From the NCBI GenBank assembly GCA_029287595.1, contig JARFQU010000137.1, positions 1-64,000 of the forward strand: a stretch of DNA of 64,000 nt, in the 5' to 3' direction. The notes beneath the pieces were generated by a model. It had not been told where the DNA came from and made no database searches. It worked only from the letters and a program-made list of their open reading frames with translations. Shown here in pieces: positions 1-64,000 of this stretch (the stretch's first letter is position 1; each line of letters opens with the position of its first letter). A program made the translations under genes and the position numbers. The DNA comes from Halioglobus sp. GTDB lineage: Bacteria > Pseudomonadota > Gammaproteobacteria > Pseudomonadales > Halieaceae.

Positions 1-82
1 GTGCCGCAGGTCATTGCCCCGGCGCGGCCACTGTTATGGCATATCGCGCCAACATCGGGCGATTTTCAGGCGGCGGAAAGTG

Positions 83-105
83 CCGCACCCGGCATACGGG
101 TGCGG
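83..105 (-). terminator. Hairpin downstream of the P450 gene
   Basis: A perfect 9-bp inverted repeat (83-91 and 97-105) with a 5-base loop lies just past the P450 stop codon. Read on the minus strand it is followed only by a short T stretch, so it is a weak intrinsic terminator at best. The stem is seen directly; its role is inferred. Confidence 0.4.
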
Positions 106-112
106 AGGGGGG

Positions 113-1357
113 TCAGGCCACGTTGGTCTTCAGCTGCAGGCGCTTGAACACGATGGCATTGTGGTCGTTTTCATCCCGCTCCGGTTCCCCATCCAGGGTG
201 ATATTGGGGAAGCGCTTGAACAACTCGGAGATGGTCAGGTACAACTGCCGCTTGGCCAGCGCGGCGCCGATGCAGTAACGCGGTCCGTAGCCGAACATCA
301 CATCGGGATCAAACACCCGCTCCACGTCCATGGTTTCCGGGTTGGCGTAGTACTCGGGGTCGTGGTCCTTGAGATGAGGCATCATCAGTACCATCACGCC
401 CTTGCGCAATTGCTGGCCCATGAACTCCATATCCCGCGGTGCATAGCGTGCGAAGCCCATCTTGGAGGACACGCCCCAGCGGTTGATCTCGCTGAAAGCA
501 TTGGAAAAGGCGTCGGGTGAGGCCAGTGCTTTTTGTATCTGGTCCGGGTTTTTCAGCAGCGCGTACACCGACCACTGCTGGGCCACCAGGGTAGTGTCTG
601 CGCCCGCACCGATCAGAGCCAGGATCAGGGTGATAACGTCGCCTTCTTCAAAACCCTCGTTCTCGGCCTCGATCTTGAGCAGCGTACTGAGGAAGTCATC
701 CTGCACCGGCGCCTGGCGCCGTTCGGCAATCACTTCCTTGAGAATATCGATCGCGCGGTTGCTGTCCTGGCGTGCACTCTCGCGCTGCTCATCGGAGATG
801 GTCGGGTTCCAGGTTTCGGTGAAGGTCAGGATCACCTGCTTGATATCCGGCCAGTATTTCTCCGGGATGCCCACCATGCGGGTAATGGAAATAAACGGGA
901 TTTTGCTGGCGATCTCTTCGATATAGTCGAAACTGTCCGGCGTGCCCAGTTCGTCGAACAAGCGCTTTACGTCCGGCTCGATCTTGCGCTGTATCGCGTC
1001 CACCACGTTGCGGGAGAAGGCCGGGGCAGTGACCCGGCGCACCAGGCGGTGGTGATCGTGGTCCGCCAGCAGGCTATGGCCAATCATGGCACGCTCGAAG
1101 TTGCTCCACTCATCTTCCGGTGGCCGTGCCGGGGCGAATTCCCAGTCGTAGAAGTCTGAGGACAGGGGCTCTGTCTTCCAGCAGGCCATGATGTCCGGCA
1201 TGCGTGTCACAATCCAGGCCTGCCAGGGTTCGTACCACACTATCGGCCCGCGCCGGGCCAGCTCCAGGCACTGGGGTACCGGGTCATTCATATACTCCCG
1301 CGAATGCGGATTGAACAGCTCTTCAATGGGGGGGAGTGTTGCGGCTGCTTCAGCCAT
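113..1357 (-). CDS. Cytochrome P450
   Basis: Haem-thiolate monooxygenase of 414 residues, the usual size of soluble bacterial class I P450s, which need separate ferredoxin and ferredoxin reductase partners; none is adjacent. The I-helix oxygen-binding motif AGADTT is at residues 251-256, the K-helix ExxR is E290-R293 (EINR), and the haem loop FGYGPRYCIG is at 355-364 with Cys362 as the iron ligand. No signal peptide or membrane anchor is seen. The frame is open 27 codons further upstream, but the ATG at 1357 follows a good GAAGGAGAAC ribosome site and begins the family-like sequence. A palindrome at 1437-1460 lies about 80 bases upstream and probably controls it. The substrate is unknown; P450s of this kind in marine gammaproteobacteria often hydroxylate alkyl, terpenoid or steroid compounds, which is only a guess here. 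Confidence 0.93.
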   Translation of the reverse strand: MAEAAATLPPIEELFNPHSREYMNDPVPQCLELARRGPIVWYEPWQAWIVTRMPDIMACWKTEPLSSDFYDWEFAPARPPEDEWSNFERAMIGHSLLADHDHHRLVRRVTAPAFSRNVVDAIQRKIEPDVKRLFDELGTPDSFDYIEEIASKIPFISITRMVGIPEKYWPDIKQVILTFTETWNPTISDEQRESARQDSNRAIDILKEVIAERRQAPVQDDFLSTLLKIEAENEGFEEGDVITLILALIGAGADTTLVAQQWSVYALLKNPDQIQKALASPDAFSNAFSEINRWGVSSKMGFARYAPRDMEFMGQQLRKGVMVLMMPHLKDHDPEYYANPETMDVERVFDPDVMFGYGPRYCIGAALAKRQLYLTISELFKRFPNITLDGEPERDENDHNAIVFKRLQLKTNVA

Positions 1358-1436
1358 GGTGTTCTCCTTCAATAGGGTGCGGTAAACGGCGCACTGCCGG
1401 CGTAGCGATACACAAGTATTGTAATCAGATTGGAGC

Positions 1437-1460
1437 AAAAGTATACATTCGTATACTTTT
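1437..1460. promoter_or_regulatory. Palindromic operator-like site upstream of P450
   Basis: Perfect 10-bp arms AAAAGTATAC and GTATACTTTT separated by ATTC form a 24-bp dyad in the 122-base gap between malQ and the P450 gene. It is AT-rich and positioned about 80 bases before the P450 start. Geometry and place suggest a TetR- or GntR-type repressor site. No regulator gene is next to it, so the cognate protein is unknown. Confidence 0.5.
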
Positions 1461-1479
1461 ATATCAAGTTACAGATTAT

Positions 1480-2973
1480 TTAGTCTGTAGGCGGAAGTCG
1501 GTCGTAATGCGCGAGCAGGGCATGGATGCGCTGTACCAGGTCCCGCGGCACCTGGGTCCAGTCGAAGCGCCACCGCCAGTTGCCCCGGGTGGTGCCCGGT
1601 GTATTCATGCGATGGCGACCATCCAGGCCCAGGAAATCCTGCCAGGGCACGATGGCGGTTGTTGCCGGGGAGGCCATGGCCTGGGCGATCAGCATCCAGG
1701 GCATGTCTTCCCGGGGGTGGTTGAAGTACTTGTATACCCTGGCGCGCAACTCCTCAGTGAGGCTTTCGAACCAGCCCAGGGTGGTGTCGTTGTCGTGGGT
1801 GCCGGTGTAGACGATATCTCCCTGGCTGTGGCGATGACTGAGATAGGGGTTCTCGGGGTTGCCGTCAAAGGCGAATTGCAGGATCAGCATGCCCGGCAAC
1901 GAGAACTCGTGGCGCAGCTCCTCGACCTCGGCGCTGATAGTCCCGAGATTTTCCGCCACCAGGCGCAGTTGTGGGTAGCGCTCGCGCACCGCGCGCAGCA
2001 GTTCCCTGCCTGGCGTCTGCACCCACTTGCCGGTCTTGGCAGAGGTCGCAGCCGCGGGGATCTCCCAGTAGGCTTCCAGTGCGCGAAAATGATCAATACG
2101 TGCGATATCAAACTGCCGTGCCGCGGAGTCAAAGCGCTGTAGCCACCAGCTGAAACCGTCCGCCTGCATGCGCTGCCAGTTGTACTGTGGGTTGCCCCAC
2201 AATTGTCCTTCGGCGGAGAAATAATCCGGCGGCACGCCGGTTACCGTCACCGGCTGGCCCTGGGCATCCAGGTCGAACAGACTCTGGTGCGCCCAGACAT
2301 CGGCGCTTTCCTGGTGCACGAAGATAGGTATGTCGCCGAACAGCAGTACGCCGCGTGCGTTGGCGTAACGGCGCAACTCGTGCCACTGGCAGTGGAATAC
2401 GAACTGGCGAAAACGCAGTGCGGAAATCGCCTCCGCCAGCTCCAGTGCGCGCCTGTCGCAGGCGCCGGGTTCGAAGTCACGCAGGCCCGGGGGCCAGCTT
2501 GTCCAGGGGCGGCGCTGCTCGGCGTCGCGAAACGCCTGGAAACGCACATAGTCTTCCAGCCAGAAGGCCGATTCGTCCAGGAATTGCTGGTAGGCGGATA
2601 GCATGGGTGCATCTGCGGAACTCTGCACCTGTGTCATGAACGCGGCGGCGGCGCTGGTCAGTGCCTGGCGCTTGGCCTCGGGGCTGGCGCATCCGGTGCC
2701 GGCCTGTTCCGGTGTCAGCCAGCCCTTGTCAACCAGCCACTCCAGGTCGATCAGGTCAGGGTTGCCCGCGTGTACCGAGAAACTCTGGTAGGGGCAGCCG
2801 TCATCATGGGTGGGGCCCAGGGGCAGTACTTGCCAGATCTGCAGGCCCGCCTGGGCAATCAGGTCGACAAAGCGACGCGCCTGGTCGCCGAAGTCTCCGC
2901 AATAACCCTGCCCCGGCAGGCTGCTGGGGTGCAACAGCACGCCCGCCCGGCGCCGGTCGGTCAGCGTATGCAT
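1480..2973 (-). CDS. malQ: 4-alpha-glucanotransferase (amylomaltase, GH77)
   Basis: Transfers alpha-1,4-glucan segments between maltooligosaccharides, recycling short chains left by glycogen breakdown; cytoplasmic. The 497-residue protein carries the GH77 signature from the N terminus (GVLLHPSSLPG at 11-21) and the catalytic triad: nucleophile Asp294 in ARIDHFRALE, acid/base Glu341 in VAENLG and Asp394 in GTHDND. The frame extends about 60 codons upstream, but that part is not family-like. The ATG at 2973 overlaps the stop of the upstream GH57 gene (ATGA), so the two are translationally coupled. It is the last gene of the glgC-GH57-malQ operon. Confidence 0.95.
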   Translation of the reverse strand: MHTLTDRRRAGVLLHPSSLPGQGYCGDFGDQARRFVDLIAQAGLQIWQVLPLGPTHDDGCPYQSFSVHAGNPDLIDLEWLVDKGWLTPEQAGTGCASPEAKRQALTSAAAAFMTQVQSSADAPMLSAYQQFLDESAFWLEDYVRFQAFRDAEQRRPWTSWPPGLRDFEPGACDRRALELAEAISALRFRQFVFHCQWHELRRYANARGVLLFGDIPIFVHQESADVWAHQSLFDLDAQGQPVTVTGVPPDYFSAEGQLWGNPQYNWQRMQADGFSWWLQRFDSAARQFDIARIDHFRALEAYWEIPAAATSAKTGKWVQTPGRELLRAVRERYPQLRLVAENLGTISAEVEELRHEFSLPGMLILQFAFDGNPENPYLSHRHSQGDIVYTGTHDNDTTLGWFESLTEELRARVYKYFNHPREDMPWMLIAQAMASPATTAIVPWQDFLGLDGRHRMNTPGTTRGNWRWRFDWTQVPRDLVQRIHALLAHYDRLPPTD

Positions 2974-4664
2974 CAGTCCTTCTCGCTGTGACGCATCACA
3001 CCGCCACGCGAGGGTTGGCCACCCCCGCGGGAAATAATATCTGTCAGGTAGGATGGCGCCTCTACATGGATCATCTGGTAAAGGTTGGCCAGGTGCATGC
3101 GGTAGAGCTGGTCGAACTGGCCCACCGTTTCCGAGGGATTGTAGTCGCCAAACCACCAGAACCAGTCGGAGCCCTCGCAGATCGCCAGTTGTTTCTCCGC
3201 CGCTGCGATCTCCTCCTGACTCAGCTTGCCACTGCTCACCTGGGTGTCGAAGCAGCGCTTGGCTTCCACCAGTAGATCCCAGCCGCGGTTCTTGTCCGCG
3301 TCGCCTATCCAGGTGGAGAACGTGCCATAGACCCAGCTGCCCGCAACCAGCCTGTCTTCCCTGGCAGGCTGCGGCTTATTATTGTCCAGGAAATCGCCGA
3401 AGGTGGTCAGCTCCAGGTTGGGATTTTCGTCCAGGCTCTGGTAGAGCTGTTGCAGGAAGTAGTAGCCGTTTTCAGGGTAGTATTCCCAGGCATTTTCACC
3501 GTCAAGAATGATACTGATCAGGCAGTCGTCGCGATCCGGACAGAGCTCGGCGATGTGCTCCATGTGCCCGACCAGGTTGGCCACCGCGTCTTCCGCATGC
3601 CAGTCAGAATAGGTGAACCCGATAAGATCCGATAAACCGTCATCGCGGAAAATACAGTCGATGGCCGCATCCCCGAAGCGGTAAACCCGGTGGCTGCAAG
3701 ATTTGTTCTGCGCATCGTGGCTGTTATCAAGTACGCTGCCGCCGCTGGCTACCCACTGGAAGCCGTCTTCTGCAAACAGCGCCAGGGCCTCCTGGCTGAC
3801 GCCACCTTCGGAGGGCCACAGGCCCTTGGGCTCGTGGCCGAATACCCGTTGAAATGTCTCCCGGCCCTGGCGCAGGTGCCAGCGGGCGCGCTCCTCGCCC
3901 CCCGGGTATTTATCTGCCACCGGCAGGTGCGCCTCCGGCATGGCTTCCCTGGCGCTGCCCAGATCCAGTAACAGGGGCACTATGGGGTGGGCATAGGGGC
4001 TCATGCACAGCTCCACCTGGCCGCGCTGGCTCAGTTCCCGGTAGCGCGGCACGATACCTCGTAGTTGTTCCAGGATGATCTGCAGCAGGTCGCGGCGGTC
4101 GTGCACGGTGAAGTTGCAGGCTTTGTCTTCCAACTGCGCGACGCGTGGATCGTTGCGCCGTGTGGATTCCGCCAGCCAGCTCAGGTGGTACCACACCAGC
4201 AGGTCCGCGAGAAACTGGTTGGAGGCGTAGATCAGGTTGTCGGGATGTTCCTTGTACCACTCTGCCATGGTGGCCAGTCGCTGGTAGGGCGGAAACCTGT
4301 CTATCATGCGCTCGCGGTTGGCGCGCAGGCAGTCCTGCATCAGGCGCAGCCGTGCACCGGCATTACCCGGCAGGGCGGGCTCCGCCAGTTCCGCCAGTAC
4401 CGGATCGCGGATGGCGCCGTGTCCTTCCAGGTAGGCGGAGATTTGCTCTACGTAATCCTCTGTCTGTTCCAGCAGGATAGGCGCGAAATTCACCACCGCC
4501 CTGGCGCCGGGCACCAGTTCCAGGTGTGCCGCCATGTCCACGTAATCCTTAATGGCATGCAGGTAGGTCCACGGCAGGTGGATGACGCCGGTGCGCAGGT
4601 CGCGGTACTCCGGTTGGTGCATATGCCAGCACAGCACCACGCTCATCGGTTTGTCAGCGTGCAT
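2973..4664 (-). CDS. GH57 family alpha-glucanase (alpha-amylase/branching type)
   Basis: Retaining alpha-glucan hydrolase or transglycosidase of family GH57, 563 residues, cytoplasmic (no signal peptide). Seen motifs: HMHQPEY at 14-20 (conserved region 1), GLWPSEGGVS at 281-290 holding the likely nucleophile Glu286, and IILDGENAWEYY around 385-396 holding the likely acid/base Asp388. The ATG at 4664 is chosen because AGAGG lies 7 bases upstream; it overlaps the end of glgC by 11 bases. An internal ATG six codons later lacks a ribosome site. Sitting between glgC and malQ, it probably trims or debranches glycogen, the job glgX does elsewhere; no glgX is present in this window. Exact specificity (amylase, amylopullulanase or second branching enzyme) cannot be told from sequence alone. 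Confidence 0.9.
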   Translation of the reverse strand: MHADKPMSVVLCWHMHQPEYRDLRTGVIHLPWTYLHAIKDYVDMAAHLELVPGARAVVNFAPILLEQTEDYVEQISAYLEGHGAIRDPVLAELAEPALPGNAGARLRLMQDCLRANRERMIDRFPPYQRLATMAEWYKEHPDNLIYASNQFLADLLVWYHLSWLAESTRRNDPRVAQLEDKACNFTVHDRRDLLQIILEQLRGIVPRYRELSQRGQVELCMSPYAHPIVPLLLDLGSAREAMPEAHLPVADKYPGGEERARWHLRQGRETFQRVFGHEPKGLWPSEGGVSQEALALFAEDGFQWVASGGSVLDNSHDAQNKSCSHRVYRFGDAAIDCIFRDDGLSDLIGFTYSDWHAEDAVANLVGHMEHIAELCPDRDDCLISIILDGENAWEYYPENGYYFLQQLYQSLDENPNLELTTFGDFLDNNKPQPAREDRLVAGSWVYGTFSTWIGDADKNRGWDLLVEAKRCFDTQVSSGKLSQEEIAAAEKQLAICEGSDWFWWFGDYNPSETVGQFDQLYRMHLANLYQMIHVEAPSYLTDIISRGGGQPSRGGVMRHSEKD

Positions 4665-5922
4665 AGTGCAGCCTCTGCCCCAGCATTTCCGGTGTTACCA
4701 GCACTACGCCGTCCTCGGACAGGTGAAAGCGAGCGGCGTCCTCGGCCGCATCCACACCAATGTGAGTATCGGGCGGGATGATGCACCCTTTGTCGATCAC
4801 CGCCCTGCGAATGACACTGCGTCTTCCCACCTGCACTTCCGGGAAGATCACCGCGTGCTCGATGCTGCTGTAGGAGTGCACGTGGACATTGCGGTACAAC
4901 AGTGAATGGCGCACGCTGGAGCCTGATACAATGCAGCCACCGGCGATCATGGAGTCCACCGCCATGCCACGTCGGCCATCGTCATCGAATACGAACTTGG
5001 CCGGGGGCACCTGGTCCAGGTGGGTCCAGATAGGCCAGTCCCTGTCATACAGATTCAGCTCCGGGCTGATGCCGATCAGCTCCAGGTTGGCTTTCCAGAA
5101 GGCGTCGACGGTGCCCACGTCGCGCCAGTAGGCGCGGCGTCCGTCGGGCCCCTCGCGGAAGGGGTAGGCGCTCACTTTGAGCCGCTGGATCACGCTCGGG
5201 ATGATGTCGCCGCCAAAATCGTGCAGTGACTCCGGGCTGTCTGCATCGCGCAGTAACTCGTTGATCAGCACCTCGGTGCGGAACACATAAATGCCCATCG
5301 AGGCCAGCGCCAGCTCGGTAGAGCCGGGCATGGGGGTAGGGTGTTCCGGTTTTTCGGCGAATTCCATTATGCGGTTGTCGCCATCCACCGCCATCACGCC
5401 GAAGGCGTGGGCCTGGTCCAGGGGGACTTCCATGCAACCCACGGTGATATCCGCCTGGGCCTCCACGTGGGCGGCCAGCATGGGGCCATAATCCATTTTA
5501 TACACGTGGTCGCCCGCCAGTATCAGCACATACTTGGGATTGTGGGTACGAATAATGTCAATATTCTGGTAGATCGCATCGGCGGTTCCCGCGTACCAGG
5601 AGGTTTCCAGGCGTTGCTGTGCCGGCAGTAATTCTACGAACTCGCCCAACTGACCGCGCATAAAGCCCCAGCCGCGCTGGACGTGCTGGATCAGGCTGTG
5701 GGCCTTGTACTGGGTGAGTATGCCGACCTTGCGGATGCCGGAATTGACGCAGTTGGACAAGGGAAAATCGATGATGCGGAATTTTCCGCCAAACGGCACC
5801 GCGGGTTTGGCGCGCCACATGGTGAGCTGTTTCAGCCGGGAGCCGCGGCCACCGGCGAGCACCAGCGCCAGGGTATCCCGGGTGAGGCGGCTGACATACC
5901 TGCCTGAATCCTGATCGTTCAT
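4654..5922 (-). CDS. glgC: Glucose-1-phosphate adenylyltransferase
   Basis: Makes ADP-glucose from ATP and glucose-1-phosphate, the committed and usually allosteric step of bacterial glycogen synthesis. The 422-residue protein has the nucleotidyltransferase motif LVLAGGRGSRLKQLT near residue 20, the PFGGKFRIIDFPLSNC segment, the substrate-site FAEKPEHP region, and a C-terminal left-handed beta-helix domain (SGSSVRHSLLYRNVHVHSYS). Length matches the family. It heads the minus-strand operon with the GH57 gene and malQ and is divergent from glgB across 149 bases that hold a perfect FNR/Anr consensus site. Confidence 0.96.
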   Translation of the reverse strand: MNDQDSGRYVSRLTRDTLALVLAGGRGSRLKQLTMWRAKPAVPFGGKFRIIDFPLSNCVNSGIRKVGILTQYKAHSLIQHVQRGWGFMRGQLGEFVELLPAQQRLETSWYAGTADAIYQNIDIIRTHNPKYVLILAGDHVYKMDYGPMLAAHVEAQADITVGCMEVPLDQAHAFGVMAVDGDNRIMEFAEKPEHPTPMPGSTELALASMGIYVFRTEVLINELLRDADSPESLHDFGGDIIPSVIQRLKVSAYPFREGPDGRRAYWRDVGTVDAFWKANLELIGISPELNLYDRDWPIWTHLDQVPPAKFVFDDDGRRGMAVDSMIAGGCIVSGSSVRHSLLYRNVHVHSYSSIEHAVIFPEVQVGRRSVIRRAVIDKGCIIPPDTHIGVDAAEDAARFHLSEDGVVLVTPEMLGQRLHYAR

Positions 5923-5963
5923 CGTATATTCATTGATCTGTGAGCTGGTTAGGGTGGCTTTAA

Positions 5964-5977
5964 TTGATTACCATCAA
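5964..5977. promoter_or_regulatory. FNR/Anr-type box between glgC and glgB
   Basis: The sequence TTGAT-TACC-ATCAA matches the FNR/Anr consensus TTGATNNNNATCAA at all ten specified bases. It lies in the 149-base divergent promoter region, centred 48 bases before the glgC start and about 101 before the glgB start. This places it where an oxygen-responsive CRP/FNR-family activator or repressor could act on both operons. Confidence 0.65.
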
Positions 5978-6047
5978 GCGACGCGGAGACCAAACGCCTA
6001 ATGTACGTATTGTGGACAATAAGCGCGAGTTTTTCCTGTTCTTATGA

Positions 6048-6061
6048 TTGACCTAGATCAG
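6048..6061. promoter_or_regulatory. Second, imperfect FNR-like box before glgB
   Basis: TTGAC-CTAG-ATCAG matches the FNR consensus at 8 of 10 bases and ends 10 bases before the glgB ATG. So close to the start codon it would more likely repress than activate. It also overlaps the place where the glgB ribosome site must be, so part of the match may be chance. Confidence 0.35.
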
Positions 6062-6071
6062 TAGATAAGCA

Positions 6072-8264
6072 ATGAAAACAACCACGGCCAAGTCGAACCT
6101 GGACGCAGGTATACGTCGCTTGCTGGCGGGGCAGCACCAGGACCCTTTTGAGGTGCTGGGCTGTCACCGGGTTGGCGGCCAATGGCGTCTGCGTGCCCTG
6201 CTGCCTGGCGCCGCCGAAGCGCAGGTAGTCATTGACGGCGAGTGCCGGCCCATGGTGCGTAAGCCGCGCACGGATTTTTTCACCCTGAGTATCCCCGGCC
6301 CGGACGCGCCGGAGTACCAGCTGCGCTGGTGCAGGGACCAGGGTGAATGGCGACAGGGCCACGACCCTTATCGCTTTGCGCCGGTCATCGGCGACCTGGA
6401 CTTGCATTTGTTTGCCGAGGGGCGGCACGAGCACATCTATCGCGTGCTGGGCGCCCACTGTTGTGAGCACCAGGGGGTCGGTGGGGTGCGTTTTGCCACC
6501 TGGGCGCCCAATGCCCGGCGTGTCAGTGTGGTGGGTGATTTCAACGACTGGCACGGGCTCAGCCACCCGATGCGGGTGCGTGGTCTGAACGGCGTGTGGG
6601 AACTATTTATTCCGGGTCTGCAAGCGGGACATAATTACAAGTTCGAGTTGTTCGATGCCCAGGGCAAACTGGGTTTGAAGACTGACCCCTACGGGAATGC
6701 TTTCGAGATGCGCCCCGCGACCGCCGCGATAATTTGCCCACCTGACGACTACGCCTGGTCTGATCGGCGCTGGATGCAGGCGCGCGAACACTGGGACTGG
6801 CAGCAGGCGCCGATTTCCATTTACGAGTTTCACCCGGGCTCCTGGCGCCGCGCCGCGAACGGCGATTTCCTGAACTACCGGGACATGGCGGTACAACTGG
6901 CTGACTATGTCACCCGCCTGGGTTTTACCCATGTGGAGCTGCTGCCGATTACCGAGCATCCCCTGGATGATTCCTGGGGCTACCAGACCACCGGATATTT
7001 TGCCCCCACCCGGCGTTTTGGCAGTGCGGACGATTTTCGCTACTTCGTCGACTACCTGCATCAACGCGATATCGGCGTCATACTGGATTGGGTGCCGGCC
7101 CACTTTCCGCGGGATGATCACGCTCTGGGGCGCTTTGACGGCACCGCCTTATACGAGCACGAAGATCCTCGTCGGGGCGAGCATACCGATTGGGGTACCC
7201 TGATTTTCAACTACGGCCGCAATGAGGTGAAGAATTTCCTGCTGGCCAGTGCCAATTACTGGCTGGAGGAGTTTCACCTGGACGGGCTAAGGGTGGATGC
7301 GGTGGCTTCCATGCTGTATCTGGACTACTCGCGCAAGGCCGGGGAATGGGAGCCGAATCGCTACGGCGGCAGGGAAAATCTTGAAGCTATCGATTTCCTG
7401 CGCGAGCTTAACACCCTGACCCACGGCCGCCACCCCGGCACCCTGACCATCGCCGAGGAATCCACAGCCTGGCCCCAGGTTACCCGCCCCACCTGGGTGG
7501 GCGGCCTGGGCTTTTCCATGAAATGGAACATGGGTTGGATGCACGACAGCCTCAGCTATATGTCCCAGGAACCTGTTTACCGCCAGTATCATCATGACCA
7601 GCTGACCTTTGGCTTGATGTACGCCTTCTCGGAAAATTTCCTGCTGCCGTTTTCTCACGATGAGGTGGTGCACGGCAAATACTCACTGCTGGGCAAGATG
7701 CCAGGGGATGAGTGGCAGCGCTTCGCCAACCTGCGCCTGCTGTACTGCTACATGTTTACTTACCCCGGCGCTAAATTATTGTTTATGGGGGACGAACTCG
7801 GCGATCCCGCAGAGTGGCGTCACCGGGAGCAGGTGCCGTGGGAACTGCAGGAACAGGCGCCCAATGTGGGCCTGCAGCAGCTGGTGGGCGACCTCAACCG
7901 GCTGTACCGCGATGAGTCCAGCCTGCATCGCAATCAGTTCACCGCCGCCAGTTTTGAGTGGATCGATTGCCATGACGCCACCCAGTCCGTGCTCAGTTAC
8001 CTGCGTTGGGATGGCGCCAACTACCTGGTGGTAATATTGAATTTTACCCCGGTGGTGCGCAGCGATTACCGCATCGGTGTTCCCGCCGGTGGTATGTACC
8101 GCGAGCTACTCAACTCGGATTCACGTTTTTACGGCGGCAGCGATGTGGGTAATTTCCTGGGTATTCACAGCGAGGCCCGGCCGTGGATGGGGTTCGAGAA
8201 CTCCCTGTCCCTGACCTTGCCACCGCTGGGGGCACTGGTTCTGCAACGTTCGATGGAGCATTGA
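6072..8264 (+). CDS. glgB: 1,4-alpha-glucan branching enzyme (GH13)
   Basis: Cuts alpha-1,4 chains and re-attaches them by alpha-1,6 links to branch glycogen. The 730-residue length equals that of long-form GlgB with an N-terminal extension plus a CBM48 domain ([23 protein letters not shown] around 138-160). The GH13 barrel has Asp409 as nucleophile ([15 protein letters not shown]), Glu462 as acid/base (AEEST) and Asp530 (FSHDE). It is the first gene of the plus-strand glg operon; the following glgA start codon directly abuts its stop. Confidence 0.96.
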
Positions 8265-9710
8265 TTGAAGCTGTTATTTGTTGCCAGTGAAGCCTATCCG
8301 CTGGTTAAAACCGGCGGGCTGGCCGACGTCGCGGGCAGCCTGCCCGAGGTGTTGCGGCAAAACGGTGTCGATGTGCGCCTGTTATTGCCGGCCTATGGCG
8401 ATCTGCTGGAGAGCCTGGATACCCGGCCACCGCTGGTGGCGGAGCTGGAGCTGGCGGGGCAAACCGTGCGCATTCTGGAGGCCCGGCTACCGGATACCGC
8501 GCTGGCAACCTGGCTGGTGGAGCACCCCCTGTTTTCCCAGCGTCCGGGGAACCCCTACCACGACCCGCAGGGTAAGCCCTGGGCGGACAACGCCGAGCGC
8601 TTTATGCTGCTCTCCCGAGCGGCTGCGCAGATCAGTACGCGGGACACGGCTCTGGAATGGCAACCTGATGTGCTGCACTGCAACGACTGGCATACCGGGC
8701 CGGCCATCGCACTGGTGCACCTGGAACAACGGCGACCTCTAACGGTATTCACCATTCACAACCTGGCGCATATGGGGCTGTTCGATCGCGCGACCTTTGA
8801 CCGGCTGCAGCTGCCCGGGCATTTCTGGCAGGGCGATGCCATGGAATATTATGACAACATCAGTTTCATCAAGGGCGGGCTGGTTTACGCGGACTATATC
8901 ACCACGGTGAGCCCCGGTTATGCGCGGGAAATCTGTGAAGCCCCCGGGGGCATGGGCCTGGAGGGCCTGCTGCAGCAGCGTCGGGAGCGGCTGGTGGGCA
9001 TTCTCAACGGGATTGATGGGCTTACCTGGGACCCGGCCACGGATGCTTACATAGAGCAGCGCTACGACGCCGACTCACTGCCTGACAAGAGCCTGAATAA
9101 GCAGGCTCTGCAACAGGCCCTTGGCCTGGAGGTGCGCAGCGACCTGCCTCTGCTGGGCTTTGTTGGGCGGCTGGATCAGCAAAAGGGCCTGGAGCTGATG
9201 TTGCCGGTATTGCCACAACTATTGGCGCTGCCGGTGCAGCTGGCTTTCCTGGGCACCGGAGAGGCGCTATATGAACAACAATTACAGGCGCTGGCGGATG
9301 CACACCCCGGCTGCGTGGCGGTGGTCTTGGCCTATAATGAATCTGTGGCCCACCGGATTGAGGCGGCGGCGGATATTTTCCTGATGCCGTCCCTGTTTGA
9401 ACCCTGTGGGTTGAACCAGTTGTACAGCTTGCGCTATGGCACCTTGCCGCTGGTGCGCGCGGTGGGTGGGTTGGCGGACACTGTGGTGGATGCCAGCGCC
9501 GCGGCGATGGCCTCGCACACAGCCACGGGTTTTGTGTTTCGCGAACCCACTGCAGAGGACTTCCTGGCGACGGTGCAGCGCGCCTGCCGGCAGTGGCAGG
9601 ACAAAGAGACCTGGCGGCAATTACAGCTGACCGCCATGGCACAGGATTTTTCCTGGCAGCAGAGCGCCGCGCGTTACCTTGCGCTGTATCGCTCCGCGCC
9701 TGAACAATGA
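8265..9710 (+). CDS. glgA: Glycogen synthase (ADP-glucose type, GT5)
   Basis: Elongates alpha-1,4-glucan from ADP-glucose. The 481-residue protein opens with the GT5 signature KTGGLADV at residues 15-22 (the Lys contacts ADP-glucose) and has the C-terminal motif PSLFEPCGLNQLYSLRYG with the conserved Glu. The start is a TTG placed directly after the glgB stop (TGA-TTG); the last codons of glgB (ATGGAGCAT) supply the GGAG ribosome site, so translation is coupled. The next gene, the phosphorylase, starts 10 bases after the stop. Confidence 0.95.
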   Translation: MKLLFVASEAYPLVKTGGLADVAGSLPEVLRQNGVDVRLLLPAYGDLLESLDTRPPLVAELELAGQTVRILEARLPDTALATWLVEHPLFSQRPGNPYHDPQGKPWADNAERFMLLSRAAAQISTRDTALEWQPDVLHCNDWHTGPAIALVHLEQRRPLTVFTIHNLAHMGLFDRATFDRLQLPGHFWQGDAMEYYDNISFIKGGLVYADYITTVSPGYAREICEAPGGMGLEGLLQQRRERLVGILNGIDGLTWDPATDAYIEQRYDADSLPDKSLNKQALQQALGLEVRSDLPLLGFVGRLDQQKGLELMLPVLPQLLALPVQLAFLGTGEALYEQQLQALADAHPGCVAVVLAYNESVAHRIEAAADIFLMPSLFEPCGLNQLYSLRYGTLPLVRAVGGLADTVVDASAAAMASHTATGFVFREPTAEDFLATVQRACRQWQDKETWRQLQLTAMAQDFSWQQSAARYLALYRSAPEQ

Positions 9711-9720
9711 GGTAGTAGCA

Positions 9721-12267
9721 ATGCCTGGCTCAATCTATCCGCTTGAAGTACAGCCCCGCATTCCGGGGGAACTGGCGCGCCTGCAAGAGATGGCGAACGA
9801 TCTGGTATACAGCTGGGATCGCTCCATACGCTCTTTATTTCATCGCCTGGACCGGGAGCTATGGGAGGCCTGTGGCCACAACCCCAAAGCGTTCCTGCGC
9901 CGGGTATCCCAGCATCGTTTGGACGAGGCGATTGTTGATCGCTCCTACATGGAAGACTATCGCCGGGTGACCTCGGCCTATGACTCCTACCGGGAGAATC
10001 GCGGCAGACCGGAGCTGGCGCAGTTGTTCGATCCCGAAAAAGACCTGATCGCCTACTTTTGCCTGGAGTTCGGATTCCACGAGAGTTTTCCTATTTACTC
10101 CGGAGGCCTGGGGATACTCGCCGGGGACCATTGCAAGGCGGCCAGTGACGTGGGCCTGCCTTTTGTGGCCATTGGGCTGCTCTACGATATGGGCTACTTC
10201 ACCCAGACAATAGACGGCCATGGCCATCAGCAGGTAACCCATACCCGCTCTCATCCACACGACCTGCCGGTGGTGCCTACCCTGACCGATAATGGCCAGC
10301 ACCTGACCCTGGATATACGGTTCCCCGGCAGGATGCTGAAGGTGCGCGTGTGGACCGCCCAGGCGGGGCATATCAAGCTCTACCTGCTGGATACCAATAT
10401 CCCTGACAACTCACCTGCAGACCGCGCTATCACCCACCAGCTGTACGGCGGCGACAAGGAGATGCGCCTGCAGCAGGAGATTTTGCTGGGGGTGGGCGGC
10501 GTGCGGGCGCTGCGAGCGCTGGGCCTGCGACCCTCTGTGTGGCACATCAACGAGGGTCACGCCGCTTTCCAGATCCTGGAGCGCTGTCGCTTTCGCATGA
10601 AGGAGGGCCTGGATTTCCACAGTGCCCTGGAACTGGTCGCTGCAGGCACCGTGTTTACCACCCATACGCCGGTGCCCGCGGGTCACGACATCTTTGACCG
10701 GCAGCTGTTCAGCAAGTACTTCGCAGAAATTCCCGAGGCCATAGGCCTGAATATGGACGAGGTCTATGCGCTGGGGCTAAACGGTGGCGATGGTTTCAAT
10801 ATGACCAGCCTGGCCCTGCGCGGCTCGCGTTTTCACAACGGTGTGAGTGCCATCCACGGCCGTGTGGCCTCGGAAATGGAAGCGGGCATCTGGCCACAGA
10901 TACCCCATCGGGAAAACCCCATTACCCACGTAACCAACGGGGTGCATCTGCAGACTTTCCTGGCGCGTGAATGGGTCAGCCTGTTCGACCTGCGCTTCGA
11001 TGACTGGCGCAATGAGTTGTTGAACGAGGAGTACTGGGATCGTCTGGACGAGATTCCCGACTATCACTACTGGAGTATCCACAAAGCGCTGAAACAGCAG
11101 ATGCTGGGCAGGGTACTGCAGCTGGTGTTGCGGCAGCAGCGGCGCAACGGCATCAGCGACGCTATCATCGATCGTATGGTGCGTTTTATCGATGGCTCTG
11201 ACAGCGACGTGCTGGTCATGGGGTTTGCCCGTCGCTTTGCCACCTATAAGCGCGCGGGCATGTTGTTCGCCGACCCCCAGCGACTGGCGCGGTTGCTCAA
11301 TGACCCCGAGCGACCCGCGGTAATTATCTTTGCCGGCAAGGCCCATCCGCACGACGAGCCGGGCCGGGGCCTGATCAAGGTTATTCACGATTACTCCATG
11401 CACCCGGACTTTATTGGCAAGATTATCCTGCTGGAGGGCTATGATATGTCGCTGGCGCGCCACATGGTGACCGGCGTCGATGTCTGGTTGAATACGCCGG
11501 AATACCCGCTGGAGGCCAGCGGTACCTCGGGCCAGAAAGCCGGCCTGAACGGCGCGGTCAACCTCAGTGTCATGGACGGCTGGTGGGCCGAGGGCTATGA
11601 CGGGGATAATGGCTGGGGTATCAATCCCAGAGACGCCAGCTTTGACCACAACTACCGTAATCGCGAGGAGGGCAATGACCTGCTCAATATTATAGAGCAC
11701 GAGTTACTGCCGAAGTACTATTGCCGCGATGGCGGCGGCTATGCGCCGGACTGGGTAAAGATGTCAAAAGCATCGATGAAATCCACTATCCCGCGCTTCA
11801 ACTCCCAGCGCATGTTGATGGACTACGTGAAGAAGTTCTACTGGCCGGCCCAGCAGCAGCGGCGCAAGCTGGACGCAAACGGAGCGGAACTGGCTCGCAG
11901 CCTGTCCGCATGGAAACAGCGGGTGCGGCATGCCTGGCCGGGCGTGGCGCTCGAGTTGATGCTGCAGCCGCCGGCGCATCTTTATCACGATGATGAAATC
12001 GTTCTGCGGGTGCGGGCCAGGCTGAACGGCCTGCAGGCCCAGGACGTAAAGCTGGAGTGCCTGCTGGGACGTGAACAACCCGGCGGCGAGCTCGAGGTCA
12101 TGCAGAGCGCGGAGATTCCCGCGGCAGGTGCCGATGGCGAGTACACCGAGTTTGCCATCGGACTGAAACCGGAGATCGCTGGTCTGCAGTATTACAAGCT
12201 GCGTATGTACCCTTACAATGAGGCTATGAGTCATCCCTTTGAACTGGGCTGCATGATCTGGATATAG
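9721..12267 (+). CDS. glgP: Alpha-glucan phosphorylase (GT35, DUF3417-containing type)
   Basis: Phosphorolyses alpha-1,4-glucan to glucose-1-phosphate with pyridoxal phosphate. This is not the E. coli MalP/GlgP type. The 848-residue protein begins with a DUF3417-like region (SIYPLEVQPRIPGELARLQ), and its PLP-lysine segment reads EASGTSGQKAGLNGAVNLS in place of the classical EASGTGNMKFALNG. This places it in the AgpA/TIGR02094 branch common in thermophiles, actinobacteria and cyanobacteria. ATG 9721 is chosen because GAGGTAG precedes it and it begins the family sequence; the frame is open 14 codons further up inside glgA. Being in one operon with synthase and branching enzyme implies coordinated turnover. 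Confidence 0.93.
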   Translation: MPGSIYPLEVQPRIPGELARLQEMANDLVYSWDRSIRSLFHRLDRELWEACGHNPKAFLRRVSQHRLDEAIVDRSYMEDYRRVTSAYDSYRENRGRPELAQLFDPEKDLIAYFCLEFGFHESFPIYSGGLGILAGDHCKAASDVGLPFVAIGLLYDMGYFTQTIDGHGHQQVTHTRSHPHDLPVVPTLTDNGQHLTLDIRFPGRMLKVRVWTAQAGHIKLYLLDTNIPDNSPADRAITHQLYGGDKEMRLQQEILLGVGGVRALRALGLRPSVWHINEGHAAFQILERCRFRMKEGLDFHSALELVAAGTVFTTHTPVPAGHDIFDRQLFSKYFAEIPEAIGLNMDEVYALGLNGGDGFNMTSLALRGSRFHNGVSAIHGRVASEMEAGIWPQIPHRENPITHVTNGVHLQTFLAREWVSLFDLRFDDWRNELLNEEYWDRLDEIPDYHYWSIHKALKQQMLGRVLQLVLRQQRRNGISDAIIDRMVRFIDGSDSDVLVMGFARRFATYKRAGMLFADPQRLARLLNDPERPAVIIFAGKAHPHDEPGRGLIKVIHDYSMHPDFIGKIILLEGYDMSLARHMVTGVDVWLNTPEYPLEASGTSGQKAGLNGAVNLSVMDGWWAEGYDGDNGWGINPRDASFDHNYRNREEGNDLLNIIEHELLPKYYCRDGGGYAPDWVKMSKASMKSTIPRFNSQRMLMDYVKKFYWPAQQQRRKLDANGAELARSLSAWKQRVRHAWPGVALELMLQPPAHLYHDDEIVLRVRARLNGLQAQDVKLECLLGREQPGGELEVMQSAEIPAAGADGEYTEFAIGLKPEIAGLQYYKLRMYPYNEAMSHPFELGCMIWI

Positions 12268-12348
12268 GTGGCCGCAACCGGCTTGGCCAAATTCTCAGGG
12301 TGTGCATCACGCTTTGGGGCGTGAGCTCATCCCGAGACTGGCAATGAT

Positions 12349-13170
12349 ATGGATCTGATCGTATTTGACCTCGATGGCACCCTGCTGAACAAGCGCTCCA
12401 GGGTGTCAACTCATACCCGTGAGACCTTGCTGCGACTGCAGCGGCGGGGTATTGCCTACACCGTCGCCACTGGCCGTACCCTGCACGCTGCAAGGGACCT
12501 GTTGGCGGGCCACGGCTTTGACCTGCCGCATATCTACAAGAACGGGGTGATGATCTGGCGGCCACAGGACGACCGTTACAGCCACAGCAACCTGCTCACC
12601 AATCACGAGATCTGCAGCGTTATTGAGGCGTTTTCGGCACAGTCCGTGACGCCATTCATTTTTACTGTTGAGCCGGGTAACCACCACGCGGTCTATCATC
12701 CACCGCTGCAGACCAAGGCAGAGCATCAGCTGGCGCAGGTGTTCCAACAGGAGCGCGGCCTGGCATTGCTGGATGTTGCGCAGCTTCCCGCGGAGGCGGA
12801 CATCACCAACATCTCCGCTTTGGGGCAGCGCGAGGCCATCGAAGCCGTGGAATGCATGGTGCGTGATGAGGAGCACCTGGTGGCCTATGCGGGGGTCGCC
12901 AGCGAGGGCGATAAGCTGCACTGGGTGGATATTCACCACAGTGCGGCCAGCAAGGGCGATGCGGTGGCCCAACTGAAGAGCGACCTGGGTGTAAGCCGCG
13001 TCATCTGTTTTGGTGACGGTGATAACGACCTCAGCATGTTTGCCCTGGCAGATGAAAGTTATGCACCCAGCAACGCCAGGGACGACGTCAAGGCGGCAGC
13101 CACAGCAGTGATAGGCCACCACGACGAAGACGGCATCTCCCACTTCCTGCGCCAGCGTTTCTCCCTTTGA
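12349..13170 (+). CDS. Cof-type HAD-IIB hydrolase
   Basis: Haloacid-dehalogenase superfamily phosphatase, 273 residues, cytoplasmic. Motif I DLDGTLL is at residues 7-13, motif II is in VATGRT, and motifs III/IV are a conserved Lys followed by GDGDNDLSMF. The large cap between motifs marks subclass IIB (Cof/YbhA/sugar-phosphatase type). It lies 81 bases downstream of the phosphorylase and may be co-transcribed with it, suggesting a sugar-phosphate substrate; that is inference. Members of this group are promiscuous and the substrate cannot be read off. Confidence 0.88.
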   Translation: MDLIVFDLDGTLLNKRSRVSTHTRETLLRLQRRGIAYTVATGRTLHAARDLLAGHGFDLPHIYKNGVMIWRPQDDRYSHSNLLTNHEICSVIEAFSAQSVTPFIFTVEPGNHHAVYHPPLQTKAEHQLAQVFQQERGLALLDVAQLPAEADITNISALGQREAIEAVECMVRDEEHLVAYAGVASEGDKLHWVDIHHSAASKGDAVAQLKSDLGVSRVICFGDGDNDLSMFALADESYAPSNARDDVKAAATAVIGHHDEDGISHFLRQRFSL

Positions 13171-13254
13171 GCAGGCCTGATAAACGCCTGGACTATTTTT
13201 GAGACATTTTCACAGGGGCTTCACCCGGCTTTGATTGTGTCTATAATGAGGACT

Positions 13255-13608
13255 ATGAAACAGACCAGGCATCTTTTCGTCATGCTGTTGCTGCTGGCCT
13301 ACACCGGCCAGTCGCTGGTGGCTGTGGGCGCGCCCTGTTTCATGATGTCTTCATCCTCCCAGGACAGTGCTGTCGACATGGTGGGTATGGATCACTCCGG
13401 CCACGACATGTCTGGCCAGGCAGCTGATAGCGGTTGCTGTGACGGTGGCGGCTTCTGTTCCATGAGCGAATGCCAATCCGCAGTGGCCGTGCCCTTGTTC
13501 GTGCCGCCCTGGGACGTGGCACATCCCATTTCTTTTATCGGCGCGCAGATCGCCTCCGCGCCCATTCTCCAGAGTAGTTCTCTCTACCGTCCACCCATTT
13601 TCGCCTGA
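13255..13608 (+). CDS. CopL-like metal-rich small periplasmic protein
   Basis: A 117-residue protein with an N-terminal signal peptide (hydrophobic LFVMLLLLAYTGQSLVAVGA) followed by a Met/His/Asp/Cys-rich centre (MDHSGHDMSG, CCDGGGFC, SMSEC). This composition resembles CopL-type metal-binding regulatory proteins, which sit before copper-resistance operons. It precedes the cusCBA-like genes by 132 bases. The start is uncertain: ATG 13255 and ATG 13246 are both possible. A perfect TATAAT at 13242-13247 is only 7 bases before ATG 13255, so the message could be nearly leaderless if that hexamer is the -10. It probably binds copper or silver in the periplasm; not proven by any catalytic motif. Confidence 0.7.
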   Translation: MKQTRHLFVMLLLLAYTGQSLVAVGAPCFMMSSSSQDSAVDMVGMDHSGHDMSGQAADSGCCDGGGFCSMSECQSAVAVPLFVPPWDVAHPISFIGAQIASAPILQSSSLYRPPIFA

Positions 13609-13740
13609 CACAGGATAGTTGCGCCTGGCGTCTGCGTTCCCCGATGGACTTTACGCCTTGCGACACTAGTGTTTTTGCGCGCCACCGAAAATTTCCCCTG
13701 GTTGCGCAAGCGGTGTGAATTGGAGAGAGGACTGGCAATC

Positions 13741-15111
13741 ATGTCATTGTCTGTACGTTGTAGAGTTAAGCGGTGCCTGTTGCTGGGTGCCTTGTGGGTG
13801 TACGCCTGGCCGTCACAGGCCGCCCTGACCCTGGATGAGGCGGTGGCTATAGCCCGGGACAACGACCCCTGGCTGCTGGGCAGTGAATACCGCGAGTCTG
13901 CATTGAAGGCGCAGAGCACCGCCGCGGGAACCCTGCCGGATCCGGTAGTGAACGTGGGTTTTGTCAATGTACCTACCGACAGCTGGGACTTTGATCAGGA
14001 GAACATGACCCAGTTCAAGGTAGGGGTAATGCAGCAGTTTCCCCGGGGAGATACCCGCGCGCTCAGCCGTCAGCGTCTGGCCCTGCTGGGTTCCCAGTAT
14101 CCGCACCAGCGAGATGAGCGTCGCGCGAAAGTGACCGCCAATATCACGCAGCTGTGGTTGGAGGCCTATCGGGCCCAGGAATCAATCCGCCTCATTGAGC
14201 TGGATCGCGAGCTTTTCGAACACCTGGTGGATGTGGCGCAGTCGAGTTACTCCTCGGCACTGGGTCGCACGCGACAACAGGACCTGGTGCGCGCCCAATT
14301 AGAGCTGACCCGCCTGGAAGACCGTTTGGCTGTGCTGCAGGAACGGCGTGCGGTAGCGCGCGCCAGACTGGGAGAATGGCTGCTGCTTGCGCCTGCGGCA
14401 GAGAGTTCGATGGACCCTGTCTGGAATGAGGGCGAGCGGTACGACCAGGAGCTTGCTCCCACTCTGCCGCAACTGGAGCTGTTGCAGCCGCAACTCTACA
14501 GTGGCAGCGACGAGGTGCCGGCGCCGGTACTCGCCCGTCACCTGCAGCGGCATCCGGCCATACTCAGTATCGAGCGCAGGATCGATGCCAGTAGGACTGA
14601 CATCGAACTGGCTGAGCAGAAATACCGGCCCCAATTCAGTGTCAATGCCGCCTACGGCTACCGTGAGGACGACCCCATGGGCAATGACCGTGCGGACTTT
14701 TTCTCCGTGGGGGTGGCTTTCGATCTGCCACTGTTTACCTCCAAACGACAGGATCAGCAGGTGCAGTCTGCAATTGCCGATTCCGAGGCGCTGCGCACCG
14801 AAAAATGGCTCGCGCTGCGCAATATGATGGCCGCGTTTGCAACCCAGCGCTCCCGGCTGCAGCGACTGGAGCAGCGCCGTGAGCTGTATCGCTCCCGTCT
14901 GCTGCAGGAGATGCAGGAGCAGGCGGAGGCATCGCTCACCGCCTATACCCGCGATGACGGTGACTTCTCCGAGGTGGTGCGCGCGCGTATCGACGAATTG
15001 AATGCCCGGGTGGAAGCCCTGGATATCGAAGTGGACCGGCTGCAGGTCATCAGTCAATTGAATTATTTTTTTGCGGGCCAGCTCGCTGGTGCCGGGGGGG
15101 GTGAATCGTGA
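13741..15111 (+). CDS. cusC: CusC/CzcC-like outer membrane efflux protein (TolC family)
   Basis: Trimeric outer-membrane channel of a heavy-metal RND tripartite pump. 456 residues with a signal peptide (VKRCLLLGALWVYAWPSQA) and no lipobox cysteine at the cleavage site. Two OEP repeats of long amphipathic helices follow (e.g. LTLDEAVAIARDNDPWL near the mature N terminus and the Arg/Glu-rich 320-440 region). ATG 13741 is preceded by a GGAGAGAGG ribosome site, better than upstream in-frame starts. Its stop overlaps the next gene's GTG by 4 bases (GTGA). Confidence 0.88.
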   Translation: MSLSVRCRVKRCLLLGALWVYAWPSQAALTLDEAVAIARDNDPWLLGSEYRESALKAQSTAAGTLPDPVVNVGFVNVPTDSWDFDQENMTQFKVGVMQQFPRGDTRALSRQRLALLGSQYPHQRDERRAKVTANITQLWLEAYRAQESIRLIELDRELFEHLVDVAQSSYSSALGRTRQQDLVRAQLELTRLEDRLAVLQERRAVARARLGEWLLLAPAAESSMDPVWNEGERYDQELAPTLPQLELLQPQLYSGSDEVPAPVLARHLQRHPAILSIERRIDASRTDIELAEQKYRPQFSVNAAYGYREDDPMGNDRADFFSVGVAFDLPLFTSKRQDQQVQSAIADSEALRTEKWLALRNMMAAFATQRSRLQRLEQRRELYRSRLLQEMQEQAEASLTAYTRDDGDFSEVVRARIDELNARVEALDIEVDRLQVISQLNYFFAGQLAGAGGGES

Positions 15112-16361
15112 AACAGAGGATAACGCTGGTCCTGGTTCTGCTTGCGGGGTTGCTGCTGGGAGCCCTGCTCAACAATTACTACAGCACCGGCGAGCAGTCG
15201 CAGGCACAGCAGTCTGCCACTGACGCTGATGAGCCTCTGTATTGGGTGGCGCCCATGGATGCCAATTACCGTCGCGACAAGCCGGGCAAATCTCCCATGG
15301 GCATGGACCTGGTGCCGGTCTATGCGCAGCCTGCGGGGACTGTGGAGATTTCCCCGGAGGTGGTGAACAACCTCGGTGTGCGCACGGCGCCGGTTGCTCC
15401 GGGCACCTTGCGCACGCGCATCAGCACCGTGGGCTATGTGCAGTACGACGAAGACCGACTGGTTCACGTGCATCCCCGGGTGGAAGGCTGGATTGAAAAA
15501 TTATATGTCAAGGCGGCGGGTGACCCGGTAGAGCAGGGTGAGCCGCTGTATGAGCTGTATTCACCGCAACTGGTGAATGCCCAGGAAGAGTTGCTGCTGG
15601 CGCTGAAGCGCAATAGCGAGAGACTGGTCGATGCGGCCAGGGACCGCTTGCTGGCCCTGCAGTTGACCCCGGAGTTTATCGCATCACTGGAGCGCGAGCG
15701 CGAGGTGCGACAGACGGTCACCTTTCGTGCCTCCCACAGCGGGGTGATCGACAACCTGAATATACGCGAAGGCTTTTACGTAAAGCCGGGAACCACCTTG
15801 ATGTCGGTGGGCGCCCTGGATGATGTCTGGGTGGAGGCGGAGGTGTTTGAGCGCCAGGCCGCGCTGGTGCAGGTGGGGCAGCCGGTAACCATGACCCTGG
15901 ATTACGCGCCCGGGCGCAACTGGCGCGGCCAGGTGGATTACGTTTATCCGTCGCTGGATGAAAAAAACCGCACCTTGCGGGTACGCCTGCGTTTTGCCAA
16001 TGACGACCGGACCCTGAAGCCCAACATGTTCGCCCAGGTGGTTATCGAGGTGGCGCGGCAGGATGATGTTCTGGTCGTGCCGCGAGAAGCATTGATTCGC
16101 ACCGGCGAACAGGATCGCGTGGTGCTGGCGCTGGGCGAGGGGCGCTTCAAGTCGGTGGCCGTGGCCCCCGGGCGTATGGATGACAATGCAGTGGAAATCC
16201 TGCGGGGTCTGGAGCCGGGCGATACCGTGGTGGTCTCCGCCCAGTTCCTGCTGGACTCGGAATCAAGCAGGTCCTCGGACTTCAAGCGCATGCATCATGA
16301 GGTGAAAGCAGATGTCCACGCTGGTCACCAGGGGCACCACATGGGAGCCGCACATGATTGA
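15108..16361 (+). CDS. cusB: CusB-like periplasmic adaptor of metal RND pump
   Basis: Membrane-fusion protein linking CusA to the outer-membrane channel. 417 residues, starting with GTG overlapped by the cusC stop. After the N-terminal membrane anchor comes a heavy-metal-binding segment (YWVAPMDANYRRDKPGKSP then MGMDLVPVY), as in CusB-type adaptors, with Met residues suited to Cu(I)/Ag(I). A lipoyl-like barrel follows (VHPRVEGWIEKLYV, SHSGVIDNLNIREGFYVKPG). The C terminus is a His-rich tail (HAGHQGHHMGAAHD) that may bind metal. Its end overlaps the cusA start by 8 bases. Confidence 0.9.
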   Translation: MKQRITLVLVLLAGLLLGALLNNYYSTGEQSQAQQSATDADEPLYWVAPMDANYRRDKPGKSPMGMDLVPVYAQPAGTVEISPEVVNNLGVRTAPVAPGTLRTRISTVGYVQYDEDRLVHVHPRVEGWIEKLYVKAAGDPVEQGEPLYELYSPQLVNAQEELLLALKRNSERLVDAARDRLLALQLTPEFIASLEREREVRQTVTFRASHSGVIDNLNIREGFYVKPGTTLMSVGALDDVWVEAEVFERQAALVQVGQPVTMTLDYAPGRNWRGQVDYVYPSLDEKNRTLRVRLRFANDDRTLKPNMFAQVVIEVARQDDVLVVPREALIRTGEQDRVVLALGEGRFKSVAVAPGRMDDNAVEILRGLEPGDTVVVSAQFLLDSESSRSSDFKRMHHEVKADVHAGHQGHHMGAAHD

Positions 16362-19300
16362 GGCGATTATCCGTTGGTCCCTGGGCAACCGCTTTTTCGT
16401 GCTGCTAGCCACGCTGATCCTGGTGAGCATGGGTCTCTTTGCGGTGAAAAACACCCCGGTGGATGCGATTCCCGACCTGTCGGATATACAGGTGATTATC
16501 AAGACCAGCTACCCAGGGCAGGCTCCCCAGGTCGTTGAGGACCAGGTCACCTACCCCCTGACCACCGCCATGCTGTCGGTGCCCGGCGCCCAGACCGTGC
16601 GCGGATTTTCTTTCTTCGGGGATTCCTATGTCTACGTCATCTTCGACGAAGGCACTGACCTTTACTGGGCGCGCACCCGGGTACTGGAGTACCTCAGCCA
16701 GGTGGCGCCCTCATTGCCGTCGTCGGCGCGACCGCAACTGGGACCGGATGCTACCGGGGTGGGCTGGGTCTATATCTACGCCCTGGTCGATCGCACCGGC
16801 CGCCACGACATCAGCCAGCTGCGCAGCTTGCAGGACTGGTTCCTGAAGTACGAGTTGCAGAGTGTGGCCGGAGTTTCAGAAGTGGCCGCGGTAGGCGGGA
16901 TGGTGAAGCAGTACCAGGTCACGGTGAATCCCGACAAGCTGCGCGCTTTTGATATTCCACTGTCCCACGTGCAAACGGCCATTCGCCGTGGCAACCAGGA
17001 AATTGGCGCGTCGGTGGTGGAGATGGCAGAGGCCGAGTATATGGTGCGCGCCACCGGTTACCTGCAGAGTGAGGAGGATATCGGCAGTATCCCACTGGGG
17101 GTCAACAGTAATGGCGCGCCGCTGCGTTTGCGCGACGTGGCGGATATTGGCCTGGGGCCGCAGATGCGGCGCGGCATTGCCGAACTGGACGGGGAGGGCG
17201 AAACGGTGGGCGGTATCGTGGTGATGCGTTTCGGCGAGAACGCGCAGCAGACCATCGAAGCCGTGAAGATACGGCTGGAGCAGCTGCGGCAGAGCCTGCC
17301 CGAGGGTGTGGAGGTGGTCACCGTGTATGACCGCTCCGGCCTGATTGAGAGCGCGGTGCGCAACCTGTGGCAAAAGCTCGGCGAGGAATTACTGCTGGTG
17401 GCCCTGGTTTGCATGGTATTCCTGTTTCATGTGCGCTCCTCCCTGGTGGCGGTAATCAGCCTGCCGGTGGGTATTCTCACCGCTTTTGCGGTGATGTACT
17501 GGCAGGGCCTGAACGCCAACATCATGTCCCTGGGGGGCATTGCGATCGCCGTCGGCGCGATGATCGACGGCGCTATCGTGCTTATCGAGAACATGCACAA
17601 ACATATGGAGCGCACACCGCTGACATCACAGAACCGCTGGCAAGTGGTGGCGGACGCCGCCAGCGAGGTGGGGCCGGCCCTGTTTTTCAGCCTGCTGATC
17701 ATTACGGTCAGTTTTGTCCCGGTGTTTACCCTGGAGGCCCAGGAGGGGCGCATGTTTTCTCCCCTGGCCTATACCAAGACCTACGCCATGGCGGCCGCCG
17801 CCGGCCTGGCGATCACCCTGGTGCCGGTGCTGATGGGCTATTTTATCCGGGGCAAGGTGTTGCCGGAGCAGCGTAACCCGGTCAATCGTCTGCTGACGCG
17901 GGCCTACCTGCCGGCACTGGCCGCGGTGTTGCGTTATCCGAAAATCACTTTAGCGGTGTCGCTGTTGGTATTGCTCAGCGCCTGGTGGCCGTTGCAGCGT
18001 ATCGGCAGTGAGTTTATCCCGCCGCTGGACGAGGGCGACCTGATGTACATGCCTACCACCTATCCCGGCATCTCGATTGGCAAGGCGCGGGAGCTGTTGC
18101 AGCAAACCGACAAGCTGATCAGCACCGTGCCGGAAGTGGCCACGGTATTTGGCAAGATCGGTCGCGCAGAAACGGCGACGGACCCCGCGCCACTGACCAT
18201 GATAGAGACCTTTATTCAATTAAAGCCCCGGGATGAGTGGCGCGAGGGCGTCACCACCGCGAGCCTGAAGCGGGAGTTGGACGCACTGGTTAAGCTGCCG
18301 GGACTGACCAACGCCTGGGTGATGCCGATCAAGACCCGCATAGACATGCTGGCTACGGGGATCAAGACGCCGGTGGGTATCAAGGTGGCGGGCCCGGAGC
18401 TGGCTGGCATCCAGGAGGTGGGCCGGCAATTGGAGACCATTCTGGCAGCGGTCCCTGGCACCGCCTCGGTTTATTCGGAACGTGTGGCCGGTGGGCGTTA
18501 TATCCGGGTGGATATCCAGCGCGAGCGCGCCGCGCGCTTCGGTCTCAACATTGCCGATGTACAGCAGGTGGTGGCCACCGCGATTGGCGGAGTGAATATT
18601 ACCCAGACGGTGGAAGGCCTGGAGCGCTATCCCGTCAATATACGCTACCCGCAGTCTTACCGTGATTCGCCGGAGCAGTTGGCACTGCTGCCTATCGTGA
18701 CACCTGCGGGACAGCGTATTGCCCTGGGGGATGTGGCGAGCGTAACCATCGAGGACGGCCCGACGGGAATCAAAAGTGAGAACGCCCGTATCAATGGCTG
18801 GACCTTTGTCGATATCGAGGGGGTGGACGTGGGCAGTTATGTAGAGGCTGCGCAGGCGCGGGTGCAGCAGCAGCTGCGCCTGCCGCCGGGATACTCCATC
18901 GTATGGTCCGGACAATACGAATACATGGAGCGCGCCAAAGCCCGCCTGAAGTACGTGGTGCCCCTGACCCTGGCCATTATCGTGGTGCTGTTGTACATGA
19001 ATTTTCGCAATGCCTCCCATGTGCTGATGCTGATGGGGGCGCTGCCCCTGGCGCTGGTGGGCAGTGTCTGGCTGATGTACTGGATGGACTTCAGTTTTTC
19101 CATCGCGGTGGGGGTGGGTTGTATCGCCCTGGCGGGGGTGGCGGTGGAGACCGGCGTCATCATGCTGGTGTACCTGGACCAGGCCTGGCAGCGCCTGCTG
19201 GCAGCATCTGACACCCCCGGGGAAGCGGAGCTTGACGAGGCTGTGCTGCAGGGCGCAGGACTGCGTGTGCGACCGGTACTAATGACCGCGTCTGCCACGA

Positions 19301-19476
19301 TTATCGGCCTGTTGCCCATTCTGCTCGGATCGGGTTCCGGCTCTGAAGTCATGAGCCGGCTGGCGGCCCCCATGGTGGGGGGCATGATCAGCTCGGTGAT
19401 CCTGACCCTGTTTGTGCTGCCGGTGATCTACCTGTTGTGGCGCCGGTACCAGCTGTCGCGGCTGCGCGGCGAGTAG
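16354..19476 (+). CDS. cusA: CusA-type Cu(I)/Ag(I) RND efflux permease
   Basis: Inner-membrane proton-driven pump of the HME-RND class, 1040 residues with 12 predicted membrane helices and two periplasmic loops. The three methionines that bind Cu(I)/Ag(I) in E. coli CusA (M573, M623, M672) align with M566 (LMYMPTT), M616 (LTMIETF) and M665 (RIDMLATG), each offset by exactly seven residues. That favours monovalent copper or silver over the divalent CzcA class. ATG 16354 overlaps cusB by 8 bases; an upstream in-frame ATG inside cusB adds a non-homologous tail. No adjacent CusRS or CueR regulator is in view, and no CusF. Confidence 0.95.
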   Translation: MIEAIIRWSLGNRFFVLLATLILVSMGLFAVKNTPVDAIPDLSDIQVIIKTSYPGQAPQVVEDQVTYPLTTAMLSVPGAQTVRGFSFFGDSYVYVIFDEGTDLYWARTRVLEYLSQVAPSLPSSARPQLGPDATGVGWVYIYALVDRTGRHDISQLRSLQDWFLKYELQSVAGVSEVAAVGGMVKQYQVTVNPDKLRAFDIPLSHVQTAIRRGNQEIGASVVEMAEAEYMVRATGYLQSEEDIGSIPLGVNSNGAPLRLRDVADIGLGPQMRRGIAELDGEGETVGGIVVMRFGENAQQTIEAVKIRLEQLRQSLPEGVEVVTVYDRSGLIESAVRNLWQKLGEELLLVALVCMVFLFHVRSSLVAVISLPVGILTAFAVMYWQGLNANIMSLGGIAIAVGAMIDGAIVLIENMHKHMERTPLTSQNRWQVVADAASEVGPALFFSLLIITVSFVPVFTLEAQEGRMFSPLAYTKTYAMAAAAGLAITLVPVLMGYFIRGKVLPEQRNPVNRLLTRAYLPALAAVLRYPKITLAVSLLVLLSAWWPLQRIGSEFIPPLDEGDLMYMPTTYPGISIGKARELLQQTDKLISTVPEVATVFGKIGRAETATDPAPLTMIETFIQLKPRDEWREGVTTASLKRELDALVKLPGLTNAWVMPIKTRIDMLATGIKTPVGIKVAGPELAGIQEVGRQLETILAAVPGTASVYSERVAGGRYIRVDIQRERAARFGLNIADVQQVVATAIGGVNITQTVEGLERYPVNIRYPQSYRDSPEQLALLPIVTPAGQRIALGDVASVTIEDGPTGIKSENARINGWTFVDIEGVDVGSYVEAAQARVQQQLRLPPGYSIVWSGQYEYMERAKARLKYVVPLTLAIIVVLLYMNFRNASHVLMLMGALPLALVGSVWLMYWMDFSFSIAVGVGCIALAGVAVETGVIMLVYLDQAWQRLLAASDTPGEAELDEAVLQGAGLRVRPVLMTASATIIGLLPILLGSGSGSEVMSRLAAPMVGGMISSVILTLFVLPVIYLLWRRYQLSRLRGE

Positions 19477-19499
19477 CAGGTGAGCTGAACGCCCCATCA

Positions 19500-19513
19500 C
19501 TGACCTGTATCAA
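19500..19513. promoter_or_regulatory. FNR-like half-matching site
   Basis: CTGAC-CTGT-ATCAA matches the FNR/Anr consensus at 8 of 10 bases. It lies in the 159-base gap upstream of the unrecognised 257-residue gene that precedes hppA. A weak call made because another, perfect box occurs in this window. Confidence 0.25.
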
Positions 19514-19635
19514 ACTTGGTGTTGATTTCCGCGCCGGTGACAACCGTGCACAGCTGTGTCGGGTTATTATCAACACTGAGGTTATGGTTTTGTCATCCAC
19601 CACAGTTGTGGTGTTGGAATCTCCGGGAGGCGACA

Positions 19636-20409
19636 GTGAGTGCAACGCGAATATACCTTTCCCTGATTCCCCAGGGGCTGATAGCGTCCATGCTGCCCCC
19701 GGATGAATTCGGCAACTATTACGCGGTGGGTACCCGTGTACATGCACGTGGTGAGGCGATCTTTTTCGAAGTGGATCGTTCGGCGATACCCCAGGGTGAG
19801 TTTCCGCTGGAAATGATAGAGCAGCGCTGTGTGCCCAAGGCCGATGGCAGCCCGAAGAAATCTGTTTACCTGGGCATCTACCGCGTATTGTCGCGCATCC
19901 CGGTAGCGGCGCTGGGAAACCTCTACCTGGTGACCCGGGAGGGCCAGACCCTGGAGCTGACGCGCTCTGAGTATGTGCGCGAGCCGGACCGCCAGGCGCA
20001 TCTGTACCAGGAGTTTTGCCCTATTGACCCTATGGTGGCCAGCTGCCTGGAGCCGCTGGAATTCTGCCGGGCAATTACCGATCCCAGCCGGCCAGTGCAT
20101 GTGCCGCGTATCGTGTTTTCCCAGCTGTCCCTGCGGGAGCTGGCGTGGGATCCGCTCCATGGCGAGGCCCATGACCTGCCTTACCCCAACATGCAGCACC
20201 TGCGCGAAGTGCTGGATACCTTGCTGCGCGATGAACACAAGAGTAGCAAGCTGTTCCTGAAACAGGTCCCCGAGGGTGTTTTTTACCGCACCTTGCGCGG
20301 CGGTTTCTACGTGGGAGACCAGCATGACTTCGCGTTTTATCGCTTTCCCGGCATCGATGAGCTGGAAACCCGGCACTACAGCTGGTGGCGTTCTGCCCAG
20401 CGATTCTGA
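19636..20409 (+). CDS. Conserved-looking protein of unknown function
   Basis: I do not recognise this 257-residue protein. The start is a GTG at 19636 with GGGAGG six bases upstream; the frame is open further up but without a ribosome site or sensible composition. The product is soluble-looking (no signal peptide or membrane span), mixed alpha/beta, with a [17 protein letters not shown] segment near the N terminus and aromatic-rich C terminus ([22 protein letters not shown]). It ends 56 bases before the membrane pyrophosphatase start, in the same direction, so co-transcription is likely. A link to pyrophosphate metabolism is only a positional guess. Confidence 0.75.
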
Positions 20410-20465
20410 ACTGGGTTTGGCACGGCTACGACATAAACTGCTGCAACGTAAAGGGAACTGCATGG

Positions 20466-22661
20466 ATGCTGAATAATACTTTTTTTTACCTTGCGCCTTT
20501 GGCCGCGATGCTGGCACTGGCGTTTGCCTGGCTGTTCCATCGGGACATGCGCCGCCAGGACGAGGGCAGCGAATTGATGGTTCGCATCGGTGGGCACGTG
20601 CGTCGCGGCGCGATGGCCTACCTGCGACAGCAATATCGCATCATGCTGCTGGTGTTTTTGGGCCTGGCGGTGCTGTTCGCACTGCTGGCCTTTGGCCTGG
20701 ATGTGCAGAGCCGCTGGCTGCCGCTGACGTTTCTTTGTGGCGGCTTTTTCTCGGCACTGGCGGGCTTTATCGGCATGCGCACCGCCACCCTGGCCTCTAC
20801 CCGCACCGCGGCGGCGGCGCGCAACTCCCTTGACCAGAGCTTGCGCATCGCCTTTCGCAGTGGCGCCGTTATCGGCCTGACAGTGGTGGGTCTGGGCCTG
20901 GGCAACGCCGTGTTGTGGCTGGTGCTGGTTAATGCGCTGACCCCGGAAGCGGCGGATGGTCACCGCATGGTGATGGTGACTACCACGGTGCTTACGTTCA
21001 GCATGGGCGCGTCTTTGCAGGCGCTTTTTGCCCGTGTCGGCGGCGGAATTTACACCAAGGCGGCGGATGTGGGCGCCGACCTGGTGGGCAAGGTGGAAGC
21101 GGGTATACCCGAGGACGATCCGCGCAACCCTGCAGTCATCGCTGACAATGTAGGCGATAACGTGGGCGATGTGGCGGGTATGGGTGCGGACCTGTTTGAA
21201 TCCTACTGTGGCTCCCTGTTAGCCGCCTGCGCCCTGGGTGCGGCCGCTTTCAGCGGCGATATCCACTCTCAGTCGCTGGCGGTGACCGTTCCCTTTGCCA
21301 TTGCCGGAATTGGTATCCTGCTCTCGGTGGTCGGGGTTTACCTGGTCAAAACACGAGAGGGCGCTGACCAGGAGGCACTGCTCAAGGCCCTGTCGCGCGG
21401 CATTAATGTCAGCGCCCTGGGCGTGGCGGTCGCCGCATTGCTGGTATTGCACCTGATGGCGATGCCCAATCCCTGGGGTACCTGGGGTGCAGTGGTAGCG
21501 GGTCTGGTGACCGGCATCGTAATCGGTCGTGCCACAGAGTACGCCACCTCAGCTTCCTTCCGACCGACGCGCAGTATTGCCGCAGCCGCAGAGAGTGGCC
21601 CGGCTACCGCCATCATTTCAGGCCTGGGAGCGGGGATGCTGTCCACCATCGTACCGGTGCTGGCGGTAGCGGTGGGCACCCTCACGGCCTTCGCCTGCAG
21701 CGCCGGCTTTGACCTGGCCAATGTCACCCTGGGGCTTTATGGCGTGGCGATTGCCGCGGTGGGTATGCTCTCAACCCTGGGTATAACCCTGGCCAGTGAT
21801 GCCTACGGGCCGATTGCCGATAATGCCGGGGGCAATGCGGAAATGAGCGGCCTGGGTCCCGAGGTCAGGGCGCGCACCGACGCCCTGGACTCCCTGGGCA
21901 ATACCACCGCCGCTACCGGGAAGGGATTTGCCATAGGTTCTGCTGCCTTGACCGCACTGGCGCTTATCGCCTCCTACCTGGAGGTGGTACGTATCCAGCT
22001 GATCAGGTCAGGCCAGGATATTCTCAGCCTGGACCACGGCTTTAGCGTGCCTACTATTGATGCCACCCTGGCGGACTTCATGGCCTACTATGATGTCACC
22101 CTGTTAAACCCGGTGGTGCTGGTGTCGCTGTTCCTGGGTGCCATGGCCGCGTTCGTATTCAGCGGACTCACCATGCAGGCAGTAGGGCGCGTAGCCGCCC
22201 TCATGGTGACAGAGGTGCGCCGCCAGTTTCGCGATGACCCGGGGATACTCAAGGGAACATCTGACCCGGACTACGCGCGCTGTGTAGAGATTTCCACCCT
22301 GGGTGCACAGCGCGAGATGCTGGCGCCCTCGCTGATTGCGGTGCTGGCCCCGGTGCTGGTCAGTGTATTGCTGGGCGTTGCCGGCGTGATTGGCCTGCTG
22401 GTGGGTGCGCTGTCGGCGGGGTTTGTGCTGGCCGTGTTCCTGTCCAATACCGGCGGTGCCTGGGATAACGCCAAGAAGTACATCGAAGAAGGGCATCATG
22501 GCGGCAAGGGTTCCCCGGCGCACCGGGCCTCGGTGATAGGCGACACCGTGGGCGATCCGTTCAAGGATACCTCGGGCCCCAGCCTCAACATCCTGGTCAA
22601 GTTGATGAGTATTATCGCCATTACCGTGGCTGGCCTGGCGGTCTCCTACAGTCTGTTATAG
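20466..22661 (+). CDS. hppA: Membrane-bound ion-pumping pyrophosphatase, K+-dependent type
   Basis: Hydrolyses pyrophosphate and pumps H+ (or Na+) across the inner membrane. 731 residues, about 16 membrane helices. The catalytic loop [19 protein letters not shown], the later [16 protein letters not shown] and the C-terminal [20 protein letters not shown] supply the Asp/Lys Mg-PPi ligands. The segment [19 protein letters not shown] carries Ala where K+-independent enzymes have Lys (GNTTKA), so it is expected to need K+. Whether it exports H+ or Na+ is not settled by what I can see. ATG 20466 is chosen as it begins the first membrane helix; an upstream in-frame start overlaps the previous gene. 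Confidence 0.94.
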
Positions 22662-22718
22662 CTCACCAACTGGGTTACTATCTCCAGGGGATATCGGGCG
22701 AAGCGCGTTGGGCACAAG

Positions 22719-23495
22719 ATGGAAGGTTTGGAGAGCTGGCAGTATGCGACCATAGCAGTGCTGTTTGTCTGGAGCGGCTTCGTGCGTTCCGGCCTGGGCT
22801 TTGGTGGCGCCGTATTGAGCTTACCCTTCCTGTTGATGGTGTATAACGCGCCGCTGGTGTTCCTGCCGATTATCTCTGTCCACCTGCTGTTTTTCTCCCT
22901 GCTGACGGTGGTGCAGTCCCACCTGCGCAGCACTCGCGAGGAGGATTCAGGTCAAGGTGGCACCGTTAACTGGGCGTTTCTGCGTTATGCCCTGCCACTG
23001 ATGATTATTCCCAAGCTGATCGGGGTGGCGGGGGTGATCACCCTGCCTGCGGATATTGTCAGCGGTTTTATCTTCATCGTGGTGTCGGTTTATTCGGTAA
23101 CCTATATCCTCGACCGGCCCTTCAAGAGTAACAGTAAAACGCTGGACGCATTTTTCCTGCTACTGGGAGGGTATGTCAGCGGCACCTCGTTGATAGCCGC
23201 GCCGCTGGTGGTGCCTGTGGCCGCCAGCCGCATGGAAAAATACCAGTTGCGTGACACCCTGTTTGTGCTGTGGTTTGTGCTGGTGGGCATCAAGCTTGTC
23301 GCCTTCACGGTAAGCGGCGTAGACCTGCAGTGGCAGCAGCACTTGTGGCTGTTGCCCTGCGCGGCAGTTGGCCATGTCATTGGCTTGCGTTTTCACAGCT
23401 ATACCCTCAGGGCTGACACCAAGGTATTTTTCCGAGTGCTGGGGGTCGGGCTGTTGCTGGTGAGTCTGGCGGGCCTGGCGCGATTGCTGTGGTAA
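22719..23495 (+). CDS. TauE/SafE-family sulfite/organic anion exporter
   Basis: Integral membrane protein of 258 residues with about eight membrane segments. It opens with the family pattern FVWSGFVRSGLGFGGAVLSLPFL (split here across residues 16-38) and repeats a related segment (LLGGYVSGTSLIAAPLVVPV) in the second half, the two-fold inverted topology of TauE/SafE permeases. The family moves sulfite, sulfoacetate, taurine-derived anions and others; the substrate here is unknown. It lies 57 bases after hppA on the same strand. Confidence 0.85.
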   Translation: MEGLESWQYATIAVLFVWSGFVRSGLGFGGAVLSLPFLLMVYNAPLVFLPIISVHLLFFSLLTVVQSHLRSTREEDSGQGGTVNWAFLRYALPLMIIPKLIGVAGVITLPADIVSGFIFIVVSVYSVTYILDRPFKSNSKTLDAFFLLLGGYVSGTSLIAAPLVVPVAASRMEKYQLRDTLFVLWFVLVGIKLVAFTVSGVDLQWQQHLWLLPCAAVGHVIGLRFHSYTLRADTKVFFRVLGVGLLLVSLAGLARLLW

Positions 23496-23633
23496 ATGCC
23501 TTTTTTGCGCTTCTTGCCCCAGCCAATCGCCCCGGATCAAGTGTAAATATGACCGCTTAATCGCGTACTCCTTCACATTACTATCGCGTTAAAATAGTGG
23601 GGTTATTTTATGAATCCATGAGGAGAAGCACCC

Positions 23634-24656
23634 GTGAAGAAGACAGTAATCGCCCTGGCCGTTGCCGCCGTCGCCAGCGTGCCCGCACTGGCCCTGGACA
23701 AAATGCCCGAAGAGGCCGGATTTTCCGGCTACGTCAACCTGGGTGCCGGCACCGGTAGCATAGAGTCTAACTTCCTGGCGCGCTTGTCCGGGGTGGACAT
23801 TGATCTTGGCGACGACACGGTGACTGATTATGGCTCACCGGACGACGAAGATATTACGATGCCCGCCTTGAACCTGAACCTGAGCTACACCTTTTCCAGC
23901 CTGAAGACCCAGGTTTCCCTGGGTAACGACCTGGCGGATTTTCTGCAGTTCGACCGCTCCACACGTCTCGCACTGCGCCATGATTTCGACAGTCTGGGCA
24001 GAATGCAGATAGCCTTGTTGTCTTCCGCTTTTCCCCAGACTGAGGTCTGGGCTGACCCCTACCTGCTGGATGAGTCACGTAAGGAAACAGAGCGCTCAAC
24101 CACCGGCGGTCGTCTTACCTGGGATAAAATCTTTGGCAGCCACTTCGAATTCAAGATCAGCTCAAGGAAAATCGAGATCGACGATGAGCGCAGTGGCGAG
24201 AGCGATGATAGCTTGAGCAAGGCGCAGCGCAAGCTGCTGGATCGCGAGGGTGATATCAATCGCGTCGAACTGGGCTATATGTTTATCATGGGCGAAGGCA
24301 GGAACATACTGCGCCCCAGTGTCGCTTATATCGACAGGGACCTGGACGGCGACGCCATGTCACAGGACGGTGTAGAAGTTGGCCTGACCTGGTTGTATAA
24401 CAACAAAGATAACTTCCGCTGGGTCAATAATGTTGTCTATGCCAGCCTGGAGGGGGATAAGAAGAATCCTATCTTCAACGAGGTGAACGATGCCGACCAG
24501 ATCGGTTTTGCCAGCCAGATGTTTTTCCCTGGCCTGTTCGGCCTGGAAAAGTGGGAGCCCAATGCCAGTTTTATCTGGGGTGATTCGGATAACGACATCG
24601 ACTTCAATGACGCAACCGGTTGGTTGTTCAGCGTCGGTATCGGCAGACAGTTCTAA
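23634..24656 (+). CDS. DUF2860-family outer-membrane beta-barrel protein
   Basis: 340 residues with a clean signal peptide (MKKTVIALAVAAVASVPALA, cleavage after ALA). The mature N terminus (MPEEAGFSGYVNLGAGTGS then IESNFLA) is that of DUF2860 proteins. Alternating hydrophobic strands and a C-terminal aromatic (SVGIGRQF, ending in Phe) mark an outer-membrane beta-barrel recognised by BAM. Function unknown. A GAGGAG ribosome site precedes the GTG/ATG-like start. It stands alone and is followed by a 12-bp hairpin. Confidence 0.82.
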   Translation: MKKTVIALAVAAVASVPALALDKMPEEAGFSGYVNLGAGTGSIESNFLARLSGVDIDLGDDTVTDYGSPDDEDITMPALNLNLSYTFSSLKTQVSLGNDLADFLQFDRSTRLALRHDFDSLGRMQIALLSSAFPQTEVWADPYLLDESRKETERSTTGGRLTWDKIFGSHFEFKISSRKIEIDDERSGESDDSLSKAQRKLLDREGDINRVELGYMFIMGEGRNILRPSVAYIDRDLDGDAMSQDGVEVGLTWLYNNKDNFRWVNNVVYASLEGDKKNPIFNEVNDADQIGFASQMFFPGLFGLEKWEPNASFIWGDSDNDIDFNDATGWLFSVGIGRQF

Positions 24657-24667
24657 GCAGTTATGAC

Positions 24668-24694
24668 TATCCCGGCAGCCTCGCTGCCGGGATA
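24668..24694 (+). terminator. Strong hairpin after the DUF2860 gene
   Basis: Perfect 12-bp stem TATCCCGGCAGC / GCTGCCGGGATA with a 3-base CTC loop, starting 12 bases past the stop codon. No T-run follows, so it may be a transcript-end stabiliser or a terminator acting with other factors. Confidence 0.55.
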
Positions 24695-24884
24695 CATCCC
24701 ACCCTCACCCTCATGTAAAATCTTTGCCGTGACGGGCTTTATACCTGAGGGCCTTTCCCAGCTATACTACTATCCTTACTCTCGGTGGCAGGCTATTGTT
24801 ATCCACGCCAGTTGGACCTGTCATTGAGTTTTCCGCAGCGGATACGATTCGGCGTCGGGGCAACAGATCAAGGGAAAGCAGGCT

Positions 24885-26078
24885 ATGGTTCATCTAAAGC
24901 GCAGCGGTAACGGCCGACTCACATCCCTGCTGGTTGCTGGTGCAATTCTACTGAGTGCCTGTGGCGCGGGCGAGCCGCCGACTGCTCAGGCTCCCGAAAT
25001 AGCTGTTGTAGAGGTCGTCCAGCGCGATACCCGCATCACCCAGGACTTTGTCGGCCAGACACTGGGCTCTACGGATATTCCCATACGCGCCCGGGTCGAG
25101 GGCTTCCTGGAAAGCCGTACTTTCCGCGAGGGTAGGGAGGTAGAGGAGGGGCAATTGCTTTACACCATAGACCAGCGACCCTTCCTCACCAAGGTGGTAG
25201 AAGCCGAGGGCCGCCTGGCGGAAGCGCGCACGATGTTGGCCAAGGCCAGGGCAGACCTGGGGCGTATCAAGCCGCTGGCCGAGATGAAGGCAGTCAGTCA
25301 GCAGGACCTTGACGCCGCGGTGGCGCAGCGTGATGCCGCGATGGGTGCATTGCAGGCCTCCGAAGCGCAGCTGGAACTGGCCAATATTGAACTGAGCTAT
25401 ACCGAGATTCACTCGCCTATCAATGGATTCATTGGCATCTCACAGGCTGAGGTGGGCGAGTTTGTAGGTGCGCCGCCGAATGCTGTGGTGTTGAATTATG
25501 TGTCCCTTACCGACCCGATCCGGGTACGCTTTTCTATTAATGAACGCGACTTCCTGCGTCTCAGCCGATCCCTGGCCGAGCGCCGGCGTGCGGGCGATGA
25601 GCCGACTGATGACGAAACATCCGAGAATGAAGTTGAGCTTATTTTAGCCGACGGCAGTATCCACGAATATACTGGCAAGGTGGTGGCATCCGATGCCGCG
25701 ATCAACCCCGATACCGGGACTTTCACACTGGAGGCGGATTTCCCCAACCCGGATGCGATTGTCATCGCGGGGCAGTTTGCCCGCGCGCGGATCTCTGTCG
25801 AATCCCGCCCTGGTGCGTTGCTGATACCGCAGCGAGCGGTTAGCGAGTTGCTGGGCAATTTCCGGGTGTTTGTTGTCGACAGCGACGGTGTGGTGAGTAT
25901 GAGGGCGGTCGAACTTGGCCCCCAGGTGGGTCGCCTCAGGCTGGTGGACTCCGGGCTGCAAGCCGGTGACCAGGTGGCTGTCGAGGGCCTGCTCAACCTC
26001 AAGGAAGGCGCCATCATACGTCCTAAACTGGTCGAATTCGACGAGCAGGCGCCCGCCGCCAGCGCAGCCGGTAACTGA
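24885..26078 (+). CDS. Multidrug RND efflux periplasmic adaptor lipoprotein (AcrA/MexA type)
   Basis: 397-residue membrane-fusion protein. A lipobox LLSAC at the end of the signal peptide means the mature protein is lipid-anchored in the inner membrane. Barrel, lipoyl and hairpin domains are seen: RARVEGFLESRTFREGREVEEGQLLYTID, split about a long helical hairpin (VVEAEGRLAEARTMLAKA to SEAQLELANIELSYTEIHSP), then the second lipoyl half INGFIGISQAEVGEFVG. First gene of a MexAB-OprM-like operon, 3 bases before the permease. The long arginine- and glutamate-rich insert around 225-240 is slightly unusual. Confidence 0.93.
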   Translation: MVHLKRSGNGRLTSLLVAGAILLSACGAGEPPTAQAPEIAVVEVVQRDTRITQDFVGQTLGSTDIPIRARVEGFLESRTFREGREVEEGQLLYTIDQRPFLTKVVEAEGRLAEARTMLAKARADLGRIKPLAEMKAVSQQDLDAAVAQRDAAMGALQASEAQLELANIELSYTEIHSPINGFIGISQAEVGEFVGAPPNAVVLNYVSLTDPIRVRFSINERDFLRLSRSLAERRRAGDEPTDDETSENEVELILADGSIHEYTGKVVASDAAINPDTGTFTLEADFPNPDAIVIAGQFARARISVESRPGALLIPQRAVSELLGNFRVFVVDSDGVVSMRAVELGPQVGRLRLVDSGLQAGDQVAVEGLLNLKEGAIIRPKLVEFDEQAPAASAAGN

Positions 26079-26081
26079 GCC

Positions 26082-29000
26082 ATGGCTGAGTTTTTCGTTC
26101 GCCGTCCCATCGTTGCCATGGTCATCGCGATCATCATCGTGATTCTGGGCCTGGTGGCCCTGGGTCGACTGCCGGTTGCCCAATACCCCGAAATAACGCC
26201 CCCCATAGTCAACGTCTCCGGCACCTACACCGGTGCGAACGCGATCGACGTGGAGCAGTCGGTCGCAACACCCGTGGAGCAGAAGGTCAACGGTGTGGAG
26301 GGCATGATTTACATGAGCTCCACCAATTCCAGTGACGGCAGGATGGGCCTGGATGTGTCGTTTGAGGTGGGCACGGACCTGGATATGGCCAATGTGCTGA
26401 CCCAGAATCGGGTGTCGGAGGCTCAGGCTTCTCTGCCTGAAGAGGTGAAGCGGCTTGGTGTAACGGTAAAGAAAAAACTGGCCTTTCCCCTGTTGCTGGT
26501 GTCGCTGGTGTCACCCAATGGCACCTACGATGAGAGCTTTCTGTCCAACTACGCGGCTATCAATATTGTCGATGAACTGGCCCGGATCCGAGGTGTGGGC
26601 CTGGCCGAGGTGCTGGGTGGCAGCGTCTCGGACTACGCCATGCGTATCTGGGTACGCCCGGACCAGTTGGCCAAGCTTGGCCTGACCGTCCCTGATATTA
26701 CCAGCGCGATTGCGCAACAGAATGTGCTGGTGCCTGCGGGCCAGATCGGTGGCGAGCCGGCGCCGGCGGGTACCGAGTTCACCTACACCGTCAATACCGG
26801 TGGTCGATTTGAAACGCCGGAGGAGTTCGGTGAGGTCGTGGTGCGCGCTGACCCCGATGGTTCCCAGGTGTTGTTGCGCGATGTTGCCAGGATTGAGCTA
26901 GGTAGCCAGAACTACCTGTACAAGGTACGACTGGACGGGCAACCCTCCTCCCTGGTGCAGGTCTATCAGTTGCCGGATGCCAACGGCCTGGATGTGGCGG
27001 ATGCGGTATTCAGTGCGCTGGAGCGCATAGCCGAAGGCTTTCCCGACGACGTGGAATACGTGGTGTCCCTGGACACGACCAAGCCTATTACCGCAGGTAT
27101 ACGAGAGATCGTAATCACGCTGTTCCAGGCGGTATTCCTGGTGATACTGGTGGTCTACATCTTTCTGCAGAACGCCCGAGCTACCCTGATTCCTACCCTC
27201 ACTGTGCCGGTATCCCTGATTGGCGCGTTGGCGGTTTTCCCCCTGTTGGGGTTCAGCATTAATACCCTGTCGTTGTTGGGGCTGGTGCTGGCAATTGGCA
27301 TCGTGGTGGACGACGCTATCGTGGTGGTGGAGGCGGTGTCGGCAAAAATGGAAAAGGGCATGGCAGCCCGGGAAGCCACCATTGAAGCCATGCAGGAGGT
27401 CTCCGGGCCTATTGTGGCCACCTCCCTGGCGCTGATAGCGGTATTTGTGCCGGTCGCCGCCATGGGTGGTATTACCGGGGCCTTGTACCAGCAGTTCGCT
27501 ATCACTATCGCAATCTCGGTGGCGATTTCTTCCCTTAATGCCCTGACCCTGAGTCCCGCGCTGGCGGCCCTGCTGTTGCAGCCGCCGGGTGAGGACAAGA
27601 GCGTATTCCATAAGTTTTTTGGCTGGTTCAATCGCTGGTTTGAAGTGGCCACCGGTAAGTTCATGGTGCTGACGGGTTTCTTCACCCATAAGTTATCCCG
27701 GGCCGCCTTGCTGCTGCTTGCGCTGGTGGTTGGTCTTAGCCTGTTGTTTCGTATCTTACCGGCGGGCTTTGTTCCCGAGGAGGACCAGGCGTATATCCTG
27801 GCGGGGGTCGTTATGCCTGACGGCGCTTCACTGCAACGTACCGACGCCGTGATGAAGCAGGTCGAGACTATTCTCAATGAGTATGACGCGATACAGAACG
27901 CGACAGTGATTGCCGGCTACAGCATTATGTCGGGCACCTTGCAGCCCAACGCGGGTATGGCATTTATCCAGTTAAGAGACTGGGATGAACGCGCTGCTGC
28001 AGAGGATCATGCCCGGGAATTGGTGCGGCGCCTGAATGGCGAGTTCGCCGCACGGATCAAGGAGGGCGCTGCCTTCGCCTTTGGCCCTCCGGCGATACCG
28101 GGCCTGGGGACCGGATCGGGCTTTACCATGATGCTGCAGGACCGGGGCGGCAACTCGCCGGAGTACCTGTTTGAACAGAGTCGGCGCTTTATCGAGGCGG
28201 CTACCGCGCGGCCCGAGATCGGCAGTGCGATCACCCTGTTCCGGCCCAGTTCCCCGCAGGTCTTTCTCGACATTGACGATGGCAAGGCGTTGAAGCTGGG
28301 TGTGCCGCTGTCTGACGTGAATACGTCCGTAGGCGCCTTCCTAGGGGGCGCCTATGTCAACGATTTCAACCGCTTTGGTCGCCTGTACAAAGTGTACGTC
28401 CAGGCGGAGCCCGAGTACCGTGCCTCTATCGATGGCATCAACATGTTTTACGTGCGCAATGTTCAAGGTGACCGGGTTCCCCTGTCGACTCTGGTCGAGA
28501 CCTCGCGTTCCGCCGGCCCTGAATTTACCAACCGTTTCAACCTGTTCCGCTCGGCCAAGATTACCGGGCAGCCCGCACCGGGTTACAGTTCGGCGCAGGC
28601 GCTGACGGCCCTGGAAGAGGTGGCGGCGGAAATCCTGCCCGGTGACATGGGTGTCGGCTGGGCCGACATGTCCTACCAGGAACAGGCTGCTGCAGGCTCC
28701 GGGGCAGTGGTGTTCCTGATGGCCCTGGTATTCGTATTCCTTATCCTGGCGGCGCAGTATGAAAGCTGGTCACTGCCGCTGTCGGTGCTCGCTGGCACCC
28801 CTATCGCCGTGTTCGGTGCGATAGCGGGACTGTTTATAGCGCGCCAGTTCAGCGAGAGCTATGTCAACAATGTGTTCGCGCAGATTGGCCTGGTGATGCT
28901 GATTGGCCTGGCGGCCAAGAACGCCATACTTATTGTCGAGTTCGCCAAGGTTGAATCGGAGAAGGGCAAGGCTCCGGTGGAGGCGGCGATGGAAGCCGCC

Positions 29001-29264
29001 AGGATGCGCTTTCGTCCTATTTTGATGACCGCATTTTCGTTTATTTTGGGCGTATTGCCACTACTGGTCGCCAGCGGCGCCGGCGCGGAAGCGCGCAAGG
29101 TCATGGGTATGACCGTGTTCAGCGGTATGCTGGTAGCAACGGTTATTGGGGTTTTGTTGGTGCCAGCCCTGTACGTGATGGTCGAACGCTTTATCTCCCG
29201 GTCCGGGCCAGTTGACGAATCTGGCGAGCAGAATGAACCCGCAACTGCGACGGAGGAGACCTGA
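26082..29264 (+). CDS. Hydrophobe/amphiphile RND efflux permease (AcrB/MexB type)
   Basis: 1060-residue HAE1-class RND pump, 12 membrane helices, two large periplasmic loops. N terminus MAEFFVRRPIVAMVIAI is the classical HAE1 opening; the membrane segment LVLAIGIVVDDAIVVVEAV holds the paired Asp residues of the proton relay, and the C-terminal half has GLAAKNAILIVEFAK with the conserved Lys. Substrates are likely lipophilic antimicrobials, bile-salt-like or aromatic compounds. It starts 3 bases after the adaptor stop, and the outer-membrane gene begins 1 base after its own stop. Confidence 0.95.
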   Translation: MAEFFVRRPIVAMVIAIIIVILGLVALGRLPVAQYPEITPPIVNVSGTYTGANAIDVEQSVATPVEQKVNGVEGMIYMSSTNSSDGRMGLDVSFEVGTDLDMANVLTQNRVSEAQASLPEEVKRLGVTVKKKLAFPLLLVSLVSPNGTYDESFLSNYAAINIVDELARIRGVGLAEVLGGSVSDYAMRIWVRPDQLAKLGLTVPDITSAIAQQNVLVPAGQIGGEPAPAGTEFTYTVNTGGRFETPEEFGEVVVRADPDGSQVLLRDVARIELGSQNYLYKVRLDGQPSSLVQVYQLPDANGLDVADAVFSALERIAEGFPDDVEYVVSLDTTKPITAGIREIVITLFQAVFLVILVVYIFLQNARATLIPTLTVPVSLIGALAVFPLLGFSINTLSLLGLVLAIGIVVDDAIVVVEAVSAKMEKGMAAREATIEAMQEVSGPIVATSLALIAVFVPVAAMGGITGALYQQFAITIAISVAISSLNALTLSPALAALLLQPPGEDKSVFHKFFGWFNRWFEVATGKFMVLTGFFTHKLSRAALLLLALVVGLSLLFRILPAGFVPEEDQAYILAGVVMPDGASLQRTDAVMKQVETILNEYDAIQNATVIAGYSIMSGTLQPNAGMAFIQLRDWDERAAAEDHARELVRRLNGEFAARIKEGAAFAFGPPAIPGLGTGSGFTMMLQDRGGNSPEYLFEQSRRFIEAATARPEIGSAITLFRPSSPQVFLDIDDGKALKLGVPLSDVNTSVGAFLGGAYVNDFNRFGRLYKVYVQAEPEYRASIDGINMFYVRNVQGDRVPLSTLVETSRSAGPEFTNRFNLFRSAKITGQPAPGYSSAQALTALEEVAAEILPGDMGVGWADMSYQEQAAAGSGAVVFLMALVFVFLILAAQYESWSLPLSVLAGTPIAVFGAIAGLFIARQFSESYVNNVFAQIGLVMLIGLAAKNAILIVEFAKVESEKGKAPVEAAMEAARMRFRPILMTAFSFILGVLPLLVASGAGAEARKVMGMTVFSGMLVATVIGVLLVPALYVMVERFISRSGPVDESGEQNEPATATEET

Positions 29265-29265
29265 G

Positions 29266-30648
29266 ATGTCGCGGTTGAAATTGCTGGTGTTATTTCTGCC
29301 CCTGGTGGTCTCCTGCACCCTGACACCGGATTATGAGCGCCCGGAGCTGGATGTACCCCAGCAGTATACCGGGCCGGCGCCCGGCGGAGAGTCTGTGGCC
29401 AATCTGGACTGGTGGGATTTGTTCCAGGACCAGCAATTGCAGCTGTTGATCCGGACCGCCCTGGAAGAGAATAAAGACCTGGGGATTGCCCTGTCCCGCA
29501 TTCAGGAAGCCCGCTTGACGGTAACCGCGGTGAGGGCCAATCAATTTCCTTTTCTGAGTATTGGCGGATTCTTCGGGCGGGAGAAACAGAGTCGCGAGCT
29601 GTTTCAGGGAGCCGATGCCGATGACCGTTTCCAGGTGACTGGCGACCTGACATACGAGTTGGATCTGTGGGGTCAATACAGCCGTGCTACCGAGGCGGCG
29701 CGGGCCGAGCTGCTGGGCACGGAGTCAGCCTATCGCACGGTGACCATCAGCCTGGTGAGCCAGGTGGCCAATACTTACCTGCTGTTGCGCGACCTGGACC
29801 AGCGCTTGCAAGTATCAGAAAACACCTTGAAAACGCGCCTCGACAGCCTGACCATTATCCAGGCCCGGTTCGACAAGGGCACGGTGCCGGAGCTCGATGT
29901 TTACCAGGCGCAGATCGAGGTATCGGTGGCGGAAACCGCCATCGCGGCGTTCCAGCGGCAGATCGTGCAGACAGAAAATGCCCTGCGTATTCTGCTGGGG
30001 CGCAACCCGGGCCCGGTGACCCGCGGGGATGCGCTCGCCGCCCAGATTTTCCCGCCCGCTGTGCCAACGGGGCTACCTTCGGAGCTGTTACAGCGCCGGC
30101 CTGATGTGGTCCAGGCTGAAGCCAACCTGATGTCCGCAACGGCCACGGTAGGGGTTGCTGAGGCCCTGCGTTATCCCTCGATCAACCTGACGGGAAGCTT
30201 CGGTGCAGTGAGTACGGACCTTTCAGACCTCAATTCAGGGGATGCGGAAACCTGGGGGATTGGCGCCAACTTGTTAGCCCCGATCTTTAATTCGGGCCAG
30301 CTTAAAGCGCAGGCGGAGGCCGCCAGGGAGCGTGCCAGGCAGGCCATGTTTGCTTACGAGAGCACACTGCAGCAATCCTTTCGCGAGGTCGAGGATGCCC
30401 TGGTGGCAGTGCGCACCTACAGTGTGGAGAATCAGGCCCAGACCCGGCGAGCCCTGGCAGCCCGCAATGCCGCGAGACTGTCCCGGGCACGCTATGACGG
30501 CGGGGTGGTAGATTACCTGGAAGTGCTGGATACCGAGCGCACCCTGTTCGATGCCGAGTTGGCACAATCGCAAACCCTGCAGCTGTATTACAATGCCATT
30601 GTGCGACTGTATGGCGCCCTGGGTGGCGGTTGGTCAGTAGCGCAATAG
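29266..30648 (+). CDS. NodT/OprM-type outer membrane efflux lipoprotein
   Basis: 460-residue TolC-superfamily channel completing the tripartite pump. Signal peptide with lipobox VVSC (mature Cys at about residue 17) followed by the NodT-family start TLTPDYERPELDVPQQY. Two OEP repeats of coiled-coil helices are visible, with the family pattern LLGRNPGPVTRG in the middle and SARYDGGVVDYLEVLDTERTL-like sequence near the end. ATG 29266 has GGAGGAG upstream, one base after the permease stop. Confidence 0.93.
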   Translation: MSRLKLLVLFLPLVVSCTLTPDYERPELDVPQQYTGPAPGGESVANLDWWDLFQDQQLQLLIRTALEENKDLGIALSRIQEARLTVTAVRANQFPFLSIGGFFGREKQSRELFQGADADDRFQVTGDLTYELDLWGQYSRATEAARAELLGTESAYRTVTISLVSQVANTYLLLRDLDQRLQVSENTLKTRLDSLTIIQARFDKGTVPELDVYQAQIEVSVAETAIAAFQRQIVQTENALRILLGRNPGPVTRGDALAAQIFPPAVPTGLPSELLQRRPDVVQAEANLMSATATVGVAEALRYPSINLTGSFGAVSTDLSDLNSGDAETWGIGANLLAPIFNSGQLKAQAEAARERARQAMFAYESTLQQSFREVEDALVAVRTYSVENQAQTRRALAARNAARLSRARYDGGVVDYLEVLDTERTLFDAELAQSQTLQLYYNAIVRLYGALGGGWSVAQ

Positions 30649-30669
30649 GGGCGGCTGTATAACCCTTGC

Positions 30670-32097
30670 CTAGAATTGCTGTAAGGCTCTCCCCACGGCC
30701 TGGAAGTAGGCAATGCGGTTGTGCAGGCGCTCCGCCGTCACATTGTCCTGAGCCAGGGGCAGGGCGAGATTGAGTTGCTCCAGGGCCATTTTCATGGCGC
30801 CGTTCAGGGCGAAATACTCCGCCCGGGACTGGCGCAGACCGAGAATGTTACCCTCTTTGCCCTGTACCTCTGCCAGCATATACCACAGCTGCGCGTCGTT
30901 GCGCTTGACCTTGGCATGCGCCGAAAGCAGTTTATCCGCCTTGCCATAATAACCTGCACGGAAGTAAGCCTCTCCCAGGTACATGGTGATGGGATGGCTG
31001 CCTGGGGAAAGCTCCAGGCCGTATTCAAGTCGCTTGATCGCTCTCGCATAGTCCTCTGATTCAATGTCGATGTTGGCCTCTGCCAGCGAATAGGCGAGGT
31101 TGTAGGGCGCGTAGGAGCGCATGGGCTTGAGCAGTTTTCTCGCCTCGTCAAACTCGCCATTGCGCGTCAGTGCCAGTACCCACCCATATTGTGCCGCTAC
31201 CGCGAAGCGGCCGGCTTTGGCACGCTTGTCGCGAAAGTGCTCGACCGCTTTTTTCGGGTCATCGATAAAGCTGAGCTCAACCCGGGCACGCATCAACTGA
31301 AATTCGGTATTGTCCTGGTAAATCTTCTTGGGGTATTGCCCGGCCCTGTTACGCGCGTCTGCGATACGCTTCTCGGTCAGTGGGTGGGTCATCAGGAACT
31401 CGGGTGGGCGTGAACCATAGGCGCGGGACTCGCGCTGCATGACGGTGAACATGGCCGCCGCTCCGCCGGGGTCCATGCCGGATGCCGCGAGGTTCTGCAT
31501 GCCGACCCGGTCGGCCTCCTGTTCATGGGCCCGGCTATAACTTAACTGACTGTCCATGGCGGCGGCCTGGCCGCCCATGATGGCGCCCATGCCGGCGTCC
31601 GGTGAGCCTGCGGCAATCGCCACCAGGCCCGTCAGTAGGCCTGCCATCATCGCCGCTGAGGATTTCTTGCGGTTCTCCACACCACGGGAGAAGTGGCGCT
31701 GGCTAAGGTGAGCCAATTCGTGGGTGAGTACCGAGGCCAACTGCGCTTCGGATTCGGATTTTTGAATAAGGCCGGTGTGCACACCGACAATGCCGCCGGG
31801 TACAGCAAAGGCGTTGATGGTCGGGTTGTCTACCAACAGGATGATCAAGCGCCTTTCCTGTAGCTGGCTGGTCTCCACCAGCCGGTACACCAGCGTTTCG
31901 ATATAGTCCTGCATCAGCGGGTCGTCGGTCATCGGTGCCTGGCGACGAAATGACATCAGCCAGGCGCGGCCCAGATAGTACTCCTGCTGCAAAGACACCG
32001 CGTTGCCCTCGCCGAACGAGGGCAGATCTGACTCCTGAGCGTGCAGGCCGGGGCACATTGCGGCCAGGCAGAAGAGTAGGATCAAAAGGCGGGTCAT
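30670..32097 (-). CDS. BepA-like periplasmic M48 metalloprotease with TPR repeats
   Basis: 475-residue exported zinc protease and chaperone that in E. coli (BepA/YfgC) oversees LptD and BAM assembly. Signal peptide LLILLFCLAAMCPGLHA, then the M48 domain with HELAH at 126-130 (two His ligands and catalytic Glu) and the downstream Glu ligand in SYSRAHEQEADRVG. The C-terminal half is helical TPR repeats (YSLAEANIDIESEDYARAI). ATG 32097 with AGGAA upstream is preferred over an in-frame start 13 codons earlier. Convergent with the efflux operon. Confidence 0.92.
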   Translation of the reverse strand: MTRLLILLFCLAAMCPGLHAQESDLPSFGEGNAVSLQQEYYLGRAWLMSFRRQAPMTDDPLMQDYIETLVYRLVETSQLQERRLIILLVDNPTINAFAVPGGIVGVHTGLIQKSESEAQLASVLTHELAHLSQRHFSRGVENRKKSSAAMMAGLLTGLVAIAAGSPDAGMGAIMGGQAAAMDSQLSYSRAHEQEADRVGMQNLAASGMDPGGAAAMFTVMQRESRAYGSRPPEFLMTHPLTEKRIADARNRAGQYPKKIYQDNTEFQLMRARVELSFIDDPKKAVEHFRDKRAKAGRFAVAAQYGWVLALTRNGEFDEARKLLKPMRSYAPYNLAYSLAEANIDIESEDYARAIKRLEYGLELSPGSHPITMYLGEAYFRAGYYGKADKLLSAHAKVKRNDAQLWYMLAEVQGKEGNILGLRQSRAEYFALNGAMKMALEQLNLALPLAQDNVTAERLHNRIAYFQAVGRALQQF

Positions 32098-32226
32098 GGT
32101 GAGTTCCTGCGGGTTGAAGTTATAGTGTGCCCGCATGAGTACAAGTCAACACCCGGGGCGGGGATGATGCCAAAGGGGGCGTACAGGGACAAGTGCTTTC
32201 CTTCATAATGCACGATGTAGCGCGTT

Positions 32227-34131
32227 TCAGCGCCGGATACTGAACTGCGCTTCCACCAGCACGTTCTCTGAGGTGCGATCAGTGATAATCTGCTTCAATT
32301 CCTCGACATGGCTCTGGTCCAGCGTGCTGGGGGCGCTCAGCACCACGCGCACTACCCAGGGGCTGCCCGCCTTGATGGTCACGCTGCCCACCTGCACGGG
32401 AATTCCCGACAGGATAACTTCGCCACGGGGAACCTCTTTCAATATAGCCTCTTTTTCCACCAGGTGGCGAAATGAGACGTACAAGGGTGCGCTGATCAAC
32501 AACGCCATTACCAGGGCGATACCCAGCCCTTTGCGCGCCCGATGGAACGGCGCGAAACCCATCACCAGGAAGGTGACGCTGGCGGCCAGGGCTATGCCAA
32601 CCAGGTTGGTGATCAACAGCAGCAAGGCACCGCCGGCCATATCCCAATAGCCCCAGCCCAGGCCGATGCCGGCAACGCTCAGTGGTGGTACCAGTGCCAC
32701 CGCGATGGCTACCCCGGCCAGACTCTTGGCCACTTCCTCCTTGGCGGAGGCGTAGGCACCGGCAATCCCTGAAATCACTGCCACCAGCAGGTCCAGCAGG
32801 GTAGGGGACATACGCGCGCGCATTTCATCGGTGGGTAAATCCAGTGGCATGGCCCAGGCGAGGATGATGCCGCAGGCCAGGCCCCAGGCGATGCCGATGC
32901 CCAGGGTCTTCATGGAAGTTCGTATCAGACCGACTTCGGTGCGCGCCAGGCCCATGGCCAGGGAGACAATGGGCGACATCAGTGGCGCCAGGATCATGGC
33001 GCCGATAATAACCGGTGCGGAATTGGCATACAGGCCCGTGAGGGCGAGCAGTACGCTGAGTATCATCAGTACCTGGTAGGAAGAGGAGACGTTTGCGTTG
33101 GCACGCAGGGATACAAACAGTTCCTTGTACTCTTCTTCGGTTGCGTGGCTGAACAGCGGTAGTGTGCGCTCATCCACCAGCGGTTTCGCGGCCTCCTCAA
33201 CTGGAACATCGTTGAGCCGTACGGTTTCTTTATCCTGGCTGGGTTTCTCTTCCTTGCGTGGCTTCAGGGCCGGACCGGGCAGCAATTGCAGGCGATGTGC
33301 CAGTACTTGTAACTCGATTTCACTGGCGTGCACCGGTTTGCCGTCCAGCAGGTATTCCGCCCCCTTTGGAGCCTGCAAATGTATGCGACTGCTTTGGATC
33401 AGGGCGATAGACCCTGGCAGTTTCGACAGGCTGATTTTTCCGGGCCACATAATCCGTAACAGGAACCACAGGTAGCCGATAATACTCCGGGGGGCGAGTG
33501 CCAGCACGGACAGGCGTCCATCGGTTATGCTCAGGTCTTCGACAAAGCTGCGTCCCACCAGGGAGCTCTGGGTATTGCCTACCGCGACCATTCCCAGCGC
33601 GGCGATGTGGATGCTGCGCTCCTTGGCGGTAACCAGTTTATAGGGTCTCAGGGCCATTTTGCGCAGGCCCTTGAGCGCGCCGGTAAACAAGCTCCAGCCG
33701 GTCTGTGGCCGGTCGATATCGTAAGGCCTCAGCGCCAGCACCCGACCGATAATCACCGAGGAAAATACCAGTTCATCATTGCAGGTGAGTGCATCCGCTG
33801 CGATGGCGGTGGCAGTGCTGTAGTACTTCAACAGGGTCGCGATATCGCCTTTGACACCCAGTGCGGTCATTGCCTGGTGGGCTTGTGGGTGGGGCAGCAG
33901 ACCCACTTGCCACTGCCGTTCCAGGGCCAGGGGCGCGAGGTCGCGTATCTGCTCATCACCAAGAAACAACAGTACCCGGGAGTCCTGCGATGGCTTTTCC
34001 CGCTCACCCCAGGGCAGGGCGGTAAAGGGGGCGTCCGGCACCTGTTCGGCCAGCGCTGTCGGATCCAGTGTGCTGTCGTGAATGATAAATATATCAGTCT
34101 GGATCGATTCTGCCTGTTCCCGCTCGGTCAT
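32227..34131 (-). CDS. DUF389-family membrane protein (TIGR00341 type)
   Basis: 634 residues. The N-terminal half is soluble, with a diacylglycerol-kinase-like look (SSVIIGRVLALRPYDI, LGMVAVGNTQSSLVGR). The C-terminal half is the DUF389 membrane domain: VLLALTGLYANSAPVIIGAM, LAPLMSPIVSLAMGLA and further helices with small residues. DUF389 function is not established. The soluble portion before DUF389 in this protein resembles lipid-kinase-type sequence, which may point to lipid binding; that is tentative. Eight bases separate its start from the DUF454 gene's stop upstream. Confidence 0.8.
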   Translation of the reverse strand: MTEREQAESIQTDIFIIHDSTLDPTALAEQVPDAPFTALPWGEREKPSQDSRVLLFLGDEQIRDLAPLALERQWQVGLLPHPQAHQAMTALGVKGDIATLLKYYSTATAIAADALTCNDELVFSSVIIGRVLALRPYDIDRPQTGWSLFTGALKGLRKMALRPYKLVTAKERSIHIAALGMVAVGNTQSSLVGRSFVEDLSITDGRLSVLALAPRSIIGYLWFLLRIMWPGKISLSKLPGSIALIQSSRIHLQAPKGAEYLLDGKPVHASEIELQVLAHRLQLLPGPALKPRKEEKPSQDKETVRLNDVPVEEAAKPLVDERTLPLFSHATEEEYKELFVSLRANANVSSSYQVLMILSVLLALTGLYANSAPVIIGAMILAPLMSPIVSLAMGLARTEVGLIRTSMKTLGIGIAWGLACGIILAWAMPLDLPTDEMRARMSPTLLDLLVAVISGIAGAYASAKEEVAKSLAGVAIAVALVPPLSVAGIGLGWGYWDMAGGALLLLITNLVGIALAASVTFLVMGFAPFHRARKGLGIALVMALLISAPLYVSFRHLVEKEAILKEVPRGEVILSGIPVQVGSVTIKAGSPWVVRVVLSAPSTLDQSHVEELKQIITDRTSENVLVEAQFSIRR

Positions 34132-34139
34132 GCCGTTAC

Positions 34140-34544
34140 CTATTGTTCACGATTTTCCGGACAGCTTTTTATCGACAGCACGGTGGTGCAGCCAATGGCC
34201 AGTAACGCCGCGGTGAGCAGCCGCATTTCCACGCTCTCCATCGCTAAACCTATGGATGCGCCGCCTGCCACCAGCATGGCCAGTACCGCCACCGCTTTGC
34301 TACGCCGGGTTATACAGCGGTTGGATTCCCAGTTATGAATCATGGGCCCGAACAGTTCACTTTGTAGCAACCGTTGGTGCCATTTATCGGATGAGCGGGC
34401 AAAAAACCAGGCTGACAACAGGATAAACGGAGTGCTGGGTAGTACGGGCAGGGGAATTCCCAGCAAACCCAGCAACAGGAAAAGAAAGCCCAGTGGTTTG
34501 TATAAGGTGCTTTTCAAGCAGTGGCCTGCATTAGTAACACACAT
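34140..34544 (-). CDS. YbaN-like DUF454 inner-membrane protein
   Basis: 134-residue small membrane protein with the DUF454 core GLLGIPLPVLPSTPFILLSA followed by WFFARSSDKWHQRLL, as in E. coli YbaN. Two or three membrane segments. ATG 34544 is chosen; the frame can also begin at a TTG at 34577, and neither has a strong ribosome site. Function unknown. Probably co-transcribed with the DUF389 gene, which begins 8 bases after this gene ends. Confidence 0.8.
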   Translation of the reverse strand: MCVTNAGHCLKSTLYKPLGFLFLLLGLLGIPLPVLPSTPFILLSAWFFARSSDKWHQRLLQSELFGPMIHNWESNRCITRRSKAVAVLAMLVAGGASIGLAMESVEMRLLTAALLAIGCTTVLSIKSCPENREQ

Positions 34545-34654
34545 CGGTGGCGGTAACAGCAGCTGGCATATTATCAATTTTGCAACGCCCGCCGGAATAA
34601 TATTACCAGCCTATCTGCTCGCCGCTCCCGGGTCCACCTTGCTAGAATCCGCTG

Positions 34655-35323
34655 ATGCGCTTTTTGCTTTGTTTACTACTGCCCCTTTGTCTGTGTTCAT
34701 GCGCGGGTTATGAGATAAAGAACCTGGCCAAGTCGGATATCGACCTGGTGGCTGATGAATTCATTCAGGAAACGCGCTCTGCGGTGCGCGAGTTGGTGGT
34801 TAAACTGTATAAGCGCAACCCGGTACAGTTACAGAAAAACCCCGGTATGACCATAGAGGGTAGGCTGGCCCAACTCAGGGTGCACCGCAACGAACTGAAT
34901 TTTGTCGAGTTGGGAGGCAAGCAGGGTATCGAAGCCATGCTGATGGCCTTCGATCCCGACTTTACCGGCGACCGGGTGTTCGCCCTGGTGGTAGGGCTGG
35001 GCAGCATGCTGCGCGAGGCCTATAGCTATAAATCAGAGATGTTCCTCACCGATCAACTGGACGCCAAGGTGCTGCTGGTCAGCGCCCGTAATGTAGAAGT
35101 GTTGCTTTGGCGTTTGAAGAACACCCGCAAGCCCAGCGGTGAGCATTATATTATTACGCATGAGTATCAGGGGGTGACTGACAACCTGAGTTTTGAACGT
35201 TTGTTCGGCAAGATCATTATTCTGCAGGAAATGATGGCGCGTATAGCGGGTGATTCGGATGATCGCACCGTGACGGGCGCGGTACATGCGGTTTCCAAGG
35301 TGTTTATACCGCTGCCCATATAG
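34655..35323 (+). CDS. Lipoprotein of unknown function
   Basis: 222 residues beginning with a short lipoprotein signal (MRFLLCLLLPLCLCSCAGYE; lipobox LCSC). The mature part is mostly helical (SDIDLVADEFIQETRSAVRE, VFALVVGLGSMLREAYSYKS). I do not recognise a domain; residue +2 after the Cys is Ala, consistent with outer-membrane sorting. Divergent from the DUF454 gene and 139 bases before the ion-channel gene. Confidence 0.75.
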   Translation: MRFLLCLLLPLCLCSCAGYEIKNLAKSDIDLVADEFIQETRSAVRELVVKLYKRNPVQLQKNPGMTIEGRLAQLRVHRNELNFVELGGKQGIEAMLMAFDPDFTGDRVFALVVGLGSMLREAYSYKSEMFLTDQLDAKVLLVSARNVEVLLWRLKNTRKPSGEHYIITHEYQGVTDNLSFERLFGKIIILQEMMARIAGDSDDRTVTGAVHAVSKVFIPLPI

Positions 35324-35462
35324 GAAATAACCGGCCCAGGCTATCGCGATGATGCCAGGTTCGCCTAAAGTACAAGCAGGGTGCCCGGAGTGGTAGCTGA
35401 TTCTGGCAAGTCAGCTGCCGCCTATGGCAAGATAAGTCCACGCAACGTCCCGGGATATCGGC

Positions 35463-36179
35463 ATGAACACGGTAGACACGATACATAACGTACAGCACGT
35501 ATTCTTCCGCCACCGCTTTGGCATATTATTCGCCTTGCTGATCTCCACCCTGCTGATTCCCCCGTACTTTCAGGCATCGCCATGGATTGATACCCTCTGG
35601 AGCGGCCTCTTTACCTGCGTCCTGTTATGGGCTCTGTACAGTATCGCTGGTACGCAACGGATTTTGCTATTGGCCGCACTGGTGCTGATTCCTACCCTGG
35701 CCTCTACCTGGCTGGTTGAAGATAATCAGCAGAAGTCCCTGGCTTATATCGATAATATCACCAATATTATCTACTTTGGTCTGATCTGTTTTTACCTGAG
35801 CATATATATACTGACCAGTAGCAGGGCGACCCTTGAAGTCATTTTTGCTGCAATGTGCCTCTACATTATGCTCGCCGTACTCTGGGCGGCAATTTACACC
35901 AACCTGGAGCTCTATTACGTGGGGGCGTTCAGCTTTAACGGACTGTTGTCGACGGAGGCGGGTATAGAGTCGGCCAAACTGTTCCGGCAAATGATCTACT
36001 TCAGCTTCATCACCATCTCCACCCTGGGCTATGGCGATGTTTTACCGGTGCACCGGGTAGCCCAGAACTGGGCTGCGGTAGAAACCATGATTGGCCAGTT
36101 CTACATTGCGATTATTCTGGCTCGCCTGGTCAGCCTGTATACGGTTGAGGGAGAAAGGAGAAATATCGAGACCAGATAA
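35463..36179 (+). CDS. Potassium channel family protein (TrkA-less, 6TM-like)
   Basis: 238 residues, about six membrane segments, with a single C-terminal pore region. The pore helix and selectivity filter ISTLGYGDVLP at 185-195 contain TLGYGD, the K+-channel signature (TxGYGD), followed by a last membrane helix FYIAIILARLVSLY. There is no voltage-sensor Arg array and no C-terminal RCK/TrkA domain, so gating is unclear. Stand-alone gene. Confidence 0.85.
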   Translation: MNTVDTIHNVQHVFFRHRFGILFALLISTLLIPPYFQASPWIDTLWSGLFTCVLLWALYSIAGTQRILLLAALVLIPTLASTWLVEDNQQKSLAYIDNITNIIYFGLICFYLSIYILTSSRATLEVIFAAMCLYIMLAVLWAAIYTNLELYYVGAFSFNGLLSTEAGIESAKLFRQMIYFSFITISTLGYGDVLPVHRVAQNWAAVETMIGQFYIAIILARLVSLYTVEGERRNIETR

Positions 36180-36242
36180 GCCATTGAGGCTGCATATGGG
36201 GGCGCATGCGGCTCTCATCAGTCTTGCGCTTACAGCAGTTTC

Positions 36243-36809
36243 TCAGTCCTGCGGTTCAGGCACCACCAGGGTGGCGGCAATCCTGCCCGCGAGCTGTTCC
36301 AGCAGCGCTTTTTCCGCGTCGACCAGTGCCGCATAGCCATCCGTCGCCAGGGGGCGCACCTCGGCGAACTTATAGGCTGAGAGAACTTCCTTGCCCTGGC
36401 GCAGCCACCAGTAGGCCACTACCTTGGCGTTGCCGTCGTTAGTGCCGTGTAACTGATCGAGACGAATATCAAGCACAATCGCGTCCCGATTCAGGTCGGC
36501 GGGGAGCAGGTGCTCGCCTTTGGCGGCACGGATAGCCACCAGGATTTGATTGCGCACGCCTTCATAGACCGGTTCTGCCCACAGGTTTTGCTGTGCCGCC
36601 CGGATTTCTCCGTCCTGGGTTTCCACCAACAATCCCCGCTGGTCGATATAAGAAGCTATGACCACTGTGCCCATGGCGAAATCCTTGGAGGGGGTGAGTT
36701 GCCCGGACTCCAGCGCGTGATTGGAGCGCATCAGATAGTAGCTTGGCTCAACGGCTTTGCTGGCGCAGCCGGATAAAAATACCACCAACAATAGACTGGC
36801 TACTCTCAT
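36243..36809 (-). CDS. pqiC: PqiC-like outer-membrane lipoprotein (ABC-transport auxiliary)
   Basis: 188-residue lipoprotein (lipobox FLSGC) of the PqiC/YmbA family. Mature sequence has the family start PSYYLMRS and the later IVLDIRLDQLHG strand. In E. coli PqiC forms an outer-membrane ring that docks the PqiB needle, bridging the envelope for lipid transport. It starts 2 bases after the pqiB stop, the last gene of the pqi operon. Confidence 0.85.
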   Translation of the reverse strand: MRVASLLLVVFLSGCASKAVEPSYYLMRSNHALESGQLTPSKDFAMGTVVIASYIDQRGLLVETQDGEIRAAQQNLWAEPVYEGVRNQILVAIRAAKGEHLLPADLNRDAIVLDIRLDQLHGTNDGNAKVVAYWWLRQGKEVLSAYKFAEVRPLATDGYAALVDAEKALLEQLAGRIAATLVVPEPQD

Positions 36810-36811
36810 GA

Positions 36812-38434
36812 CTATTTAACCTCCGGGATGATATCGGGTGTGGGTTTGCTGGGAAACAGTGCGGCGTTGGGTTGCGCGGATAAGGTGCGTGTCAGGGATT
36901 CCATGTTGCCCAACGTGCGGTTCAGGCGCAGCAGACTTGAGTTTAGGCTTTGGTAGGCTTCCGAATCGGGCGACAAGCCCTGCAGTGTATTACGCAATTC
37001 CTGCAAGGTCTCATCCAACTGCTCGGGCAGTTGTTGCACGCTCTGCTTTTCCAGGAGGGTATGCAGGCTGGCCAGCGTGCTGTTCAGCGTCATGATCGTG
37101 GTATTGGCACTCGCCACCGTATCTTCCAGTGGCAGCGCATTTATCTTGTCCAGGACAGCGGTCAGCTTCTGCTCGATCTGCCCCAGCCCGGTTTCGATGC
37201 TGGGTAGCGTGGTGTAACCGAGAAAATCCCCCATGGAGGCCTCTTCGGCATTTGGAAAGTAGTCGATGTTGACGTATTTTGCCCCGGTGAGCAGGCTTCC
37301 CGTTTCCAGGCTGGCGCGCATGCCGTTGGTGACGCCGATTTCAATACTCTCGCGCATATTGTCAACAGAGGCGGGTATATCCGGTAGTTCCAGGCGGCCC
37401 GGCTCCAGATAAATCAGTACGGGTATCGCCGTTCCCTTTCCTTCAAGCTCCTGTTCCACGTTGTATTCCAAACTTTCTTTGAGCATTATTCGCTCTACCC
37501 TGCCGAGAATCAGACCGCGGTACTCTACCGGAGCACCGATTGACAAGCCTTTGATCGACTGGGCAAAAGAGACGACGTAATGAGTTCCATAGCGGAAGGG
37601 ATTCTTCAGGATATCTTCATAGGATGGATACAAATCAAACTCGGTATTGTTTTCAACCGGCTTACCCTTGCCTACGCCTGGCGGATTCCCAAATCCCACG
37701 CCGCCCAGTAAAACGGTGTCCATGGAACCGGTATCCAGTTTGAAGCCGTCCGCGCCGGCACTCAGTGATATACCGCTGACATTCCAGAAGCGGGTCTGGC
37801 TGTCTACCAGATCGTGATACGGTGCATCGATGAACAGGGCATAATGTGCCCTGCGGTCGTCGGGTTCAAAGGTCATGCTTTCTACCCGGCCCACTTTGTA
37901 GCCATTGAACAGCACCGCGTCTCCAGCACTGACCGAAGCCGCCTTGGCGCTGGTCAGGTGTACGCGCAACCCCGGGGCGCCACTGGGTGTTAGCGGTGGT
38001 TGTTCCAGCGCCACGAAGTCGCGTTTGCCTTTCACGCCTTCACCGGGCGCAAGCTGTATGTAGGCGCCTGACAGCAGGGTGTCCAGGCCGGAAATATTAC
38101 CCAGCCCAACCCGGGCGGTGACTACCCAGAAGCGGGTGTCCTCTCTCAGCATGGGCAGGGCCTGGCGCTCCATTTTGACTTTGGCGATGACGCCATCCAG
38201 GCTCTCATTCAAGCGCACCTCTTCCACCAGCCCCATGTCGACATTGCGGTATTTTATCTTGGTCTTGCCAGCCGCCAGGCCATCTGCGGTTTTGAAGGCA
38301 ATATTAATACTCGGGCCCTCGGTCATATAGTTGTGGATGACCATATAGATCCCCAGCACCAGTGCCAGCAGGGGAATAATCCAGATGCCCGAGAGCCTGC
38401 GCCCCTGGCTGATCTCAGCTTGTTGTGTCGTCAC
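36812..38434 (-). CDS. pqiB: PqiB-type MCE protein
   Basis: 540-residue protein with an N-terminal membrane anchor (LSGIWIIPLLALVLGIYMVIH) and three MCE domains in series, each starting with a pattern like GPSINIAFKTADGLAAGKTKI, GLRVHLTSAKAASVSAGD and GTHYVVSFAQSIKGLSIGA. A long C-terminal alpha-helical region (about 400-525, Leu-rich heptads) forms the needle tip. PqiB hexamers make a tube across the periplasm for lipid traffic between membranes. Its start overlaps the pqiA2 end by 20 bases. Confidence 0.93.
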   Translation of the reverse strand: MTTQQAEISQGRRLSGIWIIPLLALVLGIYMVIHNYMTEGPSINIAFKTADGLAAGKTKIKYRNVDMGLVEEVRLNESLDGVIAKVKMERQALPMLREDTRFWVVTARVGLGNISGLDTLLSGAYIQLAPGEGVKGKRDFVALEQPPLTPSGAPGLRVHLTSAKAASVSAGDAVLFNGYKVGRVESMTFEPDDRRAHYALFIDAPYHDLVDSQTRFWNVSGISLSAGADGFKLDTGSMDTVLLGGVGFGNPPGVGKGKPVENNTEFDLYPSYEDILKNPFRYGTHYVVSFAQSIKGLSIGAPVEYRGLILGRVERIMLKESLEYNVEQELEGKGTAIPVLIYLEPGRLELPDIPASVDNMRESIEIGVTNGMRASLETGSLLTGAKYVNIDYFPNAEEASMGDFLGYTTLPSIETGLGQIEQKLTAVLDKINALPLEDTVASANTTIMTLNSTLASLHTLLEKQSVQQLPEQLDETLQELRNTLQGLSPDSEAYQSLNSSLLRLNRTLGNMESLTRTLSAQPNAALFPSKPTPDIIPEVK

Positions 38435-39053
38435 TGTTTTCCTCTTCCATATTGTCCCAGATTAACCGGGCGTCAAAACTTTCTGCGGCGATCATGGTGA
38501 CTATCACCACGCCGGCAAAGGACAGGGCCGCGATGCCGGGCTTGATTTCCAGTAACCCCCCAAGATGCACCAAAGCGACCAGTATGGCGACTACAAACAC
38601 GTCAACCATGGACCACTTGCCGACGAATTCGGTGACCTGGTACATCACTGTTCGCTGCCTGGGGCTCAGTTTGGAATGGCGCTCCACGGTCCACACCAGG
38701 TAGAACATGGACATCAGTTTGCCGATGGGCACCATAACACTGAACAGGAATATCACCAGTGCTATGGGGATGGAACCGTGGTGTATCAGTAATACCACGC
38801 CGCCGAGGATGGTACTGCCCTCGGCCTTGCCCAGTTGCTCGGTGATCATGATGGGGTACAGGTTTGCGGGGATGTAGAGTAAACAGGCCGTGAACAGCAG
38901 GGCCAGGGTGCGCTGTATGCTGTCGCTCTTGCGCAGGTGCATGGCAGAGCCGCAGCGTGGGCAGTGGTGCAACTCGGCCGATGCCAGCTTGCAGCAGATG
39001 TGACAGGTCGCCAGGTTGCGTGAGGCTGCAGTCTCTGCAGTCTCTGCAGTCAT
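38415..39053 (-). CDS. PqiA domain protein, second half
   Basis: 212-residue inner-membrane protein of the PqiA family. A zinc-ribbon-like CHICC...CPRCG pair lies at about residues 17-35, followed by four membrane helices (TLALLFTACLLYIPANLYP, ILGGVVLLIHHGSIPIALVI). E. coli PqiA fuses two such domains; here they are two overlapping genes. The N terminus is a 9-base tandem repeat coding for (TAE)-like residues (MTAETAETAA). It starts within the preceding pqiA1 stop (4-base ATGA overlap). Confidence 0.88.
   Translation of the reverse strand: MTAETAETAASRNLATCHICCKLASAELHHCPRCGSAMHLRKSDSIQRTLALLFTACLLYIPANLYPIMITEQLGKAEGSTILGGVVLLIHHGSIPIALVIFLFSVMVPIGKLMSMFYLVWTVERHSKLSPRQRTVMYQVTEFVGKWSMVDVFVVAILVALVHLGGLLEIKPGIAALSFAGVVIVTMIAAESFDARLIWDNMEEENSDDTTS
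39026..39051. repeat. Three-copy 9-bp tandem repeat at a start codon
   Basis: The unit CTGCAGTCT occurs three times (the third one base short) across the start codon side of the second PqiA gene, encoding the Thr-Ala-Glu repeat of its N terminus. In-frame copy change would only alter the cytosolic tail length. Confidence 0.7.
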
Positions 39054-39664
39054 GCTTGCGCCGCCCCCAACTCTTCAATACGCTCCCAGCACTGGTAGCG
39101 GTCCAGGGTGGCGACGGCCAGGGTAAAGCAGATACTGAAACCGGCGTAAGCCCAGAAGGAGATACCCAGCACCACCGTAGCCATGGCGGCGATTTTCACC
39201 AGGGATACAATCACACCGATGATAAACACCTCTACCATGGCCCAGTTCTGGCTCATGAAGATAGCCTTTGCGATGGGCGCCAGCCATGGCCTGTAGATGC
39301 CCCGTTCCAGCGGCAGGCAAAGCGCCAACAGCAGGACCAGTACCACGGTGGGGATAACAATGATAAAGGCCGCGACCATGATCGCCACTTCCGGCATGCC
39401 GTATTCCCAAACGGCGCCTGGCGTCTGTCGCAGGGTGATGACGCTTTCCAGCCCACTGGAGGAAAAGGACAGGAAGGAATAGCTGTTGGCCATGAACAGC
39501 AGGATCAGTCCCGCCATCGTATACGCCAGCACCCGGCTATAGCTGTCGGAGCGGTATTTGGTGAGAAAATGGCCGCAGCGAGGACAGGAGGCGCTTTCCC
39601 CATCCTTCAGTCCCCCTACATCTACCAGCAGGTCGCAACCGTGGCAGGCCATCTCCTTGTTCAT
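39050..39664 (-). CDS. pqiA: PqiA domain protein, first half
   Basis: 204-residue PqiA-family membrane protein. The zinc-ribbon CHGCD...CPRCG lies near the N terminus as in E. coli PqiA, and four membrane segments follow (YTMAGLILLFMANSYSFLSF, VAAFIIVIPTVVLVLLLAL). ATG 39664 is preferred since it puts the Cys motif at the family position; an in-frame ATG at 39745 would add 27 non-homologous residues, and neither has a strong ribosome site. Heads the pqiA1-pqiA2-pqiB-pqiC operon. No SoxS-like site was recognised upstream. Confidence 0.85.
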   Translation of the reverse strand: MNKEMACHGCDLLVDVGGLKDGESASCPRCGHFLTKYRSDSYSRVLAYTMAGLILLFMANSYSFLSFSSSGLESVITLRQTPGAVWEYGMPEVAIMVAAFIIVIPTVVLVLLLALCLPLERGIYRPWLAPIAKAIFMSQNWAMVEVFIIGVIVSLVKIAAMATVVLGISFWAYAGFSICFTLAVATLDRYQCWERIEELGAAQA

Positions 39665-39941
39665 GGTTAGAGGGGCAGCCCTGGCGTTAATGCTTTCATG
39701 GTGTGGTGGAACCCCTGATCTGTTCAGATTATTATTGGCCTGCATGACGATCTGCGGGCCAGAAGACTTTTTGCAGTATAAAGGGAAGCTTTAACCCAGG
39801 CTATAGCAGGTAAAAGAACTGGTGCAGATTTTCCAGGACGGTTTAATGGCGCTATGATGCGGCGTCGTTGCCGCGCCGTTGAATCTGTGCGGCGTAGCGT
39901 ATCGTATCGGGCTTCGATTATCCGTTATTGGAAACACTACT

Positions 39942-41018
39942 ATGTATAAACGCTTGCTGCCCCTTCTCGCGCTGCTCAGCCTTGGCGCTTGTGTAGACGA
40001 CGAAATACATATCAGTGATTGCAAACCCTTGGGTGATATTCACCCCGTGTGCGGTATGCAGTCACCGGAAGATATTGCCGCTTTACCCGATGGTCGCCAC
40101 CTTCTGCTGGCCAATTTTGGGGGCATGGACGACGGTAGCGGCAGCCTGTCGCTATTCGATACCCGGACTGAACAGTTGACACCCCTGTTTCCAACCGCGA
40201 AGGGTGTGGTCGCCAGTGATGATGCTAACTGGGGTGACGCGGACTGTGGGCCGCCGCCGCAGGAGCTATTCAATCCCCACGGCACCCACCTGAAGCAATT
40301 GGCCGATGGGCGCTGGCGTTACCTGGTGGTCAATCACGGGGGCCGGGAGGCAGTGGAGATGTTCGAGGTGCTGGGGCAGGGCGGTGCAACCACGCTGGCC
40401 TGGCGGGGCTGCTTCAACGCAGCCCCGGAGACCTTCATGAACGATGTGGTAGGGCTTGCCAATGGCGACGTGATTTATACCCGTATGTTCCACAATGCAG
40501 GGATGCTGGAGAAAGTGCTGAGCTTTGCCGGGGTCGATACCGGAGACCTGTGGCGCTGGAACCAGGATAGGGGGCTGCGGGTATTGCCCGGTACCGAGGC
40601 CAACCTGCCCAACGGCCTGGAAATTTCTCACGACGACCGCTACGTTTTCGCCAATATGTACTTCACACAGGAGCTGTGGAAGGTCGATGCACAGACCGGG
40701 GAGGTGGCTGCCACGGCGGCAGTGCCAAACGCAGATAATAGCGCCTGGGGGTCAGATGGCCGCCTTTGGGTAATGACCCATCGCGACAGTGCAGCCAATA
40801 TGCTGTCCTGTTTCCGGCAGCAGGAGGTGCCCTGTGGTGCAGGCTTTGAAATTATCGCCGTGGACCCTGACACCCTGGCTACGGAATCGGTATTTTCCCA
40901 TCGCGGTGCGCCCATGGGCGCCGCCACGGTGGCTGTGCCCCAGGGGGGCAGGGTTTACATGGGTTCTTTCGTGGGCGATCGCCTGATTTCGGTGCCTGAT
41001 TTCGGCAGCGCTCGCTAG
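39942..41018 (+). CDS. SMP-30/strictosidine-synthase-like beta-propeller lipoprotein
   Basis: 358 residues with a lipoprotein signal (MYKRLLPLLALLSLGAC, lipobox LGAC). The mature protein has repeated propeller strands with the SMP-30-type pattern LPNGLEISHDDRYVFANMYF and GDLWRWNQDRG. Families of this fold are lactonases, esterases or hydrolases with a central calcium; six Cys residues suggest disulfides in the periplasm. ATG 39942 starts the signal peptide; upstream in-frame starts are ignored. Substrate unknown. Divergent from pqiA across 277 bases in which I see no further gene. Confidence 0.8.
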   Translation: MYKRLLPLLALLSLGACVDDEIHISDCKPLGDIHPVCGMQSPEDIAALPDGRHLLLANFGGMDDGSGSLSLFDTRTEQLTPLFPTAKGVVASDDANWGDADCGPPPQELFNPHGTHLKQLADGRWRYLVVNHGGREAVEMFEVLGQGGATTLAWRGCFNAAPETFMNDVVGLANGDVIYTRMFHNAGMLEKVLSFAGVDTGDLWRWNQDRGLRVLPGTEANLPNGLEISHDDRYVFANMYFTQELWKVDAQTGEVAATAAVPNADNSAWGSDGRLWVMTHRDSAANMLSCFRQQEVPCGAGFEIIAVDPDTLATESVFSHRGAPMGAATVAVPQGGRVYMGSFVGDRLISVPDFGSAR

Positions 41019-41056
41019 CTTGAATTTGATGCCGGCCTTGCAGTCGCAGTGGGTCC

Positions 41057-42877
<1,821 letters not shown>

Positions 42878-42883
42878 GGTCAG

Positions 42884-44341
42884 TTAAGCCTGTTCGAACT
42901 CTTGCAGCCCGCTCTGGGCGTGCAGCTTGCAGTACTCCTTGTAGTTCCCCGGGAACAGGAACGGTGCATGACCGGAGGCATTGCGATAGTAGCTGTTGCA
43001 GTCGCTGCTGCCCCAGGAAAACCGGGAAAAACGCTGCGCCATCCAGTCGTTGTACTGCTCGAATGTCTCCCGCCTGACTTCTACCTGCTCCAAGCCGGTG
43101 CGCCGGGCTTCATCCAGCAGTCTGACGATGGTTTCGATATTTTTCTCCGCACTGAGGAAGTAGGAAACATTAAGCACCAACCCGTTGGGGCCCACCGCCA
43201 GGAAATAGTTGGGGAAGCCTGGCACGGCGATACCCTTGTGCGCCCGCGGGTCATCTGCCATTGCATCAGCCAGTGACAGCCCATTCTTGCCAATCACTTC
43301 TATGCGGTCAAAATCGAGAATGCGGTAACCGGTGCAGTAGATGATTACATCTGCCTCCAGGGCTTCGCCATCCTGCGTGATCACGCCGGTGGCTGTGACT
43401 TCGCGTAAGCCGGACGCGACCAGATCAACGTTGTCCCGCTCCAGCGCCGGATAGAAGTCATCGGATACCAGGCCACGTTTGCAGCCATAGTGACTGTCGG
43501 GGGTGAGCTGCTCGCGAGTTTTGGGATCGCTGACAGTGCGCTCTATAAAGCTGCGCACCATGCCCTCAAACTGGCCCATGCGTTTGTGGCCGTGGGTAAC
43601 CGCGTATTCCACCTGTCCCATGAGCAGCCGCTGCCAGGCGCGCGTTAATTTTATCAGGAAGGGGAAAGTGCGAAACATCCGTCTTTTCAGGGTGCTGTAG
43701 TCCTTCTTCCTGCGCGGCATGATCCAGTTTGCGGAGCGCTGCATCACAGTGAGATGTCCCGCCTTTTTAGCGACTTCCGGAACAATCTGTACCGCGCTGG
43801 CAGCCGACCCTACAATAATCACCCGTTTGTCCTGCAAATCCACATCGTGATTCCAGCGGGTTGCATGCCAGCTGTCGCCGGCGAATTTCTCCAGGCCCGG
43901 TACATCCGGGTACAGGGGCGTGTGCTGGTTACCCATGGCGTTTATTACCACGTCGAAGACCTGGGTTTCGCCGGTACTGGTGTGCAACTCCCAGGCGCCG
44001 TGCTCCAGGTAGCGCATGCTGCTGATATGAGTTTTTAAGCGTAAGTGGGGATCCAGCCCGAACTCGGTGGCGCAACGCTGCAGGTAGGCCTGTATTTCTG
44101 GCTGGTCGACAAAATTAGCGGACCAGTCCGGGTTGGGGGCATAGGAAAATGTATAGGAATGTGCCCATACATCGCAGGCCAGTCCCGGGTAGCTGTGCAG
44201 TCGCCAGGTGCCTCCCGGGGCATCCAGGGCATCAAAGATAGTGAACTGGTCAAAGCCCTTGCGCAGCAACTCCCTGCCGGCAGCAATGCCGGCTGGTCCG
44301 GCGCCGATAATAGCGATACTGGTGTTGTCTGTAACGGGCAT
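42884..44341 (-). CDS. Flavin-containing (Baeyer-Villiger-type) monooxygenase
   Basis: FAD- and NADPH-dependent oxygenase, 485 residues. FAD Rossmann motif IIGAGPAGIAAG at 11-22, BVMO fingerprint FAGDSWHATRW (FxGxxxHxxxW) at 153-163, and NADPH Rossmann motif VIIVGSAASAVQIV at 174-187 with Ala where the second Gly is usual. ATG 44341 has AGGAG upstream; the frame continues 41 codons further without homology. Substrate is likely a ketone or aldehyde, perhaps derived from terpenoid or alkyl compounds. Divergent from the SnoaL-like gene. Confidence 0.88.
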   Translation of the reverse strand: MPVTDNTSIAIIGAGPAGIAAGRELLRKGFDQFTIFDALDAPGGTWRLHSYPGLACDVWAHSYTFSYAPNPDWSANFVDQPEIQAYLQRCATEFGLDPHLRLKTHISSMRYLEHGAWELHTSTGETQVFDVVINAMGNQHTPLYPDVPGLEKFAGDSWHATRWNHDVDLQDKRVIIVGSAASAVQIVPEVAKKAGHLTVMQRSANWIMPRRKKDYSTLKRRMFRTFPFLIKLTRAWQRLLMGQVEYAVTHGHKRMGQFEGMVRSFIERTVSDPKTREQLTPDSHYGCKRGLVSDDFYPALERDNVDLVASGLREVTATGVITQDGEALEADVIIYCTGYRILDFDRIEVIGKNGLSLADAMADDPRAHKGIAVPGFPNYFLAVGPNGLVLNVSYFLSAEKNIETIVRLLDEARRTGLEQVEVRRETFEQYNDWMAQRFSRFSWGSSDCNSYYRNASGHAPFLFPGNYKEYCKLHAQSGLQEFEQA

Positions 44342-44488
44342 CGAAAGGGGTCTCCTGGGGTGGGTCAGATAGCGTGTCACAGCCCGCAGCCGGATCAAGT
44401 GTTCAGGCCTAATATGTTGAACCCCGGCAGTATACTCGAGTAACTGCGCAATAACGTATGCCATACTGTCGAAACATGTTCTAACGGG

Positions 44489-44935
44489 ATGAAAACCGAA
44501 ATGTCAGAGAGTGAAAACAAGGCTGTTGTTGAAAAAATGTGGCGTGCATTAGGTGACATGGATTGGGAAACCATGATGAGTTGCATGCACCCGGAAATCC
44601 ATTACCGGGATGTGCCCAGTGACGACCCCGGGGCGCACGGCCCGGAAAACTGCGTGAAACGCCTGCAAATAGCCTTCAGCCACCTGAATAAGCAGGAACA
44701 GGAGACGCATCATATTGTCGCGGAGGGGGACGTGGTATTCCTGGACCATACGGAAACCTGGACATTCAAGTCCGGTGAAACCGCGGCTCACACCTTCGCT
44801 ACCATGCACGAAGTCAAGGACGGCCTGGTCTATCGCTGGAGTGACTACTGGGATATGCAGAAATTTGTCGGGCAGTTTCCCGCCTGGTTTCTCGAGGAGA
44901 TGATGAAGGCCTCGGCGGATGACTTCACTGACTAG
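44489..44935 (+). CDS. SnoaL-like / limonene-epoxide-hydrolase-fold protein
   Basis: 148-residue NTF2-fold protein. N-terminal helix (KAVVEKMWRALGDMDWETMMSC), HPEIHYRD strand, and a WSDYWDMQKFV segment near the C terminus like the WRDYFD of limonene-1,2-epoxide hydrolases and SnoaL cyclases. An Asp in that segment could serve as the catalytic acid, but the complete Asp-Arg-Asp triad cannot be assigned by eye. It may act on an epoxide or lactone next to the BVMO step. ATG 44501 is an alternative start. Confidence 0.75.
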   Translation: MKTEMSESENKAVVEKMWRALGDMDWETMMSCMHPEIHYRDVPSDDPGAHGPENCVKRLQIAFSHLNKQEQETHHIVAEGDVVFLDHTETWTFKSGETAAHTFATMHEVKDGLVYRWSDYWDMQKFVGQFPAWFLEEMMKASADDFTD

Positions 44936-44956
44936 CTGTGCGCGCCTGGAAACAAT

Positions 44957-44988
44957 TCTTTCCCGTCCAGAGCCGATAGCGGGAAAGA
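44957..44988 (+). terminator. Hairpin after the SnoaL-like gene
   Basis: Inverted repeat TCTTTCCCG / CGGGAAAGA (9-bp perfect stem) with a 14-base loop, 22 bases past the stop codon. No clear T-run follows. A possible transcript end before the cryptochrome gene. Confidence 0.35.
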
Positions 44989-45095
44989 GACCAGCAAATT
45001 AATTGTATTCCCGGATCAGATCCTGCATGGACGCAAGCCCGATCCACTAACGCACCGGATGCGTAAGAACAGTTACCATTTTCATGGAATAAGTC

Positions 45096-46388
45096 ATGCG
45101 CGAACTTTACTGGTTCCAGCACGATCTGCGCCTGCAGGACAATCCGGCACTGCTGGAACACGCCGGTGCCAGCGAGTTGTTGCTGGTGTACTGCTGGCCT
45201 GATGCCCCCCCCTGGTGCAATCTCAAGGGAATGGGCGGACAGCGTGAGCGCTTCTTGCGGGAGAGCCTGCAGAGCCTGCGCGATGAACTGCGTGCGATTG
45301 GCCAGGATCTGCTGGTCTGCTTTGATGCACCCGAACAGGTGCTGCCCGGTTTGGTGCGTCAGTTCCGCATAGAACGGGTGGGCACCGCCTTTAGTCCGGG
45401 TTACCACGAGCGGCGCGCTCGCGAGACATTGTTCCATGCCCTGCAGGTGCCATTGCAACTGCACAGCGGTAATACCCTGTTCAAAGAGCGGGATTTGCCC
45501 TTTGAATCCGGCGCGTTGCCAGGGCAATTCACCCCCTTCAGGGAACAGCTTGAGTCCCGGTTGGCGCCGCAGGTGATGGCGCGTCCGGATACGCTGCCAC
45601 CGCCACCGGCGGGTGTGAACTTTGTGCCCCTGGAGAAAGCCGAGCTGCCGCCACATACGGCTCTGCCATTGCGCGGTGGAGCGGTGGAGGGACAACGCCG
45701 ATTGCAGCAATGGGTCTTTGAGCGCCGGGGAGTTGCACAGTACAAGGTCACGCGAAACTGTCTGGACCCACTGGATGGCTCCAGCACCCTGTCGCCCTGG
45801 CTGGCCAATGGCTGCCTGTCGGTGCGCGAGGTTGCCGCTGCGGTGATCGATTACCAGCAGCGCATAGAGCGCAATGAATCGACGCGCTGGCTGTTGTTCG
45901 AATTATTGTGGCGTGAGTTTTTCCACTGGCGCGCACTGGGTGATGATGTGAGCCTGTTTCGAGCGGGCGGGCCGCGCCGCCGATTGACCCGCTGTACCTT
46001 CGAGCCTCGAAACTTTGCCCGCTGGTGCCAGGGGGACACCAATTTTCCACTGGTCAATGCCCTGATGCACCAGCTGGTCGCCACCGGTTGGATGAGCAAT
46101 CGCGGCAGGCAAATTGCCGCCAGTTGCCTGGTGCATGAGTTTGGCATCGACTGGCGCTATGGCGCGGCATTTTTTGAAAAGCACTTGCTGGACTACGACG
46201 TGGCCAGTAACTACGGCAACTGGCAGTACCTGGCCGGTGTAGGCGCGGACCCGCGCGGCGGCAGGCACTTCAATCAGGCAAAACAGGCGGCGGAACACGA
46301 CCCTGACCAGTTGTTTACCCTGAAGTGGGACGGCGTGCGTCCCCACCAACCAGAGTATGTAACGGACGCGGCGGACTGGCCGATCTGA
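45096..46388 (+). CDS. Cryptochrome/photolyase, DASH family
   Basis: 430-residue flavoprotein. N-terminal antenna domain opens LYWFQHDLRLQDNPAL; the C-terminal FAD domain has RWLLFELLWREFFHW, TGWMSNRGRQIAASCLVHEFGIDWR and LDYDVASNYGNWQYLAGVG. The NRGRQ...DW and NYGNW sequences are typical of DASH cryptochromes, which repair cyclobutane dimers in single-stranded or loop DNA and may bind MTHF. Length is near family average. Stand-alone, convergent with the LOG gene. Confidence 0.93.
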   Translation: MRELYWFQHDLRLQDNPALLEHAGASELLLVYCWPDAPPWCNLKGMGGQRERFLRESLQSLRDELRAIGQDLLVCFDAPEQVLPGLVRQFRIERVGTAFSPGYHERRARETLFHALQVPLQLHSGNTLFKERDLPFESGALPGQFTPFREQLESRLAPQVMARPDTLPPPPAGVNFVPLEKAELPPHTALPLRGGAVEGQRRLQQWVFERRGVAQYKVTRNCLDPLDGSSTLSPWLANGCLSVREVAAAVIDYQQRIERNESTRWLLFELLWREFFHWRALGDDVSLFRAGGPRRRLTRCTFEPRNFARWCQGDTNFPLVNALMHQLVATGWMSNRGRQIAASCLVHEFGIDWRYGAAFFEKHLLDYDVASNYGNWQYLAGVGADPRGGRHFNQAKQAAEHDPDQLFTLKWDGVRPHQPEYVTDAADWPI

Positions 46389-46495
46389 AACGCGCACTGC
46401 TGGCCCGTTTCAGTCAGATAGCCCGGGGCGCCGGCTTGCTACCTATATAGAAAAAACCTTGTTAAAAATAGAACTCCCGGATGCGCATCAGGCGG

Positions 46496-47077
46496 TCAAG
46501 TTTCCTCGCGGCCGATCCATTTGTCTACTGCTGGAGCGTTATAGCTAGCCATCACTTCCAGTAAGCTTTGTGGGTCCTCTTCGACCAGCAGCATTTTCCT
46601 GTGGGTCTCGGTAACGAACCCTTGCGCTACCGCGTGATCTAAAAACTGAGTCAACTGATTGTAGTAGCCTTTGACATTGAGTAGCGCGCAGGGTTTCTGG
46701 TGGAAGCCAAGCTGGGCCCAGGTCAGCACTTCGAATATTTCCTCGATGGTTCCCAGCCCACCCGGGAGCGCGATAAAACCCTGCGCAAGATCCGCCATGA
46801 TTTCCTTGCGCTCATGCATGGAGTTAACAATTCTGAGCTCTGTCAGCCCGGCGTGGGAGACTTCCTTGTCTACCAGTGCCTGGGGGATGACACCGATGAC
46901 CTCGCCGCCGCGGGCGAGGACGGTGTCCGCAATTTCACCCATTATGCCGATACTGGCGCCACCGTAAACCAGGCCTATGTCGCGCTGCACCAGTTCACCG
47001 GCAAGGGTTCTGGCGGACTCTGGAAATTCGGCGCTTTTCCCGGGATTGGATCCACAGTAAACACAGATTCTTTTCAT
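46496..47077 (-). CDS. LOG-family nucleoside 5'-monophosphate phosphoribohydrolase
   Basis: 193-residue TIGR00730/LOG Rossmann protein. The catalytic pattern PGGLGTIEEIFEVLTW (PGGxGTxxE) and the preceding GGASIGIMGEIADTVLARGGEVIGV are diagnostic. Bacterial LOG enzymes hydrolyse AMP or CMP-like nucleotides to free base and ribose-5-phosphate, releasing adenine or cytokinin bases. It lies just downstream of an adenosine kinase gene (54 bases), which supports a role in adenylate salvage. Confidence 0.92.
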   Translation of the reverse strand: MKRICVYCGSNPGKSAEFPESARTLAGELVQRDIGLVYGGASIGIMGEIADTVLARGGEVIGVIPQALVDKEVSHAGLTELRIVNSMHERKEIMADLAQGFIALPGGLGTIEEIFEVLTWAQLGFHQKPCALLNVKGYYNQLTQFLDHAVAQGFVTETHRKMLLVEEDPQSLLEVMASYNAPAVDKWIGREET

Positions 47078-47131
47078 GTAGATTCCTTTACTGTGCCCTC
47101 GATGCGCCTTCGATGCGCAGCTTACTCTCGG

Positions 47132-48133
47132 TTAGTCGCCAAAAAACTCGGCCCTGAGGGCGCTGTATTCCTGTGAGGCCAGTCGGGGGCCATAATTGGC
47201 GACAATTTTACCCGCCGCCAGGCTGGCAAAGCGCCCTGCGGTGGGAAAGTCCTCACCCCGGGTAATAGCGTAGAGAAAAGCCCCTGCAAACATGTCGCCA
47301 GCACCATTGCTGTCCAGGGCGTGTACCTGGTGCGGCGGAATCGACGTCAACTCGGTGCCGTCGAAAACCAGCGCGCCCTCGGCTCCAAGGGTAACCGCAA
47401 AGCTGCGCGCGGTGTTTTTGAGGCGCTCAACAGCGAGATCGAGATCGTCAGTTTGGGCCCAGCCCTTGGCTTCCGCCTCGTTGCAGAACAGCAGGTCGAG
47501 TTTTTCACCCACCATTTGTTCCATGCCATCGCGGAAAAATTCCACCATGCCCGGGTCGGAGAAACTCAATGCCGTTTTAACACCGCTCTCCTCGGCGATT
47601 TCCCGTGTCCTGATGGCGGCCTCACGGCTGGTGTCCGAAGTGACCCGGTAGCCTTCGATATACACCCACTCCGACTCCGCTATTGCCTGGGCATCCAGCT
47701 GGTCCACCGACAGTGTGTCGTTGATAGCCAGATAGGAGTTCATGCTGCGCTCGGCGTCGGGGGTAATCAGCACCAGGCACTTGCCGGTGATTCCCTGCTC
47801 GCGCTCACCATTCATACTGTGATCGACGCCGGCAGATTTGAGGTCGTCCAGGTAGATATCGCCATCGGCATCGTTGGCAACCTTGCAGGACATGAAAGTC
47901 GGCCCGCCAAACAAGGCTGTGGCGATGATGGTATTACCGCCGCTGCCACCGCTGGCATGGGTCGCCTTGACCAGGTGGCCGTCCAGGTGCCTCAAAAGCT
48001 CTTTCAGGCGATCCTCATCGACCAGGGTCATCAGGCCCTTTTCCACGTTCATGGCCGCCAGGTCGGCGTCGTCGACTTTAATTTCGGTATCTACCAGGGC
48101 TGCGCCAATGCCATAAACCTTGTACTTTTTCAT
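47132..48133 (-). CDS. Adenosine kinase / PfkB-family sugar kinase
   Basis: 333-residue ribokinase-family enzyme. N-terminal GGSGGNTIIATALFGG (PfkB signature 1) near residue 62 and C-terminal DSNGAGDMFAGAFLYAI (signature 2, DTxGAGD with Ser for Thr) carrying the catalytic Asp and anion hole. Bacterial members of this group phosphorylate adenosine to AMP. Likely co-transcribed with the LOG gene downstream. Confidence 0.88.
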   Translation of the reverse strand: MKKYKVYGIGAALVDTEIKVDDADLAAMNVEKGLMTLVDEDRLKELLRHLDGHLVKATHASGGSGGNTIIATALFGGPTFMSCKVANDADGDIYLDDLKSAGVDHSMNGEREQGITGKCLVLITPDAERSMNSYLAINDTLSVDQLDAQAIAESEWVYIEGYRVTSDTSREAAIRTREIAEESGVKTALSFSDPGMVEFFRDGMEQMVGEKLDLLFCNEAEAKGWAQTDDLDLAVERLKNTARSFAVTLGAEGALVFDGTELTSIPPHQVHALDSNGAGDMFAGAFLYAITRGEDFPTAGRFASLAAGKIVANYGPRLASQEYSALRAEFFGD

Positions 48134-48239
48134 GCTTTCAATTGCCTTGTGCTCTGCGACGTGGAAACCAGCCGGTCATTATCCTTATCTGTGCTGGAAT
48201 TGAAAGCGCCCGGGTCGGACAGGCGTGTTCACATCCCGG

Positions 48240-49502
48240 TCAGGCCTGAAGGCCTTTGATCTCATTTTTCAACCAGGAAGAGAGCCAGAAATTATCTGTC
48301 CTTTTGAGCAGGGCTTCATGGATCCGGACGCCCAGCGCGCGACTTTCTGTCGTATCAGCATCCGCGTCGCGGACAATATCCAGCAGGTGCAGGGCTTCCT
48401 CATTGTGACCGGAGGCGAACTTCTCCTGTGCGCGCTGCAATATGGCGGCTGCGCCGCCTGACAATTCCACGATATCACCGGCCACGCTGGACTGGGGAAC
48501 TGCATAAAGCTCCGTGGTGGAGCGGTGGTGAAACCACCCGCCGTAGCTCTCCCATATGGCGCGCACACTCCAGGATACTTTACCGTAACCTTCCCCTACC
48601 TCCATTTCCGCGGGAAGGCTGATTTCGGACATCAGGGTGTAGACGTCCTTGCCCTCGTTCATGCCTTTTACGGTTTCGTCGTGAACATGGTGTATGGCCT
48701 GGTACAGGGCAGTCAGTTCATCCTGGATCAGTTGCCTGCCGATCACCGGGCCGTGATGGCCGTAGCAGATCATTTCCGGCTCCAGGGCGCGCACTGTCTC
48801 CACGGCTCTGGCAACTACCAGCGCTTCCCGGTAGCGGTCTCCGCGAATGGTCACGAGGTTGGGGAAGTGGCCGAAGGGGCAGCCGAACAGGTTGCCGGTA
48901 AAACATATCTTGTGTTGCGGTAGCCAGACGATCAGGGAATCGTTGGTTTCCGCTCCGGGCACAGCGATGATTTCAAAGATGACGCCGCCCAGCTCAAATA
49001 CCAGTTTGTCCTCAACCAGAACATCCGGCGTTGGCTGGTCCTGTGTGGGGAAATCGGTGTAGCCGTGTTCCTGGTAGTAGGCGAATGCCTCGGCGAACTT
49101 GTCGGTAAAGGCAAAGGCTGAACGGTTGCCGCGGAAGGCCGCCAGCCGTTTGTCATAATCCTGGTGCTCCGCGTTCTTGTCGCTGGCAATAACCCGCAGG
49201 CCGGGATTGTTTTCGCGCAGGTAAGCGGTGCCGCCCACATGGTCCACGTGGCCCTGGGTAAAGATCAGGGTGTGCAGGGCGGCGTCGCTGAATTCCCTGA
49301 AGTTGGCCGCTATCACCGGCGCCTCCATGCCCATGCCCGCATTGAGCTGTACATTGCCCTGGGGTGTCTCTATCAGGTAGGCGTTGGAGAAGGCCTGCGA
49401 CATCACGATGAAATCATTGATGCGCTCGCCACCGTACCTGGCCGGGTTGGGCTCTACCGGGCGTGATTTGTAGATCGGCTCTCTCATGGGGTTGCTCTTC
49501 AT
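48240..49502 (-). CDS. MBL-fold hydrolase with alkylsulfatase dimerisation domain
   Basis: 420-residue metallo-beta-lactamase-fold protein related to linear alkylsulfatases (SdsA type) over the MBL and dimerisation domains (GGWFHHRSTTELYAV to LLDIVRDADADTTESRAL), but without the SCP2-like C-terminal domain. The metal motif normally HxHxDH reads TQGHVDH at 82-88: the first His is Gln83, while His85, Asp87 and His88 remain. Later His residues (ICYGHHGPVIG) are present. It may use one metal or an altered site, so sulfatase activity should not be assumed. Start 49502 is chosen as near a 10-base gap from the sulfotransferase stop; ATG 49487 is possible. Confidence 0.82.
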   Translation of the reverse strand: MKSNPMREPIYKSRPVEPNPARYGGERINDFIVMSQAFSNAYLIETPQGNVQLNAGMGMEAPVIAANFREFSDAALHTLIFTQGHVDHVGGTAYLRENNPGLRVIASDKNAEHQDYDKRLAAFRGNRSAFAFTDKFAEAFAYYQEHGYTDFPTQDQPTPDVLVEDKLVFELGGVIFEIIAVPGAETNDSLIVWLPQHKICFTGNLFGCPFGHFPNLVTIRGDRYREALVVARAVETVRALEPEMICYGHHGPVIGRQLIQDELTALYQAIHHVHDETVKGMNEGKDVYTLMSEISLPAEMEVGEGYGKVSWSVRAIWESYGGWFHHRSTTELYAVPQSSVAGDIVELSGGAAAILQRAQEKFASGHNEEALHLLDIVRDADADTTESRALGVRIHEALLKRTDNFWLSSWLKNEIKGLQA

Positions 49503-49512
49503 AATCTGGAAT

Positions 49513-50781
49513 TCAGTTATTGGTTTCTGCTTTAACGGGAAATTGTTGGAAGTAGAAATCGAATCGCTTGCGCAATGCCTCGGGGTCGACACCGAAGTCC
49601 TCTTGCAGCTTGTATACCACTCGCCCGTGTTTGCCACGTGGGTGATTGTCGAGGTAGCGCTGTAACTGGGCGGCGGCGTGCTCTGTCAGCGGCAAACCCG
49701 CCCGGGCGTAAATTTGCCTGACCATGCTAATGTCATCAGCCATGAACACATGGAAGGGCACGTCGATACTCTGTTCTTCTGGTAACTTGCCGCGGTCCCG
49801 GGCGCAGGCTTCCAGCAGGTGCAAAACCCGATCTGACCAGTAGTCGATGATATTCTTGAGATGAATTTTATTGCGTGACATGCGCTGCCCGTAGGCGATC
49901 ATGGTGGCGGCCGACTGAATTACCGAGACCGGGTCTCTGTGGGTTACCGCGATCGTGGCGTCCGGGAATACCTTGTGCAGCACTGTGAGTTGTTCCAGGT
50001 GCTGTGGGCATTTCAGCACCCAGCGAGTGCTGCAGCCGTCATCGCCATCCTGCCAGGTGAGGATCTTCAGTACAGTTTTCATGTACTCGTAGTGGGGCGT
50101 CTGGTCGCTGGCGTAATAGTGATCGCGCCAGCGTGGGCACTGGCTTAGCCATTCGAAATTATAGGAGGCAAAGTCCGGTCCCATCAGCTCCAGCTCTTCA
50201 TGAATGTGGTCGGGGTTCATGGGATGCATGGCGGCAAGCATTGGGACGGTTTGCTGCATCATGTCCCATGCATCGGCGCAACGCTGGTACCTCGGATCGG
50301 TACCATTCCCCAGCAATTCCTCGCCAGGCATGGGCACTGGCTCGTAGGATTCCCACAGTGGCAGGGCGCGCAAGCGGCTGTCGGCCGCCATCAGATTGAG
50401 CAGGTGCGTGGTGCCGGATCGGGGCAGGCCCGCCACGATAATAGGCGCTCTTATCTGTACATCGTGTATTTCGGGGTGCCGATTCAGCAGGTCCTGTATG
50501 AGCAGGCGATTTCTGGCAAACAGCAGTAATTTGTTGCGCAGGTTCATTCTGCCCAGGTTGTTAAGGTCCGTATCACTGCCCCATTCATCGCACAATAGAT
50601 CCAGCCGCTCGCGAAAATCCTGCGGGCCGAAGTCATCCAGTGAGACCTGGGCCTTTGCCTCTTCGAGAATGTCACTGGCGTCGAGGTTCACCTGTAGGGT
50701 CTCGCAGAAAGCCAGAATCGATTGCTGCAGCTCACTCAGTTCAGGCTGGGCCAGATCGGTAATGCGGATAATTTCACTCAT
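49513..50781 (-). CDS. Sulfotransferase family protein
   Basis: 422 residues, PAPS-dependent sulfotransferase fold. The 5'-phosphosulfate loop APIIVAGLPRSGTTHLLNLM (about 113-132) and the 3'-phosphate segment ATIAVTHRDPVSVIQSAATMI are visible. Similar proteins occur with aromatic and steroid catabolism genes. It lies between the MBL-fold gene and the VOC gene, all in the same direction with small gaps, suggesting one operon that modifies and cleaves a sulfated or sulfatable substrate. The acceptor is unknown. Confidence 0.85.
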   Translation of the reverse strand: MSEIIRITDLAQPELSELQQSILAFCETLQVNLDASDILEEAKAQVSLDDFGPQDFRERLDLLCDEWGSDTDLNNLGRMNLRNKLLLFARNRLLIQDLLNRHPEIHDVQIRAPIIVAGLPRSGTTHLLNLMAADSRLRALPLWESYEPVPMPGEELLGNGTDPRYQRCADAWDMMQQTVPMLAAMHPMNPDHIHEELELMGPDFASYNFEWLSQCPRWRDHYYASDQTPHYEYMKTVLKILTWQDGDDGCSTRWVLKCPQHLEQLTVLHKVFPDATIAVTHRDPVSVIQSAATMIAYGQRMSRNKIHLKNIIDYWSDRVLHLLEACARDRGKLPEEQSIDVPFHVFMADDISMVRQIYARAGLPLTEHAAAQLQRYLDNHPRGKHGRVVYKLQEDFGVDPEALRKRFDFYFQQFPVKAETNN

Positions 50782-50801
50782 GGCGCTATCCCGCTCTATT
50801 G

Positions 50802-51269
50802 CTAACTGAGCTTGTTCTCGAAAAACTCTATGATCAGCGGGTCACCCTCACGTTCCAGGTACGAGGCGGCAAGCCCTTCACCGAAGCGTTTGTACCAGAT
50901 CTCCTGGTAGCCAAAAGCGGCGGCTTCCTTAACTTTGTCCTCAAGGTCGTCGACGATGAAACGCAGGTGATGCATACCTTCACGGCCCGCTTCGAGGAAC
51001 TCTTTGTGAGGCGTCTCCCCACAGACCCATTCAATCAGTTCGATCTCCACATCGCCGCTGTTACCGAAGGCGATTTTCAGTGAGCTTTTTTCCGGCCTGC
51101 CACGGTAGTCCCACTCCATGTCTGTAGCATCCATTTGCTGGAATGAGCCAAACAGGGGTTCATACAGCGCCAGGGCCTGCTCCAGGTTTTTTACTACGAA
51201 ACCAACCTGGTTTACCGGGGGAAGATTTAGTGCCTGGGATAGGTCTGTGTTCATGTTGTTTTCCATCAT
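50802..51269 (-). CDS. VOC-family (glyoxalase/dioxygenase fold) protein
   Basis: 155-residue vicinal-oxygen-chelate protein. Two beta-alpha-beta-beta-beta units start PVNQVGFVVKNLEQALALYEPLFG and GMHHLRFIVDDLEDKVKEAAAFG, and the end LIIEFFE holds the last metal-ligand Glu. At the first ligand position the usual His is Gln (NQVGF), so metal geometry may differ. ATG 51269 has a TGGAGAACC ribosome site; two internal ATGs follow. First gene of the minus-strand VOC-sulfotransferase-MBL operon, whose promoter region holds the palindrome at 51306-51338. Confidence 0.82.
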   Translation of the reverse strand: MMENNMNTDLSQALNLPPVNQVGFVVKNLEQALALYEPLFGSFQQMDATDMEWDYRGRPEKSSLKIAFGNSGDVEIELIEWVCGETPHKEFLEAGREGMHHLRFIVDDLEDKVKEAAAFGYQEIWYKRFGEGLAASYLEREGDPLIIEFFENKLS

Positions 51270-51305
51270 GGTTCTCCAGTGCGCGTATACCTGAGAGGGG
51301 CAAGA

Positions 51306-51338
51306 TAAAACAGTTGTTATAATAAAACAACTGTTTTA
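51306..51338. promoter_or_regulatory. 13-bp-arm palindromic operator between VOC and SDR genes
   Basis: Perfect arms TAAAACAGTTGTT and AACAACTGTTTTA flank a 7-base spacer ATAATAA. The dyad lies in the 125-base divergent promoter region. The left arm and spacer together contain a perfect TATAAT at 51318-51323, so bound protein would block a -10 element. The TetR-family regulator at 52144-52809, coupled to the SDR gene, is the natural candidate to bind it and to control both operons. Confidence 0.7.
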
Positions 51339-51394
51339 AAGTATGTGGAACTCGATAGCATAACCAGATAAACCAATTAGTGTAGGGCGCAAAT

Positions 51395-52144
51395 ATGAAT
51401 ACAGGTGTTTCGTTTGATTACAGCGGGGCTGCAGTGCTGATTACCGGCGGCTCTAATGGTATCGGTCTGGGAATTGCCACTGCCTACCGGAATGCCGGGG
51501 CCGACGTAGTGATTACCGGGCGCAAGGCGTCGGTCGATGATTATGATCACGACCTGAGTGATTTCACCTACCGGCAACTGGATGTGGACTCGCAGGAATC
51601 CCTGGTAGAGCTGGCCGGGGATATCGACAAGCTTGATATTCTGGTGAATAACGCTGGTGGGGTGCAGGAAGACGAATGGGGCCACGGTGGCTTTGACCAG
51701 TCACTCAATGTCAATCTGGCCAGTGTGTTTCACTTGAGTTCGGCCTGTAAACCTCTGCTGGAGGCCAGCAATTTCGCGGGTGGCGCGAGTGTTGTTGGTA
51801 TCGCCTCCATGTCGTCCTATTTTGGTTTCGAGTGGACGCCCGGTTACGGCGCGGCAAAGGCGGGACTGGTGCAGCTGGTGAAAACCCTGGGAATGAGCTG
51901 GGGCGCTAGCGGTGTGCGTGCCAATGCGGTCGCCGCTGGGCTGACTCGTAGCAACCTGACCGCAGCTGTTATCGATGGTATGCCCGAGATGGTTGATGGC
52001 ATGTTCGCCCGCCAGGGACTCAAGCGTGTCGGCGAGGCACAAGACATCGCCAACGCGGTGTTGTTCCTGACTTCTCCGGCCGCCAGCTGGATCACCGGCC
52101 AGACCCTCGCAGTTGACGGGGGCTTTTCCACAGGAATGAGCTGA
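51395..52144 (+). CDS. SDR-family oxidoreductase
   Basis: 249-residue short-chain dehydrogenase/reductase. NAD(P)-binding TGGSNGIG at 17-24, NNAG at 85-88, and catalytic Tyr151-Lys155 in GYGAAKAG with Ser140/141 nearby. The C terminus SPAASWITGQTLAVDGGFS is typical for classical SDRs. Reduces or oxidises an alcohol/ketone in the catabolic block. Stop overlaps the TetR start by one base (TGATG). Confidence 0.92.
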   Translation: MNTGVSFDYSGAAVLITGGSNGIGLGIATAYRNAGADVVITGRKASVDDYDHDLSDFTYRQLDVDSQESLVELAGDIDKLDILVNNAGGVQEDEWGHGGFDQSLNVNLASVFHLSSACKPLLEASNFAGGASVVGIASMSSYFGFEWTPGYGAAKAGLVQLVKTLGMSWGASGVRANAVAAGLTRSNLTAAVIDGMPEMVDGMFARQGLKRVGEAQDIANAVLFLTSPAASWITGQTLAVDGGFSTGMS

Positions 52145-52809
52145 TGAATGAAGCTGTACCCAACAGGCGCCAGCAGAATTCGGCCAGAACCCGGGACAAA
52201 CTTATCAGTGCGGCTTTAGAACTTTATGGCAACAGCAGTATTGATGCGGTATCGCTGAGGGAGATTTCGGTAGCGGCGGGGCAGAAAAACCCCAATGCGC
52301 TGCAATATCATTTCAAGGACCGGGACGGCCTGTTGCAAGCTATTATCGACAGGCACTCATCTCCGATTGCGGAGAGGCGCCAAAGCTATATACAGCTAGC
52401 CCGGTGCGGTGAATGGCCCGCCGGGGAAGCCGCGGCGCGCTGCCTGGTAATGCCAATCATTGATTATGTCGAGGCCGAACCCAGCGGCATAAACTTCGTG
52501 AAAGTGGTGTCGCAGATCGCTGCCATCTACCAGAATGGCGGCAACGTGGACGATGAAGTTGGCATCCGGTTCCCCGAGGCCAAGCTCCTGGCGGATGTGT
52601 TTGAGATTGCGCTGTCCACGATACCGCCGCGTGAAGCGCAGCGGCGAATTTACCTCATCGTCACTATTACATTTCATACCATTGCCGATATTTACCGGGC
52701 AGGCGCGCAGCAGCCCCCGGCAAGCCCTATTGCCAACAGGAAGCTTATGGTAGAACAGCTGGTTTGTTTGCTTGATAGTTTCTTTTCTGCGCCCTCCCGT
52801 GGTTCCTGA
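52144..52809 (+). CDS. TetR/AcrR-family transcriptional regulator
   Basis: 221 residues. The N-terminal helix-turn-helix is seen in TRDKLISAALELYGN and VSLREISVAAGQKN followed by PNALQYHFKDRDGLLQAII, the TetR recognition helix and hinge. The C-terminal ligand domain is variable. Coupled to the SDR gene and followed 27 bases later by the OYE gene, it most likely represses this operon and the divergent VOC operon through the 51306-51338 palindrome. Confidence 0.9.
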   Translation: MNEAVPNRRQQNSARTRDKLISAALELYGNSSIDAVSLREISVAAGQKNPNALQYHFKDRDGLLQAIIDRHSSPIAERRQSYIQLARCGEWPAGEAAARCLVMPIIDYVEAEPSGINFVKVVSQIAAIYQNGGNVDDEVGIRFPEAKLLADVFEIALSTIPPREAQRRIYLIVTITFHTIADIYRAGAQQPPASPIANRKLMVEQLVCLLDSFFSAPSRGS

Positions 52810-52835
52810 CAGGGGCGCCAACTGAAGGAAATCTT

Positions 52836-54956
52836 ATGCCATACCAGACACTGTTATCTCCAGGGCGCATTGGCAAGCTGGATATCCGTAACCGTATGGT
52901 GGTTACCGCGATGGGCGCGAACCTGTCCGAAGCGGGTGGTCACTGGGGTGAGAGGATACTGGCCTACCATGAAGAGCAGGCGCGTGGCGGTGCCGGACTG
53001 ATCATCTCCGGCGCCTGCGGTGTGATGTATCCAATAGGGCAGGTCCAGGAGTGGCAGCTTGCCATTTCCACTGACGAGCATATACCCGGTCTCAAACGGG
53101 TAGTGGACGCAGTACATAGTCACGGGGCCTGTTTCGCGGTGCAGTTGCACCAGGGCGGTTTGAACAGCGTGGATGATACGGTAGGCGGGCGACCACAGTG
53201 GTGCCCCTCGGTGCCGGAGCCTTCATACGGTGACTTTGCCGACGGTCTGCTCATGTCCGAGCTGGAAGTGCTGGCCAGCATCGGTATGCCCACCTATAAG
53301 GTGATGGATAAAGAGGACATCGACGCTCTCGTGCAGGCTTTCGCTGCAGGTGCGCGACGGGCGCAAGCGGCAGGTTGCGATGCGGTTGAGGTACATGGCG
53401 GCCACGGTTATGTGCCTTCCTCTTTTTTGTCACCAAAAACAAACCAGCGCAGTGACGAATACGGCGGCAGCCTGGAAAACCGTGCGCGGTTGCTGCTCGA
53501 AATCGTCCGCGCGGTGCGTGCAGAGCTTGGTGCCGATTTCCCGGTGATAGTAAAAATTGATTCCCGCGAGGTCGGGAAAGAGGGCGGTATATCGCTAGAG
53601 GATGCGACGGTCACAGCGCAATGGCTGCAACAGGCGGGTGCCGATGCGATTACCGTCAGTGCCTACCATGAATTTGGACAGGGCAAACTGCATTCGGCAT
53701 CCAATATTCCCCATGAGCCGAATACCAACCTGCCCGCCGCAGCTGCCATCAGGAAAGTGCTTTCAATACCCGTTATCGCCTCGGGCCGGGTTGAGCCCGA
53801 GCACGCCGATAGTGAGATCAGCAAGGGCAGCTTCGATTTTCTCGCCATGGGCCGCAAAATCCTCGCTGATCCTCATCTGCCGCGCAAAATAGCCCAGGGG
53901 AGTATTGGGGAGATCCGTCCCTGCGTTTACTGCTACACCTGCGTGAGCGCGATTTATACTCGCGAAAGAATGCGCTGCGCCGTCAATGCCGAATGCGGTT
54001 TTGAGTACCAGCGTGTGGCCAGGACAACAACCGCCAGCAAGAAGCGAGTGGCGGTAGTGGGAGGAGGTCCGGGTGGTATGGAGGCTGCCAGGCGGCTGGC
54101 CTCGGATGGCCACCAGGTGGTGCTGTTCGAAAGGTCAGGCAGGCTGGGGGGCACCTTGCGTTTCGCGTCACTTGCCTATGCGGCGAACGAGCGGCTACTC
54201 GACTGGTTGTGTCTGCAGGTAGAGGCCCATGATATCGAGGTGAGACTGAAGACCCCGGCAACCCTGGAACTGATTAAAGCCTTGCAGCCGGATGCCGTGG
54301 TGGTCGCCACTGGGGCGCTGCGCTCCCTGCCGAGTATACCCGGTTGCGAGCTGCCCCACGTTTTCAGCGGCGATGACATGCGCGATCTGGTGCTGGGCTC
54401 TGGCACCGAGCGTCTTAAAACCAAGACCTCTGCCTTTACCCGGCTGGCGACCCGGGTCGGGTCATCCACCGGGCTCTCGGAAAACCTGGACTTTGTGCGC
54501 AAGGCGACCCACACCTGGATGCCGCTGGGGACAAATATCGTGATTATCGGCGGCGAGCTGGTGGGTATCGAACTGGCGGAGTTTCTGTGCGAGAGAGGGC
54601 GTAAGGTCACTGTGATCGACGATGCCCCGCGGTTTGGCGCGGGTCTTACCCTGGTGCGCCGCCTGCGCATTCTGGCAGAATTGCGCGAGCACGGTGTAGG
54701 TCTTTATCCCGGATCGAAGGATATTCGCATAGAGCCGGGACAGGTGGGTTTCACGGACAATACTGGCGCCGTGCTCACGGTGAGCGCTGACCAGGTGATT
54801 GTTGCCAGGGGAGCGACAGGGGATTCCTCACAGGCAGAGGCGTTGCGCGCTGCCGGCCTGCGTGTACATGAGGTCGGTGATGGCACCGGCGTAGGCTATA
54901 TCGAAGGCGCGATGCGTGATGCCATGGCCGCCGCGGATGCTATTGGCGCTGACTGA
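52836..54956 (+). CDS. Iron-sulfur old-yellow-enzyme family NADH:flavin oxidoreductase
   Basis: 706-residue FMN/FAD/[4Fe-4S] protein like 2,4-dienoyl-CoA reductase, trimethylamine dehydrogenase and baiCD enone reductases. TIM-barrel OYE domain (LLSPGRIGKLDIRNRMVVTA; GHGYVPSSFLSPKTNQRSD), cluster ligands Cys363, 366, 369 and 381 (CxxCxxC-x11-C), then FAD motif GGGPGG at 409-414 and a second dinucleotide fold (VIIGGELVGIELAEFL). It probably reduces a carbon-carbon double bond next to a carbonyl. Terminal gene of the SDR-tetR-OYE operon. Confidence 0.92.
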   Translation: MPYQTLLSPGRIGKLDIRNRMVVTAMGANLSEAGGHWGERILAYHEEQARGGAGLIISGACGVMYPIGQVQEWQLAISTDEHIPGLKRVVDAVHSHGACFAVQLHQGGLNSVDDTVGGRPQWCPSVPEPSYGDFADGLLMSELEVLASIGMPTYKVMDKEDIDALVQAFAAGARRAQAAGCDAVEVHGGHGYVPSSFLSPKTNQRSDEYGGSLENRARLLLEIVRAVRAELGADFPVIVKIDSREVGKEGGISLEDATVTAQWLQQAGADAITVSAYHEFGQGKLHSASNIPHEPNTNLPAAAAIRKVLSIPVIASGRVEPEHADSEISKGSFDFLAMGRKILADPHLPRKIAQGSIGEIRPCVYCYTCVSAIYTRERMRCAVNAECGFEYQRVARTTTASKKRVAVVGGGPGGMEAARRLASDGHQVVLFERSGRLGGTLRFASLAYAANERLLDWLCLQVEAHDIEVRLKTPATLELIKALQPDAVVVATGALRSLPSIPGCELPHVFSGDDMRDLVLGSGTERLKTKTSAFTRLATRVGSSTGLSENLDFVRKATHTWMPLGTNIVIIGGELVGIELAEFLCERGRKVTVIDDAPRFGAGLTLVRRLRILAELREHGVGLYPGSKDIRIEPGQVGFTDNTGAVLTVSADQVIVARGATGDSSQAEALRAAGLRVHEVGDGTGVGYIEGAMRDAMAAADAIGAD

Positions 54957-54962
54957 GCGCGG

Positions 54963-55814
54963 CTAAGCCTCCGGTCTGAGTGCGAAAATCCTCACGCTGG
55001 CTGCATATTCGTTGGCATCGATGGTGTCCAGGAGTGCGCTCATCTGGTCGTGAAAGTTCGCCTCTTGTGGTTCTTCCGACGGGCTACAGCAGTCAGTCGA
55101 CGGACCGCAGCAGGCCGCAGCGCCGCCCGCGCGATAGGCATTGAGATCGGCCTGGGCGTCCTGGATGGTCACTTCGGTGAACCCTGCGCGCAGCAATTTT
55201 TCACGGTTGTCCTCGATGGTGAGGGCGCCGCCTATACAACCTGTCCAGGCGGACATTTCCTGCGCCACATGGGCCGGTAGCTCCTTGCGCAGCGCGATGT
55301 CGGAAATTGCCAGGCGGCCGCCGGGTTTGAGAATCCGGAACACTTCCGCCAGCGCGGCGTCTTTATCCTCACAAAGGTTCAGTACACAGTTGGAAATGAC
55401 ACAGTCCACCGAGCGACTGGGGATTGGCATCGCCTCTATCTCCGCCAGGTGAAAGCTGACGTTGTCGTAGTTCCCCTTGCGCGCGTTGGCTCGCGCCAGG
55501 GATATCATGTCTCCGGTCATGTCGATACCGATGGACCGCCCTGAAGGGCCGACCTGTCGGGCTGCCAGAAAGACATCCAGTCCGCCTCCCGAACCGAGGT
55601 CAACGACGACCTCGCCCTCACGGATTGAAGCCATGGCCACCGGGTTGCCGCAGGACAAGCCCATATTGGACTCCGCGGGAATACTACCCAGCTCTTCGTC
55701 GGAGTAGCCGAAAGCGTTGGCGATGCTGCGCACGCCGTCGTCGTGTGATCCCAGGCCCTGCTGTGCCACATTACCGTAGCCCTTGCGTACCGCGTCTGCT
55801 ATTGAATCTGTCAT
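54963..55814 (-). CDS. arsM: Arsenite methyltransferase
   Basis: 283-residue SAM-dependent As(III) methyltransferase. SAM motif VVDLGSGGGLD at 70-80 and the three conserved As-binding Cys: Cys55 (GLSCGNP), Cys143 (VISNCVLNLC) and Cys193 (WTGCIGG). A further pair of vicinal cysteines (ACC at 234-236, DCC at 241-243) lies in the C-terminal part and may bind arsenic too. Converts arsenite to methylated, partly volatile species. No arsR or arsB neighbour; convergent with the OYE gene, so it seems a stand-alone detox gene. Confidence 0.93.
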   Translation of the reverse strand: MTDSIADAVRKGYGNVAQQGLGSHDDGVRSIANAFGYSDEELGSIPAESNMGLSCGNPVAMASIREGEVVVDLGSGGGLDVFLAARQVGPSGRSIGIDMTGDMISLARANARKGNYDNVSFHLAEIEAMPIPSRSVDCVISNCVLNLCEDKDAALAEVFRILKPGGRLAISDIALRKELPAHVAQEMSAWTGCIGGALTIEDNREKLLRAGFTEVTIQDAQADLNAYRAGGAAACCGPSTDCCSPSEEPQEANFHDQMSALLDTIDANEYAASVRIFALRPEA

Positions 55815-55897
55815 GTTCTATCCTTGCTGAAATATGGCGTCACTTTAACGGATGGTGCCGAACAGGCCAAGTGATGAAAGCGAAAGTGGCTCATCGT

Positions 55898-56434
55898 TTA
55901 GAATAACAGGATCACAAAAGCGACAGTACCTGCAGCGGCGGTCAGCAAGGTAGATTTACGCAGTCGGGCAGCGGAAATCCCCAGCCATAATCCGCTGAGC
56001 ATGATGAAGATAAGTCCAAGTGCAAAGATTTTCTGAAAGGTTTTGAATGCGCCGGGACCGTGCCCCTTGTGCAATTCTATCATCCGGCTCTGCAGGCTGG
56101 GCCTGGCGTGAATGACGTCCACGCCGTCCTCGGATGGCTGAATTATATAATGGTCAGAGGAGGTGGGGCGAGTATAGAGCTTCGTCCCGCTTACTTTCAC
56201 GTACTCGTAGCTGTAGGAGCCCGCGCCCGCTTCGGCCAATAGCGCGGTCACATCCGCGTCCAGAGAGCTGGATTTGACGTCAATGGTGGTGTCGCTGCTG
56301 TAAATGGTTTCTTGCTCGACCTGGCCCTTGACGCCCAGCAGGTAGAGGCCGCCAGAAATCGCGACAAGCAGCACCGCGGGTGCGAAGAACGCCGACAGGT
56401 ACATGTGAATAGTAATAAATAGTTTGCGATTCAT
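55898..56434 (-). CDS. PepSY-associated membrane-helix protein
   Basis: 178 residues. N-terminal MNRKLFITIHMYLSAFFAPAV-like helix, a PepSY-type periplasmic segment (about 45-110), and a C-terminal helix pair (FKTFQKIFALGLIFIMLSGLW, STLLTAAAGTVAFVILLF). Such proteins often accompany siderophore-ferric reductases or iron uptake; no such partner is adjacent. Function unknown. Confidence 0.72.
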   Translation of the reverse strand: MNRKLFITIHMYLSAFFAPAVLLVAISGGLYLLGVKGQVEQETIYSSDTTIDVKSSSLDADVTALLAEAGAGSYSYEYVKVSGTKLYTRPTSSDHYIIQPSEDGVDVIHARPSLQSRMIELHKGHGPGAFKTFQKIFALGLIFIMLSGLWLGISAARLRKSTLLTAAAGTVAFVILLF

Positions 56435-56642
56435 GTGCAGGCTCCTTTAAAGGCCGCACATGTTAGTAAGCTGAGGCGGCGCTGACAAGGTTCCAGTGCT
56501 GAAAAGGTGTGGCGCCGATCCGGGCTTTGCGGTCGCACCGGGAAAAGGTGTTTGGGGTATACGTGTGCTGATAAATCAAGGCTGCCCGTTGCAACAGCTT
56601 GTTATGAGTTTGGGCTGAAGAACGCGCGCCTTTTGTGAAAGC

Positions 56643-56676
56643 AAAAAAAAGGGCAGGCCCGAAAGGCCTGCCCTTT
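56643..56676 (-). terminator. Intrinsic terminator of the cold-shock gene
   Basis: On the minus strand a perfect 12-bp stem AAAGGGCAGGCC / GGCCTGCCCTTT with a 5-base loop is followed by a run of T (56643-56650). It starts about 20 bases after the cold-shock stop codon. A textbook rho-independent terminator. Confidence 0.92.
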
Positions 56677-56695
56677 GCATAGAGTTAACCATTAA

Positions 56696-56905
56696 TTAGA
56701 TGGCAACAATATTCTCAGCTTGCGGCCCTTTTTGGCCAGCGGTAACGGTGAACTGCACTTTTTGACCTTCCGCCAGAGTTTTAAAGCCTGAGCTGGAAAT
56801 TGCACTGAAGTGAGCAAAAACATCTGGTCCAGATTCCTGCTCGATAAAACCAAAACCTTTGGATTCGTTGAACCACTTAACGGTTCCTGTAGTTGTATTA
56901 GACAT
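56696..56905 (-). CDS. CspA-family cold-shock protein
   Basis: 69-residue single-domain OB-fold RNA chaperone. RNP1 KGFGFIEQ and RNP2 VFAHFS motifs are intact, opening [16 protein letters not shown]. Length matches CspA/CspD. It has an AT-rich upstream leader and a strong terminator, so it is transcribed alone, probably at high level. AGGATA precedes the ATG. Confidence 0.96.
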
Positions 56906-57103
56906 AATAATATCCTGAAATTTATATAAAGTAGTGCCTTCAAGAGGCTTGAATTGCTTGAAAATAGACTGGAACTTAAAAACTGCAGGACGAGGTATTA
57001 AGAATAAAACAACGAAATGTAGGAGGTAAATAAGAGACTTCTTTCGAGCTGTGGGGAACAGTACAGATATTGTTAGTGTTTGTCGAGCTTTACTCGTTTT
57101 TAC
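56906..57103 (-). promoter_or_regulatory. AT-rich leader/promoter region of the cold-shock gene
   Basis: 198 bases without a gene. On the minus strand a TCGACA hexamer about 165 bases before the start has no convincing -10 partner at 17 bases. Long leaders are usual for cspA genes, but I cannot assign a cold box. The region also forms the boundary to the IS6-type remnant. Confidence 0.3.
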
Positions 57104-57316
57104 TTACAGCGCCGGGGGGCTGGGTTTTGTTATTGTCGTTCCTCTTGGGGTTAACGATGAGCGACACCATAGCCTAACCGTTTTGTAGCTGACAGAGATC
57201 CCACGCTCGGCGAGTAGATCTTCAACATCTCGATGGTTGAGATTGAGGCGATAGTAGAGCCAGACGGCGTAACTGGTGATGTCAGGCGGAAATCGGTGTC
57301 GTTTGTAGCGAGTCAT
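57104..57316 (-). pseudogene. IS6-family transposase N-terminal remnant
   Basis: 70 residues. The first 52 (RHRFPPDITSYAVWLYYRL then NHRDVEDLLAERGISVSYKT and VRLWCR) match the start of IS6/IS26-family transposases. After RLWCR the homology stops and the frame ends in a short unrelated tail. The DDE catalytic core is missing, so it cannot transpose. I see no convincing inverted-repeat end nearby. It marks a past insertion at the left edge of the accessory stretch. Confidence 0.8.
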
Positions 57317-57350
57317 CCTCCAGTTCTGGCAATTTCGGCCTGGTAACTTG

Positions 57351-58994
57351 CTAGTACTGGCTCAGGAAGTCGCAAGGGCACAACTCAATACATTTACCGC
57401 AGCCCTCGCAAATGTCGCTGTCGAATACGAAGTAGTTGCCCGGTGAGGGGTCTTCAACCGGCGTGAAGCTTCCCGCATTGCAGTACATCCAGCACTGGTA
57501 GCAGCCGAGGCACGAACCACAGGACAAGCAGCGCTCGACTTCCTTGAGAAATTCAGCGTCGCTGATAGTCGCCCTTACTTCCAGTCCGGGATTGTGCAAG
57601 CGCAGACCGGGGTCGGTCTCCTGGTCCTCAACACGGTCGGATAAGGCAGAGCGCTCGGACTTGACCAGTGGCTTGCGGTGATCGGTCGGGTCTGCGAGCT
57701 CTACCGGATTGCAGGCTTGCAGTGCGGCGCGCTTTCCCTCGGCGATAGCTGCGCTTGCTATACCCAGGTGCAGCACATCACCGCCGAAACTGACGCGGTT
57801 TTCTGCGGACTCGACACCGTTTGACGCACCGGGATGGGGCGCAATGTCCTCCAACCCGCGCAAGTCCGCCTCCTGGGAGACTGCAACGATCACGGAGGTG
57901 GCTGGCAATTCAAAGGTTCTTCCCGGAATGGGTTCCGGAACGTGGCGTCCGTCCCCCTCCAGGGCTCCTGGACGCATACGTTGCACGACGAGCCCGCGCA
58001 ACTCGCCCGACTGGGTGCGCAGGACCTCCACCGGGGTGGCCAGGTCCATAAATTCTACGCCCTCGTCAACTGCCTCTTTTATTTCTGCTTCAATGGCCGG
58101 CATCTCTTGCAGGGTTCGCCGGTAGAGGACCGTTACCTGCGCCCCACACCTGCGTCCGACGCGAGCGACGTCAATGGCGGTATTGCCGCCGCCGACTACG
58201 GCGAGATGATCCCCCGCAGAGAGCGGCCGCCCGGTATTGTAACGTTCGAGGAAATCCGTACCCGTCCACACGCCGGGGCCGCGTTCCCCCGGCACATGAA
58301 GCATACGTGCCTGTTGCGCACCGAGACCGAAAAACAGGTGCTGATGGCGCTCCCTCAATTCAGTCAGAGTCAGGTCTGTGCCAATGCGGACGTCGGCATA
58401 TACCTCCACGCCCAGTTCGACGATACGCTGGATTTCCGCATCCAGCACGCTGCGCGGCAAGCGGTATTCAGGAACCCCGTAGCGCAGCATTCCGCCAGCT
58501 TCTGGATGCCAGTCATAGACGCAGACAGCATGACCGCGACGAGCAACCTGGTAGGCATAGGATAATCCAGCGGGGCCTGCACCGATCACGCCGAAGGAGA
58601 GTGGATCCTCAGTCGGTTCCAGCCGCGGCAGTTTCAGGCCGTGATCCAGCGCCCAATCGCCAAGGTAGCGCTCCAGGCTGCTCACGGCGACGGCCGAGTC
58701 TCTGTCGCTCCGGGTGCACTGTGTCTCACAGGGATGGGGGCAAATCCTGCCCATGACCGCGGGAAAGGGGTTGTTGTCCACGATCAGTTCCCACGCCCGG
58801 GTGTATGCATCACGCTTGGACAGTCCCAGGTGTGTCCGCTGTGCTATGGGGGCAATCCAGTCACGGATGCTGGTCCCACAGGGGCAATTGTCCTGGCAGG
58901 GGGCGACTTTCGATGCCTGCTCCGGTCGCAGCGGCCGAAACAGGAATTCCTCCGCTGTGGGCGAAGGATGGGAATCAGATGTATCGGCTTTCAT
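57351..58994 (-). CDS. GltD-like FAD/NAD(P)H oxidoreductase with C-terminal 2x[4Fe-4S] ferredoxin
   Basis: 547 residues. N-terminal Cys cluster (C33, C37, C39 and C85, C89, C93) as in the glutamate-synthase small subunit, FAD fold VIGAGPAG at 136-143 and NAD(P) fold VVGGGNTAIDVARVG at 266-280. The C terminus carries a ferredoxin-like domain with C489, C492, C495, C498, C501, C505 and then C529, C532, C535, C539. It should pass electrons from NAD(P)H through flavin to iron-sulfur clusters. Glutamate synthase large subunit is not present, so it must serve another partner: the flavoprotein in the same operon is the candidate. It ends 34 bases before the IS6 remnant, so its last residues may have been changed by that insertion. 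Start overlaps the CNBD stop by 4 bases. Confidence 0.88.
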   Translation of the reverse strand: MKADTSDSHPSPTAEEFLFRPLRPEQASKVAPCQDNCPCGTSIRDWIAPIAQRTHLGLSKRDAYTRAWELIVDNNPFPAVMGRICPHPCETQCTRSDRDSAVAVSSLERYLGDWALDHGLKLPRLEPTEDPLSFGVIGAGPAGLSYAYQVARRGHAVCVYDWHPEAGGMLRYGVPEYRLPRSVLDAEIQRIVELGVEVYADVRIGTDLTLTELRERHQHLFFGLGAQQARMLHVPGERGPGVWTGTDFLERYNTGRPLSAGDHLAVVGGGNTAIDVARVGRRCGAQVTVLYRRTLQEMPAIEAEIKEAVDEGVEFMDLATPVEVLRTQSGELRGLVVQRMRPGALEGDGRHVPEPIPGRTFELPATSVIVAVSQEADLRGLEDIAPHPGASNGVESAENRVSFGGDVLHLGIASAAIAEGKRAALQACNPVELADPTDHRKPLVKSERSALSDRVEDQETDPGLRLHNPGLEVRATISDAEFLKEVERCLSCGSCLGCYQCWMYCNAGSFTPVEDPSPGNYFVFDSDICEGCGKCIELCPCDFLSQY

Positions 58995-59383
58995 GAATTA
59001 CCTCCCGATAGCATGTCCAACTGGTGTTTCAGATGAGCGATGGTGTTGTCCAGGTTTCGCACCCGGTGGCAGAGCACCTCCAATACGCTGATGGCGAGGG
59101 AGGGGTCCTCCTGTATCCGACGCATAAAGGTCTTACGGTCGATGGTAATGGCGCGAACCGTGCCACGGGCTCTCACCGTTGATGAGCGGACCGTGTTTTC
59201 CACGATTGCCATCTCCCCAAAAAGTTCGCCAGATTCCATGGTATCGACGACCGTCGCTTCTCCTTCTTCGTTACGAATTACGTCAGCGGTCCCGTGCTGG
59301 ATGATGAACATGCAGTCCCCAACCTCACCTTCGGTGACGATGTCCTCTCCGTCATGGTAGACGCGGCCCAGTTCGCCGATCAC
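58991..59383 (-). CDS. Stand-alone cyclic-nucleotide-binding domain protein
   Basis: 130 residues, a single cNMP-binding beta-roll with no DNA-binding helix-turn-helix. The phosphate-binding cassette GELFGEMAIVENTVRSSTV (52-70) keeps Glu57 and Arg66, which hold the ribose and phosphate in cAMP- or cGMP-binding proteins, so ligand binding is plausible. A C-terminal helix (LDNTIAHLKHQLDML) looks like a coiled coil for dimer or partner contact. Overlaps both neighbours by 4 bases (ATGA), so it is made with them in fixed ratio and may regulate their activity. Confidence 0.88.
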   Translation of the reverse strand: MIGELGRVYHDGEDIVTEGEVGDCMFIIQHGTADVIRNEEGEATVVDTMESGELFGEMAIVENTVRSSTVRARGTVRAITIDRKTFMRRIQEDPSLAISVLEVLCHRVRNLDNTIAHLKHQLDMLSGGNS

Positions 59384-60900
59384 GTTGCAGTGACCTCAGG
59401 TTTCTTGCCGGTTGGGATTCGCAGATTGGCCGCGCAGAGATTCCACATCAGGCGAGCGATGAAAACCGGGTGGAGTGTGCGCAGGAATACTTCCTTGTAG
59501 GGCGCACTGCCGGTGAATACATCCCACAATACGCTGCTCATGCGGGGTACAACATTGGCATCATTTTGTTCCTGCTCGGTCATGCGCAAGACTGAGCGCC
59601 TCGCGAAGGCAAGCTTCTGTATGAGATGGCAAACACCGAAAACGCACTTTCCCATCAGGTTGTCGATGATGATTTTTCGGCATGCTGGCCAATAGTGCTT
59701 TTCTAGATCGCTGGAGGAAAAACCGTACAGTGAGACACAATTAGCGGCTGCTTTCGCGGTACGGTAGGCCGATCCGATCCCGTCTTTATAAAGTCTGGCA
59801 ACGCCGCTGTCGCCAATAAAGATCAGGCGATCGGCATAGGGCCTGCGCGCCTGGGACACGTTCAGTCGCGGGAAACACTGACAGATATTGGGTGGTGGGC
59901 GCCGCTCCGGAAAACATTTCCTGACCTCTTCGGCATTTAAAAACGCGTTTACCAGTGCCTCGTCGACCTTATCGCCGAGCATGACCAGTGTGACGTAATC
60001 TCCTTTTGGAATCAGCGCGGCGAATTGCAGGTGCGGTAAATCCAGCAGGAACACGTGCATCGAGTTGCCAAGGTGTCGTTCCACGGCATCTGCCCCGAGT
60101 TTGAACTCGGCCACGAAAGATTTCGCCGCCTTGGGGCGTACGAAACCGCACCCTGTCTGCTCAACCATACTCAGGAGAGCACTGTTGAGCCCGCTGGCTA
60201 TCACCAGTAGGTCGTAATTCTCGCTGCGACCGTCTGCCAGCGTAAGTTCCGGCCTCCCGGTGGTAAAGTCTACCGAGGTCACCATCTGTGGACGTAGATT
60301 GGCCCCCAGGCGCGTAGCCCTCTGCAACAGGTGTTGATCAAAGCCTGGAATGTTGGAAATCTCAGAGTTTTTCGGCCCGTGGCCCCTATACACTGCTGCG
60401 ATTCGTTTTTCCTGCAGCGGAGTGTCTATTCTCACGCTGCCAACATCCATATGCATCACATAAGAGTCGATGCCCCGCTGCACGGTTTCGTCGGGAAGAA
60501 CGATTCCCTCCGCCGCCAGAAGTTGAACCAGGGATTCGGAGACCACCCCGCCGCAGTGGTTGCAGCCAGCGGGTCCACAGAAATCGAAATTTCGGGGCTC
60601 AAATATGTCTAATTCGATGCTGGTGCCGGTACGGTTCAGCGTCTTGAGGAGAAATTGGGCGAATAGGGAGCCAGCTGGTCCGCCGCCGATCACGGCGACG
60701 CGGCTACCCTCAGATAACCGGAAATCGTCGCTATATGCTCGAGTTTCCGTGCTGGTAGATGATGATCCAGCGGTGCCGCCGGATAGCCAGGAGTTCGGGT
60801 CGGTTAGTATCCGGATCGCTTCGGGTTCAATGGGAGCGGGTTCCTGCCTCCCGTCGCCACCGTCAGCGCCTGGAATATCGTCAGTACGCTCGTAGCTCAT
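59380..60900 (-). CDS. Geranylgeranyl-reductase-like FAD flavoprotein
   Basis: 506 residues. A disordered Ser/Thr-rich head (1-60), FAD fold VAVIGGGPAGSLFAQFL at 68-84, and the second FAD segment FIGDSGVARLYKDGIGSAY at 361-379, in the arrangement of geranylgeranyl reductases and related flavoproteins. A Cys-rich insert FDFCGPAGCNHCGGVVSE (C108, C113, C116) after the first fold may hold a metal or cluster or a redox disulfide. The C terminus is hydrophobic and could bind a membrane. Head gene of the operon with the CNBD and GltD-like genes, so its electrons may come from the latter. Substrate unknown: isoprenoid or polyene lipid is a guess. Confidence 0.8.
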   Translation of the reverse strand: MSYERTDDIPGADGGDGRQEPAPIEPEAIRILTDPNSWLSGGTAGSSSTSTETRAYSDDFRLSEGSRVAVIGGGPAGSLFAQFLLKTLNRTGTSIELDIFEPRNFDFCGPAGCNHCGGVVSESLVQLLAAEGIVLPDETVQRGIDSYVMHMDVGSVRIDTPLQEKRIAAVYRGHGPKNSEISNIPGFDQHLLQRATRLGANLRPQMVTSVDFTTGRPELTLADGRSENYDLLVIASGLNSALLSMVEQTGCGFVRPKAAKSFVAEFKLGADAVERHLGNSMHVFLLDLPHLQFAALIPKGDYVTLVMLGDKVDEALVNAFLNAEEVRKCFPERRPPPNICQCFPRLNVSQARRPYADRLIFIGDSGVARLYKDGIGSAYRTAKAAANCVSLYGFSSSDLEKHYWPACRKIIIDNLMGKCVFGVCHLIQKLAFARRSVLRMTEQEQNDANVVPRMSSVLWDVFTGSAPYKEVFLRTLHPVFIARLMWNLCAANLRIPTGKKPEVTAT

Positions 60901-60991
60901 GATATCGTCCCTCCAAATATAGGGACACTCCTTGAGTCACATTAACACTACATTTTATCCGGGTAAAGAAGCGGTGACTGCTGCCGAAGTG

Positions 60992-62440
60992 TCACCCCTG
61001 GCGGGATTCGATGTACTTCTGGAACACCCCCATGATGAATCGATGCATGGCAGCCTGAGTGGCGAGGTAGAAGTGCCAGGGCAGCGCCGGCGCGAAATCG
61101 TGAATCGCGATCATGGCATATCTGCCCCCCAGTACCTCGCGAAACTCCATGCGCCCGCGCTGATTTCGGGCGCGGGAGGCCAGCAGGCCTCCCGTGATGA
61201 AGTAGATTCGCCGTTCGCTGCTGCTGCGTTCGGGCCTCAATTCCAGTTGTAGGAGACAAATTCCCAGACACGTAATGCGTATAAAGTTGGATGAATCCGG
61301 GTGTTCACTGCAGCGGACTAATGGGTGAAGATAAGCAGTAAGCCAATTGAAATAGCGTTTAGAGAGCCAGGCGGCATCTCGCCCCATGGGCAGTCTTACC
61401 CGCTGAATCGAGCGCACCGTGTTTGCAGATCGGAGTTGCTCGTCATGTCGGTGTATCAACTTGCGGCGAAAACGTACAGCCTGGCGCAAGCCCTCGTTGT
61501 TCCCTGCCTGTTGGAGTGCGGTCAGCGCAGGCTGCAGCGTCGGCTGAAGGATCTGCTGCAGGGGATTGTCGCTGGCGATCGAATCGAATTGCAGGTTTTC
61601 GACAAAAAGTTGAAGTGCTTCGGGGTGCGCACCTGGGCGTATTCGCCGCAACCGCCGGGCGTATTGTGATGGCGACAGCTGCCCTACCTGAGAGATCCCT
61701 GGCTGACAGTCCAGGAGTTCCGCGGTTTTTTCAAGGAACTGTTGCCAATCGAGAATGTCGGGCCCGCCGATGTCGAAGTTGCCCGTAAATCTTGCGGGCT
61801 GGCACAGGCAATGAGCGAATGCCTGGGCCAGGTCATGAGTCGCGATCGGCTGCATCTTGTGCAGGCTCCATTCGGGCACTGGTAAAAAGCGGGATTGACT
61901 GACCAGGTTTCTTATCAGCCTGATGATAGCGCTACCCGGCTCGATGACCAGGCTGGAGCACAGCACAGTGAGTGGCGTTCTGTAGGAGGCAAGAACTTCC
62001 CCGATCTGGTGGTGTCTATTCTGAGCTTCTTGTCTCATTGTCGCCGCCGGCAGGAGTGAACGCAGGCAGAAGATATGCTCGACGCCGTTGATCTCTGCTG
62101 CCCGGGCGAAATTCTCCGCCATCAGGAGATCCATGTCGCCGCAATTGGCCTGGTGGAAACGGGAATTGGGTAGCCCGGAGTGCGCGAGGAATATCGCAAA
62201 TTTCGAACCGGCGAGAATGCGGGTCAACTCGTTCAGGGAGAACAGGTCACAGTGTCGCCACGCGACGTGAGGCTCGCGCTCTCCGGCGCTCGCGCGGGTC
62301 TCAATACCTGTCACTGCGAGTATGTCATACATTCTAGACAACTCACGGCACAAGGCTTCCCCAATGCTGCCGGCAGCGCCGACAATAGCCACGCGAGCTC
62401 TGGTCGGTTTCGGTTTGTTTCTTTGGGCCAGCGTTTTCAT
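60992..62440 (-). CDS. YbjT-like NAD-epimerase/NmrA + DUF2867 protein
   Basis: 482 residues, the size of E. coli YbjT. N-terminal Rossmann segment RVAIVGAAGSIGEALCRELS at 16-35 (GxxGxxG), NmrA-type sequence FDIGGPDILDWQQFLEK in the middle, and a C-terminal DUF2867 domain (GICLLQLELRPERSS; MEFREVLGGRYAMIAIHDFAP). Function of YbjT is not firmly known. ATG 62440 is chosen since GAGG sits 9 bases upstream; earlier in-frame ATGs at 62473 and 62482 lack one. It lies 91 bases upstream of the redox operon, in the same direction. Confidence 0.82.
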   Translation of the reverse strand: MKTLAQRNKPKPTRARVAIVGAAGSIGEALCRELSRMYDILAVTGIETRASAGEREPHVAWRHCDLFSLNELTRILAGSKFAIFLAHSGLPNSRFHQANCGDMDLLMAENFARAAEINGVEHIFCLRSLLPAATMRQEAQNRHHQIGEVLASYRTPLTVLCSSLVIEPGSAIIRLIRNLVSQSRFLPVPEWSLHKMQPIATHDLAQAFAHCLCQPARFTGNFDIGGPDILDWQQFLEKTAELLDCQPGISQVGQLSPSQYARRLRRIRPGAHPEALQLFVENLQFDSIASDNPLQQILQPTLQPALTALQQAGNNEGLRQAVRFRRKLIHRHDEQLRSANTVRSIQRVRLPMGRDAAWLSKRYFNWLTAYLHPLVRCSEHPDSSNFIRITCLGICLLQLELRPERSSSERRIYFITGGLLASRARNQRGRMEFREVLGGRYAMIAIHDFAPALPWHFYLATQAAMHRFIMGVFQKYIESRQG

Positions 62441-62571
62441 GTGGCAGCGCCTCGCTCGCCGATGGGTCGACATCTGCTCCAACGGCTCTCTCGCGTGCCG
62501 GTTGCCGCCCGGGCGAATGAAGTATAAGGAAAATTGGCAGGCTTTTCACAGCAGGTCGTCTGCCGGAGGAT

Positions 62572-62826
62572 ATGGCGAGATTCCTGGCGCGGTTCTGGGA
62601 ACAATTTGCCAGGGAGTCCTTGAACGAACGTCAGATCAAAGTGCTGAACCGGGTCCCGGATGGATTTGAGGAAAAAGTAACAAACTCCAAGTGGGCGAAA
62701 CTCGCAAAATGCTCCCAGGATACCGCCTACCGGAATATTCTCGATCTCATAGACCGTGGCGCATTTAAAAAGGACCCCGGCGGTGGGCGAAGTACCAGCT
62801 ACTCCTTAGCCACCGAGCAAGCTTAA
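62572..62826 (+). pseudogene. Fic-protein remnant (C-terminal winged helix, core deleted)
   Basis: 84 residues. From about residue 16, SLNERQIKVLNRVPDGFEEK, TNSKWAKLAKCSQDTAYRN and DPGGGRSTSYSL match the C-terminal winged helix of Fic-family (DUF4172-type) AMP transferases. The reading frame runs back beyond the ATG and reads AGRLPEDMARFLARFW, which resembles the segment before the Fic core joined straight to the segment after it. The HxFxxGNxR catalytic motif is absent. Best read as an internal in-frame deletion, leaving a possible small DNA-binding peptide or a dead scrap. Confidence 0.65.
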
Positions 62827-62842
62827 GTATAGGGCTGTTGAT

Positions 62843-63223
62843 TTGCATGATGACGTGACCCACCAGGAAGCACCCATCCACGAGGGTATCAAGCAGAAAG
62901 TGGTCGAGATGGACGAGAACCAGACCCGTCTCATCTTCCGAACCTACAAGAATACCGCGCGGGTATACCGCAATGGCATTGCCGATGAAGTTGAAGCGAT
63001 TGAAGCCAGTGGTGGCGATTTTGGCCAGGTGCACCACCTGGTATCCGGTGCTTACCAGGAAAAAGCCTGGAGCACCGGGGATATCGAGGCCGGCATGGTC
63101 ACCGTTGGCATGTGTGGTGGCCTGATCAATGACATCCCAACCTGCGAGGAGTTGGTCAACAATATCGTGACTGATGCCGAGGAAATTATCCGCAGCCGTC
63201 TGGCGGGTATCGTCGCGAGCTGA
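62843..63223 (+). pseudogene. 5'-truncated nitronate monooxygenase
   Basis: 126 residues starting at a TTG. From residue 7 on, HQEAPIHEGIKQKVVEMDEN, QTRLIFRTYKNTARVYRN and YETGDIEAGMVTVG-like sequence (here WSTGDIEAGMVTVGMCGGLI) match the last third of NMO/2-nitropropane-dioxygenase family proteins. The FMN-binding barrel strands are missing, so it cannot be active alone. Homology starts abruptly 17 bases after the Fic remnant's stop, showing a rearrangement junction. Confidence 0.75.
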
Positions 63224-63235
63224 GCCGGGTGAGGG

Positions 63236-64000
63236 TCAAGCCGGCGCAGGCGCGCCGGCTAGTCCCTCCAGCGCGGGATATCGGCTGAGGAGCTCTGTTT
63301 GCTCGTTCGGTGTCAACTCATTCCAGCTGCGTAAGAGTTCCCGCCAAACCTCGACCTGGAAGGTCTTGACCACGGCGCGAAACGGTTTGCCCATCAGCTG
63401 GCCTTCGTACAGGGCTTCACCCTGATCGAAAGCTGTTTCATTGAAACAGCTCTGCCCCTTGTCGCGATAGCTCTCCCAGGCTGCGGCATTCTGCTGCATC
63501 AGGGGTATAAAGGTGTCGCCAATACACTTAAGTAAATCATCCAGTGACTCCGTTACCTGCAACTGGCCGCGGCTACCCCGATGCTCGCCGTCGCGTATGG
63601 CGCACAGCCAGCGATGAGTTCTGGGTGCCAGTTCCTGCATCAGCTCGGCGGCCCTGCCATCCACCAGGTTCATACTTAACTGTCCATAAGCGCTGGCGTC
63701 CGCCAGGGTAAAACGCTGGCCCAGCAGGTAGGGCTGCTGGGCAAGCTGTTGCTCCATGGCTGCCAGGTAGCCGCGCCAGGCCTGGTCGAGCATTTCATGG
63801 GTGGGCGGGAACCCGTTCCGGGCAGGGGGGGTGATGGTGCTGTCTCCACTGGCGTCCAGTCCTGGCGGCGCAACACTGAACAAATAGGGCAGGCGTCTAC
63901 ACTGGCGCCGTGACAGCCTGCGGGCAATATTGCGCCTGATGGGGGCGGGCATCCAACGGCCTATTTCACGGGCGGTCATGTCCCCCATGGTATTGGTGCG
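63236..64000 (-). CDS. Glutathione S-transferase-like protein (partial, runs off window)
   Basis: At least 250 residues and open to the window edge (RTNTMGDM reads through the last bases), so the N-terminal thioredoxin-like domain lies outside. The visible part has the all-helical GST C-terminal domain: LAQQPYLLGQRFTLADASAYGQL is the usual substrate-domain motif with the N-capping box Ser/Thr-x-x-Asp. A further helical tail of about 100 residues follows, longer than in most GSTs. Convergent with the NMO remnant, 12 bases apart. Confidence 0.8.
   Translation of the reverse strand, partial: RTNTMGDMTAREIGRWMPAPIRRNIARRLSRRQCRRLPYLFSVAPPGLDASGDSTITPPARNGFPPTHEMLDQAWRGYLAAMEQQLAQQPYLLGQRFTLADASAYGQLSMNLVDGRAAELMQELAPRTHRWLCAIRDGEHRGSRGQLQVTESLDDLLKCIGDTFIPLMQQNAAAWESYRDKGQSCFNETAFDQGEALYEGQLMGKPFRAVVKTFQVEVWRELLRSWNELTPNEQTELLSRYPALEGLAGAPAPA

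What the first reader, a model, noticed from the sequence alone, without database searches (positions are those of the whole stretch)
57351..60900. Coupled three-gene redox operon: GltD-like Fe-S oxidoreductase, lone cNMP-binding domain, GGR-like flavoprotein
Seen: three genes overlap by 4 bases each. The first protein joins an FAD/NAD(P)H module to a 10-Cys ferredoxin-like tail; the second is only a cyclic-nucleotide domain with intact Glu57/Arg66; the third is a geranylgeranyl-reductase-like flavoprotein with a three-Cys insert. Known: archaeal geranylgeranyl reductase from Methanosarcina needs a ferredoxin partner to saturate lipids. Inference: NAD(P)H electrons flow through the Fe-S tail to the GGR-like protein to reduce an unsaturated lipid or pigment, with cAMP or cGMP as an allosteric switch. 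I know of no described system with this make-up.
Basis: partly seen in the sequence, partly recalled or inferred. Interest (0 to 1): 0.72.

Follow-up and report, generated by a model that had tools for sequence, protein, structure and literature searches.

The report
Flavoprotein paired with cyclic-nucleotide sensor
Three overlapping bacterial genes encode an apparently undescribed, four-cysteine redox flavoprotein, the cyclic-nucleotide sensor it travels with across distant bacteria, and an electron-feeding partner found only in this family; this suggests cAMP or cGMP may act directly on a redox enzyme.

Summary
The operon is real. On the minus strand the order is GGR-like (60900..59380), lone CNBD (59383..58991), GltD-like (58994..57351), with two 4-bp overlaps. 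The trio occurs in all four Halieaceae genomes that carry this GGR type, and nowhere else searched. The conserved core is the GGR-CNBD pair. In a 63-locus survey, 33 of 46 short GGRs have a CNBD within 900 bp, against about 1 expected and 0 of 17 in a sister clade. The CNBD partner takes four architectures: lone downstream, CNBD-GGDEF upstream, CNBD-HD-GYP, or one joined reading frame. The joined case lies directly downstream of a tandem class III cyclase gene. The flavoprotein is a remote GGR relative: it keeps the GGR active-site cysteine, lost the YxWxFP tryptophan, and has four invariant cysteines (C113, C116, C340, C342) in 63 of 63 members. The GltD-like protein is not the glutamate synthase subunit. 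Best reading: a cNMP-gated FAD reductase with a four-cysteine redox or metal site, fed here by NAD(P)H through the GltD-like Fe-S protein. Lipid or pigment as substrate is unproven and weakened. I found no description in the open literature held. cNMP binding, the metal site and the electron route are inferred.

The parts
59380..60900 (-). GGR-like FAD flavoprotein, 506 aa, first gene of the operon
   Evidence: ORF; best NCBIfam match TIGR02032 at 44.6 bits, below cut-off; profile-profile match to canonical GGRs, probability 99.4, E 1.3e-21
60553..60564 (-). C113-x2-C116 motif (GCNHCGG); C116 corresponds to Cys47 of archaeal GGR
   Evidence: Invariant in 63 of 63 family members; aligned to canonical KxCGGG by hhalign
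59875..59883 (-). C340-x-C342 motif (CQC), second half of a possible four-cysteine site
   Evidence: Invariant in 63 of 63 family members; not a feature of the canonical GGR alignment A4
58991..59383 (-). Lone cyclic-nucleotide-binding domain protein, 130 aa, with long C-terminal helix
   Evidence: PF00027 71.2 bits; AF2 model pLDDT 75.7, Foldseek matches CRP, PKA-R, Bd1971
59174..59221 (-). Phosphate-binding cassette F55-V70 (FGEMAIVENTVRSSTV) with Glu57 and Arg66
   Evidence: Read directly; Glu and Arg both kept in 26 of 34 GGR-linked CNBDs
57351..58994 (-). GltD-like NAD(P)H/FAD/Fe-S oxidoreductase, 547 aa
   Evidence: NF009410 PRK12771 468.5 bits (cut-off 516) over nearly the full length; Fer4_20 and Pyr_redox_2
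57372..57530 (-). C-terminal Fe-S tail with 11 cysteines (C489 to C541)
   Evidence: Cysteine positions; cysteine-rich tail retained in the three Halieaceae homologues
60992..62482 (-). Upstream NAD(P)-binding (Epimerase-like) protein, 496 aa, possible accessory gene
   Evidence: Homologue upstream of the same trio in Seongchinamella unica (L015 8451-9923), not in the other two Halieaceae
57164..57316 (-). Remnant of a transposase N-terminus downstream of the operon
   Evidence: Translation matches a remnant beside the Seongchinamella cassette (L015 7776-8159)

Best explanation
This is a cyclic-nucleotide-gated flavin redox enzyme. The GGR-like protein binds FAD and carries a site of four invariant cysteines (C113, C116, C340, C342), which probably hold an Fe-S cluster or another metal, or act as a dithiol pair, next to the flavin. 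The lone CNBD protein is its dedicated regulatory subunit: it binds cAMP or cGMP and switches the flavoprotein's activity or assembly. In Halieaceae a GltD-type protein takes electrons from NAD(P)H through FAD and its Fe-S tail and passes them to the flavoprotein. Shown here: the operon, the deep GGR-CNBD partnership, the invariant cysteines, the intact cNMP cassette, and that the GltD-like protein is not the GOGAT subunit. Inferred: FAD and metal content, cNMP binding, the direction of control, the electron route and the substrate (unknown).
For: Partnership: 33 of 46 short GGR loci have a CNBD within 900 bp, 0 of 17 of the long sister clade (Fisher p 1.2e-7), about 0.8 expected by chance. 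It covers the main branches of the short clade in four partner architectures. One actinobacterial MAG carries both in a single 719-aa frame, directly downstream of a gene with two class III cyclase domains. A profile of Halieaceae and actinobacterial partner CNBDs ranks a GGR-adjacent CNBD first in 12 of 18 genomes of a distant class that have 19-52 CNBDs each. Cysteines: 63 of 63; C116 aligns with the catalytic GGR cysteine (PMC10821996). cNMP: PF00027 plus intact Glu/Arg, fold like CRP, PKA-R and cAMP-sensing Bd1971 (PMC6717892); class III cyclases in the own genome. Electron feeder: trio in 4 of 4 Halieaceae with a short GGR, 4-bp overlaps kept in three, separate GltB/GltD.
Against: No biochemistry. 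The AF2 model of the flavoprotein is poor (pLDDT 43.8), so proximity of the four cysteines to each other and to FAD is not shown. 8 of 34 partner CNBDs have lost the Glu and some also the Arg, so cNMP binding is not universal. 13 of 46 short GGRs have no CNBD close by. The GltD-like partner is missing outside Halieaceae, so other lineages must use another donor. The joined frame has an internal ATG after an AGAGGAGGA stretch, so it may be a lost stop codon in one MAG.
Confidence: 0.5

Rival explanations
1. The flavoprotein is a redox or metabolite sensor and the CNBD protein is the signalling side. Redox state of FAD and cysteines is passed to the CNBD partner, which in other lineages carries GGDEF or HD-GYP output domains, linking redox state to cAMP and c-di-GMP signalling.
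For: Partners with c-di-GMP-type domains: CNBD-GGDEF upstream in 11 loci, CNBD-HD-GYP in 4. The loss of the YxWxFP tryptophan and the four invariant cysteines suit a sensor.
Against: The GGDEF signature is degenerate (RFGEDQF, RFGADRF, RYAEDRF), so those partners are probably not cyclases. The window's CNBD has no output domain, and the co-transcribed NAD(P)H-Fe-S feeder suits an enzyme better.
Confidence: 0.25
2. One reading: NAD(P)H electrons pass through the GltD-like Fe-S tail to a true geranylgeranyl-reductase-type enzyme that saturates an isoprenoid lipid, quinone tail or pigment, with cAMP or cGMP as switch.
For: Remote homology to GGRs across the whole FAD and substrate domain; the catalytic cysteine is kept; archaeal GGRs often sit near ferredoxin genes (PMC10821996); a long-form paralogue in the own genome lies tail-to-tail with a UbiA prenyltransferase.
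Against: Score 44.6 bits against a 158.8 cut-off for GG-red-SF while real GGRs passed; the YxWxFP tryptophan is Ala or Ser in 63 of 63; no isoprenoid biosynthesis gene seen in the operon itself.
Confidence: 0.2
3. The neighbourhood is a hitch-hiking or chance association, for example of a mobile cassette, with no functional link.
For: Patchy in Halieaceae (4 of 140 genomes); transposase remnants beside two of the cassettes; second-class genomes are rich in CNBD genes (19-52 each).
Against: 33 of 46 against about 0.8 expected and 0 of 17 in the sister clade; recurrent rearrangement with the same partner type; partner CNBDs form their own subfamily.
Confidence: 0.03
4. The GltD-like protein is the small subunit of a glutamate synthase encoded elsewhere.
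For: Shares the GltD fold and Fer4_20 domain.
Against: The same genome has a full GltB (1491-aa frame) with its own GltD homologue next to it on contig C45, as do G400 and G401; the window protein is 34% identical to that one and has an extra Fe-S tail.
Confidence: 0.02

Closest known systems
Geranylgeranyl reductase superfamily (TIGR02032; [quoted passage not shown]
   Same: FAD-binding GGGPAG motif, conserved active-site cysteine (Cys47 position), co-linear profile alignment over 308 columns
   Different: Below the family cut-off; YxWxFP tryptophan replaced by Ala/Ser; extra C113 and a CxC motif; RxYKDGI after the GD motif; genetically tied to CNBD proteins
Bd1971, cAMP-sensing EAL phosphodiesterase of Bdellovibrio (PMC6717892)
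   Same: CRP/PKA-type CNBD that controls an enzyme; among the best structural and sequence matches of the window CNBD
   Different: There the CNBD is fused to a c-di-GMP phosphodiesterase; here it is a separate protein beside a flavoprotein
PRK12771 / NF009410 NAD(P)-binding protein (GltD-type with C-terminal ferredoxin tail)
   Same: Near full-length match including the Fe-S tail
   Different: 468.5 bits against a cut-off of 516; sits in an operon with GGR-like and CNBD genes
CRP/FNR regulators
   Same: CNBD and long C-helix fold
   Different: No DNA-binding domain in 130 aa

Membership tests
Geranylgeranyl reductase family | Curated family score (TIGR02032, 158.8 bits) | tested here: not met
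   Window protein 44.6 bits, relatives 29.9-35.2 bits; control GGRs 218.3 and 247.3 bits
Geranylgeranyl reductase family | Active-site cysteine (Cys47 of S. acidocaldarius GGR) | tested here: met
   C116 aligns with canonical KxCGGG cysteine; 63 of 63
Geranylgeranyl reductase family | YxWxFP substrate-positioning motif | tested here: not met
   FAALIP in its place; the W position is Ala or Ser in 63 of 63; motif described in PMC10821996 and PMC12004948
Geranylgeranyl reductase family | Reduces isoprenoid C=C with FAD | not testable with these tools
   Needs purified protein
Geranylgeranyl reductase family | GGR fold | tested here: inconclusive
   AF2 model with 4 sequences had pLDDT 43.8; not searched further
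Cyclic-nucleotide-binding domain proteins | PF00027 above cut-off | tested here: met
   71.2 bits against 27.5
Cyclic-nucleotide-binding domain proteins | Phosphate-binding cassette Glu and Arg | tested here: met
   E57 and R66; 26 of 34 linked CNBDs
Cyclic-nucleotide-binding domain proteins | Binds cAMP or cGMP | not testable with these tools
   Needs calorimetry or a crystal structure
CRP/FNR transcription factors | C-terminal DNA-binding helix-turn-helix | tested here: not met
   Only PF00027 in 130 aa; helix 94-126 ends the protein
Glutamate synthase small subunit (GltD) | Partner of a GltB large subunit | tested here: not met
   No GltB beside it; GltB and another GltD homologue adjacent at G000:C45
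PRK12771 NAD(P)-binding protein | Curated score 516 bits | tested here: not met
   468.5 bits over profile 40-560 of 566, so a close relative just below cut-off

The most novel reading that the evidence does not exclude
An undescribed family of FAD proteins with a built-in four-cysteine (possibly Fe-S) site forms dedicated complexes with cyclic-nucleotide-binding proteins in several bacterial lineages, so that cAMP or cGMP directly controls a redox enzyme rather than its transcription; in Halieaceae it has gained its own NAD(P)H-Fe-S electron feeder.
Probability: 0.4. Interest if true: 0.75.

Novelty: new variant of a known kind. Interest (0 to 1): 0.64.

Why it matters
Bacterial cAMP is best known for acting through transcription factors of the CRP type. 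A conserved flavoprotein-CNBD pair, kept across distant lineages and rearranged into several architectures, would be a direct route from cyclic nucleotides to redox metabolism. It also defines a flavoprotein family with a distinctive four-cysteine signature that current family models miss, and a small operon in a cultured bacterium (Seongchinamella unica) on which it can be tested.

Tried and rejected
PDB by sequence: the single protein found nothing; the profile found only short stretches of halogenases and monooxygenases. Plasmids and viral contigs: no relatives. Rest of the actinobacterial phylum: only short superfamily matches outside one order. Papers: no hit for a GGR-CNBD system. Canonical GGR, glutamate synthase subunit, and chance association: rejected or weakened as set out above. 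Laying the whole genome in the Python box was not possible.
Full report
What is there. The window carries three genes on the minus strand with 4-base overlaps: a 506-aa GGR-like protein (60900..59380), a 130-aa CNBD protein with a GTG start (59383..58991) and a 547-aa GltD-like protein (58994..57351). Domain scans confirm Fer4_20 plus Pyr_redox_2 and an Fe-S tail in the GltD-like protein, and PF00027 alone in the CNBD protein. Glu57 and Arg66 are as stated. The tail has 11 cysteines.

Is the trio conserved? A profile search of 140 genomes of the same family found the short GGR in four: this genome, Seongchinamella unica, a Haliea MAG and one more. All four have GGR, CNBD and GltD-like genes in this order, with 4-base overlaps at both junctions in three of them. 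An upstream NAD(P)-binding gene (60992..62482) is shared only with Seongchinamella. The second does not either: GltB and another GltD homologue lie together on contig C45 of the same genome, so the operon's protein is not the glutamate synthase subunit.

The core is the pair. Outside Halieaceae the GltD-like gene is absent but the GGR-CNBD link persists: in an actinobacterial MAG (L017) and in another class of the same phylum, whose genomes often carry two GGR copies. I fetched 63 loci. They fall into two clades: a long form with about 200 extra C-terminal residues (17 loci, no CNBD within the fetched flanks) and a short form (46 loci, plus the window). In the short form 33 of 46 have a CNBD domain within 900 bp; with 19-52 CNBD genes per genome in the second class and an assumed 3,600 genes, about 0.8 is expected. 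The partner takes four shapes: lone CNBD downstream; CNBD-GGDEF upstream, with a degenerate GGDEF signature; CNBD-HD-GYP beside it; and one joined 719-aa frame in MAG G1145. That joined frame has an internal ATG after AGAGGAGGA, so separate translation is also possible. It lies just downstream, on the same strand, of a gene with two class III cyclase domains followed by AAA and TPR-like parts, in an assembly with N gaps. A profile of the partner CNBDs (A5) ranks a GGR-adjacent CNBD first in 12 of 18 second-class genomes, so these CNBDs are a subfamily of their own and not a random pick. Related genomes are not independent, but the link appears in the main branches of the short clade.

What the flavoprotein is. 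Its best NCBIfam model is GG-red-SF at 44.6 bits, cut-off 158.8, while true GGRs scored 218 and 247. Profile-profile alignment to such GGRs gives probability 99.4 and E 1.3e-21 over 308 columns. In it C116 falls on the GGR catalytic cysteine (Cys47, PMC10821996), and C113 sits in a short insert before it. The YxWxFP motif, which lines the substrate up with the flavin (PMC12004948), reads FAALIP; the tryptophan position is Ala or Ser in 63 of 63. Four cysteines, C113-x2-C116 and C340-x-C342, are invariant in 63 of 63 including the long form. From the alignment I infer that both motifs lie near the isoalloxazine ring; the AF2 model was too poor to test this.

What the CNBD is. The AF2 model (pLDDT 75.7) has a CNBD beta-roll and a long C-helix, and matches CRP, PKA regulatory subunits and Bd1971. 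Bd1971 is a bacterial enzyme switched on by cAMP or cGMP through such a domain (PMC6717892). Glu and Arg of the cassette are both kept in 26 of 34 GGR-linked CNBDs, so some partners may have lost cNMP binding. The own genome has at least two class III cyclases.

How it most likely works. The CNBD protein binds cAMP or cGMP and sets the activity or assembly of the FAD protein; the FAD protein uses its flavin and four-cysteine site to reduce an unknown substrate; in Halieaceae NAD(P)H electrons arrive through the GltD-like Fe-S protein. The partnership is well supported (I would put it near 0.9). The cNMP ligand in this operon is likely (about 0.75), a metal or dithiol role of the cysteines about 0.6, the GltD-like electron feed about 0.6, and an isoprenoid substrate about 0.2-0.25. 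A sensor role for the flavoprotein, with the CNBD protein as output, remains a serious rival.

Novelty. Each domain is known; the pairing, the four-cysteine GGR-like family and the trio were not found in the open-access literature available. I rate it a new variant of a known kind: a CNBD-controlled enzyme with a new kind of enzyme.

Noticed in passing
L077 (G000:C59:1-6364), 2025-4085 minus: The own genome also has a long-form GGR-like paralogue (686 aa with a C-terminal domain of no Pfam match), tail-to-tail with a UbiA prenyltransferase and near multihaem cytochrome-like genes; same layout in L079.
   Followed up: partly
57164-57316 and L015:7776-8159: Remnants of the same transposase N-terminus lie downstream of the window's operon and upstream of the Seongchinamella cassette, which suggests transfer between Halieaceae.
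   Followed up: partly
L092, L094, L096, L102, L104, L107, L112, L113, L120: CNBD-GGDEF proteins upstream of GGR in the second class have degenerate GGDEF signatures (RFGEDQF, RFGADRF, RYAEDRF).
   Followed up: partly
L169:9166-13195 minus: Tandem class III cyclase - AAA - TPR gene (soluble-adenylyl-cyclase-like layout, interrupted by assembly Ns) directly upstream of the joined GGR-CNBD frame.
   Followed up: partly
second-class genomes, e.g. G605, G675, G536: 19-52 CNBD proteins per genome, unusually many; the class is unnamed here.
   Followed up: no
54963-55814 minus: Arsenite methyltransferase-like gene (NF008823, 275.9 bits, above cut-off).
   Followed up: no
52836-54956 plus: 706-aa Old-Yellow-Enzyme-type Fe-S flavoenzyme related to BaiCD and bilirubin reductase, below family cut-offs.
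   Followed up: no
62843-63223 plus: Short ORF (126 aa) matching only the C-terminal third of nitronate monooxygenase, apparently a gene remnant.
   Followed up: no
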